In this document: piece after piece, positions 1-64,000 of the stretch
How the letters are laid out: each line of letters begins with the position of its first letter
How positions within the stretch are numbered: the first letter of the stretch is position 1
Assembly: GCA_022821145.1 (NCBI GenBank)
Contig: JAJEEE010000037.1
Location: 124,001 to 188,000, forward strand
Direction: 5' to 3'
DNA length: 64,000 nt
Source of the DNA: Acidobacteriota bacterium
Lineage (GTDB): Bacteria > Acidobacteriota > Terriglobia > 20CM-2-55-15
Translations under genes and position numbers: made by a program
Notes under the pieces: generated by a model
Database searches by the model: none
Told to the model about the DNA's origin: nothing
Seen by the model: the letters and a program-made list of their open reading frames with translations, nothing else

Positions 1-430
1 TGCTGCCCGTGCCGAACACGCTGTGCCCGCACCCGTGCCCCGCCAACACGTCCGGACGCGGCTGGATGCGGGGGACCGCGTCCTGCGAGAGGCCGGGCAA
101 CGCGTCGTACTCGGCCAGCAGCCCCACGACCGGGCCGCCGGTTCCGTAGGAGGCGACGAACGCGGTCGGCATCCCGGCCACTCCGGTGTCGACCGTGAAC
201 CCGTTCCGGCGGAGCCAATCGACCAGCGCGGCCGCGGAGCGCGTCTCCTGGAGGCCGACTTCCGCGTAGCTCCAGATGTTGCGGTTGATGGCCCGCATGT
301 CGTCGGCGTTGGCGTCGATCCAGTCCGAGGCCGCGCGCTTGGCTTCAGCGACGCCGTCGGCGTCCGGAAGCTGGGCGGCGGCGCCCACGGCGAGGGCGGC
401 GGCTAGGCCCATGGGGACAACGACACGCAT
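1..430 (-). CDS. M20-family amidohydrolase/peptidase (AbgB-like), N-terminal part, truncated by window edge
   Basis: Reverse-strand translation from ATG at 430: MRVVVPMGLAAALAVGAAAQLPDADGVAEAKRAASDWIDANADDMRAINRNIWSYAEVGLQETRSAAALVDWLRRNGFTVDTGVAGMPTAFVASYGTGGPVVGLLAEYDALPGLSQ..., matching the M20 N-terminal pattern (YAEVGLQE, LAEYDALPG). It runs off the window, so it is absent from the ORF track. Confidence 0.85.
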   Translation of the reverse strand, partial: MRVVVPMGLAAALAVGAAAQLPDADGVAEAKRAASDWIDANADDMRAINRNIWSYAEVGLQETRSAAALVDWLRRNGFTVDTGVAGMPTAFVASYGTGGPVVGLLAEYDALPGLSQDAVPRIQPRPDVLAGHGCGHSVFGTGS

Positions 431-801
431 ATGGAGCGGAAATCGTGATGGCAGCATGTATACAGACCCCCGTTCGTGGATTCTAGCCGACTTTCCCGAG
501 TAGTGCGGCCACGGGCTCGCGGACGTGGTTTCAGTGGAACTTGGACCGCTTCGGCGACTCTTTTGCTCTCTTTTCTCCCGCGCCATCACGAAAACGCGTA
601 TCACCGACTTCGATTCTGATGGGCTGTGTAAAGGCGGAACGCACCGGTTGCTGAGGATAGAAAGTATTGTTATGGATTCTAATCTAGGAATGGAATTCAA
701 TCATGTTCTGATGTGTTCCGGACACAGTGCGGCCTCCGGTGTTTCCGAGCGGAGCGGGACCATCGAGACCGCCGGAACCGTTGATTCCGAAGGCAAGGTT
801 G

Positions 802-1236
802 ATGAAGAACGCAGATCGGATTCGATCGCACGTGGTCGAGCGCTACATCGATCCGGCGCGAAGCCGCGGTGAGGAGACGATCACCGTAGTGGCGGGAGCC
901 GTGCTCCGGGAAATGGAATTGCGCGGCGATTACGCGCCCAGCGTGTGTTCCGCGCTGCGAGCCAGGAAGTTCTGCACGGAGAACGACCTTGTCTTGATCC
1001 GGGAGGTCGGGGCGAAGTCGAAACAGAGCACCGCGACGGCGTTCACGTATCGACTTCCCACGAGTTCAACGGCCGGCCGCGCTGGGCGAAGCGCAATCTG
1101 GGACCTGCTGGGGGTAGGCGAGGCGACGTTCGCCGCGCTCGGAGGAGGCGAGCGGTGGCTGACACGAGAACGAGCGGCGTTCGTCCGGTCCGCGGCCGAC
1201 CGCAAGCCGATCGGTCGGCAAGGCAGCGCAAAGTGA
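802..1236 (+). CDS. hypothetical protein (MKNADRIRSHVVERYIDPARSRGEETITVVAGAVLREM...)
   Basis: ORF 727..1236 in frame; internal ATG at 802 is the more plausible start. Lies in a region of small accessory genes. Confidence 0.55.
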   Translation: MKNADRIRSHVVERYIDPARSRGEETITVVAGAVLREMELRGDYAPSVCSALRARKFCTENDLVLIREVGAKSKQSTATAFTYRLPTSSTAGRAGRSAIWDLLGVGEATFAALGGGERWLTRERAAFVRSAADRKPIGRQGSAK

Positions 1237-1241
1237 GTTGA

Positions 1242-1370
1242 CGAATCTACTGGGACGCCGTGTTTTTCATCTACTGGATCGAGAACCATCCGACGCACGT
1301 CGAGCGGATCAAGAGGCTATTGACGCGGATGGAGCTGCGCGGTTCGCGTATCGCGAGACGGATGGTGTCG
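1242..1370 (+). pseudogene. decayed VapC/PIN-domain toxin N-terminus remnant
   Basis: Frame reads RIYWDAVFFIYWIENHPTHVERIKRLLTRMELRGSRIARR, which resembles a PIN-toxin N-terminus (YWDT-xFIYWxExHP). The codon before it is TGA and the frame loses similarity after about 1345. Confidence 0.45.
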
Positions 1371-1452
1371 GATGGGCGCGACGGCGATAGTCGACTGCTC
1401 TGCTTGCACCCGGGTCGCCCGGTGGTTGACAATCCCGGGGAGAGGACTTGGC

Positions 1453-2079
1453 ATGGATGGCGTGTTCGTCTATTGGGACAACTCCAACATCTTTCACGAA
1501 GCGCAACGCTTCGCTCTCGAACGCGACGAAGGTCCCCACGCCCGCTACCGCGTGCGAATCAACTTCGAGAACATTCTGCGGTTGGCGCAGGCCGATCGGC
1601 CGCTCAAGAAGGCCTTGGCCGTGGGGTCCGTCCCGCCGGAGCTGCGGCAATTGTGGAACCGGCTGGACAATCTGGGCGTGGACGTCAGGCTGTTCGACCG
1701 CGGGGAACCCGGCCGCGGCGAGCAGAACATGCCCGATCGCGTTCTACAGTTGCGGATGCTCGAGGACGCGCTCGACTACAACGGCGACCCCGGAATCGCG
1801 ACGCTGCTGACGGGAGATGGCGCCGGGTATCAGGAAGGCGCCGGCTTTCACAGCACGTTGGAGCGCATGCACAACCGCGGCTGGCGAGTCGAGATCCTCT
1901 CGTGGGCGCATTCCTGCAACCAGCGGATGCGCCGCTGGGCCGAGGAGCATGGAATCTTCGTGCCGCTGGACGACTTTTACGAATCGATCACCTTCATGGA
2001 ACCGTCCCGTCCGGGCCACGAATTGGCGCGCGAGCGGCCCTCGACCGCGCTGGACCTGTCGCGGCGGCCAACGGCGTAG
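1453..2079 (+). CDS. NYN (PIN-like) domain protein, putative RNase
   Basis: ATG 1453: MDGVFVYWDNSNIFHEAQ...; N-terminal D-x-S-N and LLTGDGAGYQEGAGFHSTLERMHNRGWRVEILSW are NYN/LabA-like motifs. Confidence 0.75.
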   Translation: MDGVFVYWDNSNIFHEAQRFALERDEGPHARYRVRINFENILRLAQADRPLKKALAVGSVPPELRQLWNRLDNLGVDVRLFDRGEPGRGEQNMPDRVLQLRMLEDALDYNGDPGIATLLTGDGAGYQEGAGFHSTLERMHNRGWRVEILSWAHSCNQRMRRWAEEHGIFVPLDDFYESITFMEPSRPGHELARERPSTALDLSRRPTA

Positions 2080-2155
2080 AAACCCGCGGTCGGACTGCGT
2101 ATTATCGAGTCCGGCTTCACTCCGGACAGTTCGCGGTGCGCCGCCCTCGAAGTGA

Positions 2156-3451
2156 CTACTTCCCCGCCGCCGCGAACAGTTCCTTCTGCTGTTTGCGTTC
2201 CAGTCGATCCAACCGGGCGTTGAGCCGGGCGACCGTCCGTTCCGCCCCGGGACGGCCTTCCAGCCGCCGCATGGCGTCCCGCACGACGGCGCAGGCGGCG
2301 TCCAGGTTCCGCTCGTGGTGCTCCTCCAGCATGGCCGCGCCCTCGTAGCCGGCGGCGCTGAACTCGTCCATGTTCATCAACCGGCCGCACAGCTCCATCG
2401 AACGCACGACATCGCCCCGCTTCCGGTAGAGCACGGACAGCCGCTCCATGGCCCGGGCCTGCTCGGGCATCGGCACTCCGCCCGCCAGCGCCATCTCGTA
2501 ACAGCGCGCGCCGCGCGCATCCTCGCGGGCCTGGTCGAAGATGCGCCCCAGCGAATACAGGTCCAGCGCGTCGTCCAGCGGCTGCGGCTCGTCCACCACC
2601 CGGTCGGCGGCATGGATCGTCAGCGCCGCCAGCGACAGGATGTCCGCGGCGTGGTGCGTGAAGACGCTGCGCAGCGAGACCGCGTCCGACGAACGGAGAT
2701 AGTCGAAGTACGCGCGCGGGATCATGGCGCCCGGGATGTCCGGTCCGCGAACGTAGTTCAGCAGTTCGCGTTCCAGCGCCGTCAGCTTGCAACTCCCGTG
2801 CCCGGCCCGCCACAGCCGGCGCGCCATGAACAGCAGGTCGAAGTGCGCCATGTGGGCGAAGGGAGAGTCCAGACGCGCCAGCACGCAGCGGTTCTCGACG
2901 ATGGGGGCGTCGAAGGTCTGCCCGTTGTAGGTGACGAGCACGTCGAACGCCTGCAGGCTTTCCCCGAGCGCGGCGAGCATCGACGCCTCCTCGTCGAAGT
3001 CGCGCATGAAACGCTGCTCCAAGTGGAACGCGTCGTCCCGGAAGTACCCGATGCCCACCAGGAACGGACACATCCCGGCGCCGCCCGACACGCCGGTCGT
3101 CTCGGTGTCCAGAAAGGCGATCCGTTCCCGCTCCACCGGGCCGCGCCGGTTCCGCGCCAGCTCCAGAAGGCGCTGGAAGTCCGGCGCCTCCGAACGATTC
3201 AAGCGGACTTTTCCGTGGAAGTGGTCGTCGGGATAGGACTTGCGGACGACGTAGTGGGCGCCCGCGCCGTTGCGCTCCTCGGTCCCTTCCGGAAGCGGCA
3301 TCGACGACAGGTGCGGCGCGGCGCGCGGGCGCGCGGGGCCGTCGTCGAGCAGGCGGAGCTGTTCGCGTATCGTCAGGTAGGGCCGTTTCTCGGCGTTGCG
3401 CAGCCGCTCCAGCGCCTTTCCGAACCGGCCGGTCTTAGCAGGTTCCTCCAT
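2156..3451 (-). CDS. mrfB: RNase H-like exonuclease with C-terminal helical repeats, YprB/MrfB-like
   Basis: IAFLDTETTGVSGGAGMCPFLVGIGYF, DVLVTYNGQTFDAPIVENR and HHAADILSLAALTIH exonuclease motifs. Directly follows and overlaps the mrfA-like helicase gene. Confidence 0.8.
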   Translation of the reverse strand: MEEPAKTGRFGKALERLRNAEKRPYLTIREQLRLLDDGPARPRAAPHLSSMPLPEGTEERNGAGAHYVVRKSYPDDHFHGKVRLNRSEAPDFQRLLELARNRRGPVERERIAFLDTETTGVSGGAGMCPFLVGIGYFRDDAFHLEQRFMRDFDEEASMLAALGESLQAFDVLVTYNGQTFDAPIVENRCVLARLDSPFAHMAHFDLLFMARRLWRAGHGSCKLTALERELLNYVRGPDIPGAMIPRAYFDYLRSSDAVSLRSVFTHHAADILSLAALTIHAADRVVDEPQPLDDALDLYSLGRIFDQAREDARGARCYEMALAGGVPMPEQARAMERLSVLYRKRGDVVRSMELCGRLMNMDEFSAAGYEGAAMLEEHHERNLDAACAVVRDAMRRLEGRPGAERTVARLNARLDRLERKQQKELFAAAGK

Positions 3452-5780
3452 CGATCAGGGCGTCCAGTATAGCCAGGGCCGGCGCTTTCGCGCCCATCGC
3501 CGGGCCGGTGCAGGAGGGACAACCACTGTCGCACGCGCAGGAGCCGATCAGCCGCCGCGTTTCCTGGAGCAGGCGCTCGCGCAACTCGTAGAGCGGCCGG
3601 CTCAACCCGATGCCGCCCGGATAGTTGTCGTAGACGTAGATCGTCGGTTCGTGCTCGGGTTGAGCCGTGGGGCCGTCGGCCGCCGGGATTTCGGGCGGCG
3701 TTCCGTCCAGCCCCGTCTCGATCGAGGTCCCCAGGTCCTTGGGGTCGCACATCAGGAAGACGCAGGCGATCTCGCCCAGGGCATGGGCCAGCCCGTACAC
3801 GCCGTCGAGGCGTTCGGACGAGGAACACTCCAGCGCGCCGAACACCGTTCGCGGAATTCCGAGCCACCAGGCCGTGGTGTGCATCTCCTGGGTCGGCAGG
3901 GTCAGCTCGCCCGAGCCCACGTTCTCCATGGTCGCGAACTTGATCTTCTTGAAACCGACCACCTGGTGGGCCACGTGGACCTCGCCGTGATGGTGGGGGC
4001 CGTCCCGGCCCGCGATCTCCAGGGGGCGGACGTCGGTGTGCGTGATCGCGTCGGTGTAGTACTCCGAGTCCACCGCACGCACGTAGGCGCGGCGTTCCTC
4101 CACGTCCAGGTCGTCGACGTAGTACTGCTGTCCCTGTTGCAGATAGATGGCTTTCTGGTGCAGCGTCTGGAATGCGCTCGAGTATTCCACCTCGCCGATG
4201 ACGCGCGCCTCCCCGGTGGTTTCGACCACCAGGAAGTTGTCCGAGCCGATGCTGCGCAGCGATATGGCGTTCGCGGGATAGGACTCGCTGGTCCAGTGCC
4301 ACTTCGCGCCGGACTTGTGCAGGAAACCCCGCTCGGAAAGGTACTCCAGGATCTCGCCGACGTCGTGACCGCCGAAGCGCTCGTCCTCGCCGACGGGCAG
4401 CTCGAACGCGGCGCACTGCAGGTGGCTGATCAGGATGTGGATGTTCTCCGGGTTGATCAGTCCCGACTCGGGGGATTGGCCCAGAAAGTACTCCGGGTGG
4501 TTGACGATGAACTGGTCCAGAGGGGCGCTCGAGGCCACCATCACGCCCACGGCGCTCCCCGCGCGGCGGCCCGCCCGCCCGATCCGCTGCCACGTGGAGG
4601 CCACCGTGCCCGGATAGCCGGCCAGGACCGCGACGTCCAGGCTGCCGATGTCGATGCCCAACTCGAGCGCGTTCGTCGACACCACGCCCCGAATGGCGCC
4701 GTCGCGCAGTCCCTGCTCGATCCGCCGCCGCTCGCGGGGCAGATACCCGCCGCGGTAGCCTACGACGCGGTCGGCGCCGCCCGGCGGCGGCGGTATGTCC
4801 CGCTTCAGGTACCGTACGAGGATCTCGGTGACGAGCCGGCTGTTGGCGAAGACGATGGCGCCTTTCATCATGCGCAGAAAGGCCGCCGCGATCCGGCGCG
4901 TTTCCTTGACGTAGGACCGTCGGATCCCCAGCTCGCGGTTGACGACAGGAGGGTTGTAGAAGAACAGGTGCTTCTCGGCTTCCGGGGCGCCGCTCTCCGC
5001 GATCATCGTGAACGGGCGGCCCGTCAACCCCTCGGCCAGTTCCCCCGGATTGGCGATGGTGGCCGACGCGCAGATGATGCGAGGCGTGCTGCCGTAGAAC
5101 CGGCAGATGCGCTCCAGGCGCCGGAACAGGTTGGCCAGGTGGCTGCCGAAAACGCCGCGGTACGTGTGCAGCTCGTCGACGACGATGTAGGCCAGGTTTT
5201 CGAAGACGCGCGTCCACTTGGTGTGGTGCGGCAGAATGCCGGTGTGGAGCATGTCGGGATTGGTCAGCACGACGTGGGCCCGCGACCGGATCGCGGGTCG
5301 GGCGTCGGGCGGCGTATCGCCGTCGTAGGCATGGACGCCGATCTCGCCCGGAAGCGCCGACGACCAGCCGATCAGGTCGTCGAGCTGGTCGTAGGTGAGC
5401 GCCTTCGTCGGAAACAGGTAGAGTGCGCGGCGATCGGGGTTCTCGAGGATTCCCTGGAGAACCGGCAAGTTGTAACACAGCGTCTTGCCCGACGCCGTCG
5501 GCGTCAGGACCACCGTGTCCTTGCCCGCGCGGACGTTCGCGTAGCACTCGCCCTGGTGGGAATACAGGCGCGTGACGCCGCGCTCGGCAAGGAACCGGAC
5601 GACGGCGGGGTGAAGGTCGTCCGGAAGCTCGACGAATCGCGCCGGGCGGGACGGGATCCGGTGGTATCCGGTGACGCACGGGTCGGCCCTGAGGCGGACC
5701 AGGTACGCGCCCGCGTCCTCCCTCCCGCCGGGGCGGGCCAAGGCCTCCTCGTCCAGACGCACCTGCAACTCCGAGCGCAT
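3435..5780 (-). CDS. mrfA: DEAD/DEAH-box helicase with C-terminal DUF1998-type cysteine region, YprA/MrfA-like
   Basis: Helicase motifs LTPTASGKTLCYNLP, VVDELHTYRGVFGSH, ICASATIANP, QRIGRAGR; C-terminal CACDSGCPSCTGP. ORF extends to 6053 but ATG 5780 (MRSELQVRLDEEAL) avoids overlap with pepA. Confidence 0.9.
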   Translation of the reverse strand: MRSELQVRLDEEALARPGGREDAGAYLVRLRADPCVTGYHRIPSRPARFVELPDDLHPAVVRFLAERGVTRLYSHQGECYANVRAGKDTVVLTPTASGKTLCYNLPVLQGILENPDRRALYLFPTKALTYDQLDDLIGWSSALPGEIGVHAYDGDTPPDARPAIRSRAHVVLTNPDMLHTGILPHHTKWTRVFENLAYIVVDELHTYRGVFGSHLANLFRRLERICRFYGSTPRIICASATIANPGELAEGLTGRPFTMIAESGAPEAEKHLFFYNPPVVNRELGIRRSYVKETRRIAAAFLRMMKGAIVFANSRLVTEILVRYLKRDIPPPPGGADRVVGYRGGYLPRERRRIEQGLRDGAIRGVVSTNALELGIDIGSLDVAVLAGYPGTVASTWQRIGRAGRRAGSAVGVMVASSAPLDQFIVNHPEYFLGQSPESGLINPENIHILISHLQCAAFELPVGEDERFGGHDVGEILEYLSERGFLHKSGAKWHWTSESYPANAISLRSIGSDNFLVVETTGEARVIGEVEYSSAFQTLHQKAIYLQQGQQYYVDDLDVEERRAYVRAVDSEYYTDAITHTDVRPLEIAGRDGPHHHGEVHVAHQVVGFKKIKFATMENVGSGELTLPTQEMHTTAWWLGIPRTVFGALECSSSERLDGVYGLAHALGEIACVFLMCDPKDLGTSIETGLDGTPPEIPAADGPTAQPEHEPTIYVYDNYPGGIGLSRPLYELRERLLQETRRLIGSCACDSGCPSCTGPAMGAKAPALAILDALIDGGTC

Positions 5781-5904
5781 GGGAAGCCAACATCCTCCCG
5801 AAACGGGACAGATCGGGTCCATTTGGCGGTGCGCCGGAGTCCGGCCCCATTCGAATCGCGTATCATGGATGGCGACCCGAAACGGTCCGGAGGCAACGCA
5901 CGCG

Positions 5905-7395
5905 ATGAAGATCCGACTCTCGTACGGGGACCCGAACAAGGCCCGAACCGACATGCTGGTGGTGATCCTGGACAAGGAGACGAAGCTGCACGACCTGGGC
6001 TCCTCGCCCATCGGACGCACGGTCGAGGGGGTTCGCCAGGACTTGGACTCCAAGACGCTGCGACGCGAGTACTTCGCGCCGCCCGGGGGGTCGAACGGCG
6101 TCGGACACCTGGCCGTCTACTCCACCGCGTTCGAGACCGGACATAACGTCTGGGAGAGCGTCAAGACGTGCGTGGCCCGGGCGCTGCGCCGCGCGCGGGA
6201 TCACGGGCTCCGGCGCGTCTCCGTCGTGCTGAACGCCGACGACGCGGCGCCGATGGTCGGCAAGGCCGTCGAAGGCGCGCTGCTGGGAACGTATACCTTC
6301 GCCCGGTACAAGAAGGAGAACAAGGAACGGGAGGCGTTCTACGGGAAGCTGAACCTGGACCTGATCGTCTCGAAGGCCCACGACAAGCGGAACCGGTACT
6401 ACCTGGACCGCTATACCACGGTATGCGAAGCCGTCAACTTCGCCCGCGACCTGATCAACGAGCCGGGAGGCGTGGCCACGCCCGCCTACCTGGTGCGGGC
6501 GGCGCGGCGGATCGCCCGGGAATCGGGGCTGTCCATCAAGGTCTGGGACCCGCGGCGCCTGGAGCGCGAGGGCTACAACGGGCTGATCGCCGTCGGAAAG
6601 GGCAGCGCCCACCCGCCCCACATGATTCGCCTCGCCTACCGCGCGAAGCGCCGGTCGGCCCGGACCCTGGCGCTGGTGGGCAAGGGGGTCACGTTCGACA
6701 CGGGCGGCATCTCGCTGAAGCCGTCCGACAAGATGTGGGAGATGAAAGGCGACATGTCCGGCGCCGCCGCCGTGCTGGCGGCCATGAAGGCCATCGGGAA
6801 GCTGAAGCCCGACGTCCACGTGGTCGGCGTCGTCCCCACGGCCGAGAACTCGCCGGACGCACAGGCCCAGCGGCCGGGCGACATCTTCGAGGCCCGCAAC
6901 GGCAAGACCGTCATGGTGGACAACACCGACGCGGAGGGCCGTCTGATCCTGACCGACGGGCTGTACGTCGCGGGGGAAGCAAAAGCCACGCACGTCGTCG
7001 ACATCGCCACCCTGACCGGCTCCTGCGTCCGGGCGCTCGGACCGAGCATCGCCGGCGTGATGGGCAACTCGCCGGAGCTGATCCAGGCTGTCATCGATTC
7101 GGGCCGAAACCACGGCGAGGCTTTCTGGCAGCTTCCGATGCCGGAAGAGTACAAGGAGTGGCTCAAGACGCCGTACGCCGACCTGAACAACATCGGCGGC
7201 GCCTACGCCGGCGCGTCCACCGCGGCCCTGTTCCTGGAGGAGTTCGTCCCGGAAGGCGCGGCCTGGGCGCACCTGGACATCGCCGGGCCGTTCCTGATGG
7301 AGAAGAACTGGAAGTACTACGAGCCGGGCGGCGTCGGCTTCGGGGCCAAGACCATGATCGACCTCGCCGAGCGGTTCGAGGAGTATTTCGGCTGA
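5905..7395 (+). CDS. pepA: leucyl aminopeptidase, M17 family
   Basis: M17 signature NTDAEGRLIL and metal ligands GKGVTFDTGGISLKP. ATG 5905 (MKIRLSYGDPNKART). Confidence 0.93.
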   Translation: MKIRLSYGDPNKARTDMLVVILDKETKLHDLGSSPIGRTVEGVRQDLDSKTLRREYFAPPGGSNGVGHLAVYSTAFETGHNVWESVKTCVARALRRARDHGLRRVSVVLNADDAAPMVGKAVEGALLGTYTFARYKKENKEREAFYGKLNLDLIVSKAHDKRNRYYLDRYTTVCEAVNFARDLINEPGGVATPAYLVRAARRIARESGLSIKVWDPRRLEREGYNGLIAVGKGSAHPPHMIRLAYRAKRRSARTLALVGKGVTFDTGGISLKPSDKMWEMKGDMSGAAAVLAAMKAIGKLKPDVHVVGVVPTAENSPDAQAQRPGDIFEARNGKTVMVDNTDAEGRLILTDGLYVAGEAKATHVVDIATLTGSCVRALGPSIAGVMGNSPELIQAVIDSGRNHGEAFWQLPMPEEYKEWLKTPYADLNNIGGAYAGASTAALFLEEFVPEGAAWAHLDIAGPFLMEKNWKYYEPGGVGFGAKTMIDLAERFEEYFG

Positions 7396-7429
7396 CGCCT
7401 CGGGCCGGTCACGCCGGCCGCCACGCGCC

Positions 7430-7687
7430 GTGAAGGAATACCAGCAGCAACTCGAGCGCTACCGGTTCCAGATGGGCGACGCGTGCGGCCGCCTCGCCAC
7501 GGCGCTCGACGTCCTGACCGACGCGCTGGCCCTGGTCGGCCAGCACGGTGTCTACTGCCAGGCTTCAGGCAAGAAGGGGGAATCGCTCGACGTCCGGCAG
7601 GTCATGGAGCGGCTGGAAGGCTCCAAGTCGCTGATCCTCGACACGATGAAGGAACTCCGCGAACCCTCCGAACGCGGCGGGGCATAG
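7430..7687 (+). CDS. hypothetical protein, 85 aa
   Basis: GTG-start ORF between pepA and the QueD-like gene, same strand, no overlaps. Confidence 0.5.
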   Translation: MKEYQQQLERYRFQMGDACGRLATALDVLTDALALVGQHGVYCQASGKKGESLDVRQVMERLEGSKSLILDTMKELREPSERGGA

Positions 7688-7720
7688 CGGGCCGCGACGG
7701 GCGGCCGCGGCGGATCGACC

Positions 7721-8050
7721 ATGAAGCTGGGCATCACCGAGCACATCGACTGCGCGCATTTCCTGCCCGGGCATCCCAAGTGCGGGCAGCTTCACGGCCA
7801 CACCTACCGGATCGAGATCATCGTCGACGGAGAGAAGGGGCCGGGCGGCATGGTCGTGGACTTCGACGATCTCCGGAAGGACCTGAAGTCCGTCCTCCAG
7901 GAGTACGACCACCGGTCGCTGAACGATTTCATGGAGTATCCGTCCGTGGAGAACATCTGCGAGCTGCTGCGCCGCGGGCTCGAAGACCGCGTGGATCTGC
8001 CCTTCACGCTGCGCGTCTGGGAAGGTGCGGGAAAATGGGCGGAGGGGTAG
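7721..8050 (+). CDS. queD: 6-pyruvoyl-tetrahydropterin synthase / 6-carboxytetrahydropterin synthase (QueD-like)
   Basis: AHFLPGHPKCGQLHGHTYRIEI, VVDFDDLRKDLK, DHRSLND, and PSVENICELL are PTPS/QueD motifs. Confidence 0.88.
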   Translation: MKLGITEHIDCAHFLPGHPKCGQLHGHTYRIEIIVDGEKGPGGMVVDFDDLRKDLKSVLQEYDHRSLNDFMEYPSVENICELLRRGLEDRVDLPFTLRVWEGAGKWAEG

Positions 8051-8209
8051 CGGTAACTTCCGTGCTCCCATAGTCGACTCCGTCCGCCCCAATCCCGACG
8101 TGGCCGGGGACCCCGACGTCACTCGTTGGCCGAAGATTTCAACGCCGCATCACGTGGTGACCTTCGCCAACGCTCTCATCGCAACTGGTGCTCCGCACTT
8201 GTGTTTCGC

Positions 8210-8226
8210 ATATCGAAATGCGATAT
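8210..8226. promoter_or_regulatory. inverted repeat ATATCG-aaatg-CGATAT upstream of higBA, candidate operator
   Basis: Perfect 6-bp arms with 5-nt spacer, 10 bp upstream of the GTG start of higB. Confidence 0.45.
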
Positions 8227-8235
8227 TCATGCGGA

Positions 8236-8514
8236 GTGATTCGGAACTTTCGCTGTAAGGACACCGAACGTCTCGCGAACGGTTCCCGCGTGCGGCGTTT
8301 CATCGCCTTCGAGCGGGTGGCCCGCCGCAAACTGGCGTTGTTGGACGCGGCCGAGACGCTCGACTTCCTTCGCGTGCCGCCCGGAAACCGTCTCGAAGCG
8401 TTACGGGGGGACCGTGCCGGTCGATATAGCATACGAATCAACGACCAATGGCGGCTGTGCTTCCGTTTCATCGATGGGGACGCCTATGATGCCGAGATTG
8501 TCGACTATCACTGA
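8236..8514 (+). CDS. higB: HigB-like toxin (RelE/ParE superfamily)
   Basis: VIRNFRCKDTERLANG... ALRGDRAGRYSIRINDQWRLCFRF...AEIVDYH is the classic HigB pattern. GTG 8236 gives the canonical MIRNFRCKDTE start. Confidence 0.88.
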   Translation: MIRNFRCKDTERLANGSRVRRFIAFERVARRKLALLDAAETLDFLRVPPGNRLEALRGDRAGRYSIRINDQWRLCFRFIDGDAYDAEIVDYH

Positions 8515-8538
8515 TTCCGATCCAGGAGCCGTAAAGCC

Positions 8539-8832
8539 ATGACCCCACTGGAACCGATTCATCCCGGCGAGATTCTGAAACACGATTTCATGGATCCGTT
8601 CGGCTTGTCCGCGACCGCCCTGGCGAAAGCGATCGGCGTCACGCCCGCACGGATCAACGAGATCGTTCGCGGCCGTCGGGGAATCACCGCCGAGACGGCG
8701 TTGCGGCTGGCACGGTACTTCAAGACCGATGCCCGGAGCTGGATGAACCTCCAGGATCGCTACGAGCTCGAAGTGGCAGCGCACGACAAGGCCGACGCCC
8801 TGCGTGCCATTCGACCCCGTGACGTGGCGTGA
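8539..8832 (+). CDS. higA: HigA-like antitoxin (HTH, XRE family)
   Basis: PIHPGEILKHDFMDPFGLSATALAKAIGVTPARINEIVRGRRGITAETALRLARYF is the classic HigA pattern, downstream of higB. Confidence 0.9.
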   Translation: MTPLEPIHPGEILKHDFMDPFGLSATALAKAIGVTPARINEIVRGRRGITAETALRLARYFKTDARSWMNLQDRYELEVAAHDKADALRAIRPRDVA

Positions 8833-8833
8833 G

Positions 8834-9058
8834 TTAGCGTGCGCGACATGGTCTCCTGAACCGCCTGTTCCTCACCTTCACCGCGCTTTTCTTTGGCGAC
8901 CGGTCCGTGGGGAAACGATCGAACACTCCACCCAACGCGGCCTCGAGATCGTCGAGTTCGGCGTCCGGAATGCCGCGCCAATCGTCGAACTTCTGGATCG
9001 ATTCGCCAAGAAAGTCTTCGGCGAACAAACGGCCGTGGAACGGTCTGCCCGTCGTCAT
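8834..9058 (-). pseudogene. truncated N-terminus resembling Eco57I/type IIG-like restriction-modification methylase
   Basis: MTTGRPFHGRLFAEDFLGESIQKFDDWRGIPDAELDDLEAALGGVFDRFPTDRSP... resembles the N-terminus of large R-M methylases, but terminates at 74 aa with an unrelated Arg-rich tail. Confidence 0.4.
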
Positions 9059-9471
9059 TCGTCAGCGATCTCATCCGATGCCGCCACGGCCGGGGCGATG
9101 TCCGTGCGGGAAAAGTCGGCCCCCTTGTACAACAGCGGTTCGTTGGTGACTTCGGCGAGCGCATATGCGAAACAGTCGCCGAAGTTCAGCGCCGCCGGGT
9201 GGTTCCCGCGACCGAAGCGCCGCCATGCCCGCCGAGCGGCCGCAAGTTGCTCGGTCGTGACCGGCGCCGCCTCGATTCCGGCGCGCTCAAGGAAGGCGTC
9301 CAGTTCACGGCCCGCCTCCGCGCCGCCGCGGCTCTCGACGACGATCGCGGTTTCCAGCAGGCTCGCCACCGAGATGCGGCAGAGCGCCGCTTGGGCGATG
9401 GCCGACTCGTAGCGTGCCGAATCGGATTCCCGGTTCAGCACCGCCAACACCGCCGAGCTGTCCACGATCAC
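9055..9471 (-). CDS. vapC: VapC-like PIN-domain toxin
   Basis: MIVDSSAVLAVLNRE...ISVASLLETAIV...ALNFGDCFAYALA...PLLYKGADFSRTDI are PIN/VapC motifs. Confidence 0.92.
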   Translation of the reverse strand: MIVDSSAVLAVLNRESDSARYESAIAQAALCRISVASLLETAIVVESRGGAEAGRELDAFLERAGIEAAPVTTEQLAAARRAWRRFGRGNHPAALNFGDCFAYALAEVTNEPLLYKGADFSRTDIAPAVAASDEIADE

Positions 9472-9725
9472 TTCGGCAGGCCCCGCTCGTCATAGAGCAT
9501 GTCGCCATGCTCCACCGCGGCCGGTCCCGGGCCCATGAGCCGTGCGCAGCGTTCCGCGATGGCGCGCATGTCTTCTTGCCGCGCCTCCGCGCCGCGCCGG
9601 CGCTGCTCGCGATTCAAGCGCTCGCGGAGCGCGACGGTGATCGCGCCGGTCATGGTCTCGCCGGTGAGTCGCGCCAGTTCGCCGGCGAGCCGGCATGTCT
9701 CGTCGTTCTTGATGTTGAGGCCCAT
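9468..9725 (-). CDS. vapB: VapB-like antitoxin (Rv0623/PSK type)
   Basis: MGLNIKNDETCRLAGELARLTGETMTGAITVALRERL; 4-bp overlap with vapC. Confidence 0.9.
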   Translation of the reverse strand: MGLNIKNDETCRLAGELARLTGETMTGAITVALRERLNREQRRRGAEARQEDMRAIAERCARLMGPGPAAVEHGDMLYDERGLPK

Positions 9726-9898
9726 GGCTGCCCCGGTAGAAAGATCGGCTCATGTCTACCTTACCCGCTGTCGTCTCCGCGTGCAATCCGGACCAGGTTG
9801 ACGGCAACGTCCTGGCCTGCGTCGCCGCAGCACGGATCCCGAGGCGCGCGATACGATTCGTTGGCACGGTGTACAATGCCGGGTCAGGCGGTGGGGAC

Positions 9899-10210
9899 AT
9901 GTCGCGCGTCGAAGCACTCAAGGGTTTTCTCGCCGAGGATCCGAACGATTCGTTCTCCAGGTACGCCCTGGCCATGGAATACGCCAAGTCGGGGAACCTC
10001 GACGCCGCGATCGCGGAGTTCGAGACCGTCGCCCGCAACGACGCCGGCTACGTGGCCACGTACTACCAGTTGGCCAAGACGTACGAACGCGCCGGCCGTC
10101 CGGAGGACGCGGAACGGACCTACCGCGAGGGGATCGCCGTGGCCGCCCGCGCCGGCGACGACCATACACGCGAGGAACTGGCCGAGGCGCTGGCGTCGTT
10201 GACCGGGTAA
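9899..10210 (+). CDS. tetratricopeptide-repeat protein
   Basis: MSRVEALKGFLAEDPNDSFSRYALAMEYAKSGNLDAAIAEFETVARNDAGYVATYYQLAKTYERAGRPEDAERTYREGI; TPR periodicity. Confidence 0.8.
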   Translation: MSRVEALKGFLAEDPNDSFSRYALAMEYAKSGNLDAAIAEFETVARNDAGYVATYYQLAKTYERAGRPEDAERTYREGIAVAARAGDDHTREELAEALASLTG

Positions 10211-10240
10211 CGCCGCCGGCCGCGCGTATAATACCGCTCC

Positions 10241-10516
10241 ATGGGACGGCTCCGGATCAAGAAGAAGGAAGCGGTGCTGCCGTTTCGGCAGACCGTCGCG
10301 TTCCGGTTCATCATGGTCGCCGCCGCCGGTATCCTGTTCCTGATCGCCGTGTTTCAGTTGATCCGCGGCTTCCAGACCGGCAACACCGTGCTTCTCGCCA
10401 TCGCCGGCGCCGTGACGATCGGAGCGATCGTCCTGGTGTTCCTGAACCTGGGCCGCATGCGGCACGCCAAGATACCCAAGAGCGCGCAACAGCGGATGAA
10501 ACGGGCGCGGCGGTAG
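10241..10516 (+). CDS. small integral membrane protein, hypothetical
   Basis: Two hydrophobic segments flanked by basic residues; no overlaps. Confidence 0.65.
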   Translation: MGRLRIKKKEAVLPFRQTVAFRFIMVAAAGILFLIAVFQLIRGFQTGNTVLLAIAGAVTIGAIVLVFLNLGRMRHAKIPKSAQQRMKRARR

Positions 10517-10530
10517 CCGCGTCCGGATGG

Positions 10531-11700
10531 CTACGGCTTCTCGGTCGGGACTTCCCGGCCCCGGTCGCCGGCGACGGCCGTTGCGGGCAGCGCCGGGCGC
10601 GCACGGCGCAACTCCACCAACGCCAGGAGCAGCGCGGCCGCGTGGGGCAGGAACCACAGCGGCGCGAACCAGACGGCCGCCCCCAACCGCCGGGCGTAGA
10701 AGTAGTAACTGGTCGCCATGAGGCTGTAGCCGAAGGCCGAGAAATAGAGAATGCCCAGGCCGGCGAACCCCGAGTCCTGGATCAGCAGGCCCGCCACGAT
10801 CCCCAGAACGGAAACCGCGGACACGGCCGCGCTGACGACGGCGAATCCCTTGACGCGTCCGGGGCTGAGCGTCGCGGTTTCCAGCGTTCCGAGCAGGGAC
10901 TTCACTGTCGCTTCGCGCGCGATCCAGCCGGCGCCGTCGCCCTGGAAGGTGCGCAACCCCTCCACCCGGTAGGTCCACAGCGCCCAGCCCGATTCGTTCA
11001 GGACGCCCGGCAGCCGGTTCATCTTGTTCAGGGCGGCGTGCGTCTGACCGTGGAGCAACAGGAACGGCGCCGTCATGTTCGGACGGTGAGACTTCTCCCG
11101 TCCGCGGTCGACGGCGCGCAGCATGCGCACGAACCACTCCAGCGACGGGGCGAGCAGTTTCTGCGGCAGCGAGCGGCACTCCACGCCCGGGATCATGGCG
11201 ACCGCGGTGATGTCCTCGTTCGCGGCGAACTCCAGGGCCGACGCGACGGCGTGCGCATCCAGCACGACGCCGTCGTCGACGACCAGAATCCAGGCCCCGC
11301 GAATGTTCGGCTGGGCGTGCTCCAGCGCTCGCACGCGCTCATCCTCGGACTCGATGCGAAACGGGACGGGCACCGCGGCGACGGGAACGGGGGCCGGCAT
11401 CGCGCGAAACTCGGCGACCAGCGCCGCGTGCTCGACGTTCTCTTCCTCGTAGAGCAGGTACGTCTCGATGTGCGGGTACGACTGGCTCAGTACGGATTCC
11501 AGCCCCCGCCGCGCGGCGTCGCCGCCGGACCGTATCGGGACGAGCAGGGACACCGTGCCGTGATCACCGGAGGAAGCGCGCGCCGAGAGCCGCGAACGCC
11601 GGGTCAGGGCGAACCAGCTTTCCAGGAAGACGACCAGCGTCACGAGCGCGGAAATCCAGCACACGACGAGCAGGGCGTACTGGATGACGGCGCCGGCCAT
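10531..11700 (-). CDS. membrane glycosyltransferase, GT2-like
   Basis: SLLVPIRSGGDAARRGLESVLSQSYPHIETYLLYEEEN...GAWILVVDDGVVL; N- and C-terminal TM segments. Confidence 0.75.
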   Translation of the reverse strand: MAGAVIQYALLVVCWISALVTLVVFLESWFALTRRSRLSARASSGDHGTVSLLVPIRSGGDAARRGLESVLSQSYPHIETYLLYEEENVEHAALVAEFRAMPAPVPVAAVPVPFRIESEDERVRALEHAQPNIRGAWILVVDDGVVLDAHAVASALEFAANEDITAVAMIPGVECRSLPQKLLAPSLEWFVRMLRAVDRGREKSHRPNMTAPFLLLHGQTHAALNKMNRLPGVLNESGWALWTYRVEGLRTFQGDGAGWIAREATVKSLLGTLETATLSPGRVKGFAVVSAAVSAVSVLGIVAGLLIQDSGFAGLGILYFSAFGYSLMATSYYFYARRLGAAVWFAPLWFLPHAAALLLALVELRRARPALPATAVAGDRGREVPTEKP

Positions 11701-11770
11701 GGACTCTTTCTAATTCCGGGGCCCGTCCGCTGTCAACCGAAGTCCGGGAGGCGAGGCGGACGACCGCGTC

Positions 11771-12400
11771 TCAGCGGTAGTAGGGGCGCAGCCGCCGGTA
11801 AAGCTCTCCGGTGGCCCGGCAATCGTCGAGGCAATACCGGGCGATCTCGTCCAGCCGGCCTTGCTTGAAGTACGCCGCCACCCGGCTGCCGTCCAGCCCG
11901 TCCTTGGGGGACGCCACGCCGAAGACCTGGCAAAAGTACTCCAGCGTGCCCTTCTTGTAGCGGTCGAAGTTGGTCAGAACCTCGCGGACGTCGAAGTGCC
12001 GGTCCGTCGAGAAGCGGCGCGTGTCCAGAAGCAGGTCGCGCGGGACGGGCACGCCCAGGATCGCGCTGCGAATGTTGATATAGGGAAAGTCGAACGACTT
12101 GCCGTTGAAGGTCACGAAGCGGGTCGGGCGGATCTGGGACAGATCGGACCAGAAATTCGACAGCAACTCCGTCTCGTCGCTCTGGCAGTAGGCCCGGGAA
12201 CGGTCCACCTCGATCCAGTGCACGCCGATGCAGACGATACGGCCGGTGCACGGATCCAGGCCCATGCGTTCCAGGACGGTTTCGCGGGCGGCGTCATCCG
12301 CGGCGTTGGCGGTCAGGAGTTCCAGCGCGCGCGGGGGGATCGCGTCGGGATCCTGACCGACCGTTTCGATGTCGACGACAAGCGTGCTGCGGCTGGCCAT
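11771..12400 (-). CDS. 3'-5' exonuclease, RNase H-like (PolB-exo type)
   Basis: TLVVDIETVGQDPDAIPP...TRFVTFNGKSFDFPYINIRS...ARYCLDDCRATGELYRRL. Confidence 0.85.
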   Translation of the reverse strand: MASRSTLVVDIETVGQDPDAIPPRALELLTANAADDAARETVLERMGLDPCTGRIVCIGVHWIEVDRSRAYCQSDETELLSNFWSDLSQIRPTRFVTFNGKSFDFPYINIRSAILGVPVPRDLLLDTRRFSTDRHFDVREVLTNFDRYKKGTLEYFCQVFGVASPKDGLDGSRVAAYFKQGRLDEIARYCLDDCRATGELYRRLRPYYR

Positions 12401-12408
12401 GGCGAAGG

Positions 12409-13947
12409 CTATGACTCCATGTTGACGAAGCCGACGAACCGCGGATCGATCCGTTTGCCGGCAAGCGGCTCCAGATCGCGTTTCAGGTCCTCGAGCCAGG
12501 CGGCGAATATCGTCCTGGCCGCGTCGGGGAGATCCGGTTCCGGAAGGTTGACGCCGTCCGCGATCAGCGCCTCCAGCGCGGCGGATCCGACCGGCCTCGG
12601 CTCGAATCGGCCCGTGACGGCCTGCTGCACGACAGCCGTGTTGAACGCCTGCCGCAGCGTGGTCTCCACCGACGGACCGAACTCGCGGAGCAGGCACTCG
12701 CAGAAGGTCTCGATATCCTCCAGCCGCCGCCCCGCCTGCTCGACCTCGGCGAGTCCCCGGAAATTCCGGTATTGCCCCCCGTCCCACAGCAAGGGCTTGA
12801 AACGGGCCAGGCCGGCAACGAACTCCTGGTCGGGACTCTCCAGCAGGTCCGGCTTGAAGCCCGGGAAGCGCGCGAGCTTCTCGACGCGTCCACGCAACCC
12901 CGCCAGCAGGTCGAACCCCGCCTTGAACACGCCCTGGGCATGCTGCGACCGCAGGTGGCGCGCCGCCGCGCCCGCATCGCGCCCCGACAGATGCTCCAGA
13001 CCGATCGTCAGGAAGTCCCGCAGCTCTCCGAGCGCGATTCGAATGCCTTCCACCTCCCCCAGGTTCACCAGGTTGGCCGACAGGATGCGGTTGCCCAACG
13101 CCGTCAGCTCCTCGGCCAGGCGGTCGGCATCCTCGCCGTCGACCTGCCGCATCGCCGCATGAAGGAACCCGCCCTCCGAAAGCGAGTCCGCGAAGACCGT
13201 GGGCAGCGATTGCGGCGGCTCGTCACCTGGAATCGCCTCCCCCGCCGTCTCGCGCGGGGGGGGCGGCGAGGCGCGGCTATCGGGCCCGGCATAGATGGAG
13301 AGCGCCTCGTAGTAGTCGACGAAGCCGTGCACTTCCAGGCGGCGCACCTTGTTCCGGTAGGCCGTCTCCTCGAGCTCGGTCCGGGTGACGTATCGCACCT
13401 TCCGGAGCACGCCGTAACCCAGTTCCGGCCGGTGCTTGAACATGGCGTCCAGGACGAGCGCCGCGATCGTCGCCGCGTCGCCGGTCCCCTCCTGCTCGAC
13501 GGCCAGCGTGTTGTCCGGGGTGTAGATCAGGTGGGCGGCCGGCGGCGGTTCGTCCCGTTCGACCTCGTAGACCGTGATCAGGTCCTTGAGAAAGAGGGCG
13601 ACCAGAGTGTCGTCCATGCCGGCCAGCGCCCGTGCCGTCTCGTCGGGACCCGCCTGAACGAACGCGGCGATCCATTCCATGAGCGGTTTGGGGACGAACC
13701 GGTCCTTTCGCCAGCAGTCCAGGTCGACGAAGCCGCGGATCTGACGGCCGGTGACCATGGGCAACAGGTCCAGCGCATCGGCCAGTCCCAACGACTTGAG
13801 CGTGAAGAACACCTGTTCGAACGACGACGACGCGACGGCTTCCGGGGCGCCCGGCGCGCCGAGAAACTCCTCGAGCTCGGCGTTGTTCCGGATCCGTATT
13901 CCCACGCCGGCCAGCGGCCCCGCGATTCCTTTGGACATGGCGTCCAA
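12409..13947 (-). CDS. DUF6178-like hypothetical protein
   Basis: 512-aa ORF with well-conserved-looking composition; FVDLDCWRKDRFVPKPLMEWIAAF, overall pattern resembles DUF6178 proteins. Confidence 0.7.
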   Translation of the reverse strand: MDAMSKGIAGPLAGVGIRIRNNAELEEFLGAPGAPEAVASSSFEQVFFTLKSLGLADALDLLPMVTGRQIRGFVDLDCWRKDRFVPKPLMEWIAAFVQAGPDETARALAGMDDTLVALFLKDLITVYEVERDEPPPAAHLIYTPDNTLAVEQEGTGDAATIAALVLDAMFKHRPELGYGVLRKVRYVTRTELEETAYRNKVRRLEVHGFVDYYEALSIYAGPDSRASPPPPRETAGEAIPGDEPPQSLPTVFADSLSEGGFLHAAMRQVDGEDADRLAEELTALGNRILSANLVNLGEVEGIRIALGELRDFLTIGLEHLSGRDAGAAARHLRSQHAQGVFKAGFDLLAGLRGRVEKLARFPGFKPDLLESPDQEFVAGLARFKPLLWDGGQYRNFRGLAEVEQAGRRLEDIETFCECLLREFGPSVETTLRQAFNTAVVQQAVTGRFEPRPVGSAALEALIADGVNLPEPDLPDAARTIFAAWLEDLKRDLEPLAGKRIDPRFVGFVNMES

Positions 13948-14071
13948 TGTAGCACGCCGCTGACGGCGCCCCGCGGAGCCCGGCGCCGGGGCGTTTCCGC
14001 ACGGGCAGCGGCGAAGAGATGTTTTCCTGGACTGACGCCTCGACCCGCCGAGTCCCCGCGCTTGCGATAAG

Positions 14072-16030
14072 ATGCGAACGATGGAACTGGACGGTCACAT
14101 CGTCGAGTTCGTCGACTCGGGAGCCCTCCGCATCGGCCACGTCCGAAAATCCGAGCACCGCCGGCTCCGGATCGTCGATCGGCGCGGCCGCGAGTCCAGC
14201 GTCCCCCGCTCCAAGGTCCTTGTCGTCCACGGGCGCGCCCCGGAAGACGGGTTTCCGAAGGCCGCGGACACGATGCTCGAAGCAGCCGTCGAACGTGCCG
14301 CGGCGATCGACGTGGAGTTGTTGTGGAATGCGGTCCGGGAGGGGCGTCCCGACACGACGCTCGACGAGTTGACCGCGCAGTATTTCGGGCGTTCGGCCCC
14401 GGAACTCCAGTCGGCCATGTTCCGCGCGCTGGAAGCGGACTCGCTGTACTTCGGCCGTAGGGGCGGCGGCTACCATCCCCGGCCAGAGGCCCAGGTCGCC
14501 TCCGAGCGCGCGCGTTTGGAACGGGAGCGCGAGAAGGAGGCCTTCCGCAACCGCGTCGGGGACATGCTGCGGACGGCGCTCGCCGGCGACGCGCCCGAGA
14601 CGGAACCCGAGTGGAACGGCGTGGTGGACCGGCTCGAGCGGTGGTTGCGCCACCGCGAGAAGGACGAGGTCGGCAGCGTGTTCCGCAGAATCGCGGGGAC
14701 GCACCAGGCGCGTGAAGCGGCCTACGAGCTACTCGCCCGATTGGGACGCATCCGGGAGAACGACGATCGATTCCTCTTGATCGGGGGATTCCCGACGACG
14801 TTCGCATCCCCGGTTCTGGAGGCGGCGCGCGTACTGGAACCCGTTCTCGACGACGCGCGCCGCGCGGATTGGACGCACCGCCGCACCGTGGCGATCGACG
14901 ACGTCGAAACCGTGGAAATCGACGACGCGCTGACGGTGATCGAGGACGGTCCGCGCACGCGGCTGGGTATCCATATCGCGGACGTGGCGGCGTTCTCCGC
15001 CAAGGGAGACGCCCTCGACAGCGCGGCGTCGGCGCGGACGGCGACGATCTACCTCCCCAACGTGACCGTGCCGATGTTCCCGTCCCGGCTTTCCGCCGGT
15101 CTGGCCAGCCTGGTCGCCGGCGCGCCGCGGCCCGCATTCACGATCGACGTCCGGTTCGATTCGGACCATGCCCTGGAAGCCTTCGAGATCTCGAGGTCGG
15201 TCATCCAGGTGGCGGAGACCATGACCTACGAAGCCGCGGACCGCGCGATCGCCCTCGGCGAGCGAGGCTTGAACCGGCTCCTCGCGATCGCCCGGCGCCT
15301 CCAGGCGGCCCGCGCCGCGTCCGGAGCCCAGACTCACCGGCGGCCGGAAATCAAGGTACACGCGGCCAATGGGGAAATCGCGCTCCGCCGGGTCGACGCC
15401 GACACACCGTCACGCCTGGTCGTGAGCGAGATGATGATCCTCGCCAACCGGCTGGCCGCCGACCACGCCGCGCGGGATCGCCTGCCGGTCATCTATCGCA
15501 CGCAGGAGCCTCCGGACCAGGCGCCGCCCGACACGACGGGGCTCCCGGAAGCACTCCGCTTCGAAACGCTCCGCAAGAGCTTCAAGCGGTCCCGGCTGTC
15601 GCTGTCGCCGGCGCCGCATGCCGGTCTCGGACTGAGGGCCTATACGCAACTCTCCTCGCCGATCCGCCGCTACGCCGACCTCGTGACCCAACGGCAGTTC
15701 GCCGCGGCCCTGAGCGGCGAGCCGCACCCCTACGACACGGACGCCCTGCTGGGAATCATCACGTCGGCCGAGTCGGCGGAAGTCGAAATACGGAAGCTGG
15801 AACAGACGTCGACGACGTACTGGATCCTGACCTATCTGTCGCGAGAGAAGGCCGGCGCGCCGCTCACGGCCATGGTGATCGACGGGAAAGGCACGCTCGA
15901 GCTGACCGACTACCTGGTGCGCGGAACCGCCTCGGAGGCGCGCGACCGAAAGCCGGGCGACGTCGTCACCGCGCACATCGACTCGATCCGGCCGACGGCG
16001 GGCGCGCTGCGGCTGCGTATCCTGGGGTAA
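14072..16030 (+). CDS. RNase II/R family (RNB-domain) ribonuclease
   Basis: RRTVAIDDVETVEIDDALTVIEDGPRTRLGIHIADVAAF and YTQLSSPIRRYADLVTQRQ are RNB catalytic motifs. Confidence 0.92.
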   Translation: MRTMELDGHIVEFVDSGALRIGHVRKSEHRRLRIVDRRGRESSVPRSKVLVVHGRAPEDGFPKAADTMLEAAVERAAAIDVELLWNAVREGRPDTTLDELTAQYFGRSAPELQSAMFRALEADSLYFGRRGGGYHPRPEAQVASERARLEREREKEAFRNRVGDMLRTALAGDAPETEPEWNGVVDRLERWLRHREKDEVGSVFRRIAGTHQAREAAYELLARLGRIRENDDRFLLIGGFPTTFASPVLEAARVLEPVLDDARRADWTHRRTVAIDDVETVEIDDALTVIEDGPRTRLGIHIADVAAFSAKGDALDSAASARTATIYLPNVTVPMFPSRLSAGLASLVAGAPRPAFTIDVRFDSDHALEAFEISRSVIQVAETMTYEAADRAIALGERGLNRLLAIARRLQAARAASGAQTHRRPEIKVHAANGEIALRRVDADTPSRLVVSEMMILANRLAADHAARDRLPVIYRTQEPPDQAPPDTTGLPEALRFETLRKSFKRSRLSLSPAPHAGLGLRAYTQLSSPIRRYADLVTQRQFAAALSGEPHPYDTDALLGIITSAESAEVEIRKLEQTSTTYWILTYLSREKAGAPLTAMVIDGKGTLELTDYLVRGTASEARDRKPGDVVTAHIDSIRPTAGALRLRILG

Positions 16031-16048
16031 GAGCGCCCCGGGCCGGGG

Positions 16049-16216
16049 TCAGAAGTCGCTGCAGGACTTGTAGTATCCGCAGCGCGGACACCGGAGCTTG
16101 CAACTCTGGGAATGCATGTCCGCGCCGCAGTTGGGGCAGGTGCGCTCGAGCGCCTCGTGGGCGTCCGGGACCGGGCGGACGCCGTCAGCGTCGGTAGCCG
16201 TCTTGCAATTCGTCAT
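16049..16216 (-). CDS. small zinc-ribbon protein
   Basis: [55 protein letters not shown]; CPxC...CPRC. Confidence 0.65.
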   Translation of the reverse strand: MTNCKTATDADGVRPVPDAHEALERTCPNCGADMHSQSCKLRCPRCGYYKSCSDF

Positions 16217-16883
16217 CCGGGCGCTCGCCGTCGTCGAGACCGGCGCCTCGCTCCCAGGACGCGTCTTCGCCCGACGACGCCTCGGCGGCTTCCGTTTCGC
16301 CCGGCGCGTCCTCATGCGCCTTGCCGAAGAAGTCGGCCAGATGCCCCAGGATCGTGCCGGCGTCCGCAGGCCGGCCTTCGAAAGTGGTGATGCAACGGGA
16401 CCGGCGCCACCCCTTGCCGTGCTTGACGCCGATGATGATGTACTGATCGAAGAACCCCGTGTCCTTCAGAAACCGGACGGCGGATTCCGGCGTGAACTCG
16501 TTGGCCTGGAACTCGCATACGCTGATCAGATCGCGAAGGCGTTCCGACTCCTCGACCGCGTGGTTCTCCATGAACGGTTCCAGGCCGTGGACCTCCCACT
16601 CCCCGGGCGGCAGGCCGTCCGAGGACAGGGCTTCCAGTTGCGCGCGCACGAACTCGCCGAGCGCGCAGTCGGCGAATCCCTCGATGACGGGGCCGCCCCG
16701 CGGATGGGACAGGTGGAACACCTGCTCCCGGGGAACCAGCATCCCGCCCTCGCTGACCGACGCCAGCAACGCCGCCTCCTCGAGCGTGGGAAACTGGAAC
16801 GTGATCGGCCGGATGGTGGTTCGGCGGTTGCCGTTGCCGGCGTGGAAGACCGCGTTGCGGATCCGGAACCGTAACTCGACCAT
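16185..16883 (-). CDS. hypothetical protein
   Basis: [49 protein letters not shown]...; acidic C-terminal tail overlaps the zinc-ribbon ORF start. Confidence 0.65.
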
Positions 16884-17068
16884 CTGTCCACCCCCATGGA
16901 TCACTTTCCTTATCAGGGCATGCCAGGACAGGTGTGGTCCAAACGCGCGCACACTCACGAAAACGGCCATGGCCCTGCACATTTGGGCCGTGGGCTGTAA
17001 AATATCGGGTTCGCGGCCGCCGATTCCTCGGCGGACTCTCGACGGCGGACGAAGATCGGAGGCGTGCA

Positions 17069-18058
17069 GTGACGGAGAGCGTGAAGCGGGTGGCGGTCAC
17101 CGGGGCCGCCGGCAACATCGGATACGCGATCTTGCCGGGGATTGCCTCCGGCGGCATATTCGGGTCCGGCATGCCGGTGAGGCTCCAGCTTCTGGAGATC
17201 CCGCCGGCCATGAAGGCGTTGGACGGCGTGTGCATGGAGTTGGACGACTGCGCCTTTCCGCTATTGAAGGGACTCGAGGCAACGGACGATCCCCTGACCG
17301 CGTTCGAGGGCGCCGACCTGGTGTTGCTGGTCGGCAGCCGGCCACGGTCCAAGGGTATGGAACGCAACGACCTGATCCGCGTGAACGGCCCGATATTCGT
17401 GGAACAGGGCCGCGCCATCCAGGAAGCGGCCGCGCCGGGCGTCCGCGCCGTCGTCGTCGGCAATCCCTGCAACACGAACTGCCTGATCGCGATGCGCAAC
17501 GCACCGGACGTGCCCCCGGACCGGTGGTCCGCCATGACCCAGCTCGACCACAACCGGGCCACGGCCCAGATCGCGTCGAAGGCGGGCGCCGCGGCGTCCG
17601 ACGTCCGCCGCCCCGTCATCTGGGGCAACCACTCGAACACGCAGTATCCGGACTGGAGCTTCGCGACCATCGGCGGGCGGGGAGCCCCGGAGGTCATCGG
17701 CGACCGGTCCTGGTACGAGAACACGTTCATCGGCGCCGTCCAGGAGCGCGGGAAAGCGATCATCGAGGCCCGGGGCGCATCGTCGGCGATGTCGGCCGCC
17801 GCCGCCGCGGTCCAGCATTCCCGCCATCTCTTCCAGGGGACGCCCGACGGCGACTGGACGAGCATGGCCGTCCTATCCGATGGCGGCTACGACGTTCCCG
17901 CGGGCTTGATCAGCTCGTTCCCGGTCACCTGCCCGGGCGACGGCAGCTACGCGATCGTGACGGACCTTGAAATGGACGCTTTCGGGAAGGAGCGGCTGGC
18001 GCGATCCGTCCAGGAGCTCGAGACTGAACGCAAGGTCGTCGCCGACCTCCTCGCATAG
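17069..18058 (+). CDS. mdh: malate dehydrogenase
   Basis: [67 protein letters not shown] start 17069. Confidence 0.95.
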
Positions 18059-18076
18059 GCCGATGCGGGCCAGTAC

Positions 18077-19591
18077 ATGAACACCGACACGTTACGAACG
18101 AACGTCCTCGAACTGATCCGGCGGACGTCCGCCTTCCTCCCTCCCGACGTCCAGCAGGTCATCGACCTCCAGCGCAAGCTGGAGACCCCGGATTCCAAGG
18201 CGGACTTCGCGATGGAGCTGGTGGCGCAGAACATCGGGCTCGCCAAGGCCCGCTCGCTGCCGATCTGCCAGGACACCGGGACCATCGCGTTCTACATCGA
18301 CACGCCGGTCGGCGTGGACCAGATCGAGATCGCCGGAACCTGCCGGGAGGCTGTCGTGGAAGCCACCGCCCGCGGTTACCTGCGGCAGAACTCCGTCGAC
18401 AGCGTCGACGGAACGAACACGGGCAACAACCTGGGGCCCGGCAGCCCGGTCTTTCACTGGGAACAGACGCGCGAGCCGCACATTCGCATCCGCCTGATCC
18501 TGAAGGGCGGCGGCTGCGAGAACATGAGCGCCCAGTACAGCCTGCCGGCCGAGATCCAGGGGCGGCCGGCCAACCGCGACCCGGAAGGCGTGCGCAGGGC
18601 GATCCTCGACGCGGTGTGGCGGGCGCAGGGCAAGGGTTGCGGCCCCGGCTTCCTGGGTGTCGCGATCGGCGGCGACCGCGCCTCCGGGCTCGAATTCGCC
18701 AAGCACCAGTTGCTGCGGACCACGGACGATCGGAACCCCGACCCGGTCCTCGCCCAACTGGAGGCCCGGATCATGCAGGAAGCCAACGCCCTGGACATCG
18801 GGCCCATGGGCTTCGCCGGCAAGTTCACGATCGGCGGCTGCAAGGTGGGCAAGTTGAACCGTTTGCCGGCGTCCTTTTTCGTTTCCATCGCCTATATGTG
18901 CTGGGCGTACCGCCGGCGCGGCGTCGTACTGGATGCCGGCGGTAACGTGTCGGAGTGGCTGTACACGGCGGAGCACGAGTTTCGCGAGGCGGCGCCGGCG
19001 CCCGATCTGACCCTGCCCTCGACGGGAACCGTCCGCCTGCGGACGCCCCTGACCGCCGCGGACGTCCGCAAGCTGAAGGTCGGCGACGTGGTGCTGCTCG
19101 ACGGCGTCGTCCATACGGCGCGCGACGCCGTCCACAAGTACCTTCACGAAGGCGGGGAGCTGGACGGCATCCGCGGGGGCGTCATCTACCATTGCGGCCC
19201 GGTCATGCTCGAGGAAAACGGCGAGCACCGCGTCCTGGCCGCGGGCCCGACCACGTCGATCCGCGAGGAACCCTACCAGGCCGGCATCATCGAGCGATTC
19301 GGCATCCGGGCCGTGATCGGGAAGGGCGGCATGGGCCTTCGAACCCAGAGGGCATGCCAGGAGCATGGTTGCGTCTACCTGCACGGCATCGGCGGGGCCG
19401 CGCAGATCTACGCCCAGTGCGTCGAGCGCGTCCTCGGGGTGAGCCTGGAGCGTTTCGGCAGTCCCGAGGCCGTCTGGGAACTCGAAGTCCGCAACTTCCC
19501 GGCCGTCGTCACCATCGACAGCCACGGGAACAACCTGCAGCAGGTCGTCTCGGACAAGTCGCGCGAGTCGCTGATCTCCGCGCTGGGCTGA
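18077..19591 (+). CDS. fumA: class I (iron-dependent) fumarate hydratase, fused alpha/beta
   Basis: PICQDTGTIAFYIDTPVG, GGGCENMS, DAVHKYLHEGGELDGIRGGVIYHCGPV, IGKGGMG, YLHGIGGAAQIYA. Confidence 0.93.
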   Translation: MNTDTLRTNVLELIRRTSAFLPPDVQQVIDLQRKLETPDSKADFAMELVAQNIGLAKARSLPICQDTGTIAFYIDTPVGVDQIEIAGTCREAVVEATARGYLRQNSVDSVDGTNTGNNLGPGSPVFHWEQTREPHIRIRLILKGGGCENMSAQYSLPAEIQGRPANRDPEGVRRAILDAVWRAQGKGCGPGFLGVAIGGDRASGLEFAKHQLLRTTDDRNPDPVLAQLEARIMQEANALDIGPMGFAGKFTIGGCKVGKLNRLPASFFVSIAYMCWAYRRRGVVLDAGGNVSEWLYTAEHEFREAAPAPDLTLPSTGTVRLRTPLTAADVRKLKVGDVVLLDGVVHTARDAVHKYLHEGGELDGIRGGVIYHCGPVMLEENGEHRVLAAGPTTSIREEPYQAGIIERFGIRAVIGKGGMGLRTQRACQEHGCVYLHGIGGAAQIYAQCVERVLGVSLERFGSPEAVWELEVRNFPAVVTIDSHGNNLQQVVSDKSRESLISALG

Positions 19592-19763
19592 GAACCAATG
19601 ATCTGGCCTCGAACTTGCCGCACGCCACGCGAGTAGCCGCGGCGTTCCTCGCCGCGGCTGGACAACGCGGCGGTAGCCGCGGCGTCAGCCCAAGAAAACG
19701 ATCTCTTCAGCGCAGGCCGTCCCCGACAAGTCGCGCGAGTCGCTGATCTCGGCGCTGGGCTGA
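19541..19763. repeat. 51-bp direct repeat of fumA 3' end (copies 19541..19591 and 19713..19763)
   Basis: By eye 47/51 identical: CAGGTCGTCTCGGACAAGTCGCGCGAGTCGCTGATCTCCGCGCTGGGCTGA vs CAGGCCGTCCCCGACAAGTCGCGCGAGTCGCTGATCTCGGCGCTGGGCTGA. Confidence 0.9.
19635..19659. repeat. REP-like perfect hairpin AGCCGCGGCG-ttcct-CGCCGCGGCT
   Basis: 10-bp perfect arms, 5-nt loop; the half-site GTAGCCGCGGCG recurs at 19673..19684. Confidence 0.8.
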
Positions 19764-19767
19764 AGGG

Positions 19768-20606
19768 CTACTCCACCCGGTACCCCTCGCGCACCCGAAC
19801 CTGCACCGGCCGCCCGGGAACCCGAACTTCGATCGTGTGATAACCCGAATCCACCGAGGCGTGGTAGGCAAGGTAGTACTGACGTCCCAGGTCGTCGCGG
19901 ATCTCTTCGAGGGCATCGGCGACGGTGCGCTCGCGGCCGAGGAATACGACGCGACCGCCCGTCATCGACGCCAACCCCTCCAGCGTATGACTGTCGACGA
20001 GGATGCCCGGACCGATCGCGATGAAATACAGCAGGACGCGATCCATTTCGGCGCGGCGCACCACGTCGGCCCACGACCGTCGGCTGCGGTTGTCGACGCC
20101 GTCGGTCATGACGATCAACGTCTGGCGGTCCAGCGCCCCCTCGCCCACCTTGTCGATTCCCGACACCAGCGCGTCGAACAGGACCGACGTTCCGAACGGC
20201 CGCAACGCGTCCAGGGCCGGGTCCAGGTCGGCGTCCGCGTCGTCGAAGTCGTGGATGACGCGGGCGCCGGCGGCGAACGACATGACGAACGCCCGATCGG
20301 CGGCGCCCAGCCTCCGGATGAACGCCGGGAGCGCGGCCCGGACCGACCGCAGGACTTCGGACGAACTCCCGCTGTTGTCCACCAGGACGCCGAGGCTGGT
20401 CGTCAGGGCGTCGTGGCGCTCGAACAGCTCGACGGTCACCTCGCGGCCGTCCTCCAGCACCTGGAAGTCCTCGACGCGCAGGTCGTCGACGAAGCCGCCG
20501 TCCGGGTCCTGGACGGTAGCGAAGATGTTGACGAGGTTGACGTCGACCTCGATCGGCGCCTGCCCGGGGAGGACCAGCGCAAGCAACACCCCGGCGGCGG
20601 ACGTCA
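19768..20606 (-). CDS. secreted VWA-domain protein (VWFA-related, acidobacterial type)
   Basis: MTSAAGVLLALVLPGQAPIEVDVNLVNIFATVQDPDGGFVDDLRVEDFQVLEDGREVTVELFERHDALTTSLGVLVDNSGSSSEVLR... VVFLGRERTVADALEEIRDDLGRQYYLAYH. Confidence 0.88.
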
Positions 20607-23600
20607 TGGCCCCAGCCGGAACTCGACGTCCCGGCGCGCCTTGTAGATGCCCGTGTCGGTCGGGAATATGCGCGCCGCCCGATCGAGCACGGCGAGGGAT
20701 TCCTCGAGGCGACCCTCGGAGTCGTGGATCCGGGCAAGCCGGATGTAGATCTCCGGATCCCGATCGATCGCATAGACGGTGAGGTATTCGAGGAGATCGG
20801 TCGCCAATGCCGCGTCGCCGCGGTTCTCGAACACCTCGGCCAGCCGGAGGCGCGCCAGGTAGGCGAACGGCTCCAGCTCCAGCGCCTGGTCGAGCGCGTC
20901 GAGCGCCTCGACTTCGCGGCCGGCCGCGATCCGATATTCGCCCAGCAGCTCCCAGTAGAACGATTCCGGACTCGGGTCCGTCTCGATGTAGCGCTCCATC
21001 CACGTCGCGGCCAGCTCCCATTCGCGCTCGAACGCGTGGAGCTCGGCAAGCCGGAGGAGGTAGTCGGCCCGGTCGGGCGCGGCGGCCGCCGCCCGCCGGT
21101 ACCGTTCGATGGCCTGCCGGCGGTCGCCCTGCTGCTCGGCCATCATGGCCCACATCTCCTCGCGGTAGCCCGCGTACCGGGCCGGATCGAGGGCCGCGGC
21201 CTCGGCGTTGGCGAGCGACTCCGCCGCCGCCTCGTGGAGGGACGAGTGGAGGCTCAGGCGGGCCATGGCCAGGAACAGGCTTTCGTCGCTGACCCGCAGC
21301 GTGTCGGCCAGCTCGCGGATGACCTGTTCGGCGAAATCCGTCTCGCCCTGCTCCAGCAGCGGATCCATCAGCGCCACGTACGCGCGCTCGCGGATCTCGC
21401 CGGTGACGCCGGCCGGCAACAGCTCGGTCTTGAACTCGTTCAACAGCGCCACGTTCATGCCCGACGTGTCCGAGAACAGGTTGCGCGGCGCGTTGAACTC
21501 CAGCAGCGGGCGATCGTCGGTGTTGCGTTCCGCGCCCGCGGCGAACGCGCGGACCTGCCCGCCGGACAACGTGTAGAACGAGAAGATCTCCAGGGGGTCG
21601 TGCATGACCAGATGGTGCCGGAAGTCCCGTCTCACCGACGCGTCGTTCCGGAAAATCCGCTCCACGCGGCCGGCGTCCAGCTCCAGAGGCTGCCGGCTCC
21701 CGATCAGCACCAGGTCTCCAACGCCCATGTTCCAGGCCGTCACCTCCGGAAACTGCCGCTGGAACTCGGCCAGCACCATCCGGACGTCCTCGGGCGACAG
21801 CTCGTAGAGCTGAATCCACTGGGCGATGATCCCGTCCGGCTCGAGCGCCGACGCCGCCAACTCGTAGAACTCGGCCGTGAACAGGCTGCCGACGCCGGCG
21901 ATCCACGGGTTGGACGGTTCGGAAATGATGACGTCGTAGGTCTGGCGGCTGACGCTGAGGTAGTTGCGGGCGTCGCCGGTGATCAGGTTCACCTTGGGAT
22001 GGTCGTAGCTCCGCCGGTTGAACGCCTCGAAGTACGGACCGGCGCCGAACACGGCGGGCTCGATCTCGACGCAGTCGACAATGACGGTCTCCGGGAACAC
22101 CGTGGCCGCGCCGGCCGTCACGCCCCCGCCGTAGCCGACCACCAGCGTGCGCTCGGGAGTCGGGTGGTAGAAACCCGGCAGCATGCCGATCATCAGTTGC
22201 GTCGTCATGTCGCGCCCGTTCGAGGCGTCCACCTTGCCGTTGGTCCGCAGTCCGTAGTAGTTGTTGCCCCGCCGGACCGAGATGCTGGCGTTGTTGCCCT
22301 CGTCGAAGTAGACGACGTCGGTGTCGGCATAGTGCTCGGACACGCGCAGGTTGGGGCGCATTTCGAACTGACGCGCGTAGATCAGGACCCCGCGGTCGAG
22401 CATTCCCGGAGACCAGAACACGCCGCCCACCATCGAAACCGTCGACACGAGCATGACGGCCAGTGCGGCCCAACGCGCCGGGACGACGCCCCGGCCGCGC
22501 TGCTCGGACATCAGCAGGAACGCGATCGCGGCGTTCAGCAGCAGGCCGACCAGGATCGTCCGCTCCGTTCCGATCGTTGGAATCAGGACGAAACCCGCCG
22601 TGAGCGAGCCGAAGATCGCCCCCAGGGTATTGACGGAGTAGATGCCGCCGACGCGGCGGCCCAGAACCTGCAGGCGGTTCGAATAGAGCTGCGCCGCGAC
22701 GGGAAACGCCGCGCCCATGAAGAAGGTCGACAGAATCATCAACCCGGCGCTCACCACGAACTGGATCGTCAGCACGGCCGGGAACGAGTAGTTCAACGCC
22801 CGGATCAGCGCGATGATCAGGTACGGCGCGAAGATGTAACCGACCAGGAAGACCAGCGCGCCGGCGGCGACGCCGATCTGAACCCGGCCCAGCAGCGCGA
22901 TGCTGGCGCGGGGGCGGAACCGGCCGGCCCAGGTGCTGCCCAGGGCGATCCCGACCAGGAACGTCACCAGCATGATCGAGAACGCGTACGTCGAGCTTCC
23001 GATGACGGCCGTCAGCGCGCGCGTCCAGGCGACTTCGTAGGTCATCGCCACGAAGCCGGAAACCAGCAGCGCGAGCAGAACGAGCCGGTCCTGGGCGGGC
23101 CGCGGGGCCGCTTCGGGAACCGTGGATTCGTCGGCCCGGGCTTCGCCGTCCCCCGAGAAATCGGGCAGCGGCTCCATCCCCATGTCCAGCCGGATCGCCA
23201 GCAGGCCGAGCCCGACGTTCAGCGCGGCGATCCAGGTCGTGGTCAACTGGCTCCCAAGGCCGGGAATCAGTATGAGGGCGGCCGCGACGGTGCCGACGGC
23301 CGCGCCGAACGTGTTCAGGGCGTACAGCGCGCCCAGCTTCGACTCGACTTCCGACATGCCGCGGACGAAGTAGCGGCCCAGCACGGGCAGCGTGCCGCCC
23401 ATCAGGAACGTCGGGACCAGCATGATCGCGAACGAGGACAGGAACCGGACGGCGAGATCGGCCCCGGGAACGGCTTCCAGGGCGGGAGCGGCGCTCCAGT
23501 AGACCGTGTCCATCGAACGGAACGCGAACGGCACGAGGAACGCCGACACGCCGATCAGGATCTCGAGAATTCCGTACAGCCGGAGCGGCCGCTCGAACCG

Positions 23601-23783
23601 GTCGGCGAGCTTGCCGAGTTGCCAGCTTCCCAGGGCCAGGCCGGCCATGAAAGCGCCGATGACGGTGGCGATCGAGAACGACGTGTTGCCGAAGACCAGG
23701 CCCGTGTGCCGGACCCAGATCACTTGGTAGACCAGGCCCGTCGCGCCGGATGCGAAGAAGATCAGGTACAGGAGACGCTTCAT
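20604..23783 (-). CDS. multi-TM spermidine-synthase-like protein fused to C-terminal TPR region
   Basis: N-terminal MFS-like TM domain, then LVVGYGGGVTAGAATVFPETVIVDCVEIEPAVFGAGPYF...VIISEPSNPWIAGVGSLFTAEFYEL (aminopropyltransferase-like), then TPR repeats; 1059 aa. Confidence 0.9.
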   Translation of the reverse strand: MKRLLYLIFFASGATGLVYQVIWVRHTGLVFGNTSFSIATVIGAFMAGLALGSWQLGKLADRFERPLRLYGILEILIGVSAFLVPFAFRSMDTVYWSAAPALEAVPGADLAVRFLSSFAIMLVPTFLMGGTLPVLGRYFVRGMSEVESKLGALYALNTFGAAVGTVAAALILIPGLGSQLTTTWIAALNVGLGLLAIRLDMGMEPLPDFSGDGEARADESTVPEAAPRPAQDRLVLLALLVSGFVAMTYEVAWTRALTAVIGSSTYAFSIMLVTFLVGIALGSTWAGRFRPRASIALLGRVQIGVAAGALVFLVGYIFAPYLIIALIRALNYSFPAVLTIQFVVSAGLMILSTFFMGAAFPVAAQLYSNRLQVLGRRVGGIYSVNTLGAIFGSLTAGFVLIPTIGTERTILVGLLLNAAIAFLLMSEQRGRGVVPARWAALAVMLVSTVSMVGGVFWSPGMLDRGVLIYARQFEMRPNLRVSEHYADTDVVYFDEGNNASISVRRGNNYYGLRTNGKVDASNGRDMTTQLMIGMLPGFYHPTPERTLVVGYGGGVTAGAATVFPETVIVDCVEIEPAVFGAGPYFEAFNRRSYDHPKVNLITGDARNYLSVSRQTYDVIISEPSNPWIAGVGSLFTAEFYELAASALEPDGIIAQWIQLYELSPEDVRMVLAEFQRQFPEVTAWNMGVGDLVLIGSRQPLELDAGRVERIFRNDASVRRDFRHHLVMHDPLEIFSFYTLSGGQVRAFAAGAERNTDDRPLLEFNAPRNLFSDTSGMNVALLNEFKTELLPAGVTGEIRERAYVALMDPLLEQGETDFAEQVIRELADTLRVSDESLFLAMARLSLHSSLHEAAAESLANAEAAALDPARYAGYREEMWAMMAEQQGDRRQAIERYRRAAAAAPDRADYLLRLAELHAFEREWELAATWMERYIETDPSPESFYWELLGEYRIAAGREVEALDALDQALELEPFAYLARLRLAEVFENRGDAALATDLLEYLTVYAIDRDPEIYIRLARIHDSEGRLEESLAVLDRAARIFPTDTGIYKARRDVEFRLGP

Positions 23784-23970
23784 GGAGAATTCACCGGCGC
23801 GCCGCCCGGGCGGCGCGGCCTAAAGAGGGTAAAACAAGCCCGGCGGGGTTGCATAGCCGGTTTTGAAGAGCCGGAGGCGCGTTTCCCTGTTCCGCACCGC
23901 GCGTCCGGCCCCGGAACGGTCCGGCCTCGGCTACAATCGATCGACGCGGCGAATGGAAAGGAATCCAGTC

Positions 23971-24801
23971 ATGAACAGCGAAAACGCGCCGGACACGCCG
24001 GAAAGAACCTACACGATGGGCTACAGCGACGCCTTCCAGGAGATGCTGCATCGCCGGAAGGCGGAGGTCCAGGCCCGACGCCTGCTGGGGCGCCTCCGGC
24101 CCGGGTTGCGGGTCCTCGACCTGGGTTGCGGTCCGGGAACGATTTCGATGGGGCTCGCGAAAGCGGTGGAACCGGGAGAGCTGCACGGCATCGACATGGA
24201 GCCGTCCCAGATCGAGATGGCCCGGGCGGCCGCGTCGGCCGGCGGACACCGGAACGCGAGCTTCCGGACCGGCGACGCGACGGATCTGCCTTACGACGAC
24301 GGCGCGTTCGATGTCGCCCACTGCCACGCCCTGCTGATGCACGTTCCGGACACGCGGGCCGTCCTGGCCGAGGTGAAGCGGGTGCTCAAGCCGGGAGGCC
24401 TGTTTTCCGCCCGCGAGATGATCGGCGCCGCGTCGTTCTCCGAGCCCGACCTCGGCGTCCTGGGCGACATCTGGAAGACCTACTCGGACCTTCTCGAGGC
24501 CAACGGGGGCCACTCGCAGATGGGCCGGGAGTTGCGTCGGGTCTTTCGGGAGGCGGGTTTCTCGGACGTCGAGGCTGCCGCGTCGTTCGAATCCTACGGC
24601 ACGGTCGAGGACGTCGACTTCTTCCACAGGTTCGCCGAGGGCTGGTTCTTCTCCCCGGAGACCGTGCAAGCGGCCGCGCGGCACGGGCTGGCCACCCCCA
24701 AAGATTTCGACGAATGGCGACATGCGATGACACAATGGAAAGACGCTCCCGGCGCGTTCGCCGCCATCGCCTGGGGAGAGGCGATCGCACGCAAGCCGTA
24801 G
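23971..24801 (+). CDS. SAM-dependent methyltransferase (class I, UbiE/Methyltransf_11-like)
   Basis: VLDLGCGPGTISMGLAKAV, LHGIDMEPSQIEMARAAA, GDATDLPYDDGAFDVAHCHALLMHV, KPGGLFSAREM. ATG 23971 has a GGAAAGGAA upstream. Confidence 0.88.
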   Translation: MNSENAPDTPERTYTMGYSDAFQEMLHRRKAEVQARRLLGRLRPGLRVLDLGCGPGTISMGLAKAVEPGELHGIDMEPSQIEMARAAASAGGHRNASFRTGDATDLPYDDGAFDVAHCHALLMHVPDTRAVLAEVKRVLKPGGLFSAREMIGAASFSEPDLGVLGDIWKTYSDLLEANGGHSQMGRELRRVFREAGFSDVEAAASFESYGTVEDVDFFHRFAEGWFFSPETVQAAARHGLATPKDFDEWRHAMTQWKDAPGAFAAIAWGEAIARKP

Positions 24802-24838
24802 CCGGCGCGTCGGGCCAGCGCCGATCAGGGAGATTCCA

Positions 24839-25768
24839 ATGCTTCGTCACTTCCGAGTGCCCATCGTCCTGGCCACCCTCGCCGCCGCTTCGGTTTCGCC
24901 GGCAACGGCTCAACGGTTCGAAGCGGTCGAGACTTTCGTATGGAAGCCGTTGGGTTCGGACAACCACGTTCCGAGGTGGCACAACGGTTTTCGTGCCTAC
25001 TTCCCGAATGGCGCCCCGCTTTTCATCCGAGTATTCGACCGGGAAGGACAACTTCTGATGGATGCGGACCTCGCTTCGCCGGCCGCACCCTGGGACTGGA
25101 TCACCAACGTCGCGGTGTCGCCAACACGCCGCGTCGCCTTTTCGTTTATCCGCCGGGGGGATGGAGCCAACGGAATCGGATGGCTGTCGGCCGACGGCCG
25201 GGTCGAGAGGATCCTGCGAACGGACGCATACGCGCCGTCGCACGTCAGCTTCGCGCCCGACGGTACACTCTGGGCGCAGGGTCCAGCGGGAGGCCTCGAC
25301 TTGCTTGCGCACTACGACGCGACGGGAACGCTGATCGATAAGTGGGAGATCCCCGGCGAGGATGGGGGCAACTTCGGCTGGCTGCTACTGTCGAGCTTGT
25401 TCCCGATCGAGGACAGGGTCGGAATCATCATGGACCGGAAACGCCTCTGGGTGGAAATCGCCCCCGACGGGACACCCATCGGCCAGTGGCCGACTCCAGG
25501 CGGCCACGATGTGACGGGGGCGGCCATGACGGCGGACGGAGACGTCTACGTCGCGGTGTCGGTCGCCGACCCGGCGGGTGAGGACGCGCCCGGCCAGCGC
25601 TCGATATTCCGGCTCGATCGTTCCGATGGAGAGTGGACCCGAATCGATTACGAGCACCTCAAGGAACCCGGAGATCACGACCGGATCGACCTCTACGGCG
25701 CTTATCGCGACGGCGTGATCGTTCTGACGAACGATCGCGAGTTCACGGCCGTGCGGCCGACCGAGTAG
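24839..25768 (+). CDS. secreted hypothetical protein, beta-propeller-like
   Basis: Signal peptide MLRHFRVPIVLATLAAASVSPATAQ; repeated sheet-like motifs (SADGRVERIL, FAPDGTLWAQG). Confidence 0.7.
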   Translation: MLRHFRVPIVLATLAAASVSPATAQRFEAVETFVWKPLGSDNHVPRWHNGFRAYFPNGAPLFIRVFDREGQLLMDADLASPAAPWDWITNVAVSPTRRVAFSFIRRGDGANGIGWLSADGRVERILRTDAYAPSHVSFAPDGTLWAQGPAGGLDLLAHYDATGTLIDKWEIPGEDGGNFGWLLLSSLFPIEDRVGIIMDRKRLWVEIAPDGTPIGQWPTPGGHDVTGAAMTADGDVYVAVSVADPAGEDAPGQRSIFRLDRSDGEWTRIDYEHLKEPGDHDRIDLYGAYRDGVIVLTNDREFTAVRPTE

Positions 25769-25783
25769 CGGGAGCGCGCCCCG

Positions 25784-26752
25784 CTACGGCGCCAGCAGCA
25801 CCTTGCCCGTGGTTCTCCGGCCCTCGAGCGCACGGTGCGCGTCGGCGGCTTCAGCGAGCGGGAACGTGGCGCCGATTCGCACCTTCAGGTCTCCGGACGC
25901 GCGCCACCGGAAAACGGCGTCACACCGTTCCTGGATCTCCTCGCGTGAGGACGCATAGTTGACCAGCGTCGGGCGTGTCAGGAACAGGGACCCCTTCGAC
26001 AGCAGCACGAGCGGATCGACCGGCGGCACGGGCCCGCTCGCCTGGCCGTAGAGAACCAGGCAGCCCCTCGGCGCCAGGCAGTCCAGGCTCCGGTCGAAGG
26101 TCGAGCGCCCGACCGAGTCGTAGACCACGTCGACGCCGCGGCCGTCGGTCAGGCGCCGCGCCTCATCGTCGAAGTCCTGTTCGTCGTACCGGATCACGGC
26201 GTCGGCGCCGGCCTCCATCGCCAGCTCCGCTTTCTCCGCCGTCGACACGGTCCCGTAGACGACGGCACCCAGCTTCTTGGCCATCTGCGTGAGCAACAGC
26301 CCCACGCCGCCCGCGGCGGCATGGACCAGCGCGGTCTGGCCGGCGCGCAACGGGAACGTGCTGTGACACAGGTAGTGGGCCGTCATTCCCTGAAGCATCA
26401 GGGCCGCGCCCGCGCGCGCGTCGACGGTGTCAGGCAGATGGACGAGCCTCCAGGCGTCGACGGCCTGCGACTCGGCGTACGAACCCAACGTCGAGGCGTG
26501 GGCCACCCGGTCCCCGACTCGGATCCCTTCGACGTCGCCGGCCACGGCCGTCACCACGCCCGCCGCCTCCGAGCCGGGAATGAACGGCGGCGCGATCGGA
26601 TAGAGCCCCATGCGGTGGTAGACGTCGACGAAGTTGACGCCGATGGCCTCGTGCCGGACGACGGCCTGCCCCGACCCGGGCGCCGGATCGGGCGCGTCGG
26701 CGTATCGCAGGTTTTCCGGCCCCCCGTGCCGGTCGACGAGTATCGCTTTCAT
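25784..26752 (-). CDS. qor: zinc-independent quinone oxidoreductase (MDR family)
   Basis: MKAILVDRHGGPENLRYADAPDP...GVNFVDVYHRMGLYP...GSEAAGVV...ALVHAAAGGVGLLLTQMAKKLGA. Confidence 0.9.
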   Translation of the reverse strand: MKAILVDRHGGPENLRYADAPDPAPGSGQAVVRHEAIGVNFVDVYHRMGLYPIAPPFIPGSEAAGVVTAVAGDVEGIRVGDRVAHASTLGSYAESQAVDAWRLVHLPDTVDARAGAALMLQGMTAHYLCHSTFPLRAGQTALVHAAAGGVGLLLTQMAKKLGAVVYGTVSTAEKAELAMEAGADAVIRYDEQDFDDEARRLTDGRGVDVVYDSVGRSTFDRSLDCLAPRGCLVLYGQASGPVPPVDPLVLLSKGSLFLTRPTLVNYASSREEIQERCDAVFRWRASGDLKVRIGATFPLAEAADAHRALEGRRTTGKVLLAP

Positions 26753-26787
26753 GGTGAGGGACTGTACCACCCCGGACCGGCGTCGGG

Positions 26788-27744
26788 TCAACGCTCCCAG
26801 AGCGCCGTGCTCATGTAGCGTTCTCCGATGTCGTTCAGGATCGTGACGATCACGCCTTCGCCGACGCGCCTCGCAGTCTCATAGACGCCTTGCAGGTAGG
26901 CGCCCGAGGACTGGCCCGCGAACACGCCCTGACGGGCCATCAACGCGCACATCCGGGCGGAATCGTCACTGGAGACCGGCACCTTCCGGTCGACGAGGCT
27001 CCGGTCCAGTATTGCCGGGATGATGTCGCCGGGAGATTCCAGCGGCTTCAGACCCTCGATGCCCGGGAAGTCCTCGGGAACGATCTGGACGATCTCCACG
27101 CCGGGCGCGTCTTCCTTCAGCCGGCGCCCCACGCCGGTCAGCGTTCCACCCGTCCCGATCCCGGTGACGAAGTGGGTGATCCGGCCGTCGGTCTGCTCCA
27201 GGATCTCCGCCGCCGTCGTGTGGTAATGCGCCAGCCAGTTGTGGTCGTTGCCGTACTGATCGCAGTGGAAGAACTCGTCCGGGCGCGCTTCCGCAATCCG
27301 GTGGCATTCGCGCAGCGCCTCGTCGTAGCCTTCGATCGGGTCCGTCTCGATCAGCGCCGCGCCGTGCGCGCGGATCCGCATCTTGCGCTCGCGGCTGGCG
27401 TTCCCGGGAATGACGATCGACACGGGCACGCCCATCATGGCGCCGATCATCGCGTAGGCGATTCCCGCGTTTCCCGAGCTGGAATCCAGCAGCGCCCGGC
27501 CCCCCTCGAACTCCCCGGCGATCAGGGCTTCCAGCATCATGCGCCGCACCGGTCGGTCCTTGAGGCTCCCGCCCGGGTTGGCGTACTCCGTCTTCGCCAG
27601 AACGCGGACGCCGGGGAACTCCTCCTTGAAACAGGTGATCTCCACCATGCGCGTGTTGCCGACGAGCCCCAACGCCGGATACCGCGCGTGGTATTCGGCG
27701 TATCGTTCCTCGACGGGGATGTGCGCTCTCGGGTTGAAGGCCAC
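26788..27744 (-). CDS. PLP-dependent cysteine synthase family protein
   Basis: YANPGGSLKDRPVRRMM, DSSSGNAGIAYAMIGA, THFVTGIGTGGTLTGVGRRLKE. Confidence 0.88.
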   Translation of the reverse strand: MAFNPRAHIPVEERYAEYHARYPALGLVGNTRMVEITCFKEEFPGVRVLAKTEYANPGGSLKDRPVRRMMLEALIAGEFEGGRALLDSSSGNAGIAYAMIGAMMGVPVSIVIPGNASRERKMRIRAHGAALIETDPIEGYDEALRECHRIAEARPDEFFHCDQYGNDHNWLAHYHTTAAEILEQTDGRITHFVTGIGTGGTLTGVGRRLKEDAPGVEIVQIVPEDFPGIEGLKPLESPGDIIPAILDRSLVDRKVPVSSDDSARMCALMARQGVFAGQSSGAYLQGVYETARRVGEGVIVTILNDIGERYMSTALWER

Positions 27745-27782
27745 GGCCGGCTCTCCGCTCGGGGCGATGAACGGTCAGTCTA

Positions 27783-29171
27783 TCAGGTGAACTTGCCGTC
27801 CGGCTGCTGGAGGCGCGTGAGAAAGCCGACGAGATCGGACTTCGTGATGATGTCGAAGCCGTGGGCCGTCTCGACCAGGACGGCCGTCACGTCGCGCTTC
27901 ATGTGCTCGACGACGCTGGCGATGGGCGCGTCGCCGGGAACGACCGGGAACGGCGGTTCCATGTACTCGGCCACGGGCTTGGTTCGAGCCGACGGGTCGG
28001 AAACCAGGATGTCGAGGATCCGGGCCTCCGTGATGCTGCCGACCACGCCGTCGATCTCGATAACGGGCAATTGCGAGATCGCGTGCTCGCGCATCAGGTT
28101 CACGGCGTCCTGGACCGGGGTCGCCAACGGGATCGCCAGCATGGACTCCACGCGGCGGGCCTTGCTGGCCACCACCTCTCCGGCCCGCACGTCGACGGCC
28201 GAGTCCAGGTACTGGTTCTCGCGCATCCAGTTGTCGTTGTACACCTTGCTGAGATAGCGGTTCCCGGAATCCGGGATGACGACCACCACGAGGGCGTCGC
28301 TGCCGAGCGTCCGCGCGCGGTCGACGGCGACGTGAACGGCCGACCCCGCCGAACCTCCGGCGAAGATACCCTCGCGCCGGGCCAGCATGCGCGTCATCAG
28401 GAAGGAGTCCCGGTCGGACACGGAATGCAACTCGTCGATAACCGAGAAATCGACGTTGCGGGGCTTCTCCCACTGGCCGATGCCTTCCACCTTGTAGGGC
28501 GACGGATCCGGCCGCCGGCCTGTCCGGAACATGCCGGCGAAGATGGAACCTTCCGGATCGACGCCGACGATGCGGATGTCCGGGTTCCGCTCCTTCAGGT
28601 AGCGCGCCGTCCCGCTGATCGTGCCGCCGGTCCCCACGCCGACGACCACGTGCGTGACCTTCCCGTCGGTCTGTTCCCAGATCTCCGGGCCGGTGGTCCG
28701 GTAGTGCGCCTCGCTGTTGGCCAGGTTCTGGTACTGGTTCGGGAAGTAGCTTCCGGGAATCTCGCGGCTCAAGCGGTCGGCGACGGAGTGGTAGCTGCGC
28801 GGATCCGTGTTCTCCACCTCGGTGGGCGTGACGATCACCTCGGCCCCGAGCGCCCGCAGGCTGTCGATCTTCTCCTGGCTCATCTTGTCCGGCACCGTGA
28901 AGATGCACGCGTAACCCTTGACGGCCGCCGCCAGGGCGAGCCCCATCCCCGTATTGCCCGACGTGCCCTCGATGACCGTGCCGCCGGGGCGGATCGCGCC
29001 GGCCGCCTCGGCCGATTCGAGCATCCACATCCCGATGCGGTCCTTGACGCTGCCGCCGGGATTCAGGTACTCCAGCTTGGCCAGCAGGGTCGCTTCCAAC
29101 CCGGCGGCCACGTGGTTCAACCGCACCATCGGCGTGTTCCCGATGATCTCGAGGATATTGGCGTGCCACAT
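27783..29171 (-). CDS. cystathionine beta-synthase with C-terminal CBS domain pair
   Basis: ILEIIGNTPMVRLNH, LNPGGSVKDRIG, VIEGTSGNTGMGLA, VGVGTGGTISGTARYLKE, then a CBS-domain tail. Confidence 0.92.
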   Translation of the reverse strand: MWHANILEIIGNTPMVRLNHVAAGLEATLLAKLEYLNPGGSVKDRIGMWMLESAEAAGAIRPGGTVIEGTSGNTGMGLALAAAVKGYACIFTVPDKMSQEKIDSLRALGAEVIVTPTEVENTDPRSYHSVADRLSREIPGSYFPNQYQNLANSEAHYRTTGPEIWEQTDGKVTHVVVGVGTGGTISGTARYLKERNPDIRIVGVDPEGSIFAGMFRTGRRPDPSPYKVEGIGQWEKPRNVDFSVIDELHSVSDRDSFLMTRMLARREGIFAGGSAGSAVHVAVDRARTLGSDALVVVVIPDSGNRYLSKVYNDNWMRENQYLDSAVDVRAGEVVASKARRVESMLAIPLATPVQDAVNLMREHAISQLPVIEIDGVVGSITEARILDILVSDPSARTKPVAEYMEPPFPVVPGDAPIASVVEHMKRDVTAVLVETAHGFDIITKSDLVGFLTRLQQPDGKFT

Positions 29172-29182
29172 GAGGCGGGCGT

Positions 29183-30241
29183 CTAGCGCCGGCTGCGAAC
29201 CTTCGACGCCTTCTTGACCGGGCCCGGCTTGGATGCCTTGGAAACCGCGGGCGCGATCGTGACCTCGTTCCGGTAACCGTCCAACATGCGCTTGAGGTCC
29301 GCCTCGATGCGGCGCCGCAGGCGTTCCGGCGAAAGCACCATGGCCGACGGCCCGAAGTTGAGGATCCAGGACTCGATCTCGAACTCGCCGCCGACGTGCA
29401 GGCTCATCACGATCTCGCCGTTGCCCACGTCACGGACCTTCTGCGACGGGTGCCACGTTCGCGAGCGGGCGTAGGGGGCGATGTCGGCCTTGAAGTGGAT
29501 CTCGACGTCGAAGGGGTCTTCCTTGACCAGCCCGAAGGACGACTCCAGGTAGGTGTCCATCGAGAAGTCCGCCGGCCGCTCGAACGTGTCGGCCCGCTTC
29601 TCGATGGCCTCGATCCGCTCCACGGCAAACGTACGGATCTGCTTGTACTCCTCGACGAAGCCGAACAGATAGAGGCCGCCCCGGAAGTACATCAGGCGAT
29701 ACGGGTCGACGACATAGGCTTTCTTCTTTCCGCTGTGCACCGAGAAGTAGTCCATCCCGATGCGCCGCTCCCCGCCGATGGCGTCCATCAGCGTCCGGAT
29801 GGTCTGCTTGTGCTCGTCCAGGTCCTTCGGCGCGTCGGGGCGAACCGAGATCATGTTGTCGAGGCCGTCCAGGAACGCGGTGCTCTTCTCCGGCAGCGCG
29901 CCCTCGATCTTCTTGAACGCCGACTCGATATCGCCGGAGAACGGGGGCGCCAGCAGCGCACTGACCATCTCGCGGCTGAAGTAGAGCGCGGCAAGCTCGG
30001 AGAGCGACAGGTGGGCCAGCGGGAGGCCCTTGTACTCCTCGGCCAGCCTCCAGTAGACGCGGCCCTCGTAGCGCTCGTCGTACAGCGGAAACCCGGCTTC
30101 CATCAGGGCCGCCAGGTCCCGGCGGATGGTCTTGGTCGAGACGTCGTGGCGGTCCGCCATGTCCGGAATCGTGCTCCACCGCGTAGTCTCGATCTGCTTG
30201 AGGATCGCCCACTGGCGAATAAGCTGCGCGTTGCGTCCCAT
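29183..30241 (-). CDS. WYL-domain HTH transcriptional regulator
   Basis: N-terminal HTH (DMADRHDVSTKTIRRDLAALMEAGFPLYDE), WYL-type core (YVVDPYRLMYFRGGLYLFGFVEEYKQIRTFAVERI). Confidence 0.9.
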   Translation of the reverse strand: MGRNAQLIRQWAILKQIETTRWSTIPDMADRHDVSTKTIRRDLAALMEAGFPLYDERYEGRVYWRLAEEYKGLPLAHLSLSELAALYFSREMVSALLAPPFSGDIESAFKKIEGALPEKSTAFLDGLDNMISVRPDAPKDLDEHKQTIRTLMDAIGGERRIGMDYFSVHSGKKKAYVVDPYRLMYFRGGLYLFGFVEEYKQIRTFAVERIEAIEKRADTFERPADFSMDTYLESSFGLVKEDPFDVEIHFKADIAPYARSRTWHPSQKVRDVGNGEIVMSLHVGGEFEIESWILNFGPSAMVLSPERLRRRIEADLKRMLDGYRNEVTIAPAVSKASKPGPVKKASKVRSRR

Positions 30242-30410
30242 AACGGCGGTGTCCCCCTGCGGTCAACGACCGCGTTTCCGGCCTCGATGGCGCGGCCCGG
30301 TCGCGCCCGCCGGCCCACGCATATTAGCAGCCTGAAAGGCAATCGTACACGGGGACGTCGGGACGGCCCGAAGAGGCATGGAACCCCCGCGCGGCGACGC
30401 GGCCGGCCCG

Positions 30411-30728
30411 CTACGGACGGGGCGTCATGAAGACGAGAAGGACAAGGTCCTCGTCGGTCTCGTTGCGAACGCCGTGGTCTTCGCCCGGGCGCGCCACGAC
30501 GGCCTCTCCCGGACCGAGGTCGCGTTCCTCTCCGGCGATGTGAATGCGCCCCGACCCCCGAATCACGTAGTAGATCTTGTCGGATTCCGGGTGGGCGTGG
30601 ATCCGCTGCGCCTGCCCCTTCCGAAGGCAGTAGAGGTCGCAGAAATACTTCTCGGAGCCGAAAAGCGGCACCTTCTGCATCTTCTCATCGGAAAACCGGA
30701 CCTCGGCGTCGACGCTGCGCGTTTCCAT
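30411..30728 (-). CDS. cupin-domain protein
   Basis: [48 protein letters not shown]. Confidence 0.88.
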
Positions 30729-30828
30729 GGGCGGTCATTGTAGCAGGCGGGATGTCATGGAGACCCTGTCCCGACCGGCTCCGTCGCGGCCGTGCGCACG
30801 TCCGACCCGGACTGCTACACTGGTTGGC

Positions 30829-31569
30829 ATGCCGCGCCTGATACTGCTGCGACACGGACAGAGCACCTGGAACAGCGAGAACCGTTTCACGGGCTGGACC
30901 GACGTGCCCCTGACCGACACGGGCGTCGCCGAGGCCCGCGAGGCCGGACGGTTGATCCGGGAGGCGGGCTACGCCCCGGGCCTGGCCTTCACGTCCGTGC
31001 TCAAGCGGGCCATCCATACGCTGTGGCTGGTTCTGGAGGAGCTGGACCGCATGTGGATCCCGGTCGAGCGGTCCTGGCGGCTCAACGAGCGCCACTACGG
31101 CGCCCTCCAGGGCGATAACAAGAAGGAAACGGTGGAGAAGTACGGCCCGGACCAGGTTCACCGGTGGCGCCGCGGATACGATACCCCGCCGCCTGCGCTG
31201 GACGCCGACGATCCGAGAAATCCAAGGAACGATCCCCGGTATGCCCGGCTCGCGCCGGAAGACATCCCGCTGACCGAGAGCCTGAAGCTCACCGTCGACC
31301 GCGTGCTCCCCTACTGGCGAGAACGCATCGCGCCCGAGCTTCTCGCCGGACGGCAGGTCCTGGTCGCGTCCCACGGCAACAGCATCCGCGCCCTCATCAA
31401 GTACCTGGACGGAATCTCGGACGCCGACATCGTCGAGCGCAACGTGCCCACCGGCCAACCGCTGGTGTACGAGCTCGGCGCGGATCTCCGCCCACTCGGC
31501 AACTTCTACCTGGGAGATCCGGAAGCGGTCGCCGCGGCCGCCCGGGCCGTCGCCGAGCAGACGGGCTGA
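30829..31569 (+). CDS. gpmA: 2,3-bisphosphoglycerate-dependent phosphoglycerate mutase
   Basis: [65 protein letters not shown]. Confidence 0.95.
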
Positions 31570-31726
31570 TCCGGGCACCCGGTCCAGGCCGACGGCCCGT
31601 CCGGCCTGCCGATTCCCTTCGCCGGCGGCGAGCTTCCGCCCAGGCGTTCACGAAATCCCGGAACTCGCGTCTAACTCCATGCGTTCCCACTGTAGCGGTG
31701 GGCGGGGCGGCCGGAAGGAGGAAGCG

Positions 31727-32014
31727 ATGACGATGACGCCGAAGGATTCCCGAAAGTGGGCCGGTTACCGGGTGGTACCGATGTTCCCGGGCCTGGAGAC
31801 CGCAGCCGACGCCCTGGGCCGCGCGTTCTGCCTGGGGTTGGAGGCCGCGCCCGACGCGAGCCGGACAGACTTCTATTCGGCCGACGTGGACGATATCGCC
31901 TGCTACTTCCACGTCTTCGAGGCCCGCCGGACCGCCTACCTGCTGTCGGCGGAGCCGATCGACGCGCCCATGCCGGCGGACGCACCGTTGGCCGTCCCGT
32001 GTCAGGCCTGTTAG
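31727..32014 (+). CDS. small hypothetical protein
   Basis: 95-aa ORF, upstream AGGAGG-like RBS (ggaaggaggaagcg), MTMTPKDSRKWAGYRVVPMFPGLETAADALGRAF. Confidence 0.55.
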   Translation: MTMTPKDSRKWAGYRVVPMFPGLETAADALGRAFCLGLEAAPDASRTDFYSADVDDIACYFHVFEARRTAYLLSAEPIDAPMPADAPLAVPCQAC

Positions 32015-32042
32015 GTTGCCGGCGGGATGGACCGCGTCGCCG

Positions 32043-33005
32043 TTATCCGGCCGCGGCGCGGTCGGCCACGAACACCGGGGCGCACCAGTGGCGGTAGCGC
32101 GGCTCGCGTCCGCGCACCACGTTGAAGAACAGCTCCCGCAGCCGTCCGGTCACCGGCCCCATCACGCCGTCGCCGACCGAACGGTGGTCCACGGCGGTGA
32201 TCGCCGCGATCTGGACCCCGGTTCCGCTGAAGAACGCCTCGTCGGCGACGAACAGTTCCGTGCGGTCGATCGCGCGCTCGACCACTTCCACGCCCATTTC
32301 GTCGCGCAGGATCTCGGCGATGGTGCGCCGGACGACGCCTTCGAGGACGTTGTCGGAAACGGGGGGCGTGATCGCCCGTCCGTCGCGCACGATGAAGATG
32401 TTCGCCGCCGAGCCTTCGGACACGTGACCATCGTTGTTCAGGACGATCGCTTCGTCAAATCCCGCTCGGATGGCGTCGGTCTTGACGAAAGCGGAGTTGA
32501 CGTAGGCGCCCGAGATCTTTCCGCGGGCCGGCAGGCTGTTGTCGTCGACCCGGCGCCAGGAGGACACCGTCACGTGCGCGTTCTCTTCCTTCGGCACGTA
32601 GGGTCCGAACGGGACCGCGATCATCGTGACGTCGGGGTTCATGTCGTGGAGCCGCACGCCGATGATCTCGTCGGCGAAATAGGCCAGCGGGCGAATGTAG
32701 CAGTCTTCGCGGAGATTCTCGCTCCGTACCAGCTCCGCCGTGATCTCGGTCAGGTCGTCGCGCGTGTACGGAAGCTCCATGCACAGCATCTTCGCCGACT
32801 GCAGGAACCGCCGGTAGTGATCCTCCGGCCGGAAAATGAACAACTGCTCCTCGTCATCGTTCCAGTAACCGCGCAGTCCGCCGAAGACGCCCGTCCCGTA
32901 GTTCAGAGTGTGCGTCAAGACGCCGACTTTCGCTTCGTGGTAAGGAACGATGCGACCCTTGAAAAACGCGTAGTTCGGTAAACTCACCGTCTGTCTCTTG
33001 TCCAC
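32043..33005 (-). CDS. ilvE: branched-chain amino acid aminotransferase
   Basis: NYAFFKGRIVPYHEAKVGVLTHTLNYGTGVFGGLRGYW..., LNNDGHVSEGSAANIFIVRDG. Start is GTG 33005 or 32987. Confidence 0.9.
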   Translation of the reverse strand: MDKRQTVSLPNYAFFKGRIVPYHEAKVGVLTHTLNYGTGVFGGLRGYWNDDEEQLFIFRPEDHYRRFLQSAKMLCMELPYTRDDLTEITAELVRSENLREDCYIRPLAYFADEIIGVRLHDMNPDVTMIAVPFGPYVPKEENAHVTVSSWRRVDDNSLPARGKISGAYVNSAFVKTDAIRAGFDEAIVLNNDGHVSEGSAANIFIVRDGRAITPPVSDNVLEGVVRRTIAEILRDEMGVEVVERAIDRTELFVADEAFFSGTGVQIAAITAVDHRSVGDGVMGPVTGRLRELFFNVVRGREPRYRHWCAPVFVADRAAAG

Positions 33006-33149
33006 ACGGCGCCGGCTCCGGTTCCACTCCGAAGGCCGTCTATTTCGATGGACAATTCCTCCAGAAACCAGTATGCACGAAACCCTGCACCACGAGCGCG
33101 CAATTTTTGCGAAATTGCGCATGACCGCGGGTCGGCGCCCCGCAGGCTC

Positions 33150-33662
33150 CTATACGGGCGGCCTGTTGCGCTCGATCGCCTCGTACAGCTCGAACACCCG
33201 GTCGGTGGGCAACGCCAGCCTCAGAGATTCGCCCGAGTTCATTTCGATCCGCAACAGCGTCTCGCGCCGCGCCCGGGCCAGCGTTTCGACGGCCGCGACG
33301 TGGCGGTAGACGGCCTTGCGCGGCGTCAGACCGCTGCGGCCGGCGGTCACGAAGTACTCGGGATAGAGCCCTTCGAACTGCCGGACGAGCAGCACCATCC
33401 CGAACACGTAGACGATGCCCGTGACGGCGATTGCGAACCCGAGCGCGACAGGGGCCGGCGGCGCGGCGTAGTACGCGAACCGGACGAACACGGAGACGGC
33501 GACGGTCACGGCGCCGATCAAGAGGGAGTTGGCCCACGCCGCCCAGCGGCGGCGGGACGCCAGCAGCGGTTCCGGCAGATCGCGCATGATTCGGAGCACC
33601 CAGGACATGGGCACGGTCGCGACGAGAACGGCGATCGAGGCCGCTGCCACCCACGACGGCAT
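33150..33662 (-). CDS. membrane protein, hypothetical
   Basis: MPSWVAAASIAVLVATVPMSWV... three TM-like segments, C-terminal soluble part; TGATG overlap with the preceding helicase gene. Confidence 0.7.
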   Translation of the reverse strand: MPSWVAAASIAVLVATVPMSWVLRIMRDLPEPLLASRRRWAAWANSLLIGAVTVAVSVFVRFAYYAAPPAPVALGFAIAVTGIVYVFGMVLLVRQFEGLYPEYFVTAGRSGLTPRKAVYRHVAAVETLARARRETLLRIEMNSGESLRLALPTDRVFELYEAIERNRPPV

Positions 33663-36600
33663 CAGAACCCGGACGAGGGCCCATCCCCCGCGGCGGGCGC
33701 CTCCATCGCCCATTCCCGCCAACCCCGGAGGAGGGGGTAGTAGAGACCCAGACGGATGGGGCGGGAATCGATCCGCTCCATGACCCTCGCGTAGCCTTCC
33801 AGTTGAGCCCGATACCGGGTCCGCTCGTTGTCCAGAAAAGCCTCGACGCCGGCGCCCTCGTGCACGCCGGTCTTGTAATCGATGATCCACCGAACGCCGT
33901 CTTCGACGAACGTCCGGTCCAGAACCTGGCGTTTCACTCGAGAACCTTCGACCGAAGACAGAGCGTACTCCCTTCGGTCGTCTTCGTGCTCGGCCAGAAT
34001 CCACCGGCCGCGCGGATCGGCCAGCGTCGCCTCCAGAGCCGCGCGGACCCGGCGCTCGGCCTTGGACAGGTTGTCTCCCTCCAGCCCTTCGACAGCCAGA
34101 GCGGCGCGCAGGCGGGGGCCGTCCCACGCGTTCGGCGCATCTCCCGTCGCGTCGTCGACGCGCAACCGCTGCAGCATGGCATGGACCACGATACCGACTC
34201 GCCGTTGGAGCTCGGTCACCCAGTCGAACGTCGGGTGCCGCGCGGCCGCGGCCGCCGGGTCGCTGCCGACCGACGGCCCCGCCCGGGGAATGTCGACGAG
34301 ACGCGTCCTCGGCGGCGGTTTCCAGCCCAGGCTCAGGCGCCGTAGAACGGGCGCCGGACCGTGGACGGACGCGTCGGAGCGTGTTCGGGGCCGATCCGCC
34401 GCCGCGGCGCCGCCATCTTCATCGAACGCCCGCTCGAAGTGCGGCCGGACCGCGGGCCAGATCCGCGCCAGGAGCGAACGCGAGTCCGGCGGCTCGAATC
34501 CCGGCTCCTTTGAGGTACGCGGACGCCCGACGTCCCCGAGCAGGTGCAACGAACGCCGGGCGCGGGTCGCCGCGACGTACAGCAGTCGCGTGGCTTCGTG
34601 CGCGTTCTTCACCGAGTGAATGCTCCGCAAGTAGCCGTACAACGGGTCCTCGCCGCTCCCGGACTCCCGGATCGGCGCCATCAGCAGACGCGTGCGTCCC
34701 CCGCCGTCCATGTATTCGAGCCACTCGATCAGTTTCGCGTCCTCGGATCGGAGGCACCGGCCCAGTCCCGGGAGTATGACCGTGTCGAACTCGAGCCCCT
34801 TGGCCTTGTGAATCGTCAGCAGATGGAGATCCTCGCCGGCTTCGACGTCCGGACGGGCGTACAGCCGGGCCACCGCCAGCTCGAACGCCCGCTCGTCCTC
34901 CAGGTCGGCGCCGCGAACGGATCGCTCGAGCAGATCGAGATACGCCGCCGCGTCCTCCAGACCGGTTCGGCTGTCCACCGAAGCCGGGCCGCCCAGTTCG
35001 GTCCAGACACCTTCGATCCAACGGCGGATGGGCATCGTGGCCCGCCTCCGGACGGCGTCGTCGATGATGGGAACCAGCCGCTCCAACCGAAGGCGGCCGT
35101 CCTCGGACAGCGCGGCCCGGCGGTCGGGATCGGCCATCAGGTCGATGACGGCGGAGTCCGGATCTCCGGCCGTCAGACCATGCAGATCGGCCAGCCTGAG
35201 CCCGCACCAGGGGGCGCGCAACACGGCCAGCCAGGACACCCGGTCGCCCGGATGGAGCAACGCGCGCGTCAGGGCCAGCAGGTCCTGGACCGCCGGACGC
35301 CCGCCCAGCGCGTCGATCTCGACGGCGCGGAAGCGTTCTCCGGCCCGGCGCAGGGCGCTCACCGTGCGAAACAGGTGTTGGCGGGAACGCACCAGGACCG
35401 CGATCGTTCGCGGCGCCGACGCGGATGCGGAGGATCGGACCTCGCGAATGACGCGCAGGACGGTTTCGGCCTCGGCGTCGGGTTCCGGGCCGACGAGCGG
35501 GTGGACGGTGACGGAGCCCGGCGGCGGTCGATCCGGATCCGGGGGGGCGTAGGCCACGGACGGCGTATACGGCACGGCCCCCGTGTACACGTCTTCGCCG
35601 GTCGGGAACGCCGGACCGAGCGCGCGGTTGACCCAATCGACGATCTCGGCGCTGGAGCGAAAATTCACGCCCAGGCGGAGCGGTATGAGCCGGACGTTGC
35701 CGACGCCTTCGGCGCGCGCGCGAAGAAACAGGCCCACTTCCGCGGCCCGGAACCCGTAGATGGACTGCATCGGATCGCCGACGAGAAACAGGGTGCGCCC
35801 GTCGCCGGTCTGCCAGTCGGCCGTCAGGGCTTCGAGAAGCTCGAACTGGCTCGCGGACGTGTCCTGAAACTCGTCCACGAGCAGGTGGCGGATGTTGCAG
35901 TCCAGGGAGAAGGCGAGCTCGGTCGGCGCTTCGGGCGATCCCAGCGCCTCGCGCGCTGCGTGGGCGATCTCGGTGAAATCCACGGCGCCTTCCGCCTGAA
36001 ACACCAGCTTGAGTTGGGCGACCGCCACGGGCAGCAATTCCATCAGGGCGCGCAGCGCCTCCCATCGCGAGTCTCCCAGATCGACGGGCGGCAGGGAACG
36101 GATTCGGTGCAGTCGCTGACGGATGCCGTGATCCAACGGAGTCTCCAGGCACCGCTGCTTCGCGGCGCGCCCCGCGACCGTGGCCGGGAATCCCAGCCGT
36201 CGATCGAGCCGCGTCCGCCGCTCGCCGTCCCGGGTGAGCAGGAGCTCGGCGAGTCCGCGCCACCGATCCAGATCGCCGGCGTCCGCGCCGGGCAGGGTCC
36301 CCAACCCGAAACACGCGACGATGGGACCGCCGCCGCCCTGCTCCACGAGGTTCCGGGCCGCGTAGCGGGCCTCCGCGACGATTCGACGGCCCGCCTCGCC
36401 GGGAAAGCTCGCGGCGAGTTGTTCCAGTTCGTCGGTCACGACCTGCTCGAGAGCCGACTCGATGGAGCGCCGAAACGCGCCGGTCGCGCGATTGCCGACC
36501 ACGTGCCGCAGCCATTGATCGCGGCGCTCGAGCATGGCGGACAGCAACACGGCCGCCTGGCCGACGTTGTTGTCGAGGTGGGCCAGCAACACGGCCAGCG

Positions 36601-37147
36601 CGTGCGACGCGGCCCGGCGGCCGGTTTCCCGATCGAGCAGCTCCAGCGTGGCGCGCGCCGCGCGCGTATACAAAGGCGCCGCGTTCTCCTCGGGACGCGG
36701 CGGCGCGCCCATGCGGGACACCCACGGCATGCGGCGGACGATCTCGGCGGAAAGCGCGTCGATGGTCTGTATTCGCAGCCGGGACGGATGATCCCGCAAA
36801 CGCCAGCCGCGCTCTTCGTCTCGCTCCAGCACGCGCTCGGCGAGCGCGCGCGTCTGCCGTTCGTGGCGCGACCGCCCGCCGCCCGCTTCGGCGCCGTCGG
36901 CGTCCTCGAGGGCCGTAATCAACCGGTGGCGCATTTCGCCGGCCGCCTTGCGCGTGAACGTGATCGCGATGACGGACTCGGGCTCGTCCACGGACGGCGT
37001 CCCCAGCAGGTTCAGGAAGCGCTGGATCAGCAGCTCGGTCTTGCCCGAGCCCGCGGGCGCCTGCACGATGTAAGACCCGGCGGGATCCAACGCGCGCAGC
37101 CGCTGATCCTGGTCCGCCACGGTCGCCGCCGTCACGGTTTCGGTCAC
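33662..37147 (-). CDS. UvrD/Rep-type helicase-nuclease (AddA/RecB-like)
   Basis: YIVQAPAGSGKTELLIQRFLNLL, VIAITFTRKAAGEMR, LLVDEFQDTSASQFELL, LFLVGDPMQSIYGFRAAEV, LHLLTIHKAKGLEFDTVILPGLG, ATRLLYVAATRARRSLHL, C-terminal nuclease DRTFVEDGVRWIIDYKTG. Confidence 0.92.
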   Translation of the reverse strand: MTETVTAATVADQDQRLRALDPAGSYIVQAPAGSGKTELLIQRFLNLLGTPSVDEPESVIAITFTRKAAGEMRHRLITALEDADGAEAGGGRSRHERQTRALAERVLERDEERGWRLRDHPSRLRIQTIDALSAEIVRRMPWVSRMGAPPRPEENAAPLYTRAARATLELLDRETGRRAASHALAVLLAHLDNNVGQAAVLLSAMLERRDQWLRHVVGNRATGAFRRSIESALEQVVTDELEQLAASFPGEAGRRIVAEARYAARNLVEQGGGGPIVACFGLGTLPGADAGDLDRWRGLAELLLTRDGERRTRLDRRLGFPATVAGRAAKQRCLETPLDHGIRQRLHRIRSLPPVDLGDSRWEALRALMELLPVAVAQLKLVFQAEGAVDFTEIAHAAREALGSPEAPTELAFSLDCNIRHLLVDEFQDTSASQFELLEALTADWQTGDGRTLFLVGDPMQSIYGFRAAEVGLFLRARAEGVGNVRLIPLRLGVNFRSSAEIVDWVNRALGPAFPTGEDVYTGAVPYTPSVAYAPPDPDRPPPGSVTVHPLVGPEPDAEAETVLRVIREVRSSASASAPRTIAVLVRSRQHLFRTVSALRRAGERFRAVEIDALGGRPAVQDLLALTRALLHPGDRVSWLAVLRAPWCGLRLADLHGLTAGDPDSAVIDLMADPDRRAALSEDGRLRLERLVPIIDDAVRRRATMPIRRWIEGVWTELGGPASVDSRTGLEDAAAYLDLLERSVRGADLEDERAFELAVARLYARPDVEAGEDLHLLTIHKAKGLEFDTVILPGLGRCLRSEDAKLIEWLEYMDGGGRTRLLMAPIRESGSGEDPLYGYLRSIHSVKNAHEATRLLYVAATRARRSLHLLGDVGRPRTSKEPGFEPPDSRSLLARIWPAVRPHFERAFDEDGGAAAADRPRTRSDASVHGPAPVLRRLSLGWKPPPRTRLVDIPRAGPSVGSDPAAAAARHPTFDWVTELQRRVGIVVHAMLQRLRVDDATGDAPNAWDGPRLRAALAVEGLEGDNLSKAERRVRAALEATLADPRGRWILAEHEDDRREYALSSVEGSRVKRQVLDRTFVEDGVRWIIDYKTGVHEGAGVEAFLDNERTRYRAQLEGYARVMERIDSRPIRLGLYYPLLRGWREWAMEAPAAGDGPSSGF

Positions 37148-39885
37148 CGCGCGTCTCCATGCCGTCCCGACGATTGGACGCCGTCCAACGACTCGTGGAC
37201 CCGGCACAGCGCCGACAGGTGACAGTGCTCGCACGTCCGGGCGCCCCGCTTGGGATCGACGCGGGCCGCGCCGTTGCGGAATTCGCGGCCGAGGCGATCG
37301 AGGACCCCCGCCCATCGTTCAATGCGTTTCGGCAGCGGCGTCTTGTCCCGCCCGCGCGACGTTCCCGGCATCAGGCCGTCAGACGTCGAGATTCCATGGA
37401 AACCGATCCGCCCGGCCTTCAGGACGCCGAAGAAGACGCCGCTCACCGCCCCGTCCGCAGTGGCCGCGTACAGCGGCAACTGGGGCGCGTCGGGCCGGTC
37501 TCCCTCCCATTCCGCGGGACCGTGGTCGCCTGTCTTGTAGTCCAGGATCACGTCGCCGCCGTCGTCGGCGCGGTCCACGCGGTCGGCGCGAACCGTCAAC
37601 CGCACGCCGCCGACTTCGACCTCGCGGGAGCGCTCAAGTTCCATGACGACGAACGGCCGGCGGCGCGCCTCCAGGTCGAGCCATTCACGAATCACGCCCC
37701 TCAGCCGGACCGTCTCCAGGCCGGCGAAGCGCGGGCTCCTGAGTATCGATCGCTCCCGCGAACGGTTGCGAACCGCCGCATCGACGGCGCGTTCCACGAT
37801 CGCGTCCATCTCGTCGGGGCCGGCCGCGACCAGATCCGCGTGCGTGCGAAGCTGCCGCCATACGCGTTCGAGGGCGTCGTGAATCAGCACACCGCGATCG
37901 AGGGGCGCCAGACCCGGATCGGCGGGTTCCCAAGCCGCGGCGTGCAGGCGAAGCTCCGCGAAGGCGCGGAACGGACACGCGGCCTGCAACCCGAAGACCG
38001 CCGTGCCGCGCCGGGCGCGCTCCCCGTCGAACGCGCTCCACGGGGGCGCGTCGTGATCCTCGATCTCCTCGATCGCGGACGCTCGGAAAACCTGCTCGGC
38101 GTGCGTCGGGCCCGTGTCGGCGCCGAACTCGCGGGCCGGAACCTCCGGAAGCTCCGCGAACAGCGGACTCCACCGAAGACTCCGATCGTCGTCGCGTGCG
38201 GGGCGACTGACGACGATGGACGCGGCGCCCCGGATGATTCCCGCCGTCATCGTGCGCGCGAACTCGAGTTCGCGCGCCGGCGATGATCTCGGCACGTCGA
38301 ACCGGCGCCCGAGCCGCATCGGAATGAACGGGCTGGGCGCGGGCGCTCCCGGCACGGCCTCGTCATGAGCGCCCATCAGCCATGCGTGGTCGAAGTCCAG
38401 CCCGGACGCCTCGAAGAGGCCGAGAACCTGTATCGGCGCGGGATCCGATTCCGGCTGAAACTGGCGCGCGCGCGCGAACCGCTCGATCAGGTCGAGGGCG
38501 CGCACCCACGGAACGGGGCCGCTGGCGGCATCCAGGGACGAGAATTCCGACAGCAACTCTCCCCACGCACCCAGCGTCTGATACTCCGCGCTCGACACGG
38601 CGCCGTCTCCGGGCCATCCCACCGCCTCGAGCAGGCCGGCGACCGAACCCGCCCACTCGCTGGGCATCCGTCGGCCGGAAAGCTCGCGCCGGACGCGCCG
38701 CCAGGATTCGAGCCGGCCGGCCAGGAGCGGGCAACGGTCCGGCCGGCCCTCGCGGCCCGCGTCGCGGATGAGTTGGGCCACGTCCACTTCCGGTTCCCGC
38801 CGTCGCCGCAGGCGCGCGTCGAGCAACGCCCGCCGCGTGACCTCGGCGTCCGCGCCGGCGACGAAGCGCGACCGCAACAGGCGCCCGGTCGCCTCCAGCG
38901 GGTTGGCGCGGAGGTCGAAACCGAGCACGGCGAACGCCGCGTCGACGAGCGGGTAGTCCCGGAGCGCGGGGCCCAGCGAGATGTTGAAAAGCCGCCCGGG
39001 ATCGCGCTCCGGACGGAGCTGCGTTTCCGGGTGCAGAGCCTCGGACATGACGCGCTCGATCTCGCCGCGACGAACGCCGAGGTCGGGAACGATGATGCCG
39101 ATCCTCGGCGCCCGCCCCCGCGTCGAGGCTTCTTCGAGTCGACGACAGGCCCACGCAGCCGCGGCCTCGACCTCGGCCTTCCGGTCCGGCAGCGTCATCC
39201 GCACACCGGCGCGACGTTCGCCGGCGGCGTCGTCGACGCGGGGTACATGCGCCTCGACCGCCGCGCCCGCGCCTTCGAAAGCCTCGAACAACGCGTTATC
39301 CGCGGGCGTCCGTTCCAGGAATCCGGCCAGCACCACGCGTTCCGGCGCCGGGATCTCGCCGTTCCGCGCGCGGGAGGCGAGAAAGGCTGGAAGTTGCGGG
39401 CTCGACAACCAGCCGTTCGACTCCAACCGCGCCTTGAACTCGGTCGCCCAGGCATGGAAGGCCTCGGTGTCGGCCGTATCCCGCCACTCGGGAGCGTCCA
39501 GGGGCAGACGCCACGCGCAGGCGAGATTCCAGGCTTCCATCGCGGCCTCGGCCGTGGCGGCCACGTTCAGCAAACCCGGGTCCGGCGAGCGGTGGACGAT
39601 GTCCTCCCAGATCGCGCGCTCCTGGAGCGGGCCGAGAAGCCGCGGGGCGTCGTCCGATGGATCGGAATAGAGCCACTCTCGAAAGCGGCGGGCGAGCCAT
39701 GCGGCGATCGGCAGGATCTCCGGAGTCGGCCACACGGTCCGGCCGGCGGCGATCTGACGGGCGTCGTACTCGCTCCGCATCGCGCGCGCGAGCCGGGCCG
39801 TGGCGGTGACGACCGTCGGCGTCGGCCGCCGACCCGGCGGCGCCGACGGCGCCTCGGTCCACGGACTTGAGGGTCGCCGAAACAT
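37144..39885 (-). CDS. PD-(D/E)XK nuclease family protein, AddB-like (probable DNA repair protein)
   Basis: C-terminal nuclease motif VRADRVDRADDGGDVILDYKTGD, cysteines CEHCHLSALCRVHE; GTGA overlap with the helicase gene. Confidence 0.85.
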   Translation of the reverse strand: MFRRPSSPWTEAPSAPPGRRPTPTVVTATARLARAMRSEYDARQIAAGRTVWPTPEILPIAAWLARRFREWLYSDPSDDAPRLLGPLQERAIWEDIVHRSPDPGLLNVAATAEAAMEAWNLACAWRLPLDAPEWRDTADTEAFHAWATEFKARLESNGWLSSPQLPAFLASRARNGEIPAPERVVLAGFLERTPADNALFEAFEGAGAAVEAHVPRVDDAAGERRAGVRMTLPDRKAEVEAAAAWACRRLEEASTRGRAPRIGIIVPDLGVRRGEIERVMSEALHPETQLRPERDPGRLFNISLGPALRDYPLVDAAFAVLGFDLRANPLEATGRLLRSRFVAGADAEVTRRALLDARLRRRREPEVDVAQLIRDAGREGRPDRCPLLAGRLESWRRVRRELSGRRMPSEWAGSVAGLLEAVGWPGDGAVSSAEYQTLGAWGELLSEFSSLDAASGPVPWVRALDLIERFARARQFQPESDPAPIQVLGLFEASGLDFDHAWLMGAHDEAVPGAPAPSPFIPMRLGRRFDVPRSSPARELEFARTMTAGIIRGAASIVVSRPARDDDRSLRWSPLFAELPEVPAREFGADTGPTHAEQVFRASAIEEIEDHDAPPWSAFDGERARRGTAVFGLQAACPFRAFAELRLHAAAWEPADPGLAPLDRGVLIHDALERVWRQLRTHADLVAAGPDEMDAIVERAVDAAVRNRSRERSILRSPRFAGLETVRLRGVIREWLDLEARRRPFVVMELERSREVEVGGVRLTVRADRVDRADDGGDVILDYKTGDHGPAEWEGDRPDAPQLPLYAATADGAVSGVFFGVLKAGRIGFHGISTSDGLMPGTSRGRDKTPLPKRIERWAGVLDRLGREFRNGAARVDPKRGARTCEHCHLSALCRVHESLDGVQSSGRHGDAR

Positions 39886-40023
39886 TTCGATCCTCGCGGC
39901 GGGAAAAGCCGGCGGCCGCCGGCGATTCCGCCGGAGCCGGCCACACCCAATGTGCGGCCCCACGGGGACAGCTCGGGTCCGGGACCTGTTCTGCTATCGG
40001 ACCGGCCGATAATCGCGGGCATC

Positions 40024-40761
40024 ATGACGATGAACCTGTTCGCGCCGCGCTATGTCTCCTTCGACATCGAGTCCGCCAAGCTGCTGCCCGGCGGCGTTAC
40101 CGACATCCTCGCGCATCGGCCGTTGGGGATCAGTTGCGCCGCCGCCGCCACGAGCGACACCGGTGAGGTTCGCACCTGGACGGGCCGAACCGCGACGGGC
40201 GCATACGCGCGACAGATGAGCCCGGCCGAGGCGGCCGCCATGGTCCACGATCTCATGAGCCTGGTCCGCGAGGGCTACACGCTGGTCACGTGGAACGGCC
40301 TCGGCTTCGACTTCGACGTTCTGGCCGAGGAATCCGGCATGCGCGCCGAATGCGCCGAGCTCGCCGCGAATCACGTCGACATGCTCTTCCACGCCGTCTG
40401 CGTCCTCGGTCACCCCATCAGCCTCCAGAAGGCCGCCGAGGGCATGGGCGTCGAGGGCAAGCTGGCGTCGATGTCCGGGGCCGAGGCGCCCGCCGCGTGG
40501 GCCGCGGGGCGGCACGACGAGGTCCTGGCCTACGTGAAACAGGACGCCGTGGCGACCGTGCGGCTGGCCGAACTCGCCGAAGAAAGGAACGAGCTGGTCT
40601 GGATGACGCGGACCGAACGAAGACGGCGGATGCCGCTGGCCGACGGCTGGCTGAGGGTCGAAGCGGCCAGCCGGCTGCCGGCGCCCGACACGTCATGGAT
40701 GAACGATCCGCCCCGGCGGGAACGTTTCATGGCGTGGATGGACAGCGTTCCGGTCCGCTAG
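40024..40761 (+). CDS. RNase H-like 3'-5' exonuclease family protein
   Basis: YVSFDIESAKLLPGGVTDI...LVTWNGLGFDFDVLAEESG...AYVKQDAVATVRLAEL. Confidence 0.75.
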   Translation: MTMNLFAPRYVSFDIESAKLLPGGVTDILAHRPLGISCAAAATSDTGEVRTWTGRTATGAYARQMSPAEAAAMVHDLMSLVREGYTLVTWNGLGFDFDVLAEESGMRAECAELAANHVDMLFHAVCVLGHPISLQKAAEGMGVEGKLASMSGAEAPAAWAAGRHDEVLAYVKQDAVATVRLAELAEERNELVWMTRTERRRRMPLADGWLRVEAASRLPAPDTSWMNDPPRRERFMAWMDSVPVR

Positions 40762-40772
40762 AGCGCCGCGAT

Positions 40773-41444
40773 ATGACCACAGGGGGCCGCATCACCTCCT
40801 GCACGCGCTGCCCCCGCCTGGTGGCCCACCGCGAAACGGTCGCGCTCACCAAGACGCGCCGATTTCAGGACTGGACCTATTGGGGTCGCCCGGTCCCCAG
40901 CTTCGGGCGGCTCGATGCTCGGCTGCTCGTGATCGGACTGGCTCCGGCCGCGCACGGAGCGAACCGGACGGGGCGCATGTTCACCGGCGACCGCTCCGGA
41001 GACTGGCTGTACCGCGCGCTGCACAAGGCCGGTTTCGCCAGCCAGGCCGTGTCCGTGGACCGGACCGACGGGCTCCGGCTCGTGGACTGCCGGATCACGG
41101 CCGCGGCCCATTGCGCCCCGCCCGGCAACGCGGTCACGACCGAGGAGCTCGCGAACTGCCGACCCTACCTGGAGGACGAGCTGCGGCGCATGCGGCGGCT
41201 TCGCGTCGTCGTCGGCCTGGGGCGCGTCGGATTCGCGAGCTACCTCCGGGCCCGGGCGGCCCTGGGTCTCGCCAATCCCAAGCCGCTGCCGAAGTTCGGG
41301 CACGGCTCGGTGGCCGCCTGGGACGGAATCACGTTGATCGGCTCGTATCACCCGAGCCAGCAGAACACGTTCACGGGACGGTTGACGGAGCCGATGCTGG
41401 ACGGCGTGTTCCAGTTGGCGGGGCAACGGGTCGCGGATCGTTGA
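40773..41444 (+). CDS. uracil-DNA glycosylase, family 5-like (UdgB)
   Basis: ITSCTRCPRLVAHRE, LLVIGLAPAAHGANRTGRMFTGDRSGDWLYRALHKAGFA, HCAPPGNAVTTEE, LIGSYHPSQQNTFTGRLTEPMLD. Confidence 0.92.
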   Translation: MTTGGRITSCTRCPRLVAHRETVALTKTRRFQDWTYWGRPVPSFGRLDARLLVIGLAPAAHGANRTGRMFTGDRSGDWLYRALHKAGFASQAVSVDRTDGLRLVDCRITAAAHCAPPGNAVTTEELANCRPYLEDELRRMRRLRVVVGLGRVGFASYLRARAALGLANPKPLPKFGHGSVAAWDGITLIGSYHPSQQNTFTGRLTEPMLDGVFQLAGQRVADR

Positions 41445-41451
41445 CGACCGG

Positions 41452-41577
41452 CTATTCGGCCGTCCAGCGGATATTGCACAACGCGCACGTCCACCAGCCC
41501 GCCTTCCAGTGGGAGACGGGCGAGACGGCGTGGCTGCTGCCGCATCGGACGCATTCGGGTTTGTCTTTCATATCCAT
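41452..41577 (-). CDS. small zinc-ribbon-like protein
   Basis: MDMKDKPECVRCGSSHAVSPVSHWKAGWWTCALCNIRWTAE; two CxxC. Confidence 0.5.
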   Translation of the reverse strand: MDMKDKPECVRCGSSHAVSPVSHWKAGWWTCALCNIRWTAE

Positions 41578-41719
41578 CGGGATGCCACCTCTGGGCCGTG
41601 CGCCTCGCCGGCGCCGCAGCGCGTCGGGGACGCAGTATAGGGCAACTCCGGATACGCGCACAAACCCGCCCGCGGGCCGCCCCTGCTATTCTGGGACGCC
41701 GTGAAAGGCGAAGGTCCCG

Positions 41720-42481
41720 ATGTTGAAATGGCTTCGAGAACGGCGGCGGCGGCTCGTTCGCGCGCGGGCGTTCCCCGGGGAGTGGGACGCCGTCCTCGAA
41801 GCGCTGCCCCTCTGTCGCCGCCTTCCGGGTGCCGACCGGATGGAGCTCCGGGGCCACGTTCAGGTGCTGCTTGATGAGAAGCGGTTCGAGGGATGCGCCG
41901 GAATGGTCATCACCGACGAAGTCCGATTGACGATCGCCGCGCATGCCGCCTGCCTCCTTCTTCACAGGAAAACCGACTACTTCCCGCAACTCGAGAACAT
42001 TCTGGTCTACCCCCACGCGTACGAGGCGCCGAGCGAGCGGCATATCGGGGACTATGTCGTGGAAGAAGGCACCGAGGTGCGCGAGGGCGAGTCCTGGTAC
42101 CGCGGTTCGATGGTCCTGTCCTGGGACGACGTCCAGCGCGGCGCGTCCGACCTGAGCGACGGCGAAAACGTGGTGCTGCACGAATTCGCGCATCAGCTCG
42201 ACGACGAGTCCGGCGAGGCCGACGGCACGCCCGTGCTGGAAGGCCGCCGCCAGTGGCGCGAATGGGTCCGCGTCTTCCAGGCCGAGTTCGAAGCGCTCCA
42301 GGAAGCCGACGAGCGGGGCCGGAGGACGCTGCTCGACCCCTACGGAGCCGAGAGCCCGTCGGAGTTCTTCGCCGTCGCCACCGAGTGCTTTTTCGAGCGC
42401 CCGCGGAAGCTCGGCCAACGCCATCCGGAACTCTACGACCAACTCCGAAGATACTACCGGCAGGATCCCGCGGCATGGTAG
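41720..42481 (+). CDS. mtfA: MtfA-family zinc peptidase
   Basis: DGENVVLHEFAHQLDDESGEADGTPVL (HEFAH zincin) and SPSEFFAVATECFFERP. Confidence 0.92.
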   Translation: MLKWLRERRRRLVRARAFPGEWDAVLEALPLCRRLPGADRMELRGHVQVLLDEKRFEGCAGMVITDEVRLTIAAHAACLLLHRKTDYFPQLENILVYPHAYEAPSERHIGDYVVEEGTEVREGESWYRGSMVLSWDDVQRGASDLSDGENVVLHEFAHQLDDESGEADGTPVLEGRRQWREWVRVFQAEFEALQEADERGRRTLLDPYGAESPSEFFAVATECFFERPRKLGQRHPELYDQLRRYYRQDPAAW

Positions 42482-42633
42482 GACGAGCGGGCCGCCGCGA
42501 AGGCCGCGTTTGCCACGGTTCGACCGGCTTTGCTATCTTTACCGGACCGGCAATTGTTCGCACGATGATCCGGGGAACTCACGGTCCGGAGTTTCGGATC
42601 GCATTAGTGAATCGTAACGAAGGAGAAGGCTCA

Positions 42634-43389
42634 ATGAAACGTCACCTTGCGTTGTTCGCCGCCGTGGTCATCGCGGCCTGCGGCTCCGCACACGCTCAGG
42701 ACGGCGACCCGAACGCCGAATTGGAAGCCTGGCGCGCCGCGCTGGCGGACTACAACCGCCGCGCCGACGACGCCCAACAGCAATACAACGAAGCCTTGGC
42801 CCTGTGGCGGGCCAATTTCGACGAGGCCACCCGGCCGATGAGTCCGGGCGCACGGTTCCTGGCGGGCCTCCAGTACGTCGGCGACAAGGCCTTGACGGGC
42901 GTCGTCAACTACTACAGCACCCGGGCGGCGCTCCGTACGGAACTGGGAGGGCAGTTGGACAGACGGTTCGATGCGCTGCGCAACGATGTCATGGGCGCCC
43001 GCGCCGACATCCTGGCGGCCAACAGCACCTCGACGGCGTCGATCATCGCGGCCAACAACACCTCAGCGGCATCGATCATCGCGGCCAACAACACTTCGGC
43101 GGCGTCGATCATCGCGGCCAACCAGACGTCGACCGGGACGATCATGGGCGCTCTGAACACGTCCGGACAGGTGTTGGGACAACTCGGCATGAATCTGAAT
43201 GCCGCGATCACGGCCAACCGGACCGCGATCACCGCGAACGGCACCGCGATCGCCAACAACGGCACCGCGATCATGAACAACGGCACCACGATCTCCGGGA
43301 ACGAGGAAATCCTGCGGGAAGTCCTGAGAAACTTGCAGCGGAACTGCGACACCCCGTTCGGCCAGATCGGACAGCCCTGTTCCCCGTAA
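42634..43389 (+). CDS. secreted repeat protein (hendecad then heptad repeats), putative coiled-coil stalk
   Basis: Signal peptide/lipobox-like MKRHLALFAAVVIAACGSAHAQ; 33-bp tandem repeats then 21-bp tandem repeats, all in frame; strong RBS AAGGAGAAGG. Confidence 0.8.
   Translation: MKRHLALFAAVVIAACGSAHAQDGDPNAELEAWRAALADYNRRADDAQQQYNEALALWRANFDEATRPMSPGARFLAGLQYVGDKALTGVVNYYSTRAALRTELGGQLDRRFDALRNDVMGARADILAANSTSTASIIAANNTSAASIIAANNTSAASIIAANQTSTGTIMGALNTSGQVLGQLGMNLNAAITANRTAITANGTAIANNGTAIMNNGTTISGNEEILREVLRNLQRNCDTPFGQIGQPCSP
43015..43146 (+). repeat. 33-bp tandem repeat x4 (AAN-T-S-A-S-I-I coding)
   Basis: Units 43015-43047, 43048-43080, 43081-43113, 43114-43146. Confidence 0.93.
43201..43305 (+). 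repeat. 21-bp tandem repeat x5 (TAI-xxN-G coding)
   Basis: Units begin 43201, 43222, 43243, 43264, 43285: (G/A)CCGCGATC...AACGGC. Confidence 0.93.
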
Positions 43390-43411
43390 TCCGCTGTAGC
43401 GGCCCGGTCAA

Positions 43412-43438
43412 GGCGCTCCCATCGAAGGGAGCGTCTTT
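43412..43438 (+). terminator. Rho-independent-like terminator
   Basis: GGCGCTCCC-atcgaa-GGGAGCGTC hairpin (one G-T pair) followed by TTT. Confidence 0.6.
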
Positions 43439-43553
43439 CCGGCGCCGTCAGGACGGCAGTTCTCCGGATCTTGCGCCGGTGTGGGGGGACGGCCCGGAAA
43501 GCGGCGGCCGCCGGCGACGGCACATGCGGCTCGGATTCATCGGCCGCCGGAAC

Positions 43554-43637
43554 GCTGGTGTGGCGGAACTGGCATACGCGCCGGTCTCAAAAACCGGTTC
43601 TCGCAAGGGATTGTGGGTTCGATTCCCACCACCAGCA
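43554..43637 (+). tRNA. tRNA-Leu (anticodon CAA)
   Basis: GCTGGTG...CACCAGC acceptor, CCGGT-CTCAAAA-ACCGG anticodon arm (CAA), class II variable arm, GTGGG-TTCGATT-CCCAC T-arm; CCA not encoded. Confidence 0.93.
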
Positions 43638-43722
43638 TCGTTCCGTATTCCAAGGACGGAATCGCACGGGGCTCGGCGGATTCGACGCGCACCCGCTGTC
43701 CCGGGCTGACCGCCCGCGACGT

Positions 43723-45096
43723 TCAAACCACTCCGTACGCCAACATGGCTTCGGCGACCTTCACGAATCCCCCGATATTGGCGCCGCGGACATAGTTGAT
43801 GTAGCCGTCGTCCTCGTAGCCGTACTGCGCGGCGCGCGCGTGGATGTTCGTCATGATGTCCTGGAGGCGCCGGTCGACCTCGTCGGCGGACCACGAGATA
43901 CGCAGGGCGTTCTGGCTCTGCTCCAGGCCCGAGACGGCGACTCCGCCCGCATTGGCGGCCTTGGCCGTCCCGATCGGAACCTTGGCCTGCAGCAGCAAGG
44001 CGGTGGCGCCGGGCGTGCACGGCATGTTGGCGCCCTCGGCGAGGGCGAGCAGGCCGTTGTCGATGAGTTGCCGCGCATCGGCTTCATCCACCTCGTTCTG
44101 CGTGGCGCACGGAAACGCCAACTCGACCGGGACACTCCACGGACGGTGGCCCCGGTGGAACACGGCGTCCGGGAACGTCTCCGCGTAACGGCGGATCCGC
44201 CCGCGCTCGACCTCCTTGAGCTTCTTGAGCCACTCGAGCTTGTCGCCGTCGATACCGGCGGGGTCGTGAATGCAGCCTTCGGAGTCGGACGCGGTGACGA
44301 CCCGGGCCCCCATGTCGATCAGCTTCTCGATCGCGTACAGGGCGACGTTGCCGGAACCCGACACGGCGCACGTCTTCCCCCCCACGCCCTCGCCCTGGGT
44401 CTCGAGCATCCGTTCCATGAAATACACGCAGCCGTAGCCGGTCGCCTCCTTGCGGATCAGGCTCCCGCCGAAACTGAGGCCTTTCCCGGTCAGGATGCCG
44501 GCGAACCGGTTGTGGAGCCGCTTGTATTGACCGAACAGATAACTGATCTCGCGCTGGCCCACGCCGATGTCTCCGGCCGGCACGTCCACGTCCTCCCCGA
44601 TGTAGCGCTGCAGCTCGGTCATCAGAGCGTGGCAGAAGCGCATGACCTCGCGGTCGCTCTTCCCCTTGGGGTCGAAGTCGGAACCGCCCTTGGCGCCGCC
44701 CATCGGAAGCCCGGTGAGACTGTTCTTGAATACCTGCTCGAAGCCCAGGAACTTGAGGACGCTCGAAGACACCGACGGGTGAAAGCGCATCCCGCCCTTG
44801 TACGGTCCGATCGAGTTGTTGAACTGAACGCGCCATGCGCGGTTGACATGCACGCGGCCCGCGTCGTCCTGCCACGTCACGCGAAACAGGATCAGCCGAT
44901 CCGGTTCGGTCATCCGTTCCAGGATCCGGGATTCCAGGTACTCCGGGTGCGCGAGCACGAATGGCGCAACGCTCTCGACCACCTCGCCGACGGCTTGATG
45001 AAACTCCCCCTGGCCGGCGTTGCGCGCGACGAACGCCGACATGAATTCCCGCACGAACTCGTCGGCCGCGGGATGGCCGCCTGTTGCCGAAATCAC
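43723..45096 (-). CDS. gdhA: glutamate dehydrogenase (NADP-type GdhA-like)
   Basis: FNNSIGPYKGGMRFHPSVSSSVLKFLGFEQVFKNSLTGLPMGGAKGGSDFDPKGKSD...; GTG start 45096. Confidence 0.95.
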   Translation of the reverse strand: MISATGGHPAADEFVREFMSAFVARNAGQGEFHQAVGEVVESVAPFVLAHPEYLESRILERMTEPDRLILFRVTWQDDAGRVHVNRAWRVQFNNSIGPYKGGMRFHPSVSSSVLKFLGFEQVFKNSLTGLPMGGAKGGSDFDPKGKSDREVMRFCHALMTELQRYIGEDVDVPAGDIGVGQREISYLFGQYKRLHNRFAGILTGKGLSFGGSLIRKEATGYGCVYFMERMLETQGEGVGGKTCAVSGSGNVALYAIEKLIDMGARVVTASDSEGCIHDPAGIDGDKLEWLKKLKEVERGRIRRYAETFPDAVFHRGHRPWSVPVELAFPCATQNEVDEADARQLIDNGLLALAEGANMPCTPGATALLLQAKVPIGTAKAANAGGVAVSGLEQSQNALRISWSADEVDRRLQDIMTNIHARAAQYGYEDDGYINYVRGANIGGFVKVAEAMLAYGVV

Positions 45097-46157
45097 GATA
45101 ACGCCTCCTTCACGGCGGGATGGACGATGGCCCCATCGACGACGTTGGCGGCTCCGCGGAGCACCGGATCTTCCAGTCCCGGATCGCCGGCCAACCTCAG
45201 GACATAGGGCAGCAGCGCGCTGGAGAGCGCCTGCGAACTCGTCCGCGGCACGGCGCCGGGAATGTTCGTGACGCCGAAATGGACGACGCCGTCCACAACG
45301 AAGGTCGGATCCACGTACGTCGTGGGCCGGATCGTCTCGACGCAGCCGCCCTGGTCGACCGACACGTCCACGATCACGCTTCCCGGGCGCATGCGCCGGA
45401 CCATCGCGGCGCCGACGGCGCGAGGCGCCCGGGCGCCCGGCACCAGGACCGCGCCCACGAACAGGTCCGCGTCGAGGAGGGCCCGCTCCAGCAGGTCGGC
45501 GTACGCGGGAAGCGCCGTGACGTTGGGCCCGAGCCGGTGCGCGCGTTCCTGGTAGGCCTGTCCCGGCGACAGCACCGTGACGCGGGCTCCGAGCGACGCC
45601 GCGACGTCCGCTGCGTTCCAGCCGACGCTGCCGGCGCCGAGCACGACCACGTGCCCCCGGTCCGCCGACGGCAGGCCTCCCAACATGATCCCGCGGCCGT
45701 CGTTGTGGCGGTGGAGCAGCGTCGTCCCGATCTGCGTGGCGAGGCGGCCCGCGATCGCGCTCATCGGCGCCAGAATCGGCAGCCGCCCGCCCTCCTCGAC
45801 CGTCTCGCATGCGATGGCCGTGAGCCGCTTCTCGGCGAGGACGCGCGCCAACTCCGGAACGGCGGCCAGGTGCAGGAAGCAAAACAGCCGGTGATCTCGC
45901 CGCAGCAGGGCGTATTCCGGCTCGATCGGCTCCTTGACCTTGAGCACCATCTCCGCTTCGCCATAGACCGATTCGGCGTCGGGAACGATCCGGACTCCCA
46001 CGGTCTCGAAGTCGGCGTCCGAGTAGCCGGTCGCATTCCCGGCGCCGGACTGGAGCAGAACCGCATGGCCCGCACGGACCATCTCGGCCGCGGCCGCCGG
46101 CACGAGAGCCACCCGCCATTCCCTGGGTTTGATTTCGGTCGGAATGCCGATGCGCAT
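45093..46157 (-). CDS. ald: alanine dehydrogenase
   Basis: MRIGIPTEIKPREWRVALVPAAAAEM...VVVLGAGSVGWNAADVAASLGARVTVL...GSVIVDVSVDQGGCVETIRPTTY. Confidence 0.95.
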   Translation of the reverse strand: MRIGIPTEIKPREWRVALVPAAAAEMVRAGHAVLLQSGAGNATGYSDADFETVGVRIVPDAESVYGEAEMVLKVKEPIEPEYALLRRDHRLFCFLHLAAVPELARVLAEKRLTAIACETVEEGGRLPILAPMSAIAGRLATQIGTTLLHRHNDGRGIMLGGLPSADRGHVVVLGAGSVGWNAADVAASLGARVTVLSPGQAYQERAHRLGPNVTALPAYADLLERALLDADLFVGAVLVPGARAPRAVGAAMVRRMRPGSVIVDVSVDQGGCVETIRPTTYVDPTFVVDGVVHFGVTNIPGAVPRTSSQALSSALLPYVLRLAGDPGLEDPVLRGAANVVDGAIVHPAVKEALS

Positions 46158-46228
46158 GGCCGGGTCCTCCCTTCACTTCGAAATATAGCAGGAGGCCGGC
46201 GGCCCGCGCGGGCGGCTTCACCGCGAGG

Positions 46229-47587
46229 TCAGTCGTCGACGGGCTCGAGCCTGTCGGCCAGGAGGCGCAGGATCTCCGGGTCGGTGTCGCGCGAATCCGC
46301 GAAGACCAGCAGTTCACGGCTCGGCGGCGCGCCGGCGCCGAGCAACGCCTCCACGGCGCGCGTGCGATTGAGGAAGACCGCCCAACGAAGGGGGGACCAC
46401 CCCTCGCCATCGACGGCCCCGGCCTCGGCGCCCGATCGCAACAGGTATTTCACCGCGGCGTCGTCGGCGCTCTTGACGGCCTCGAACAGATCCGCGTTCA
46501 CGCCCACCTCGAGCGCGGACCCCGGCACCGCGGGCTGCCATCGCCGCCACGCGCGCCATGACGCCGCGCCGAGGGCGCCGACGACGAACAGGAACACCCA
46601 GAGCCGCGGGGCCGCGAGCCACGCCGCTGGAATCGGACGCCAACGCCACCAGCGTTCCGCCTCGGCCTCGATCGCCTCGTAGGTATCGCCCCCGGCCCGC
46701 GCAAGCAACACCGACGCGTCCGCCGACTCGACCGCGTCGCGCACGGCGCGTCGGAACGCCCCCGTCCCAAGCTCTTGTTCCATGAACCGGAACGCGCGCT
46801 CATACCGCTCGTACTGTAGACTGGGTTCGATCCGGAAGACGCTTCCCGCCCCATGATCGATCGCGACGTGGCCGCGCCCGCTCCCGCTGAAGTGAATGGC
46901 CATGCCCTCGTGAAACCAGCTCGGGAAGCCGCCATCGACGATGCCCGCTCCGAGACGGGCATTCAGGAACGCGTGGACCAGCTCGTGGGACAACGTCGCC
47001 GACAGGGCGGCGTCCAGCATCGTTCCCTGCACGGGACTCCGCGCAGCCGGCGCGAGAATGGCCACGTACCGTGTTCCGATGGTGACGGCGCGGGCCTGGG
47101 GATTGTCGAACGCGCGGCGCACGGGCTCGGGCATCGGACCCGGATCCGAGAAGTAGCGCACGAATATCCGCCCGTCCGGCGCCTCCAGCCCGAGGTCGGA
47201 GCGCAGGCGCTCGACGGCCGGATCGCTCGTCGTGCGCAGGTCGACCAGCTCCAGGCTCTGGCCCGGCCCCAGCCCGGCGTACGGTTCGAGAAACGAGACG
47301 AACAGGTCCAGGTGGGCCCTCGCCGCCCGAATACGGTCCGAAGCGATCGACGCCTCGCCGGCGCAGTCGCGCAGCATCCGAAACTCCGTGACGGCCGTTT
47401 CGATTTCCGAGAAATCCGACACGCCGGGATTGACGGCGTATTCCAGACCGGCGTCGGTCGCGAGAAACGCGGGAACCTCCGCACACGTCAGACCCTCCGG
47501 AACGGCGGGCGCGAGAGTCTGGGACGCGGCCATCGACGACGCGAGCATCGCCAGGCACGCCGCCGCGCACCGGCCGCTCAAACCCAT
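46229..47587 (-). CDS. membrane-anchored HExxH metalloprotease-like protein with C-terminal ankyrin-like repeats
   Basis: Signal peptide; ATLSHELVHAFLNARLG; SWFHEGMAIHF; TM WLAAPRLWVFLFVVGALGAASW; NADLFEAVKSADDAAVKYLLRSGAEAGAVDGEGWSPLRWAVFLNRTRAVEALLGAGA. Confidence 0.8.
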   Translation of the reverse strand: MGLSGRCAAACLAMLASSMAASQTLAPAVPEGLTCAEVPAFLATDAGLEYAVNPGVSDFSEIETAVTEFRMLRDCAGEASIASDRIRAARAHLDLFVSFLEPYAGLGPGQSLELVDLRTTSDPAVERLRSDLGLEAPDGRIFVRYFSDPGPMPEPVRRAFDNPQARAVTIGTRYVAILAPAARSPVQGTMLDAALSATLSHELVHAFLNARLGAGIVDGGFPSWFHEGMAIHFSGSGRGHVAIDHGAGSVFRIEPSLQYERYERAFRFMEQELGTGAFRRAVRDAVESADASVLLARAGGDTYEAIEAEAERWWRWRPIPAAWLAAPRLWVFLFVVGALGAASWRAWRRWQPAVPGSALEVGVNADLFEAVKSADDAAVKYLLRSGAEAGAVDGEGWSPLRWAVFLNRTRAVEALLGAGAPPSRELLVFADSRDTDPEILRLLADRLEPVDD

Positions 47588-48621
47588 CGGAAGACGCGGA
47601 TCGCCAGCGTGTAGCTGAGCGCGCACCACAGGGCGAGAATCCCCAGCGGGAACGCCTGCGCCGCCAGCGGCTCGCCGACCAGTATGACGGCGCGCAACGC
47701 GTTGATGACCTGCGTCAGCGGCAGCACCTGTATGAATGGCTGCACGGCGTCGGGAAAACGCTCCGAGGAGAAGAATATTCCCGAGCACAGCCACATCGGG
47801 ATCATCACCAGGTTCATCAGGCCGCTGATGCTCTCGATCGTTCGGGCGCGCGACGCCACCAGGAGCCCGATTCCGGCGAACGTGACGGCTCCCGACAACG
47901 CCACGAACAGGACCGAAGCGTAGCTTCCCGCGATCGGAACGCCGAACAGCAGCTTCGCCGCCAACAAGAGGAAGAACATCTCCGGAACGAAGAACACGAC
48001 GCGGCTTCCCACCAGGGCGAGCAGGAAGTGCCCGCGCCGCATGGGCGTGGCCACCATGCGTTTCAGGAGGTTCCGGACGCGCAAATCCACGGTGTTGAAC
48101 CCGATCCCCCAGAGACCGGCCCCCATCAGGTTCATGCCGATCAGCCCGGGAACCAGAAAGTCGACGTAGCGCGAGCCCGGGGCGTCGGTGCGGCGGTCGA
48201 CGGAGGCGACGACGTCGGCGCGGCCCGCCGCCCGTTGAACGGCGTCGTCGATGACGGCGCGCGCCGCCGTTCCATCGGGGTTCGTCGGGTCGAAGAAGTA
48301 CTCGACCTCGCCGGACGCGTCGACGGAAACCACGACGGGCGTGCGGTTGCGGCGCAGCAGGGCCAGCGCGGCGTCTTGTTCCATCACCTCCACGTCGAAG
48401 CGCGCGTCCGCCCGCAGTTTCTGGACGATGGGATCCGACGCGGCCCGTTGCGTGACAATGAACGGCAACCGGGCTTCCGTATCGCTGTTGAACGCCAGTC
48501 CCAGACCGACGACCATGATCAGCGGGAACCCATAGGTCCAGAAGATGGCCTCGGGCTGCCGGAGGTAGCTCCGGACGTTGGCCAGGACGAGTTGCGCGAA
48601 CGCGCTCCGATCAATCGTCAC
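47578..48621 (-). CDS. ABC-2 type transporter permease
   Basis: Multiple TM segments, GLIGMNLMGAGLWGIGFNTVDLRVRNLLKRMVATPMRRGHFL. Confidence 0.9.
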   Translation of the reverse strand: MTIDRSAFAQLVLANVRSYLRQPEAIFWTYGFPLIMVVGLGLAFNSDTEARLPFIVTQRAASDPIVQKLRADARFDVEVMEQDAALALLRRNRTPVVVSVDASGEVEYFFDPTNPDGTAARAVIDDAVQRAAGRADVVASVDRRTDAPGSRYVDFLVPGLIGMNLMGAGLWGIGFNTVDLRVRNLLKRMVATPMRRGHFLLALVGSRVVFFVPEMFFLLLAAKLLFGVPIAGSYASVLFVALSGAVTFAGIGLLVASRARTIESISGLMNLVMIPMWLCSGIFFSSERFPDAVQPFIQVLPLTQVINALRAVILVGEPLAAQAFPLGILALWCALSYTLAIRVFRWV

Positions 48622-49558
48622 GGAGGTGCCTTCCCGTCAGGTTGACGAATACGTCCTCGAGATTGACGTGCCGCGTCGTCAGGCTCTTCAGCTCCAGGTT
48701 CTCCCTCGACAGCAGCGCCAGGCAGCCGGGAATCGAGCGATGGGGTTCCGAGACGGTCAACACGAAGCGGCCGGACTCCTCCGTCGATTGGGTGACGCCT
48801 TCGACTGCCGCGAACACGTCCGCGTCGACCGGGCGCTGGTCCATCGGCTCGAGGCTGAACTCGATGACGTGCTCGCCTCCGAGCCGCGAGATCAGGTCGC
48901 GCGGCGCGCCCAGCGCGATCACGCGGCCGTGATCCACGACGGCCACGCGGTCGCAGAGCTTCTCGGCCTCGTCCATGTAGTGCGTGGTCAGGAGGATCGT
49001 GTTCCCGGCCCGCCGGATGTCGGCCACGACGTCCCAGAGCTGGCGCCGGGCCTGCGGGTCCAGACCGGTCGTGGGCTCGTCCAGGAACACCAGCTCGGGC
49101 CGGCCGATGAGCGCGCAGGCGACGGCCACGCGCTGCCGCTGGCCGCCGGACAGCTTCGAGATCCAGGCGTCCGCCTTCTCTTCCAGCGCGACCAGCGCCA
49201 TGGCCGCCTCCGGCTCGATGCCGTCGCGGTAGAAGCTCCGGAACATCCGAAGCGTCTCGCGAACGCTCAGCTTGTCGCGGAGACGCGTTTCCTGGAGCGT
49301 GATGCCCAGCTTCTGCCGCAACTCGTGGTCGCGACCGCCGCCCCAGCGCATGCCCAGCACCTCGACGTCGCCGGAAGTGGGTTCGATCAAGCCCTCCAGG
49401 ATCTCCACGGTGGTGGTCTTCCCGGCCCCGTTCGGACCCAACAGGCCGAAGCACTCGCCGCGGCGCACCTCCAGGTCCAGTCCATTGACCGCGTCCACGG
49501 CGGCCCGACCGGTCTCGTACCGCTTGAACAGTTGCCGGCAGGTGACGGCCATCGGCAT
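48611..49558 (-). CDS. ABC transporter ATP-binding protein
   Basis: GLLGPNGAGKTTTVEIL (Walker A), SKLSGGQRQRVAVACAL, LVFLDEPTTGLDPQARRQLW. Confidence 0.95.
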   Translation of the reverse strand: MPMAVTCRQLFKRYETGRAAVDAVNGLDLEVRRGECFGLLGPNGAGKTTTVEILEGLIEPTSGDVEVLGMRWGGGRDHELRQKLGITLQETRLRDKLSVRETLRMFRSFYRDGIEPEAAMALVALEEKADAWISKLSGGQRQRVAVACALIGRPELVFLDEPTTGLDPQARRQLWDVVADIRRAGNTILLTTHYMDEAEKLCDRVAVVDHGRVIALGAPRDLISRLGGEHVIEFSLEPMDQRPVDADVFAAVEGVTQSTEESGRFVLTVSEPHRSIPGCLALLSRENLELKSLTTRHVNLEDVFVNLTGRHLRDD

Positions 49559-49576
49559 GAGCCTCGCTCCGGGCCC

Positions 49577-51013
49577 TCAGGGTCCGGGCTTCGGGTGGCC
49601 GGGACGCGCGTCGAGATCGAGAAAGTAGTTCACCCAGGAGACGGTTCCCTTCAGCGACCGGACCGGGGGCGGAATGAAGACCTTGAGGTCTTCGACCTCG
49701 TCGGCGGCCTTGGCCCGCTCGTAGACGCCGACCCAGATGCACGCCTGCTCCGGAATGACCTCGCACCGGCCGTTGTCGGTGCCGCCGCACGGGCCATTGC
49801 GGATCTGCTTGGGACAGGTCTGCGGACAGACGAACTCCATGTCGCCCAGCACGCAGTTGCCGCAGGCCTGGCAGCCGAACAGCGGCACCTTGACGGCGGT
49901 CTCGACCTTCTCCAGGGCCTTCTCGACGCGGGGGCGGCGGTGAACCCAGCGCGAAGCGCCCCGCAGCAGCTTGCGCCAGACGGTCTCGGTCCGGACCGGG
50001 AATATCTTTCCGGCCAGCGTCAGGACGTTGTGCAGAAGCCCCAGCGGCCTGGGCGGCTTTTTCGGGGAATCATGGACGTAGTACGCCGACTTCGGCGACC
50101 ACGCCAGCTCCTCGGCGCACTCTTCCCACCGCGGCGCCAGTTCCTCGCCCCGCTGAATGATCCATCGGATCTGGTCCGCGTTGTGCGTGCCGCCGATATA
50201 GGCGCCCGCGTATCCCAGCCCCCTCAAGACGGCCACCGTACGCGCGGCCCGCTCCAGGCGCGCGGCGCGGCCCTTGTCCTCGGCGCCGGCCTCGTCCGTG
50301 ACGCGTTCCAGGAGCTCGGGCGAGACCCAGCAACCGGGAGGGCGTCCCTCGGACATGATCTCGGCGGCGCGCCTGCTCAGCACATAGACGTTTCCGATGA
50401 CCGGCTTCGCGATGCCGCGCTCGTCGAGATACCGCTTCAGCTCGCCGAACTTCCGGGCGTCGTAGCCCAACTGCGTGATCGCGAAGTCCGCCCCGGCCGC
50501 GAGTTTCTTCTCGAGCTTGATGTACTGGTACATGCAGTCGGGCTCGGTGTACTTGAACGGCGAAACGGCCACCGAGATCGAGAACGGCATGCCGGCGCCG
50601 CGCATTTCGTCGATCATCGAGACCAGCGCGACGGAATCGAGATCGAACACGGCGGCGTCCGTGTCGTCCTTCGGATAGTCGCCCGTGATCGCGAAGACGT
50701 TGTGGATCTCGAGCCGATGAAGCTCTTCCAGCGTCTGCCGGATCCCTCGGCGGTCCTGATAGACGCACGTCAGGTGGATGTTGGGCGTGAGGCCGCGTTC
50801 CTTGGCGCCCACGGCGGTCCGGACCGGATCGTGGCCGGAGGCGCCGCCGGCGTAGCTCGTGATGCCGGCCGCGGTCACCGACTCGACCCCGGCCAGGCTG
50901 GAACAGATCTCGAGGAGCTTCTCTTCGGTGGTGCGGGCGCTCGCGACGAGCTCCACCATGTGGAGGAACTGGCCGGAGTCCAGCTTCCGTCTCAAGGGGT
51001 TCTCGGCGAACAC
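49577..51013 (-). CDS. metF: methylenetetrahydrofolate reductase with fused C-terminal zinc-binding MetV-like domain
   Basis: MTHFR core (HLTCVYQDRRGIRQTLEELHRLEIHNVFAITGDYP) and C-terminal FGCQACGNCVLGDMEFVCPQTCPKQIRNGPCGGTDNGRCEV. GTG start 51013. Confidence 0.9.
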   Translation of the reverse strand: MFAENPLRRKLDSGQFLHMVELVASARTTEEKLLEICSSLAGVESVTAAGITSYAGGASGHDPVRTAVGAKERGLTPNIHLTCVYQDRRGIRQTLEELHRLEIHNVFAITGDYPKDDTDAAVFDLDSVALVSMIDEMRGAGMPFSISVAVSPFKYTEPDCMYQYIKLEKKLAAGADFAITQLGYDARKFGELKRYLDERGIAKPVIGNVYVLSRRAAEIMSEGRPPGCWVSPELLERVTDEAGAEDKGRAARLERAARTVAVLRGLGYAGAYIGGTHNADQIRWIIQRGEELAPRWEECAEELAWSPKSAYYVHDSPKKPPRPLGLLHNVLTLAGKIFPVRTETVWRKLLRGASRWVHRRPRVEKALEKVETAVKVPLFGCQACGNCVLGDMEFVCPQTCPKQIRNGPCGGTDNGRCEVIPEQACIWVGVYERAKAADEVEDLKVFIPPPVRSLKGTVSWVNYFLDLDARPGHPKPGP

Positions 51014-52023
51014 TACGCTCCTAGGGTTTCGCGAACGATCCGGGCGCCTTCCACCATAGCACGGAGCTTGCCGAGCGCCACGGGCTGGGGCAGGTTGTGG
51101 CACCCACAGTCCGGCAGGACGACGACGCGCTCGAGGGGAATGAACTCCAGCGCGTGCCGGATGCGCTCGGCCACGATGTCGGGAGTCTCGACGTCGTCGC
51201 TCTTGACGTCGATGGCGCCGACGCCGACGTTGAACTCGTTCGGAAACTCCTTGAACATCTCCAGGTCCTCGCCGCCGCGCCACGCGAACTCCAGGGTCAG
51301 CTCGCTGACGTTGGCGTCGAGAATCGTGGGGAACAGGTAGCGGTAGTTCCCCGCCCAGGACGGCTTCCCGTACCGGTTTCCGTAGCAGATGTGCAGGACG
51401 ATCCGGGCCTCGACCCCGTCCACGAGGGCGTTCAACGCCTTCACGCCCCACGCGAGGTCCTGCGGAAAACCCGAGTAGTAGGGTTCGTCGACCTGGATCC
51501 ACCCGGCTCCCGCGCGCACCAGCTCCTTCAGCTCCAGGTTCATCACCCGCGCCAGGTCGAGCGCGAACTCCGCCTCGCCCGGGTAGTACTCGTTCTTGAT
51601 TCGCTTGACCAGCGAGTGCGGACCGGTCACGCAGAACTTCACCGTCCGGTCGGTGTTCGCTTGAAGGAAATTCAGGTCGTCGACCAGGCCCATCGCGGCG
51701 ATCGGCAGCTTGCCCCGGACCACGCTGTCGAAGTAGTCGTAGTAGAACTGCTTGGACGTATGGTCGATCTCGACGCCCGGCAGCCGCTCGGCGAAGTAGT
51801 CGATCATGTTGTCCCGCCGCATCTCGCCGTCGGTCACGATGTCGAGCCCGGCCATTTCCTGATCCTTGATCGCGGCCTTGACGGCCGCGTCGTGGACTTC
51901 GTCCATGTCGGCCTTGCTGATCTTGCGAAGCGAGTACTCGGTCTTGAGACGCTCGAGCCAGCTCGGCATCGAGTAGCTCCCCACGACCGACGTCGGCAGG
52001 ATTGGCAATTCCATGAGCTTCAA
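51013..52023 (-). CDS. MetE C-terminal-type (B12-independent) methionine synthase-like protein
   Basis: PTSVVGSYSMPSWL..., GLDIVTDGEMRRDN, AGAGWIQVDEPYYSGFP, IVLHICYGNR, FAWRGGEDLEMF, VVLPDCGCHNLP. Confidence 0.88.
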   Translation of the reverse strand: MKLMELPILPTSVVGSYSMPSWLERLKTEYSLRKISKADMDEVHDAAVKAAIKDQEMAGLDIVTDGEMRRDNMIDYFAERLPGVEIDHTSKQFYYDYFDSVVRGKLPIAAMGLVDDLNFLQANTDRTVKFCVTGPHSLVKRIKNEYYPGEAEFALDLARVMNLELKELVRAGAGWIQVDEPYYSGFPQDLAWGVKALNALVDGVEARIVLHICYGNRYGKPSWAGNYRYLFPTILDANVSELTLEFAWRGGEDLEMFKEFPNEFNVGVGAIDVKSDDVETPDIVAERIRHALEFIPLERVVVLPDCGCHNLPQPVALGKLRAMVEGARIVRETLGA

Positions 52024-53465
52024 CTCTCCCGGTGTGTCGTGTACAGGATCGAGGTGCGGGACCCCGGACGATACGTGAAGGGCTTGAAGTGCACGTCGTA
52101 ACCGGCCTGACGGCCGACTTCGGCCAGCAGGGCCCCGTTGACCCAGTTGACGACGGAGCCGTCCATCTTGCCCGGCCCCTTGAAGCCGCCCCGGTATTGC
52201 GTCAACTCGGTGACGAAGATGTCCATCACTTCCAGGTAGCCCCGCGGGTGCAGCAGCGGGATCGTGCCGGCGAAGCTGCCCACGGCGCCCGAGCTCAACT
52301 GGAATCGGACCGTGCCGGGCCCCGACGTCACCAACTCTTCCAGATGGGACGACTTCAAACCCGACGGTAACGAAGCGTCGGAAAGACTGTCAACGGTCAC
52401 CATGCGTTCCTCGAGCTGCAGCTTGCCCCACAACGCCATCCAGAACCGCACGCCCGCTTCCGGATCGTCCAGCGCATGGGGCCCGCGTTCCAGCAGGGAA
52501 CGCACGGCGTCGGGGAACGTCTCGGCGTCGAGGGCGTAGTCGCGGCACAGATCGTCCACGTCGGCCTGATCCAGGTACGAGCGCACCTCGATCAGATAGA
52601 TGCGGCCGTCGCGCAGGACGGCGTCGTCGGTGGGCAGGTTGTCGTAGACATTGGTGAGGTGGACGTAGAGAACCTTGTAACGGAGGTCGGACAGCGCGCG
52701 GAACGGATCCATCGCGTCCACCTCGCGCGGCTCGGCCACTTCGCGGTGAGGCCCCAACAGTTCCAGTGCGCCTTCCAGGGCCTCCATCGAATAGTCGCAG
52801 AGGAGGAACCGGATCCTGGCGTAGTAGGTCGTCCCGCGCGATCGATCCGATTGCAGGAACAGCTCCAGCCAGCGATGCGCCCGCTCGCCGCTGCCCACCC
52901 CGAACTCCATGACGTAGAGCCGCTCGGGAAGCTGGCCCCGGTCGTCCATGTCGGCGACCAGGTCGTAGAACTTGGCGACCTGATCCCCGATGGCATCGGG
53001 ATTGTGGCCGTCGGAGCTGCCCGACGGCAACGCGTTCTCGTAACCCTTCCCGGTCGCCTTCTCCCACTCGATCCGGTGTTGCCAGTACAGCTTGTTGAAC
53101 TCCCAGATCATGCTCGAACGCATCGGACCGAACGGCTCGAGGACCACGCGCGACGGAACGAGCGCGTGGGAGGCCGCTTCCGCCGCGGCGGCTTCCAGGA
53201 TCCGCGGCAACGAGTCTTCGTCGACCTGCCGGAGATCGATCGCGATCTCGACCGAAGGCGACGGCTGCCCGTTCTTGAGCGACTTTCGCACCATCGCGGT
53301 CTTCCGGAAGTTGGATCGGTATTGGATCCACTCGAGCAGCACGTGCAGGTGCGGCAGGATCGCGGAATCGACCTTGCCGTCCTCGGCCAGCGACAGCAAC
53401 GTCGTCGTGACGCGGCTGATCAACTCCGCGCGCACCTTGCGCATGTGATTGACCTGGAAGATCAT
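52020..53465 (-). CDS. hypothetical protein, SAM-dependent methyltransferase-like
   Basis: YVMEFGVGSGERAHRWLELFL resembles a methyltransferase motif I; 481 aa; ATGA overlap with the MetE-like gene. Confidence 0.65.
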   Translation of the reverse strand: MIFQVNHMRKVRAELISRVTTTLLSLAEDGKVDSAILPHLHVLLEWIQYRSNFRKTAMVRKSLKNGQPSPSVEIAIDLRQVDEDSLPRILEAAAAEAASHALVPSRVVLEPFGPMRSSMIWEFNKLYWQHRIEWEKATGKGYENALPSGSSDGHNPDAIGDQVAKFYDLVADMDDRGQLPERLYVMEFGVGSGERAHRWLELFLQSDRSRGTTYYARIRFLLCDYSMEALEGALELLGPHREVAEPREVDAMDPFRALSDLRYKVLYVHLTNVYDNLPTDDAVLRDGRIYLIEVRSYLDQADVDDLCRDYALDAETFPDAVRSLLERGPHALDDPEAGVRFWMALWGKLQLEERMVTVDSLSDASLPSGLKSSHLEELVTSGPGTVRFQLSSGAVGSFAGTIPLLHPRGYLEVMDIFVTELTQYRGGFKGPGKMDGSVVNWVNGALLAEVGRQAGYDVHFKPFTYRPGSRTSILYTTHRES

Positions 53466-53614
53466 GGCGTGTCCGTGCGCCCGCGTTTATACACGGACGC
53501 GTTCGGGCCGGTCAAACGCGGGTTCCGCCACTCAATGGTTGCGTTCGGTCACGACCTGTTGTTTGATTCTCGCATCGCCCGTCTTGTGGGGATATCGGGA
53601 GAGGGAGGTTCCTC

Positions 53615-54607
53615 ATGAAAGCCATTAGCGTCCGGGCGCGGGCCGGCGCCGTCATGTGCGTGCTGGTCTTCGCGCCGCGGCTCGCCGACGCGCAATTCGG
53701 CGCCGGTTTCGGTCCGCCCCTCGTCAACGCGCCGCCTCCGATGGAGTTCGAAACGTCGGCGGAACACTACGCCTACCTGCTGGAGCAGGCCGGCGGCGGG
53801 ACGACGCACACCTTCGAGACGCTCCCGCGCTGGGACGGCTTGTGGCAAACGGCCGGCAACACGGCGATGGACGCCTTCGTCGACGCGCCGCGGTTCGAGG
53901 GCCAGGTCCGCGAAGGGGTCCTGACGCCGGAATACGAGGCGGCCTACAAGGAACGCTGGCGGGAGCAGATCGAGTTGGGACAAGTGCAGTACGACCGCCT
54001 GACGCACTGCGAGCCCCCCGGCTACCCGCGCTTCCTGCTCGAACCCTACACGCACGAGTTCGTCAACCTGCCGCACATGTCGTACCAGATCAACGATTTC
54101 GACAGCTCGATCCGCCGCGTCCACATCGACCAGGAGCACCAGAACGTCACGGGCACGCATTCCTGGTACGGGGACACCATCGGGTTCTGGGACGGCGACC
54201 GGCTCGTCACGCACACCGTCGACCTTCTGCCCGTCGACTTCACGCGCTGGGCGCCGATGACGAGCAACCAGTTCGAATCGGTGGAGGTGTGGGAGCTGCA
54301 CAGCTACCCCGACGGCACGGAGCGGCTCGAGGTCCAGGTGACCTTCTACGACTCGTACGCGTTCGTGAAGCCGGTCCACGCCGTCTACGCCTACCGCAGG
54401 GCCACGGGGCTCGAGGACGCCGGCTACCGGGTCATCCACTGGGAATGCGAGCTGTCCAACAACGCGTACATGGACGCAGAAGGCGGGACCGACTACAGGC
54501 TCCCGGGCGACGAGGGATACGTCGACCCCCGCGGCTTCACGCTGTTTCCCGAGCTTCCCGGGCAGTCGCGCGACCCGATCTACAACACGACGCTCGGGGA
54601 CGATTAA
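53615..54607 (+). CDS. secreted hypothetical protein (paralog of 57111..57887)
   Basis: Signal peptide; HSWYGDTIGFWDGDRLVTHTVDLLP. RBS GGGAGAGGGAGG. Confidence 0.8.
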   Translation: MKAISVRARAGAVMCVLVFAPRLADAQFGAGFGPPLVNAPPPMEFETSAEHYAYLLEQAGGGTTHTFETLPRWDGLWQTAGNTAMDAFVDAPRFEGQVREGVLTPEYEAAYKERWREQIELGQVQYDRLTHCEPPGYPRFLLEPYTHEFVNLPHMSYQINDFDSSIRRVHIDQEHQNVTGTHSWYGDTIGFWDGDRLVTHTVDLLPVDFTRWAPMTSNQFESVEVWELHSYPDGTERLEVQVTFYDSYAFVKPVHAVYAYRRATGLEDAGYRVIHWECELSNNAYMDAEGGTDYRLPGDEGYVDPRGFTLFPELPGQSRDPIYNTTLGDD

Positions 54608-54620
54608 GAGGAGTGCATCG

Positions 54621-55097
54621 ATGAAGAGAACATTCGGCTGGACGCTGGCCGCGCTCGGGATCGGGCTCCTGGCCGGGGCCGCGGGCAACGCCCACCATTC
54701 CTTCACGCAGTTCGACCGCGACGTCGAGTTGGTCCAGACCGGCACCGTGGTGCGGTGGGCGTTCAACAACCCGCATTCGTGGCTCTACATCAACGTCGCC
54801 GACGACGCCGGCGCCGAGACGTTGTGGAGCTTCGAGGGCTCGGCGCCGGTTTCGCTCATCGGCCGCGGCATCACGGGCGCGACGTTCGAGCCCGGCGACA
54901 CGGTGACGTTCATGTACTGTCCGATGGTCGACGGACGTCCGGGCGGGCACCTGGGATGGGCCCGGCTGGGGGACGGAACGTTCGTCAACCCGAGCGACGG
55001 CGGTTGCAACGGGAACGCGGCCAACATCGAACGGTGGCAGGAATGGCTGGAAGAGGGATTCACCTCGAATACCGAGGCCGTGGCCGCCACTCGGTGA
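54621..55097 (+). CDS. DUF6152-like secreted protein
   Basis: Signal peptide; AHHSFTQFDRDVELVQTGTVVRWAFNNPHSWLYINVADDAG. Confidence 0.8.
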   Translation: MKRTFGWTLAALGIGLLAGAAGNAHHSFTQFDRDVELVQTGTVVRWAFNNPHSWLYINVADDAGAETLWSFEGSAPVSLIGRGITGATFEPGDTVTFMYCPMVDGRPGGHLGWARLGDGTFVNPSDGGCNGNAANIERWQEWLEEGFTSNTEAVAATR

Positions 55098-55160
55098 CGG
55101 ACGCATCGGAACCGGCGCATTCCGAACGTGCGCGCTGAATCGACGAACGGGAGAATAACC

Positions 55161-56693
55161 ATGAAACCAGGATCCCGCATGCCGTTCGCGGCGTTGGCGG
55201 CCGTGTCCGCGCTCGTCTGCGGACCCCAGGCGCTGGCGGCAATCGACTGTGAAGCGCTGGCGTTGCTGGCGCTGCCCGAAACCGTGATCACGGAGACCGA
55301 ACGCGTGACGTCCGGCAGCTTCGAGCAACCGAACGGCGCGGCGCTGGCCGTGCCGGCGATGTGCCGCGTGGCCGGCATCGTCAGCCCCGCGATCCGCTTC
55401 GAAGTCTGGATGCCCGAGGAATGGAACGGGCGCTTCCAGGCCGTCGGCGGCGGCGGACTGGCCGGCAACATCAGTTACGGGGCCATGGCCGGAGCCCTGG
55501 CCGACGGCTTCGCCTCGGCGTCGACCGACACGGGGCACCAGTCGTCGGACTCGAGCTGGCTCGCCGACCCCCAGCGCCTCGTCGACTACGGTTACCGGGC
55601 CATCCATGAAATGACGGTCAAGGCCAAGGCCATCATCGACGCGCATTACGGGCAGGGACCGGCGTACTCCTACTTCAACGGATGCTCCACCGGCGGCCGC
55701 CAGGGGCTGATGGAAGCCCAGCGCTATCCCGGCGACTACGACGGCATCGTCTCCGGGGCGCCGGTCAACCGCTTTACCCAGCTTCACATCGGACAGCTCT
55801 GGACGGCGCACGCGACGCTGAAGACGCCGGGAGCCGTGCTGTCGCGAGACGACTTCGCGTTGCTGATGGAGGGATCCGTCGCGCAGTGCGATCTGCTCGA
55901 CGGCGTCGAGGACGGCATCCTCCGGGACCCGCGCATGTGCACGTTCGACCCGGGAACCCTCCAATGCGGTTCGGGCGAGAGCGGATCGTGCCTGACCGCG
56001 CCGCAGGTGGACGCGGCGCGGATGATCTACCAGGGCGCTGTCAACCCGCGAACGGGCGCGCCGATCTATCCGGGCCTGGAGCCGGGCGGCGAAGGCCCGC
56101 AGCCGAACAACCCGGGCTGGTCGCTGATCATGAACGGGGAGACGCCGTTCTTCATCGACGACGCGGTGATCGGCGGCATGACCTACGAAGACCTGGAGTG
56201 GGACTGGCGCGCGTTCGACTTCGACCGGGACGTCGAGACCGTGGATGCGAAGCTCTACGGCGTCCTCAACGCCGTCGACGCGGACCTTCGCGATTTCCGG
56301 GACGCGGGCGGAAAGCTGATCATCTACCACGGCTGGAACGATCCCGGAGTCATGCCCCGCCACACGGTGGACTACTACGAGCGGATCGTCGACTTCATGG
56401 ACCGGACCGAAGGCGACGGTTACGCGAACACCGCGGAGTTCGCCCGCCTGTTCATGCAGCCCGGGGTCGGCCATTGCCGCGGCGGCGTCGGTCCGGACCG
56501 GACCGACTTCATGTCCGCGATCACGGCGTGGGTCGAAGAAGGAACCGCGCCGGACCGTCTGACGGCCAGCGCCGTGGCCGACGGCGAGGTCACGATGACG
56601 CGCCCGATCTGCCCGCACCCGTGGGTGGCGGTCTATCGGGGCGCGGGCGACACGAACCTGGCGGCCAACTTCGAATGCGCGCTTCCGGAATAG
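55161..56693 (+). CDS. tannase/feruloyl esterase family hydrolase
   Basis: YSYFNGCSTGGRQGLMEAQRYPGDYDGIVSGAPVNRFTQL (nucleophile elbow) and LIIYHGWNDPGVMP...FMQPGVGHCRGGVGPD. Confidence 0.93.
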   Translation: MKPGSRMPFAALAAVSALVCGPQALAAIDCEALALLALPETVITETERVTSGSFEQPNGAALAVPAMCRVAGIVSPAIRFEVWMPEEWNGRFQAVGGGGLAGNISYGAMAGALADGFASASTDTGHQSSDSSWLADPQRLVDYGYRAIHEMTVKAKAIIDAHYGQGPAYSYFNGCSTGGRQGLMEAQRYPGDYDGIVSGAPVNRFTQLHIGQLWTAHATLKTPGAVLSRDDFALLMEGSVAQCDLLDGVEDGILRDPRMCTFDPGTLQCGSGESGSCLTAPQVDAARMIYQGAVNPRTGAPIYPGLEPGGEGPQPNNPGWSLIMNGETPFFIDDAVIGGMTYEDLEWDWRAFDFDRDVETVDAKLYGVLNAVDADLRDFRDAGGKLIIYHGWNDPGVMPRHTVDYYERIVDFMDRTEGDGYANTAEFARLFMQPGVGHCRGGVGPDRTDFMSAITAWVEEGTAPDRLTASAVADGEVTMTRPICPHPWVAVYRGAGDTNLAANFECALPE

Positions 56694-57100
56694 GACCTCG
56701 GCGCGATGGCCGGGCGCCGTGGCTGTGGGCGCTCCTTCTCGCGGGCGCCGCGTTCGGCGCGGCGCGGCCCGCCCCCGCGCATCACGCCTGGTCCGCCGAG
56801 TACGACGGCAACGACGCCAGGGAGTTGCGCGGCGTCGTGACGCGCGTCGAATGGACGAACCCGCACGTGCGCTTCTACGTCGACGTCGAGAACCCCGACG
56901 GCGCGGTGACGAACTGGGACCTGGAACTGCAGAGCGCCAACACGCTCCGGCGCAACGGCTGGACCCGGCAGGCCCTGCGCGTGGGCGACGAAGTCGTCGT
57001 CGAAGCCTACATGGCCCGCGACGGGTCGACGCGCGGCAACGCCCGCGGCAACGTCCGGTTGGCCGACGGGCGCCGGTTGTTCGTCGGCGAGCCCGAGTAG
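56675..57100 (+). CDS. DUF6152-like secreted protein
   Basis: PAPAHHAWSAEYDGNDARELRGVVTRVEWTNPHVRFYVDVEN. Confidence 0.78.
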   Translation: MRASGIGPRRDGRAPWLWALLLAGAAFGAARPAPAHHAWSAEYDGNDARELRGVVTRVEWTNPHVRFYVDVENPDGAVTNWDLELQSANTLRRNGWTRQALRVGDEVVVEAYMARDGSTRGNARGNVRLADGRRLFVGEPE

Positions 57101-57110
57101 TTCGATCGCC

Positions 57111-57887
57111 ATGAGCACCGACTCGAAGAATCGTCGGATGTCGCGCAGCGCGGCCATCGCCGCCGCCCTCGCGATCTGCCTGCTCCCGCTCTCCGCCTCG
57201 CCGCAGGCGGTGGAGGCGGACGCGCCGCGCCTTCCCGACGGCCGGCCCGACCTTTCCGGCGTCTGGACGGGGGGCGGCGGCATCGGCCGCCTGGCCCCCG
57301 GCGAAGAGATGATCATGACGCCGTGGGCGCAGGCGATCTTCGACTACCGGCAGGACCCCGAGGGAGACGCCGCCAACGAGGACCCGAACCTGTACTGCCT
57401 GCCGTCGGGCGTGCCGCGCATGTCGCCCTACCCCTGGCGGATCGTGCAGACCCCGACGCACGGGCCCGAGACGCACGTCTTCATCCTGTTCGAAGGCAAC
57501 ATTCACAGTTATCGCCAGATCTTCATGGACGGGCGCGAGCATCCCGAGGATCCCGACCCCACCTGGTACGGCCATTCCATCGGTCGTTGGGAAGGAGACA
57601 CGCTCGTGGTCGACACCATCGGCTACAACGACCTGTTCTGGTTCTCCTTCCAGGGCCACCCGCATTCGGTCGAGCTCCACACCGTCGAACGCTTCACGAG
57701 AACCGGCCTCGACACGCTCCAGTGGGACATCACGATCGACGATCCCGTCGCATACGAGAAGCCCTTCACGGTTACCAGCCAGGCCCGCCTCATGCCCGGC
57801 GAGGAACTGATGGAGTACATCTGCCAGGAGAACAACACCAGCGGCGGCCGCCTGCGGGGGCCGGCCATCGGCCCGGGCGGGCCGTGA
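57111..57887 (+). CDS. secreted hypothetical protein (paralog of 53615..54607)
   Basis: Signal peptide; RLPDGRPDLSGVWTGGG...PTWYGHSIGRWEGDTLVVDTIGYNDLFWF. Confidence 0.8.
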   Translation: MSTDSKNRRMSRSAAIAAALAICLLPLSASPQAVEADAPRLPDGRPDLSGVWTGGGGIGRLAPGEEMIMTPWAQAIFDYRQDPEGDAANEDPNLYCLPSGVPRMSPYPWRIVQTPTHGPETHVFILFEGNIHSYRQIFMDGREHPEDPDPTWYGHSIGRWEGDTLVVDTIGYNDLFWFSFQGHPHSVELHTVERFTRTGLDTLQWDITIDDPVAYEKPFTVTSQARLMPGEELMEYICQENNTSGGRLRGPAIGPGGP

Positions 57888-58045
57888 GTCGATTCGACGC
57901 GAACGCCGCTCTTCTTTCGGACCGTCAGTCACAGACAACCGAACGGACGTCGCGCTCTACGATGCCGTCACGTTCGAACTTCGAGGCTTCGAACTCCCGG
58001 GTCACGTGGTTGAAGGGGAGAGACATGCGCTGCGTTGGCCTGTGC

Positions 58046-58108
58046 GAAGTGAGTCCCGTCTGCATCAGCTTTCCCGGGAACCACCCGCATCACATGAGCG
58101 ACCGTCGC
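58046..58108 (+). pseudogene. remnant of a TPP-dependent enzyme gene (homologous to 62721..64000)
   Basis: 63-nt segment, 52/63 identical by eye to 63474..63536; EVSPVCISFPGNHPHHMSDRR vs EVSPVYMNFPGNHPHHVSYRR. Confidence 0.85.
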
Positions 58109-58115
58109 CGTCGGC

Positions 58116-58170
58116 CGCCTGTCCATGCAACCCGGCGTCGGCCATTGCCGCGGCGGCGTCGGGCCGGACC
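58116..58170 (+). pseudogene. remnant of a tannase/feruloyl esterase gene (homologous to 55161..56693)
   Basis: 55-nt segment, 51/55 identical by eye to 56445..56499; RLSMQPGVGHCRGGVGPD vs RLFMQPGVGHCRGGVGPD. Confidence 0.85.
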
Positions 58171-58318
58171 GTGGGCGGCGGCGCACCGCGGCGCCCCGTT
58201 CCCATTGCGACTTCGAACGACCTTGCCATGACGCATGCCTCGGGCAGCCCTCGCCCCCGCCGACAATTTCCGTTTCCGGCTTGACCCGTGGGGAGACAGC
58301 GCCCTATAGTTCCTATTT

Positions 58319-58345
58319 CGAAATTGACAATGATTTTCAATTTCG
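58319..58345. promoter_or_regulatory. 27-bp palindrome containing Fur-box-like sequence GACAATGATTTTCAATTTC
   Basis: CGAAATTGA-caatgattt-TCAATTTCG, perfect 9-bp arms; 14/19 match to GATAATGATAATCATTATC at 58326..58344. Confidence 0.65.
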
Positions 58346-58374
58346 ACTAGAGTGAGACTGCCGTGGAGGAATCG

Positions 58375-59733
58375 GTGTTGCGTTTGTTCACCAGTTACTG
58401 CGCCGTCGCGATCGTCATGTTGACGGGCGCCGCCCGTCCGGCGACGGCGTCGCAAGATCCGAGCCCCCCCACCGTGGCCACGCTGGGTGACAACCCGTCG
58501 AATCCGGCCGAACCGAACGAGGAATCGGAGACCGTGGCTGGAACGACGACGCAGGTGGACATCGAGGAACTGGAACGCCGGATCGAAGTGCTCGCGGACG
58601 AAGTCGAACGTCTGCGGAGCGGCGAAACCCCTGTCGACGCGTTGGACGCCGCTGAAGCACGGGCGCTCGGACTGTCGCCGTCGGCCGCGTCCGCCTACGG
58701 CGTCGAACGGGGCGTGTCGATCGCCGGATACGGCGAAATGCTCTATGAGAACTTCGCGTCCGACGCAACGTCGCGGCTCGACTACCTGCGCGCCATCGTG
58801 TACGCCGGTTACCGGTTCAACGACCGGTTCATCTTCAATTCCGAAATCGAAATCGAGCACGGAAAAGAAATCTTCGTCGAGTTCGCCTACGTCGACTGGC
58901 TTGCGCGCGACAACTTCGGCGTCCGCGCCGGCATGCTGTTGATTCCCATGGGACTGATCAACGAGTTCCACGAACCGACCGTGTTCCTCGGCGCCGAGCG
59001 TCCGGTCACCGAGCGGAGCATCATTCCGGCCACGTGGCGCGAAAACGGCGCCGGCGTCTACGGAACGGCCGGCGACATCCTGACGTACCGCGCCTATGTC
59101 GTCAACGGCTTCGACGGCTCGGCCTTCTCGGCCACCGGTCTCCGGGGAGGGCGCCAGAAGGGCGTCCGCGCCAAGGCCGACGACATGGCGTTCACCGGAC
59201 GCGTCGACATCACGCCCACGCCCGGCGTTTTCTTCGGCGGCGGCGTCTACATCGGGAACTCGGGACAGGGCGACATCGAGGTCGACGGCGTCGACCACGG
59301 CGTTCGCACCCGCGTCTTCGACCTCCACGGCCAGGCGCAGTTGCGAGGCTTCGACGTAAGGGCGCTCTATGCTCAGGCCGACCTCGACGACACCGCAGCG
59401 CTGAACCGCGCGCTCGGACTGACCGGTTCGAAGGGCATCGCCAAGACGATGCGCGGCGGCTACATCCAACTCGGATACGACGTTCTGTCGCAGGTGCCGG
59501 CGGCCGCCGGCGTCGGGCTGACGCCCTACCTCCGATACGAAAAGGTCGACACGCAAGCGGCTCTCGCAGCCGGGTTCACGCGCGACCCGTCGACCAACAA
59601 TACCTTCACGACGTTCGGCGTCGAGCTGAAACCGATCCCGAACATCGTGGTCAAGTTCGACCACATGTGGGTCGACAACAGCGCCGACAGCGGCGTCAAC
59701 CAGTTCAACGTCAACGTGGGGTACACGTTCTAG
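58375..59733 (+). CDS. outer-membrane porin-like beta-barrel protein
   Basis: RBS GGAGGA then GTG 58375; signal peptide; coiled-coil (IEELERRIEVLADEVERLRSG); alternating beta-strands ending FNVNVGYTF. Confidence 0.82.
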   Translation: MLRLFTSYCAVAIVMLTGAARPATASQDPSPPTVATLGDNPSNPAEPNEESETVAGTTTQVDIEELERRIEVLADEVERLRSGETPVDALDAAEARALGLSPSAASAYGVERGVSIAGYGEMLYENFASDATSRLDYLRAIVYAGYRFNDRFIFNSEIEIEHGKEIFVEFAYVDWLARDNFGVRAGMLLIPMGLINEFHEPTVFLGAERPVTERSIIPATWRENGAGVYGTAGDILTYRAYVVNGFDGSAFSATGLRGGRQKGVRAKADDMAFTGRVDITPTPGVFFGGGVYIGNSGQGDIEVDGVDHGVRTRVFDLHGQAQLRGFDVRALYAQADLDDTAALNRALGLTGSKGIAKTMRGGYIQLGYDVLSQVPAAAGVGLTPYLRYEKVDTQAALAAGFTRDPSTNNTFTTFGVELKPIPNIVVKFDHMWVDNSADSGVNQFNVNVGYTF

Positions 59734-59739
59734 TTCGTC

Positions 59740-60330
59740 ATGCGGCGCCGACCGAACATGCAACGATCAGCGAGATGGGGCACGCTCCTCGCCTGCGCGC
59801 TGTGGCTGGCCTGGGCCCCGGGCGCGGCAACGGCCCAGTCGGGGCTGGTGTCACGTGAGGAAGCGTTGGCGGCCGTGTACCCCGGCGCGACAACCGCTTC
59901 GGAACGGGTCTTCCTGACAGACGGGCAGGTCGAACGGATCGAGGCCCTTTCACGCACCGACGGGGTCTCGAGAATCTACGCCCGCTACGTCGCCCGCCGG
60001 AACGGGACGGTGGTCGGCCGGGCGTACGTGGACACGCACGTCGTGCGGACCAAGCGCGAGAGTCTGCTCGTGTCTCTCGAGGCCGACGGCCGGGTGCGCC
60101 GGATCGACGTCACCGCTTTCCTGGAGCCGCCGGACTATCTGCCGTCCGAGACATGGCGTCGCCAGTACTACGAACAATCCCTCGGCGACGATCTCGAGGT
60201 GCGGCGGCTGATCCGCCCGATCGCCGGCGCGACGCTGACCACGTTGGCCGTGAATGCCGCCGTGCGCCGGGTCCTGGCCATGGATCGGGTGTTGCAGGAG
60301 GACGCATCCGGACAGGGGGCGCTCCCATGA
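59740..60330 (+). CDS. FMN-binding domain protein (flavinylated, RnfG/NosR-like)
   Basis: Signal peptide; VGRAYVDTHVVRTKRESLLVSLEADGRVRRIDVTAFLEPPDYLPSETW...RPIAGATLTTLAVNAAVRRVL, with a GAT-x-T flavinylation-like motif. Confidence 0.82.
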   Translation: MRRRPNMQRSARWGTLLACALWLAWAPGAATAQSGLVSREEALAAVYPGATTASERVFLTDGQVERIEALSRTDGVSRIYARYVARRNGTVVGRAYVDTHVVRTKRESLLVSLEADGRVRRIDVTAFLEPPDYLPSETWRRQYYEQSLGDDLEVRRLIRPIAGATLTTLAVNAAVRRVLAMDRVLQEDASGQGALP

Positions 60331-60803
60331 TGTGGTGGGAGCGATGGGCGTTCAACGCGCTCCACGCGGTCGTCAGCATCACCGGCTTCGTGTACCTGTA
60401 CATGGAATACGTCCTCGCCACCGACGACCCCTTCGCGATCATCAACCATCCGTGGCAACCCGCCATGCTTTCCATCCACATCGTGGCGGCGCCGGCGTTC
60501 ATCGCCGTTTTCGGAATCCTGTTCCGTGCACACTCGCTTCGGAAGCTGCGTTCGGACAATCCCGTCAACCGCCGCAGCGGATGGACATCGATCATCGGTT
60601 TCTCGGTAATGGCCATGTCCGGCTATTGCATCCAGGTCGCCACGACTCCCACGCTCATCGCCTTCTTTACTTGGTTGCACATCGCCGCCGGCACGCTGTT
60701 CGCCCTGAGTTACGGCGTTCATCTCCTGATCGGCTGGCGATTCAAGGGCCGCACGGCCCGCGGGCGCCCCGCCCTCCCGGACACTGCTCGGCTGACGCCA
60801 TGA
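60327..60803 (+). CDS. cytochrome b-like four-TM membrane protein
   Basis: Histidines in TM context: NALHAVVSITGF, MLSIHIVAAP, FTWLHIAAGTLF, SYGVHLLIGW; ATGA overlap with upstream ORF. Confidence 0.75.
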   Translation: MMWWERWAFNALHAVVSITGFVYLYMEYVLATDDPFAIINHPWQPAMLSIHIVAAPAFIAVFGILFRAHSLRKLRSDNPVNRRSGWTSIIGFSVMAMSGYCIQVATTPTLIAFFTWLHIAAGTLFALSYGVHLLIGWRFKGRTARGRPALPDTARLTP

Positions 60804-61798
60804 AGTCGGCGCTGGCCGCCGTGCTGCTCTGCGTCGGGACGGGCGCGTGCCAACATTCCGCGCCGACGGTCCGTCTTCAGCGCACGGTGATCCTGATGGG
60901 CACAACGGCGACGTTCGTGGCCGAGGCGCCGAACCGGGAAACCGCGCTGGCGCGCCTCGAACGGATGGTTCGCACCATCGAGGCCGGGGAGGCAGAACTC
61001 AGCACCTGGCGCGGCGAGAGTGCACTGAGCGCCATAAACCGCCAGGCGCCCGGTCAGCCGCTGCAGTTGACACCGGCGATATGCGAAATGCTCGGCCGGC
61101 TCGAGAGTTGGCGCCGTGACACATCCGGCGCGTTCGATCCGGCCATCGGCAGCCTGATCGAGGCCTGGGACCTGCGCGGCCGGGGACGACAACCGGACGC
61201 GGACGCCATGACCGCAGCGCGCGCGCTCGCGGGATGGCCCCTCGTGGGATTCCACCGCGACAGTTGCACGCTCACACGACGCGCCCACGTCACGCTCGAC
61301 GCCGGGGCCTTCGGCAAGGGCGAAGCCCTCGATCGCGTCCGCGCCGTGGAGGAAGACGTCGGCGGCGCTTGGTTCATCGACTTCGGCGGGCAGATGGCGG
61401 TCTCGGACGCGCCCTCGACGGTCGGCTGGCCCGTTGCGTTGGCCCATCCGGTGGACCGCGACAAGCCGGTCATGGAACTGCAACTGAACGAGGGATCGTT
61501 GGCCACCAGCGGCGCATACGGCCGTACGCTGCAGTTGGACGGCGGCGAACGGGTCGGCCATATCCTGGACCCGCGCACCGGCGCTCCAGTCGTCGGCGAC
61601 GCCTCGGTGACGGTCTGGCATCCGAACGCGTTCACGGCCGATGTGCTCTCCACGGCTCTTTACGTGATGGGACCCGAAACCGGGCTCGACTGGGCCGCGG
61701 CCCGCGGATTCGCCGTTTGCTACATCATCCCGGTCGACGGATCGGACGACGTCGCGTTTCTCGCGACGCCGGCGTTCGAGCAACGGTTTCCCCTGTAG
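60800..61798 (+). CDS. apbE: FAD:protein FMN transferase
   Basis: LMGTTATFVAEA, LSTWRGESALSAINR, GAFDPAIGSLIEAW, LDAGAFGKGEALDRV, LATSGAYGRTLQLDGGERVGHILDPRTGAPV; ATGA-type overlap. Confidence 0.92.
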   Translation: MKSALAAVLLCVGTGACQHSAPTVRLQRTVILMGTTATFVAEAPNRETALARLERMVRTIEAGEAELSTWRGESALSAINRQAPGQPLQLTPAICEMLGRLESWRRDTSGAFDPAIGSLIEAWDLRGRGRQPDADAMTAARALAGWPLVGFHRDSCTLTRRAHVTLDAGAFGKGEALDRVRAVEEDVGGAWFIDFGGQMAVSDAPSTVGWPVALAHPVDRDKPVMELQLNEGSLATSGAYGRTLQLDGGERVGHILDPRTGAPVVGDASVTVWHPNAFTADVLSTALYVMGPETGLDWAAARGFAVCYIIPVDGSDDVAFLATPAFEQRFPL

Positions 61799-61879
61799 CG
61801 CCGCGACAGAACGCCGGGCGTCCTATACGATCATCCCGCGCATGGCGGACGGCGCACGCGCCGCCGACGGCCCGGCGAA

Positions 61880-62617
61880 TCAATTCGCGCGCGTGAACGG
61901 CACGAAGACCACCGGCAACACGTCGGTGACACGGACAGATCCGTCGTTCGTCTTTTCGAGAACCTGAAGGGACTGCGCGCGATTCTGCGCTCCGACCGGC
62001 GCGACCAATCGGCCGCCGACGGCCAGTTGATCGATCAGCGGCTGGGGAATCCGTTCGGGCGCCGCCGTGACCAGAATCGCATCGAACGGGGCGAATTCGG
62101 GCCACCCCGCGTAACCGTCGCCGACGCGCACGGTCACGTTGTCGTACCCGAGCCGTTCGAGCGTCGCGGCGGCACTGCGCCCAAGAGGCTCGACGATCTC
62201 GATCGTGTGGACGCTTCCGGCGACTTCGGCCAGCACGGCCGCCTGGTACCCGGACCCGGTGCCGATTTCCAGAACGGCGGATTCCGGGCCGACCTCGGCA
62301 AGGTCGGTCATCAGCGCCACGATGTAGGGCTGGGAAATCGTCTGCCCCTCGCCGATCGGGAGCGGCCGGTTCTCGTAGGCGTAGGGCAGGACCGCGTCGG
62401 GGACGAACTCGTGTCGCGGGACCCGCGCCATGGCTTCCATGACGGCGTCGGCCAAGCGCTCGCGGCCCGTGTAGGAGCGCGTCGCGCCAACGTCTTGCTC
62501 GATCGCCTCGACCATCGCGGCCCGCTGTTGCTCGAACGAGCCCTGCGAACACGCCGGGGACGCGCCGAGCAGGCCGGCGATCAGAACCAGCACCGTAGTG
62601 TGAACCCTCGACATCAC
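61880..62617 (-). CDS. pcm: protein-L-isoaspartate O-methyltransferase with N-terminal signal peptide
   Basis: HEFVPDAVLPYAYENRPLPIGEGQTISQPYIVALMTDL, VLEIGTGSGYQAAVLAEV, VGDGYAGWPEFAPFDAILVTAAPERIPQPLIDQLAVGGRLVAPVG; N-terminus MMSRVHTTVLVLIAGLLGASPACSQG. Confidence 0.92.
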   Translation of the reverse strand: MMSRVHTTVLVLIAGLLGASPACSQGSFEQQRAAMVEAIEQDVGATRSYTGRERLADAVMEAMARVPRHEFVPDAVLPYAYENRPLPIGEGQTISQPYIVALMTDLAEVGPESAVLEIGTGSGYQAAVLAEVAGSVHTIEIVEPLGRSAAATLERLGYDNVTVRVGDGYAGWPEFAPFDAILVTAAPERIPQPLIDQLAVGGRLVAPVGAQNRAQSLQVLEKTNDGSVRVTDVLPVVFVPFTRAN

Positions 62618-62720
62618 GCGGACCCTCGCGCGCCTTTATTGTAGCGCGCCGCGCGCCGCGCGCCGCGAAATCGGGTATCCTTCCGAGGCGATTCGCCGCC
62701 CAGAACCTGGAATCCCCGTC

Positions 62721-64000
62721 ATGCCGCAGCCACCGACATGCGCCGAGCGCCTGCTGACCCTGTCCTCCGCGCTCGGCGCCGACTACATCTTCACCAATCT
62801 CGGCAGCGACCACCCGGCGTTCATCGAGGCGTTCGCCAAGCTGGAAGCCGAAGGGGGCCGCGGGCCGCGCGTCGTCACGTGCCCCCACGAGATGACCACG
62901 CTGAGCGCGGCGCACGGATACGCGATGATCACGCGCCGGCCGCAACTCGTACTGGTCCACGTGGACGTGGGCACGCAGAACCTGGGCGGCAGCATCCACA
63001 ACGCCGCGCGGGGACGGGTCCCGGCCATCGTGATCGCCGGGCTGTCTCCCGTCACCGAGAACGCAGGGGTCACGGGCGGACGGAACGAGTTCATCCACGA
63101 CCTCCAGGACGCGCCCCGCCAGGGCGCGATCGTCGACCAGTACACGCGCTGGACCTACGAGGTGCGCGCGCCCGAGTCCATCGACGGCGTCGTCCTGCGG
63201 GCGTTCCAGCTCGCGACGGCCGCGCCCGAGGGACCGGTCTACCTGTCCGGGGCCCGCGAGGTCTGGGAAGGACGCGTCCCCCCGAGCGGTGAGCGGCCCG
63301 AAGACTGGCCGGCGCCCGAGATCGCCGGCCTTTCGGTCGGGGCCGCGCAGGAACTGGCGTCCGCGCTGGCCGCATCGCGCCGTCCGATCGTGGTCACCAG
63401 CTACCTGGGACGCCAACCCGCGGCCGTCGAGCGGCTGGTGGCTCTGTCCGAGCGCGTGGGCATCGGCGTCGGCGAGGTGAGCCCCGTCTACATGAATTTT
63501 CCGGGAAACCACCCGCACCACGTGAGCTACCGTCGCAACGACCTGATCGCGGACGCCGACCTGATCCTGCTGATCGACGTGGACGTGCCGTGGCTGAAGT
63601 CGAAGGTCAGTCCCCGCGCGGACGCGCGCGTCTTTCACATCGACGTCGATCCGGTAAAGCCCGGAATGGGGTTCTGGCACTACCCGGTGGAACGCGCGTG
63701 GCAGGCCGACTCACGCCAGGCGCTGGAGCAACTCGTGGACGCCGTCGGCCCGGACGTGGAAGGGCGCGATGAGCGGTCAGCGTGGATCGATGAGGCGAAA
63801 CGCGGACTCGAAGCCGCCATGCCGTCGGCACCGAGTGAGGGACCGATCACGCCCGAGGAACTCACGGCGGCCGTCGGCCGGCTCGTCACCGACAAAACGC
63901 GCGTCGTGTTCGAATCGCCCACGGCGACCGAGCTGATCCCCCCGATCCTGAAGTTGTCACGACCCGGCAGCTACTTCAACAGCGGAGGCACGGGCCTGGG
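62721..64000 (+). CDS. thiamine pyrophosphate-dependent enzyme (acetolactate synthase-like), truncated by window end
   Basis: ATG 62721: MPQPPTCAERLLTLSSALGADYIFTNLGSDHPAFIEAFAKLEAEGGRGPRVVTCPHEMTTLSAAHGYAMITRRPQLVLVHVDVGTQNLGGSIHNAARGRVPAIVIAGLSP...; open to the window edge so not in the ORF track. Confidence 0.9.
   Translation, partial: MPQPPTCAERLLTLSSALGADYIFTNLGSDHPAFIEAFAKLEAEGGRGPRVVTCPHEMTTLSAAHGYAMITRRPQLVLVHVDVGTQNLGGSIHNAARGRVPAIVIAGLSPVTENAGVTGGRNEFIHDLQDAPRQGAIVDQYTRWTYEVRAPESIDGVVLRAFQLATAAPEGPVYLSGAREVWEGRVPPSGERPEDWPAPEIAGLSVGAAQELASALAASRRPIVVTSYLGRQPAAVERLVALSERVGIGVGEVSPVYMNFPGNHPHHVSYRRNDLIADADLILLIDVDVPWLKSKVSPRADARVFHIDVDPVKPGMGFWHYPVERAWQADSRQALEQLVDAVGPDVEGRDERSAWIDEAKRGLEAAMPSAPSEGPITPEELTAAVGRLVTDKTRVVFESPTATELIPPILKLSRPGSYFNSGGTGL

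Follow-up and report, generated by a model that had tools for sequence, protein, structure and literature searches.

Known flavinylated iron-assimilation systems, as set out in the main text of PMC8238504, include the PepSY-like clusters and sets linked to MsrQ and to P19. In Shewanella and Caulobacter, the PepSY-like clusters (PepSY_TM, DUF2271 and ApbE) are under Fur repression (PMC8238504, main text). Further, DUF4405 and FezC are cytochromes linked to flavinylation or to ferrosomes (PMC10979944), and FrcB is a diheme ferric reductase according to the title under which it is cited in PMC8891985. The operon described here lies within the window, that is, the whole 64-kb stretch of DNA that was analysed, in a source genome of 4.18 Mb in 89 contigs. 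A first-pass annotation made from the sequence had interpreted it as an iron-regulated flavinylated electron-transfer operon. The present analysis supports this interpretation: the operon, its iron-type operator, the linkage to Feo and Fur, the flavinylation site and the histidines are all backed by sequence evidence. Those of its refuting conditions that could be checked all spoke for it: Fur-type palindromes occur at homologous loci, and the flavinylation position and four transmembrane histidines do not vary. The features of the locus are as follows.

58281..58310, + strand: sigma-70-like promoter, read from the sequence (TTGACC at 58281-58286, 18-bp spacer, TATAGT at 58305-58310)
58319-58345, no strand: 27-bp palindrome with arms CGAAATTGA-N9-TCAATTTCG
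58325-58339: putative Fur box, the palindrome core TGACAATGATTTTCA, over the expected transcription start
58363-59733, + strand: porin-like gene (456 aa; GTG start at 58363)
59740-60330, + strand: FMN_bind-like gene (196 aa)
60327-60803, + strand: gene for a protein with four transmembrane segments (4-TM protein; 158 aa)
60800-61798, + strand: ApbE gene (332 aa)

The four + strand genes named in the first-pass annotation (porin, FMN_bind-like, 4-TM and ApbE) were thus all present at 58363-61798, and the coordinates bear out the overlaps that it placed at the FMN_bind-like/4-TM and 4-TM/ApbE junctions. One related contig encoded a 4-TM protein 96% identical to that of the window.

The ApbE gene product matched PF02424 (E 1.4e-56; 192.5 bits versus a cut-off of 25.6), and we assign it as an FAD:protein FMN transferase. 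The second ApbE of the source genome sits in an NQR-like operon, so that the ApbE found here is probably dedicated to this operon. Its expected substrate, the FMN_bind-like protein, had been read as an exported FMN-binding domain. On its own, the window protein fell below the gathering cut-off of PF04205 (19.3 bits; cut-off 22), but all 10 of the 10 members of the close-relative alignment matched this family (best 4e-7), and the best PDB match of the protein's profile was RnfG (9eri, E 4e-7). The FMN_bind domain is here putatively assigned by profile. The IAGATLTT motif was found as had been reported. Its GA[T/S] part was kept in nearly all 85 aligned relatives (G in 85, A in 83, T or S in 85), with 77 threonines and 8 serines at the predicted flavinylation acceptor. 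The known flavinylation motif is [S/T]GA[S/T] (PMC8238504, main text); the first position was A, not the canonical S/T, in the window protein (AGATLT) and in about one-third of the aligned homologues. We predict that IAGATLTT of the exported FMN_bind-like protein is the target of ApbE. A putative FMN_bind domain with a predicted GAT flavinylation site would be shared with RnfG and NqrC. Unlike these, the domain of the operon forms a stand-alone exported protein outside RNF or NQR operons.

The 4-TM protein had been said to carry four histidines within the membrane. These are H51, H69, H118 and H132, and all were invariant in 84-86 sequences. H41, which lies in a loop, DPF..NHPWQP, was 98% conserved, and H13 was not conserved. 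The predicted helices of the model spanned 43-74 and 108-146. The protein thus has two pairs of conserved transmembrane histidines, as di-heme b-type cytochromes do. By the positive-inside rule, the positively charged TM2-TM3 loop and C-terminus would leave the NHPWQP loop on the periplasmic side. TM2 and TM4 would then have the same orientation, which would allow the pairs H51/H118 and H69/H132, an arrangement resembling that of two-heme b cytochromes.

No cytochrome family matched the window 4-TM protein above its curated cut-off. Against PF14358 (DUF4405), it scored 13.1 bits (cut-off 26.7), with four predicted transmembrane segments versus six, and it was not retrieved by the genome search for PF14358. 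Weak matches to DUF4405 and cytochrome b561 recurred among its relatives, and hhalign aligned TM3-TM4, including H118/H132, with DUF4405 (84% probability; E 7.8e-6 for a single comparison). The families listed for 9 and for 55 members of the 4-TM family did not include PepSY_TM (PF03929). A sequence search of the PDB with the protein found nothing, and Foldseek of its model against the PDB gave no significant match; cytochromes b6f and bc1 and hydrogenase cytochrome b (TM ~0.5) stood among the noise and were not used as proof. On these sequence comparisons, the protein is most aptly described as a remote DUF4405/b561-like cytochrome rather than a family member. It resembles the DUF4405 and FezC cytochromes in its four transmembrane histidines, its linkage to apbE and the H-x13-H pair of TM3-TM4. 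It differs from them in having four transmembrane segments instead of six, a score below the Pfam cut-off and the conserved DPF..NHPWQP loop, and its operon has an FMN_bind partner instead of flavodoxin, plus a porin.

The porin-like protein matched no Pfam family. It has a signal peptide, a short coiled coil, a barrel of about 16 strands and a C-terminal F. Its AlphaFold model contained 16 strands at modest confidence (mean pLDDT 66), and Foldseek with this model returned OmpM1, OmpC and OprO (best E 2e-9). According to the model, the product of 58363-59733 is an outer-membrane general porin with a 16-stranded barrel.

Like the PepSY-like clusters, the operon pairs ApbE with an exported protein that is a predicted flavinylation target, encodes a putative b-type cytochrome of the membrane and is predicted to be under Fur control. 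In contrast to those clusters, its membrane protein has no PepSY_TM match, its flavoprotein is FMN_bind and not DUF2271, and it has its own porin; FeoB is linked to some relatives of the operon, whereas VIT1 or TonB receptors are linked to the PepSY-like clusters. FoxB and FrcB are similar in their described inner-membrane 4-TM bundle, which is di-heme in FoxB, but these proteins act without a flavinylated periplasmic partner or porin. As published, none of the systems compared unites this type of cytochrome with its own porin and FeoB in a single operon. FeoB and Acidobacteria are not mentioned in the main text of PMC8238504, and a search of the open-access literature for the combination found in the operon yielded nothing relevant; a prior description elsewhere is possible. 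As far as the open-access literature goes, the operon would add a previously undescribed form to the flavinylated iron-assimilation systems.

The perfect-arm palindrome that had been claimed upstream of the operon was recovered as CGAAATTGA-N9-TCAATTTCG. Its distance had been given as about 30 bp and required correction, as 17 bp separate the end of the palindrome from the GTG start. The core TGACAATGATTTTCA fits TGANAATNATTNTCA, the 7-1-7 Fur box, at 12 of 12 fixed positions. When TGATAATNATTATCA was searched with up to 3 mismatches, the core was the single site in the window (0.11 expected). In a sister species (L003), in which the porin and FMN proteins are 97-99% identical to those of the window, the sigma-70-like promoter was also kept; the core of the palindrome was identical and the left outer arm had drifted, suggesting that function resides in the core. 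By its placement, the palindrome would allow a bound repressor to block transcription initiation. Counts of sites genome-wide, in the window and in relatives ruled out that the palindrome is an AT-rich stretch that arose by chance in GC-rich DNA.

Across the source genome, TGANAATNATTNTCA with at most one mismatch occurred at only three sites, and the reversed control at none.

Site 1: 58325-58339, ahead of the porin/FMN_bind/4-TM/ApbE operon
Site 2: 95 bp before a PepSY_TM gene (PF03929, E 1.4e-50; iron-reductase-like)
Site 3: 46 bp before feoA-feoB (PF04023, PF02421)

By their family assignments, the genes behind all three sites are of the iron-acquisition type. The feoAB genes are unlinked to the operon in this genome, which encodes two FUR-family proteins. 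Three marks of a Fur regulon were found: a box in the promoter, its occurrence at other iron genes, and a Fur-family protein encoded by the same genome.

The operator was surveyed in relatives at 73 loci with upstream sequence, of which 400 bp was scanned. A Fur-box match of at least 10/12 was present at 35 of these loci, as compared with 1.3% of random 420-bp pieces. At a threshold of at least 11/12, there were 18 sites in the 30 kb upstream of operons versus 0 in 877 kb elsewhere. Permuted-palindrome controls matched a mean of 1.3 loci, yet one permutation, probably a near-copy of the true box, matched 33, and the enrichment claim is based on the upstream-versus-elsewhere density in place of these controls. 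Enrichment of Fur boxes at homologous loci, which the first-pass annotation had suggested looking for, was thus seen as Fur-type palindromes just upstream of the operon. About 30 of the 73 loci had no recognisable Fur-type palindrome upstream. The idea that relatives lack an operator was ruled out, since many carry a variant palindrome, TGAGAYTCAGTCTCA, which is common among relatives and scores lower on the classic Fur box. In the genome G191, a form of this variant, TGAGATNNNNTCTCA, occurred only at the operon, with one copy on either side of the promoter region, and at a distance of 59 bp upstream of a gene in which feoA and feoB are fused. This distribution links the variant with iron genes independently of the Fur consensus.

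A single-protein scan detected nine loci, including those in Vicinamibacterales, Bryobacteraceae and Schekmanbacteria MAGs. All four genes were present in the 8 of 8 loci that were long enough; the ninth (L009) ends inside the 4-TM gene at a contig end. With a profile search, the 4-TM protein was then recovered from 100 of the 396 Acidobacteriota genomes sampled. Gene content was counted at 86 loci, fetched from most of the positive genomes, and the gene set proved to recur across genomes, a comparison that the first-pass annotation had also proposed: near the 4-TM gene there was an FMN gene at 84 loci, a porin gene at 76 and an ApbE gene at 72. A single ORF encoding a fusion of the 4-TM protein with ApbE was present in two genomes from the same family as that of the window, a strong sign of joint function. 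A FUR-family gene was present at 19 of the 86 loci versus about 0.5 expected from roughly two FUR genes per genome, an expectation that ignores shared ancestry and serves as a rough guide. The FUR-bearing loci carried 13 family labels, with the FUR gene on the opposite strand in three of them, and in three genomes (G221, G229 and G369) the FUR gene at the locus was the only one found. A full FeoB gene was present at five loci, limited to three family labels, in the order Fur-FeoB-ApbE-porin-FMN-cytochrome. Within this gene run, the two FeoB loci checked in detail (L107 and L126) also encoded DtxR-type domains that share a protein with a FeoA domain. Iron regulation of the operon is strongly supported by these in silico results.

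We consider it likely that the locus is a Fur-repressed operon for a periplasmic ferric reductase, composed of a flavinylated protein and a b-type cytochrome, that feeds Fe2+ to Feo and has its own porin. Counting against it are the lack of a cytochrome-family match above cut-off and of a significant PDB match for the 4-TM protein, the loci with no recognisable palindrome, those with no porin or ApbE gene nearby, and the confinement of FeoB linkage to three family labels. The ferric-reductase reaction, the heme and FMN occupancy, the electron donor and the porin cargo we infer to be as follows. At low iron, Fur would leave the operator at 58319-58345 and the four genes would be expressed. ApbE would couple FMN by a covalent bond to the threonine of GAT in the exported FMN_bind protein. 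The 4-TM protein would bind two b hemes, one at H51/H118 on the periplasmic side and one at H69/H132 on the cytoplasmic side. It would draw electrons from the quinone pool, or from a donor in the cytoplasm, and pass them through the inner membrane to the flavoprotein, which would then reduce periplasmic Fe(III), whether free or bound to a chelator; Fe(II) would enter via FeoAB, itself putatively under the same operator. As to the role of the porin, our guess is that it widens passage through the outer membrane as an entry route for iron or small iron chelates. It is rather doubtful that the FMN_bind protein also docks at the periplasmic mouth of the porin, with Fe(III) being reduced on entry or at the cell surface. 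If true, this would constitute a flavin-based, heme-c-free counterpart of porin-cytochrome conduits, for assimilation and not respiration.

Flavinylated carriers serve many acceptors (PMC8238504, main text), and no catalytic ferric-binding domain is recognisable in the operon proteins. The operon might be an iron-regulated module whose flavoprotein hands electrons to some other acceptor in the periplasm, be it to replace c-type cytochromes and so spare iron, or to take part in defence involving thiols or peroxide. We regard this as unlikely, because the recurrent neighbours were Fur, FeoB, FeoA and DtxR-type genes, with no recurring oxidoreductase partner seen, and the two other Fur-box sites of the genome precede genes of the iron-uptake type; further, little iron would be saved by a cytochrome that itself needs heme iron. 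The frequency of the porin (76 of 86 loci) and the plausibility of Fe(III) as an acceptor would also fit extracellular or dissimilatory electron transfer, in which the porin and flavoprotein form a conduit for respiring external Fe(III) or minerals. However, a Fur-type operator implies induction at low iron, the opposite of what iron respiration needs, the FeoB linkage points to assimilation, and the CxxCH heme motif occurs in 0 of the 4 operon proteins; we regard this reading as very unlikely.

A reading that departs from the main model in substrate only is that of a xenosiderophore or chelate reductase, in which the porin imports specific ferric chelates and the cytochrome-flavoprotein pair frees the iron, as FoxB and PutB do. 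The di-heme 4-TM reductase FoxB and the 4-TM bundle of FrcB (PMC8891985) would fit this reading, which we regard as very unlikely: most ferrisiderophores exceed porin size limits (PMC8891985), and no gene for a TonB-dependent receptor was noticed in passing among the loci. The preferred reading, a periplasmic ferric reductase supplying Feo, bears on an open question about Feo, namely where its ferrous iron comes from under conditions that favour the ferric form. Little is known of iron nutrition in the Acidobacteriota, many of which are uncultured. The operon offers a concrete candidate for a reductive iron route, consisting of a porin, a flavinylated carrier, a small cytochrome and Feo. This candidate route was found, with an as yet unnamed cytochrome family, in about a quarter of the sampled Acidobacteriota genomes.

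The gene set varied to some extent among the relatives. The porin gene was missing near about 10 of the 86 loci and the ApbE gene near 14, some of these being contig ends, so neither is a strict requirement in cis. SBP_bac_3-like genes upstream in two loci (L066 and L067) were considered as porin replacements and rejected; in L067 the Fur box separates this gene from the FMN gene, which probably puts it outside the operon. The Schekmanbacteria locus has ApbE first in its gene order.

A Fur box that matches the degenerate Fur-box pattern perfectly was found at a PepSY_TM protein gene elsewhere in the window's own genome.

L021:4002-5144, minus strand, PepSY_TM protein gene
L021:5239-5253, its Fur box

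Because this gene also has a Fur-box match, the organism may, judging from sequence, possess two iron-regulated ferric reductases. The other flavinylation system of this genome appears to be an NQR operon.

L027:321-5763, apparent NQR operon with a second ApbE gene at its end

In two relatives, genes for Fur, FeoB and DtxR-type repressors formed one run immediately ahead of the cassette, placing iron regulators of two kinds at a single locus; one protein of the run carried a FeoA domain.

L126:645-4077, Fur/FeoB/DtxR-type gene run
L107:10810-14275, Fur/FeoB/DtxR-type gene run

At a further relative's locus, a promoter-like TTGACG/TATATA stretch lay between two palindrome copies, 5' of the porin gene.

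L008:3800-3930, palindrome TGAGATYCAGTCTCA, two copies, upstream of porin

A single ORF joined the 4-TM cytochrome-like protein and ApbE in two genomes, both of the window's family. The ApbE match fell into two pieces or frames at three other loci, possibly through frameshifts or assembly errors.

L025:3469-4938, fused 4-TM/ApbE ORF
L026:2495-3946, minus strand, fused 4-TM/ApbE ORF
L063:6427-7306, split ApbE match
L077:4391-5167, split ApbE match
L105:9612-10664, split ApbE match

Neighbouring genes in the window encode exported proteins, and possibly represent a catabolic cluster unrelated to the putative iron operon.

53615-57887, exported-protein neighbourhood, comprising the two proteins below and two further unassigned proteins
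54621-55097, DUF6152 protein, exported
55128-56693, tannase/feruloyl-esterase family protein, exported
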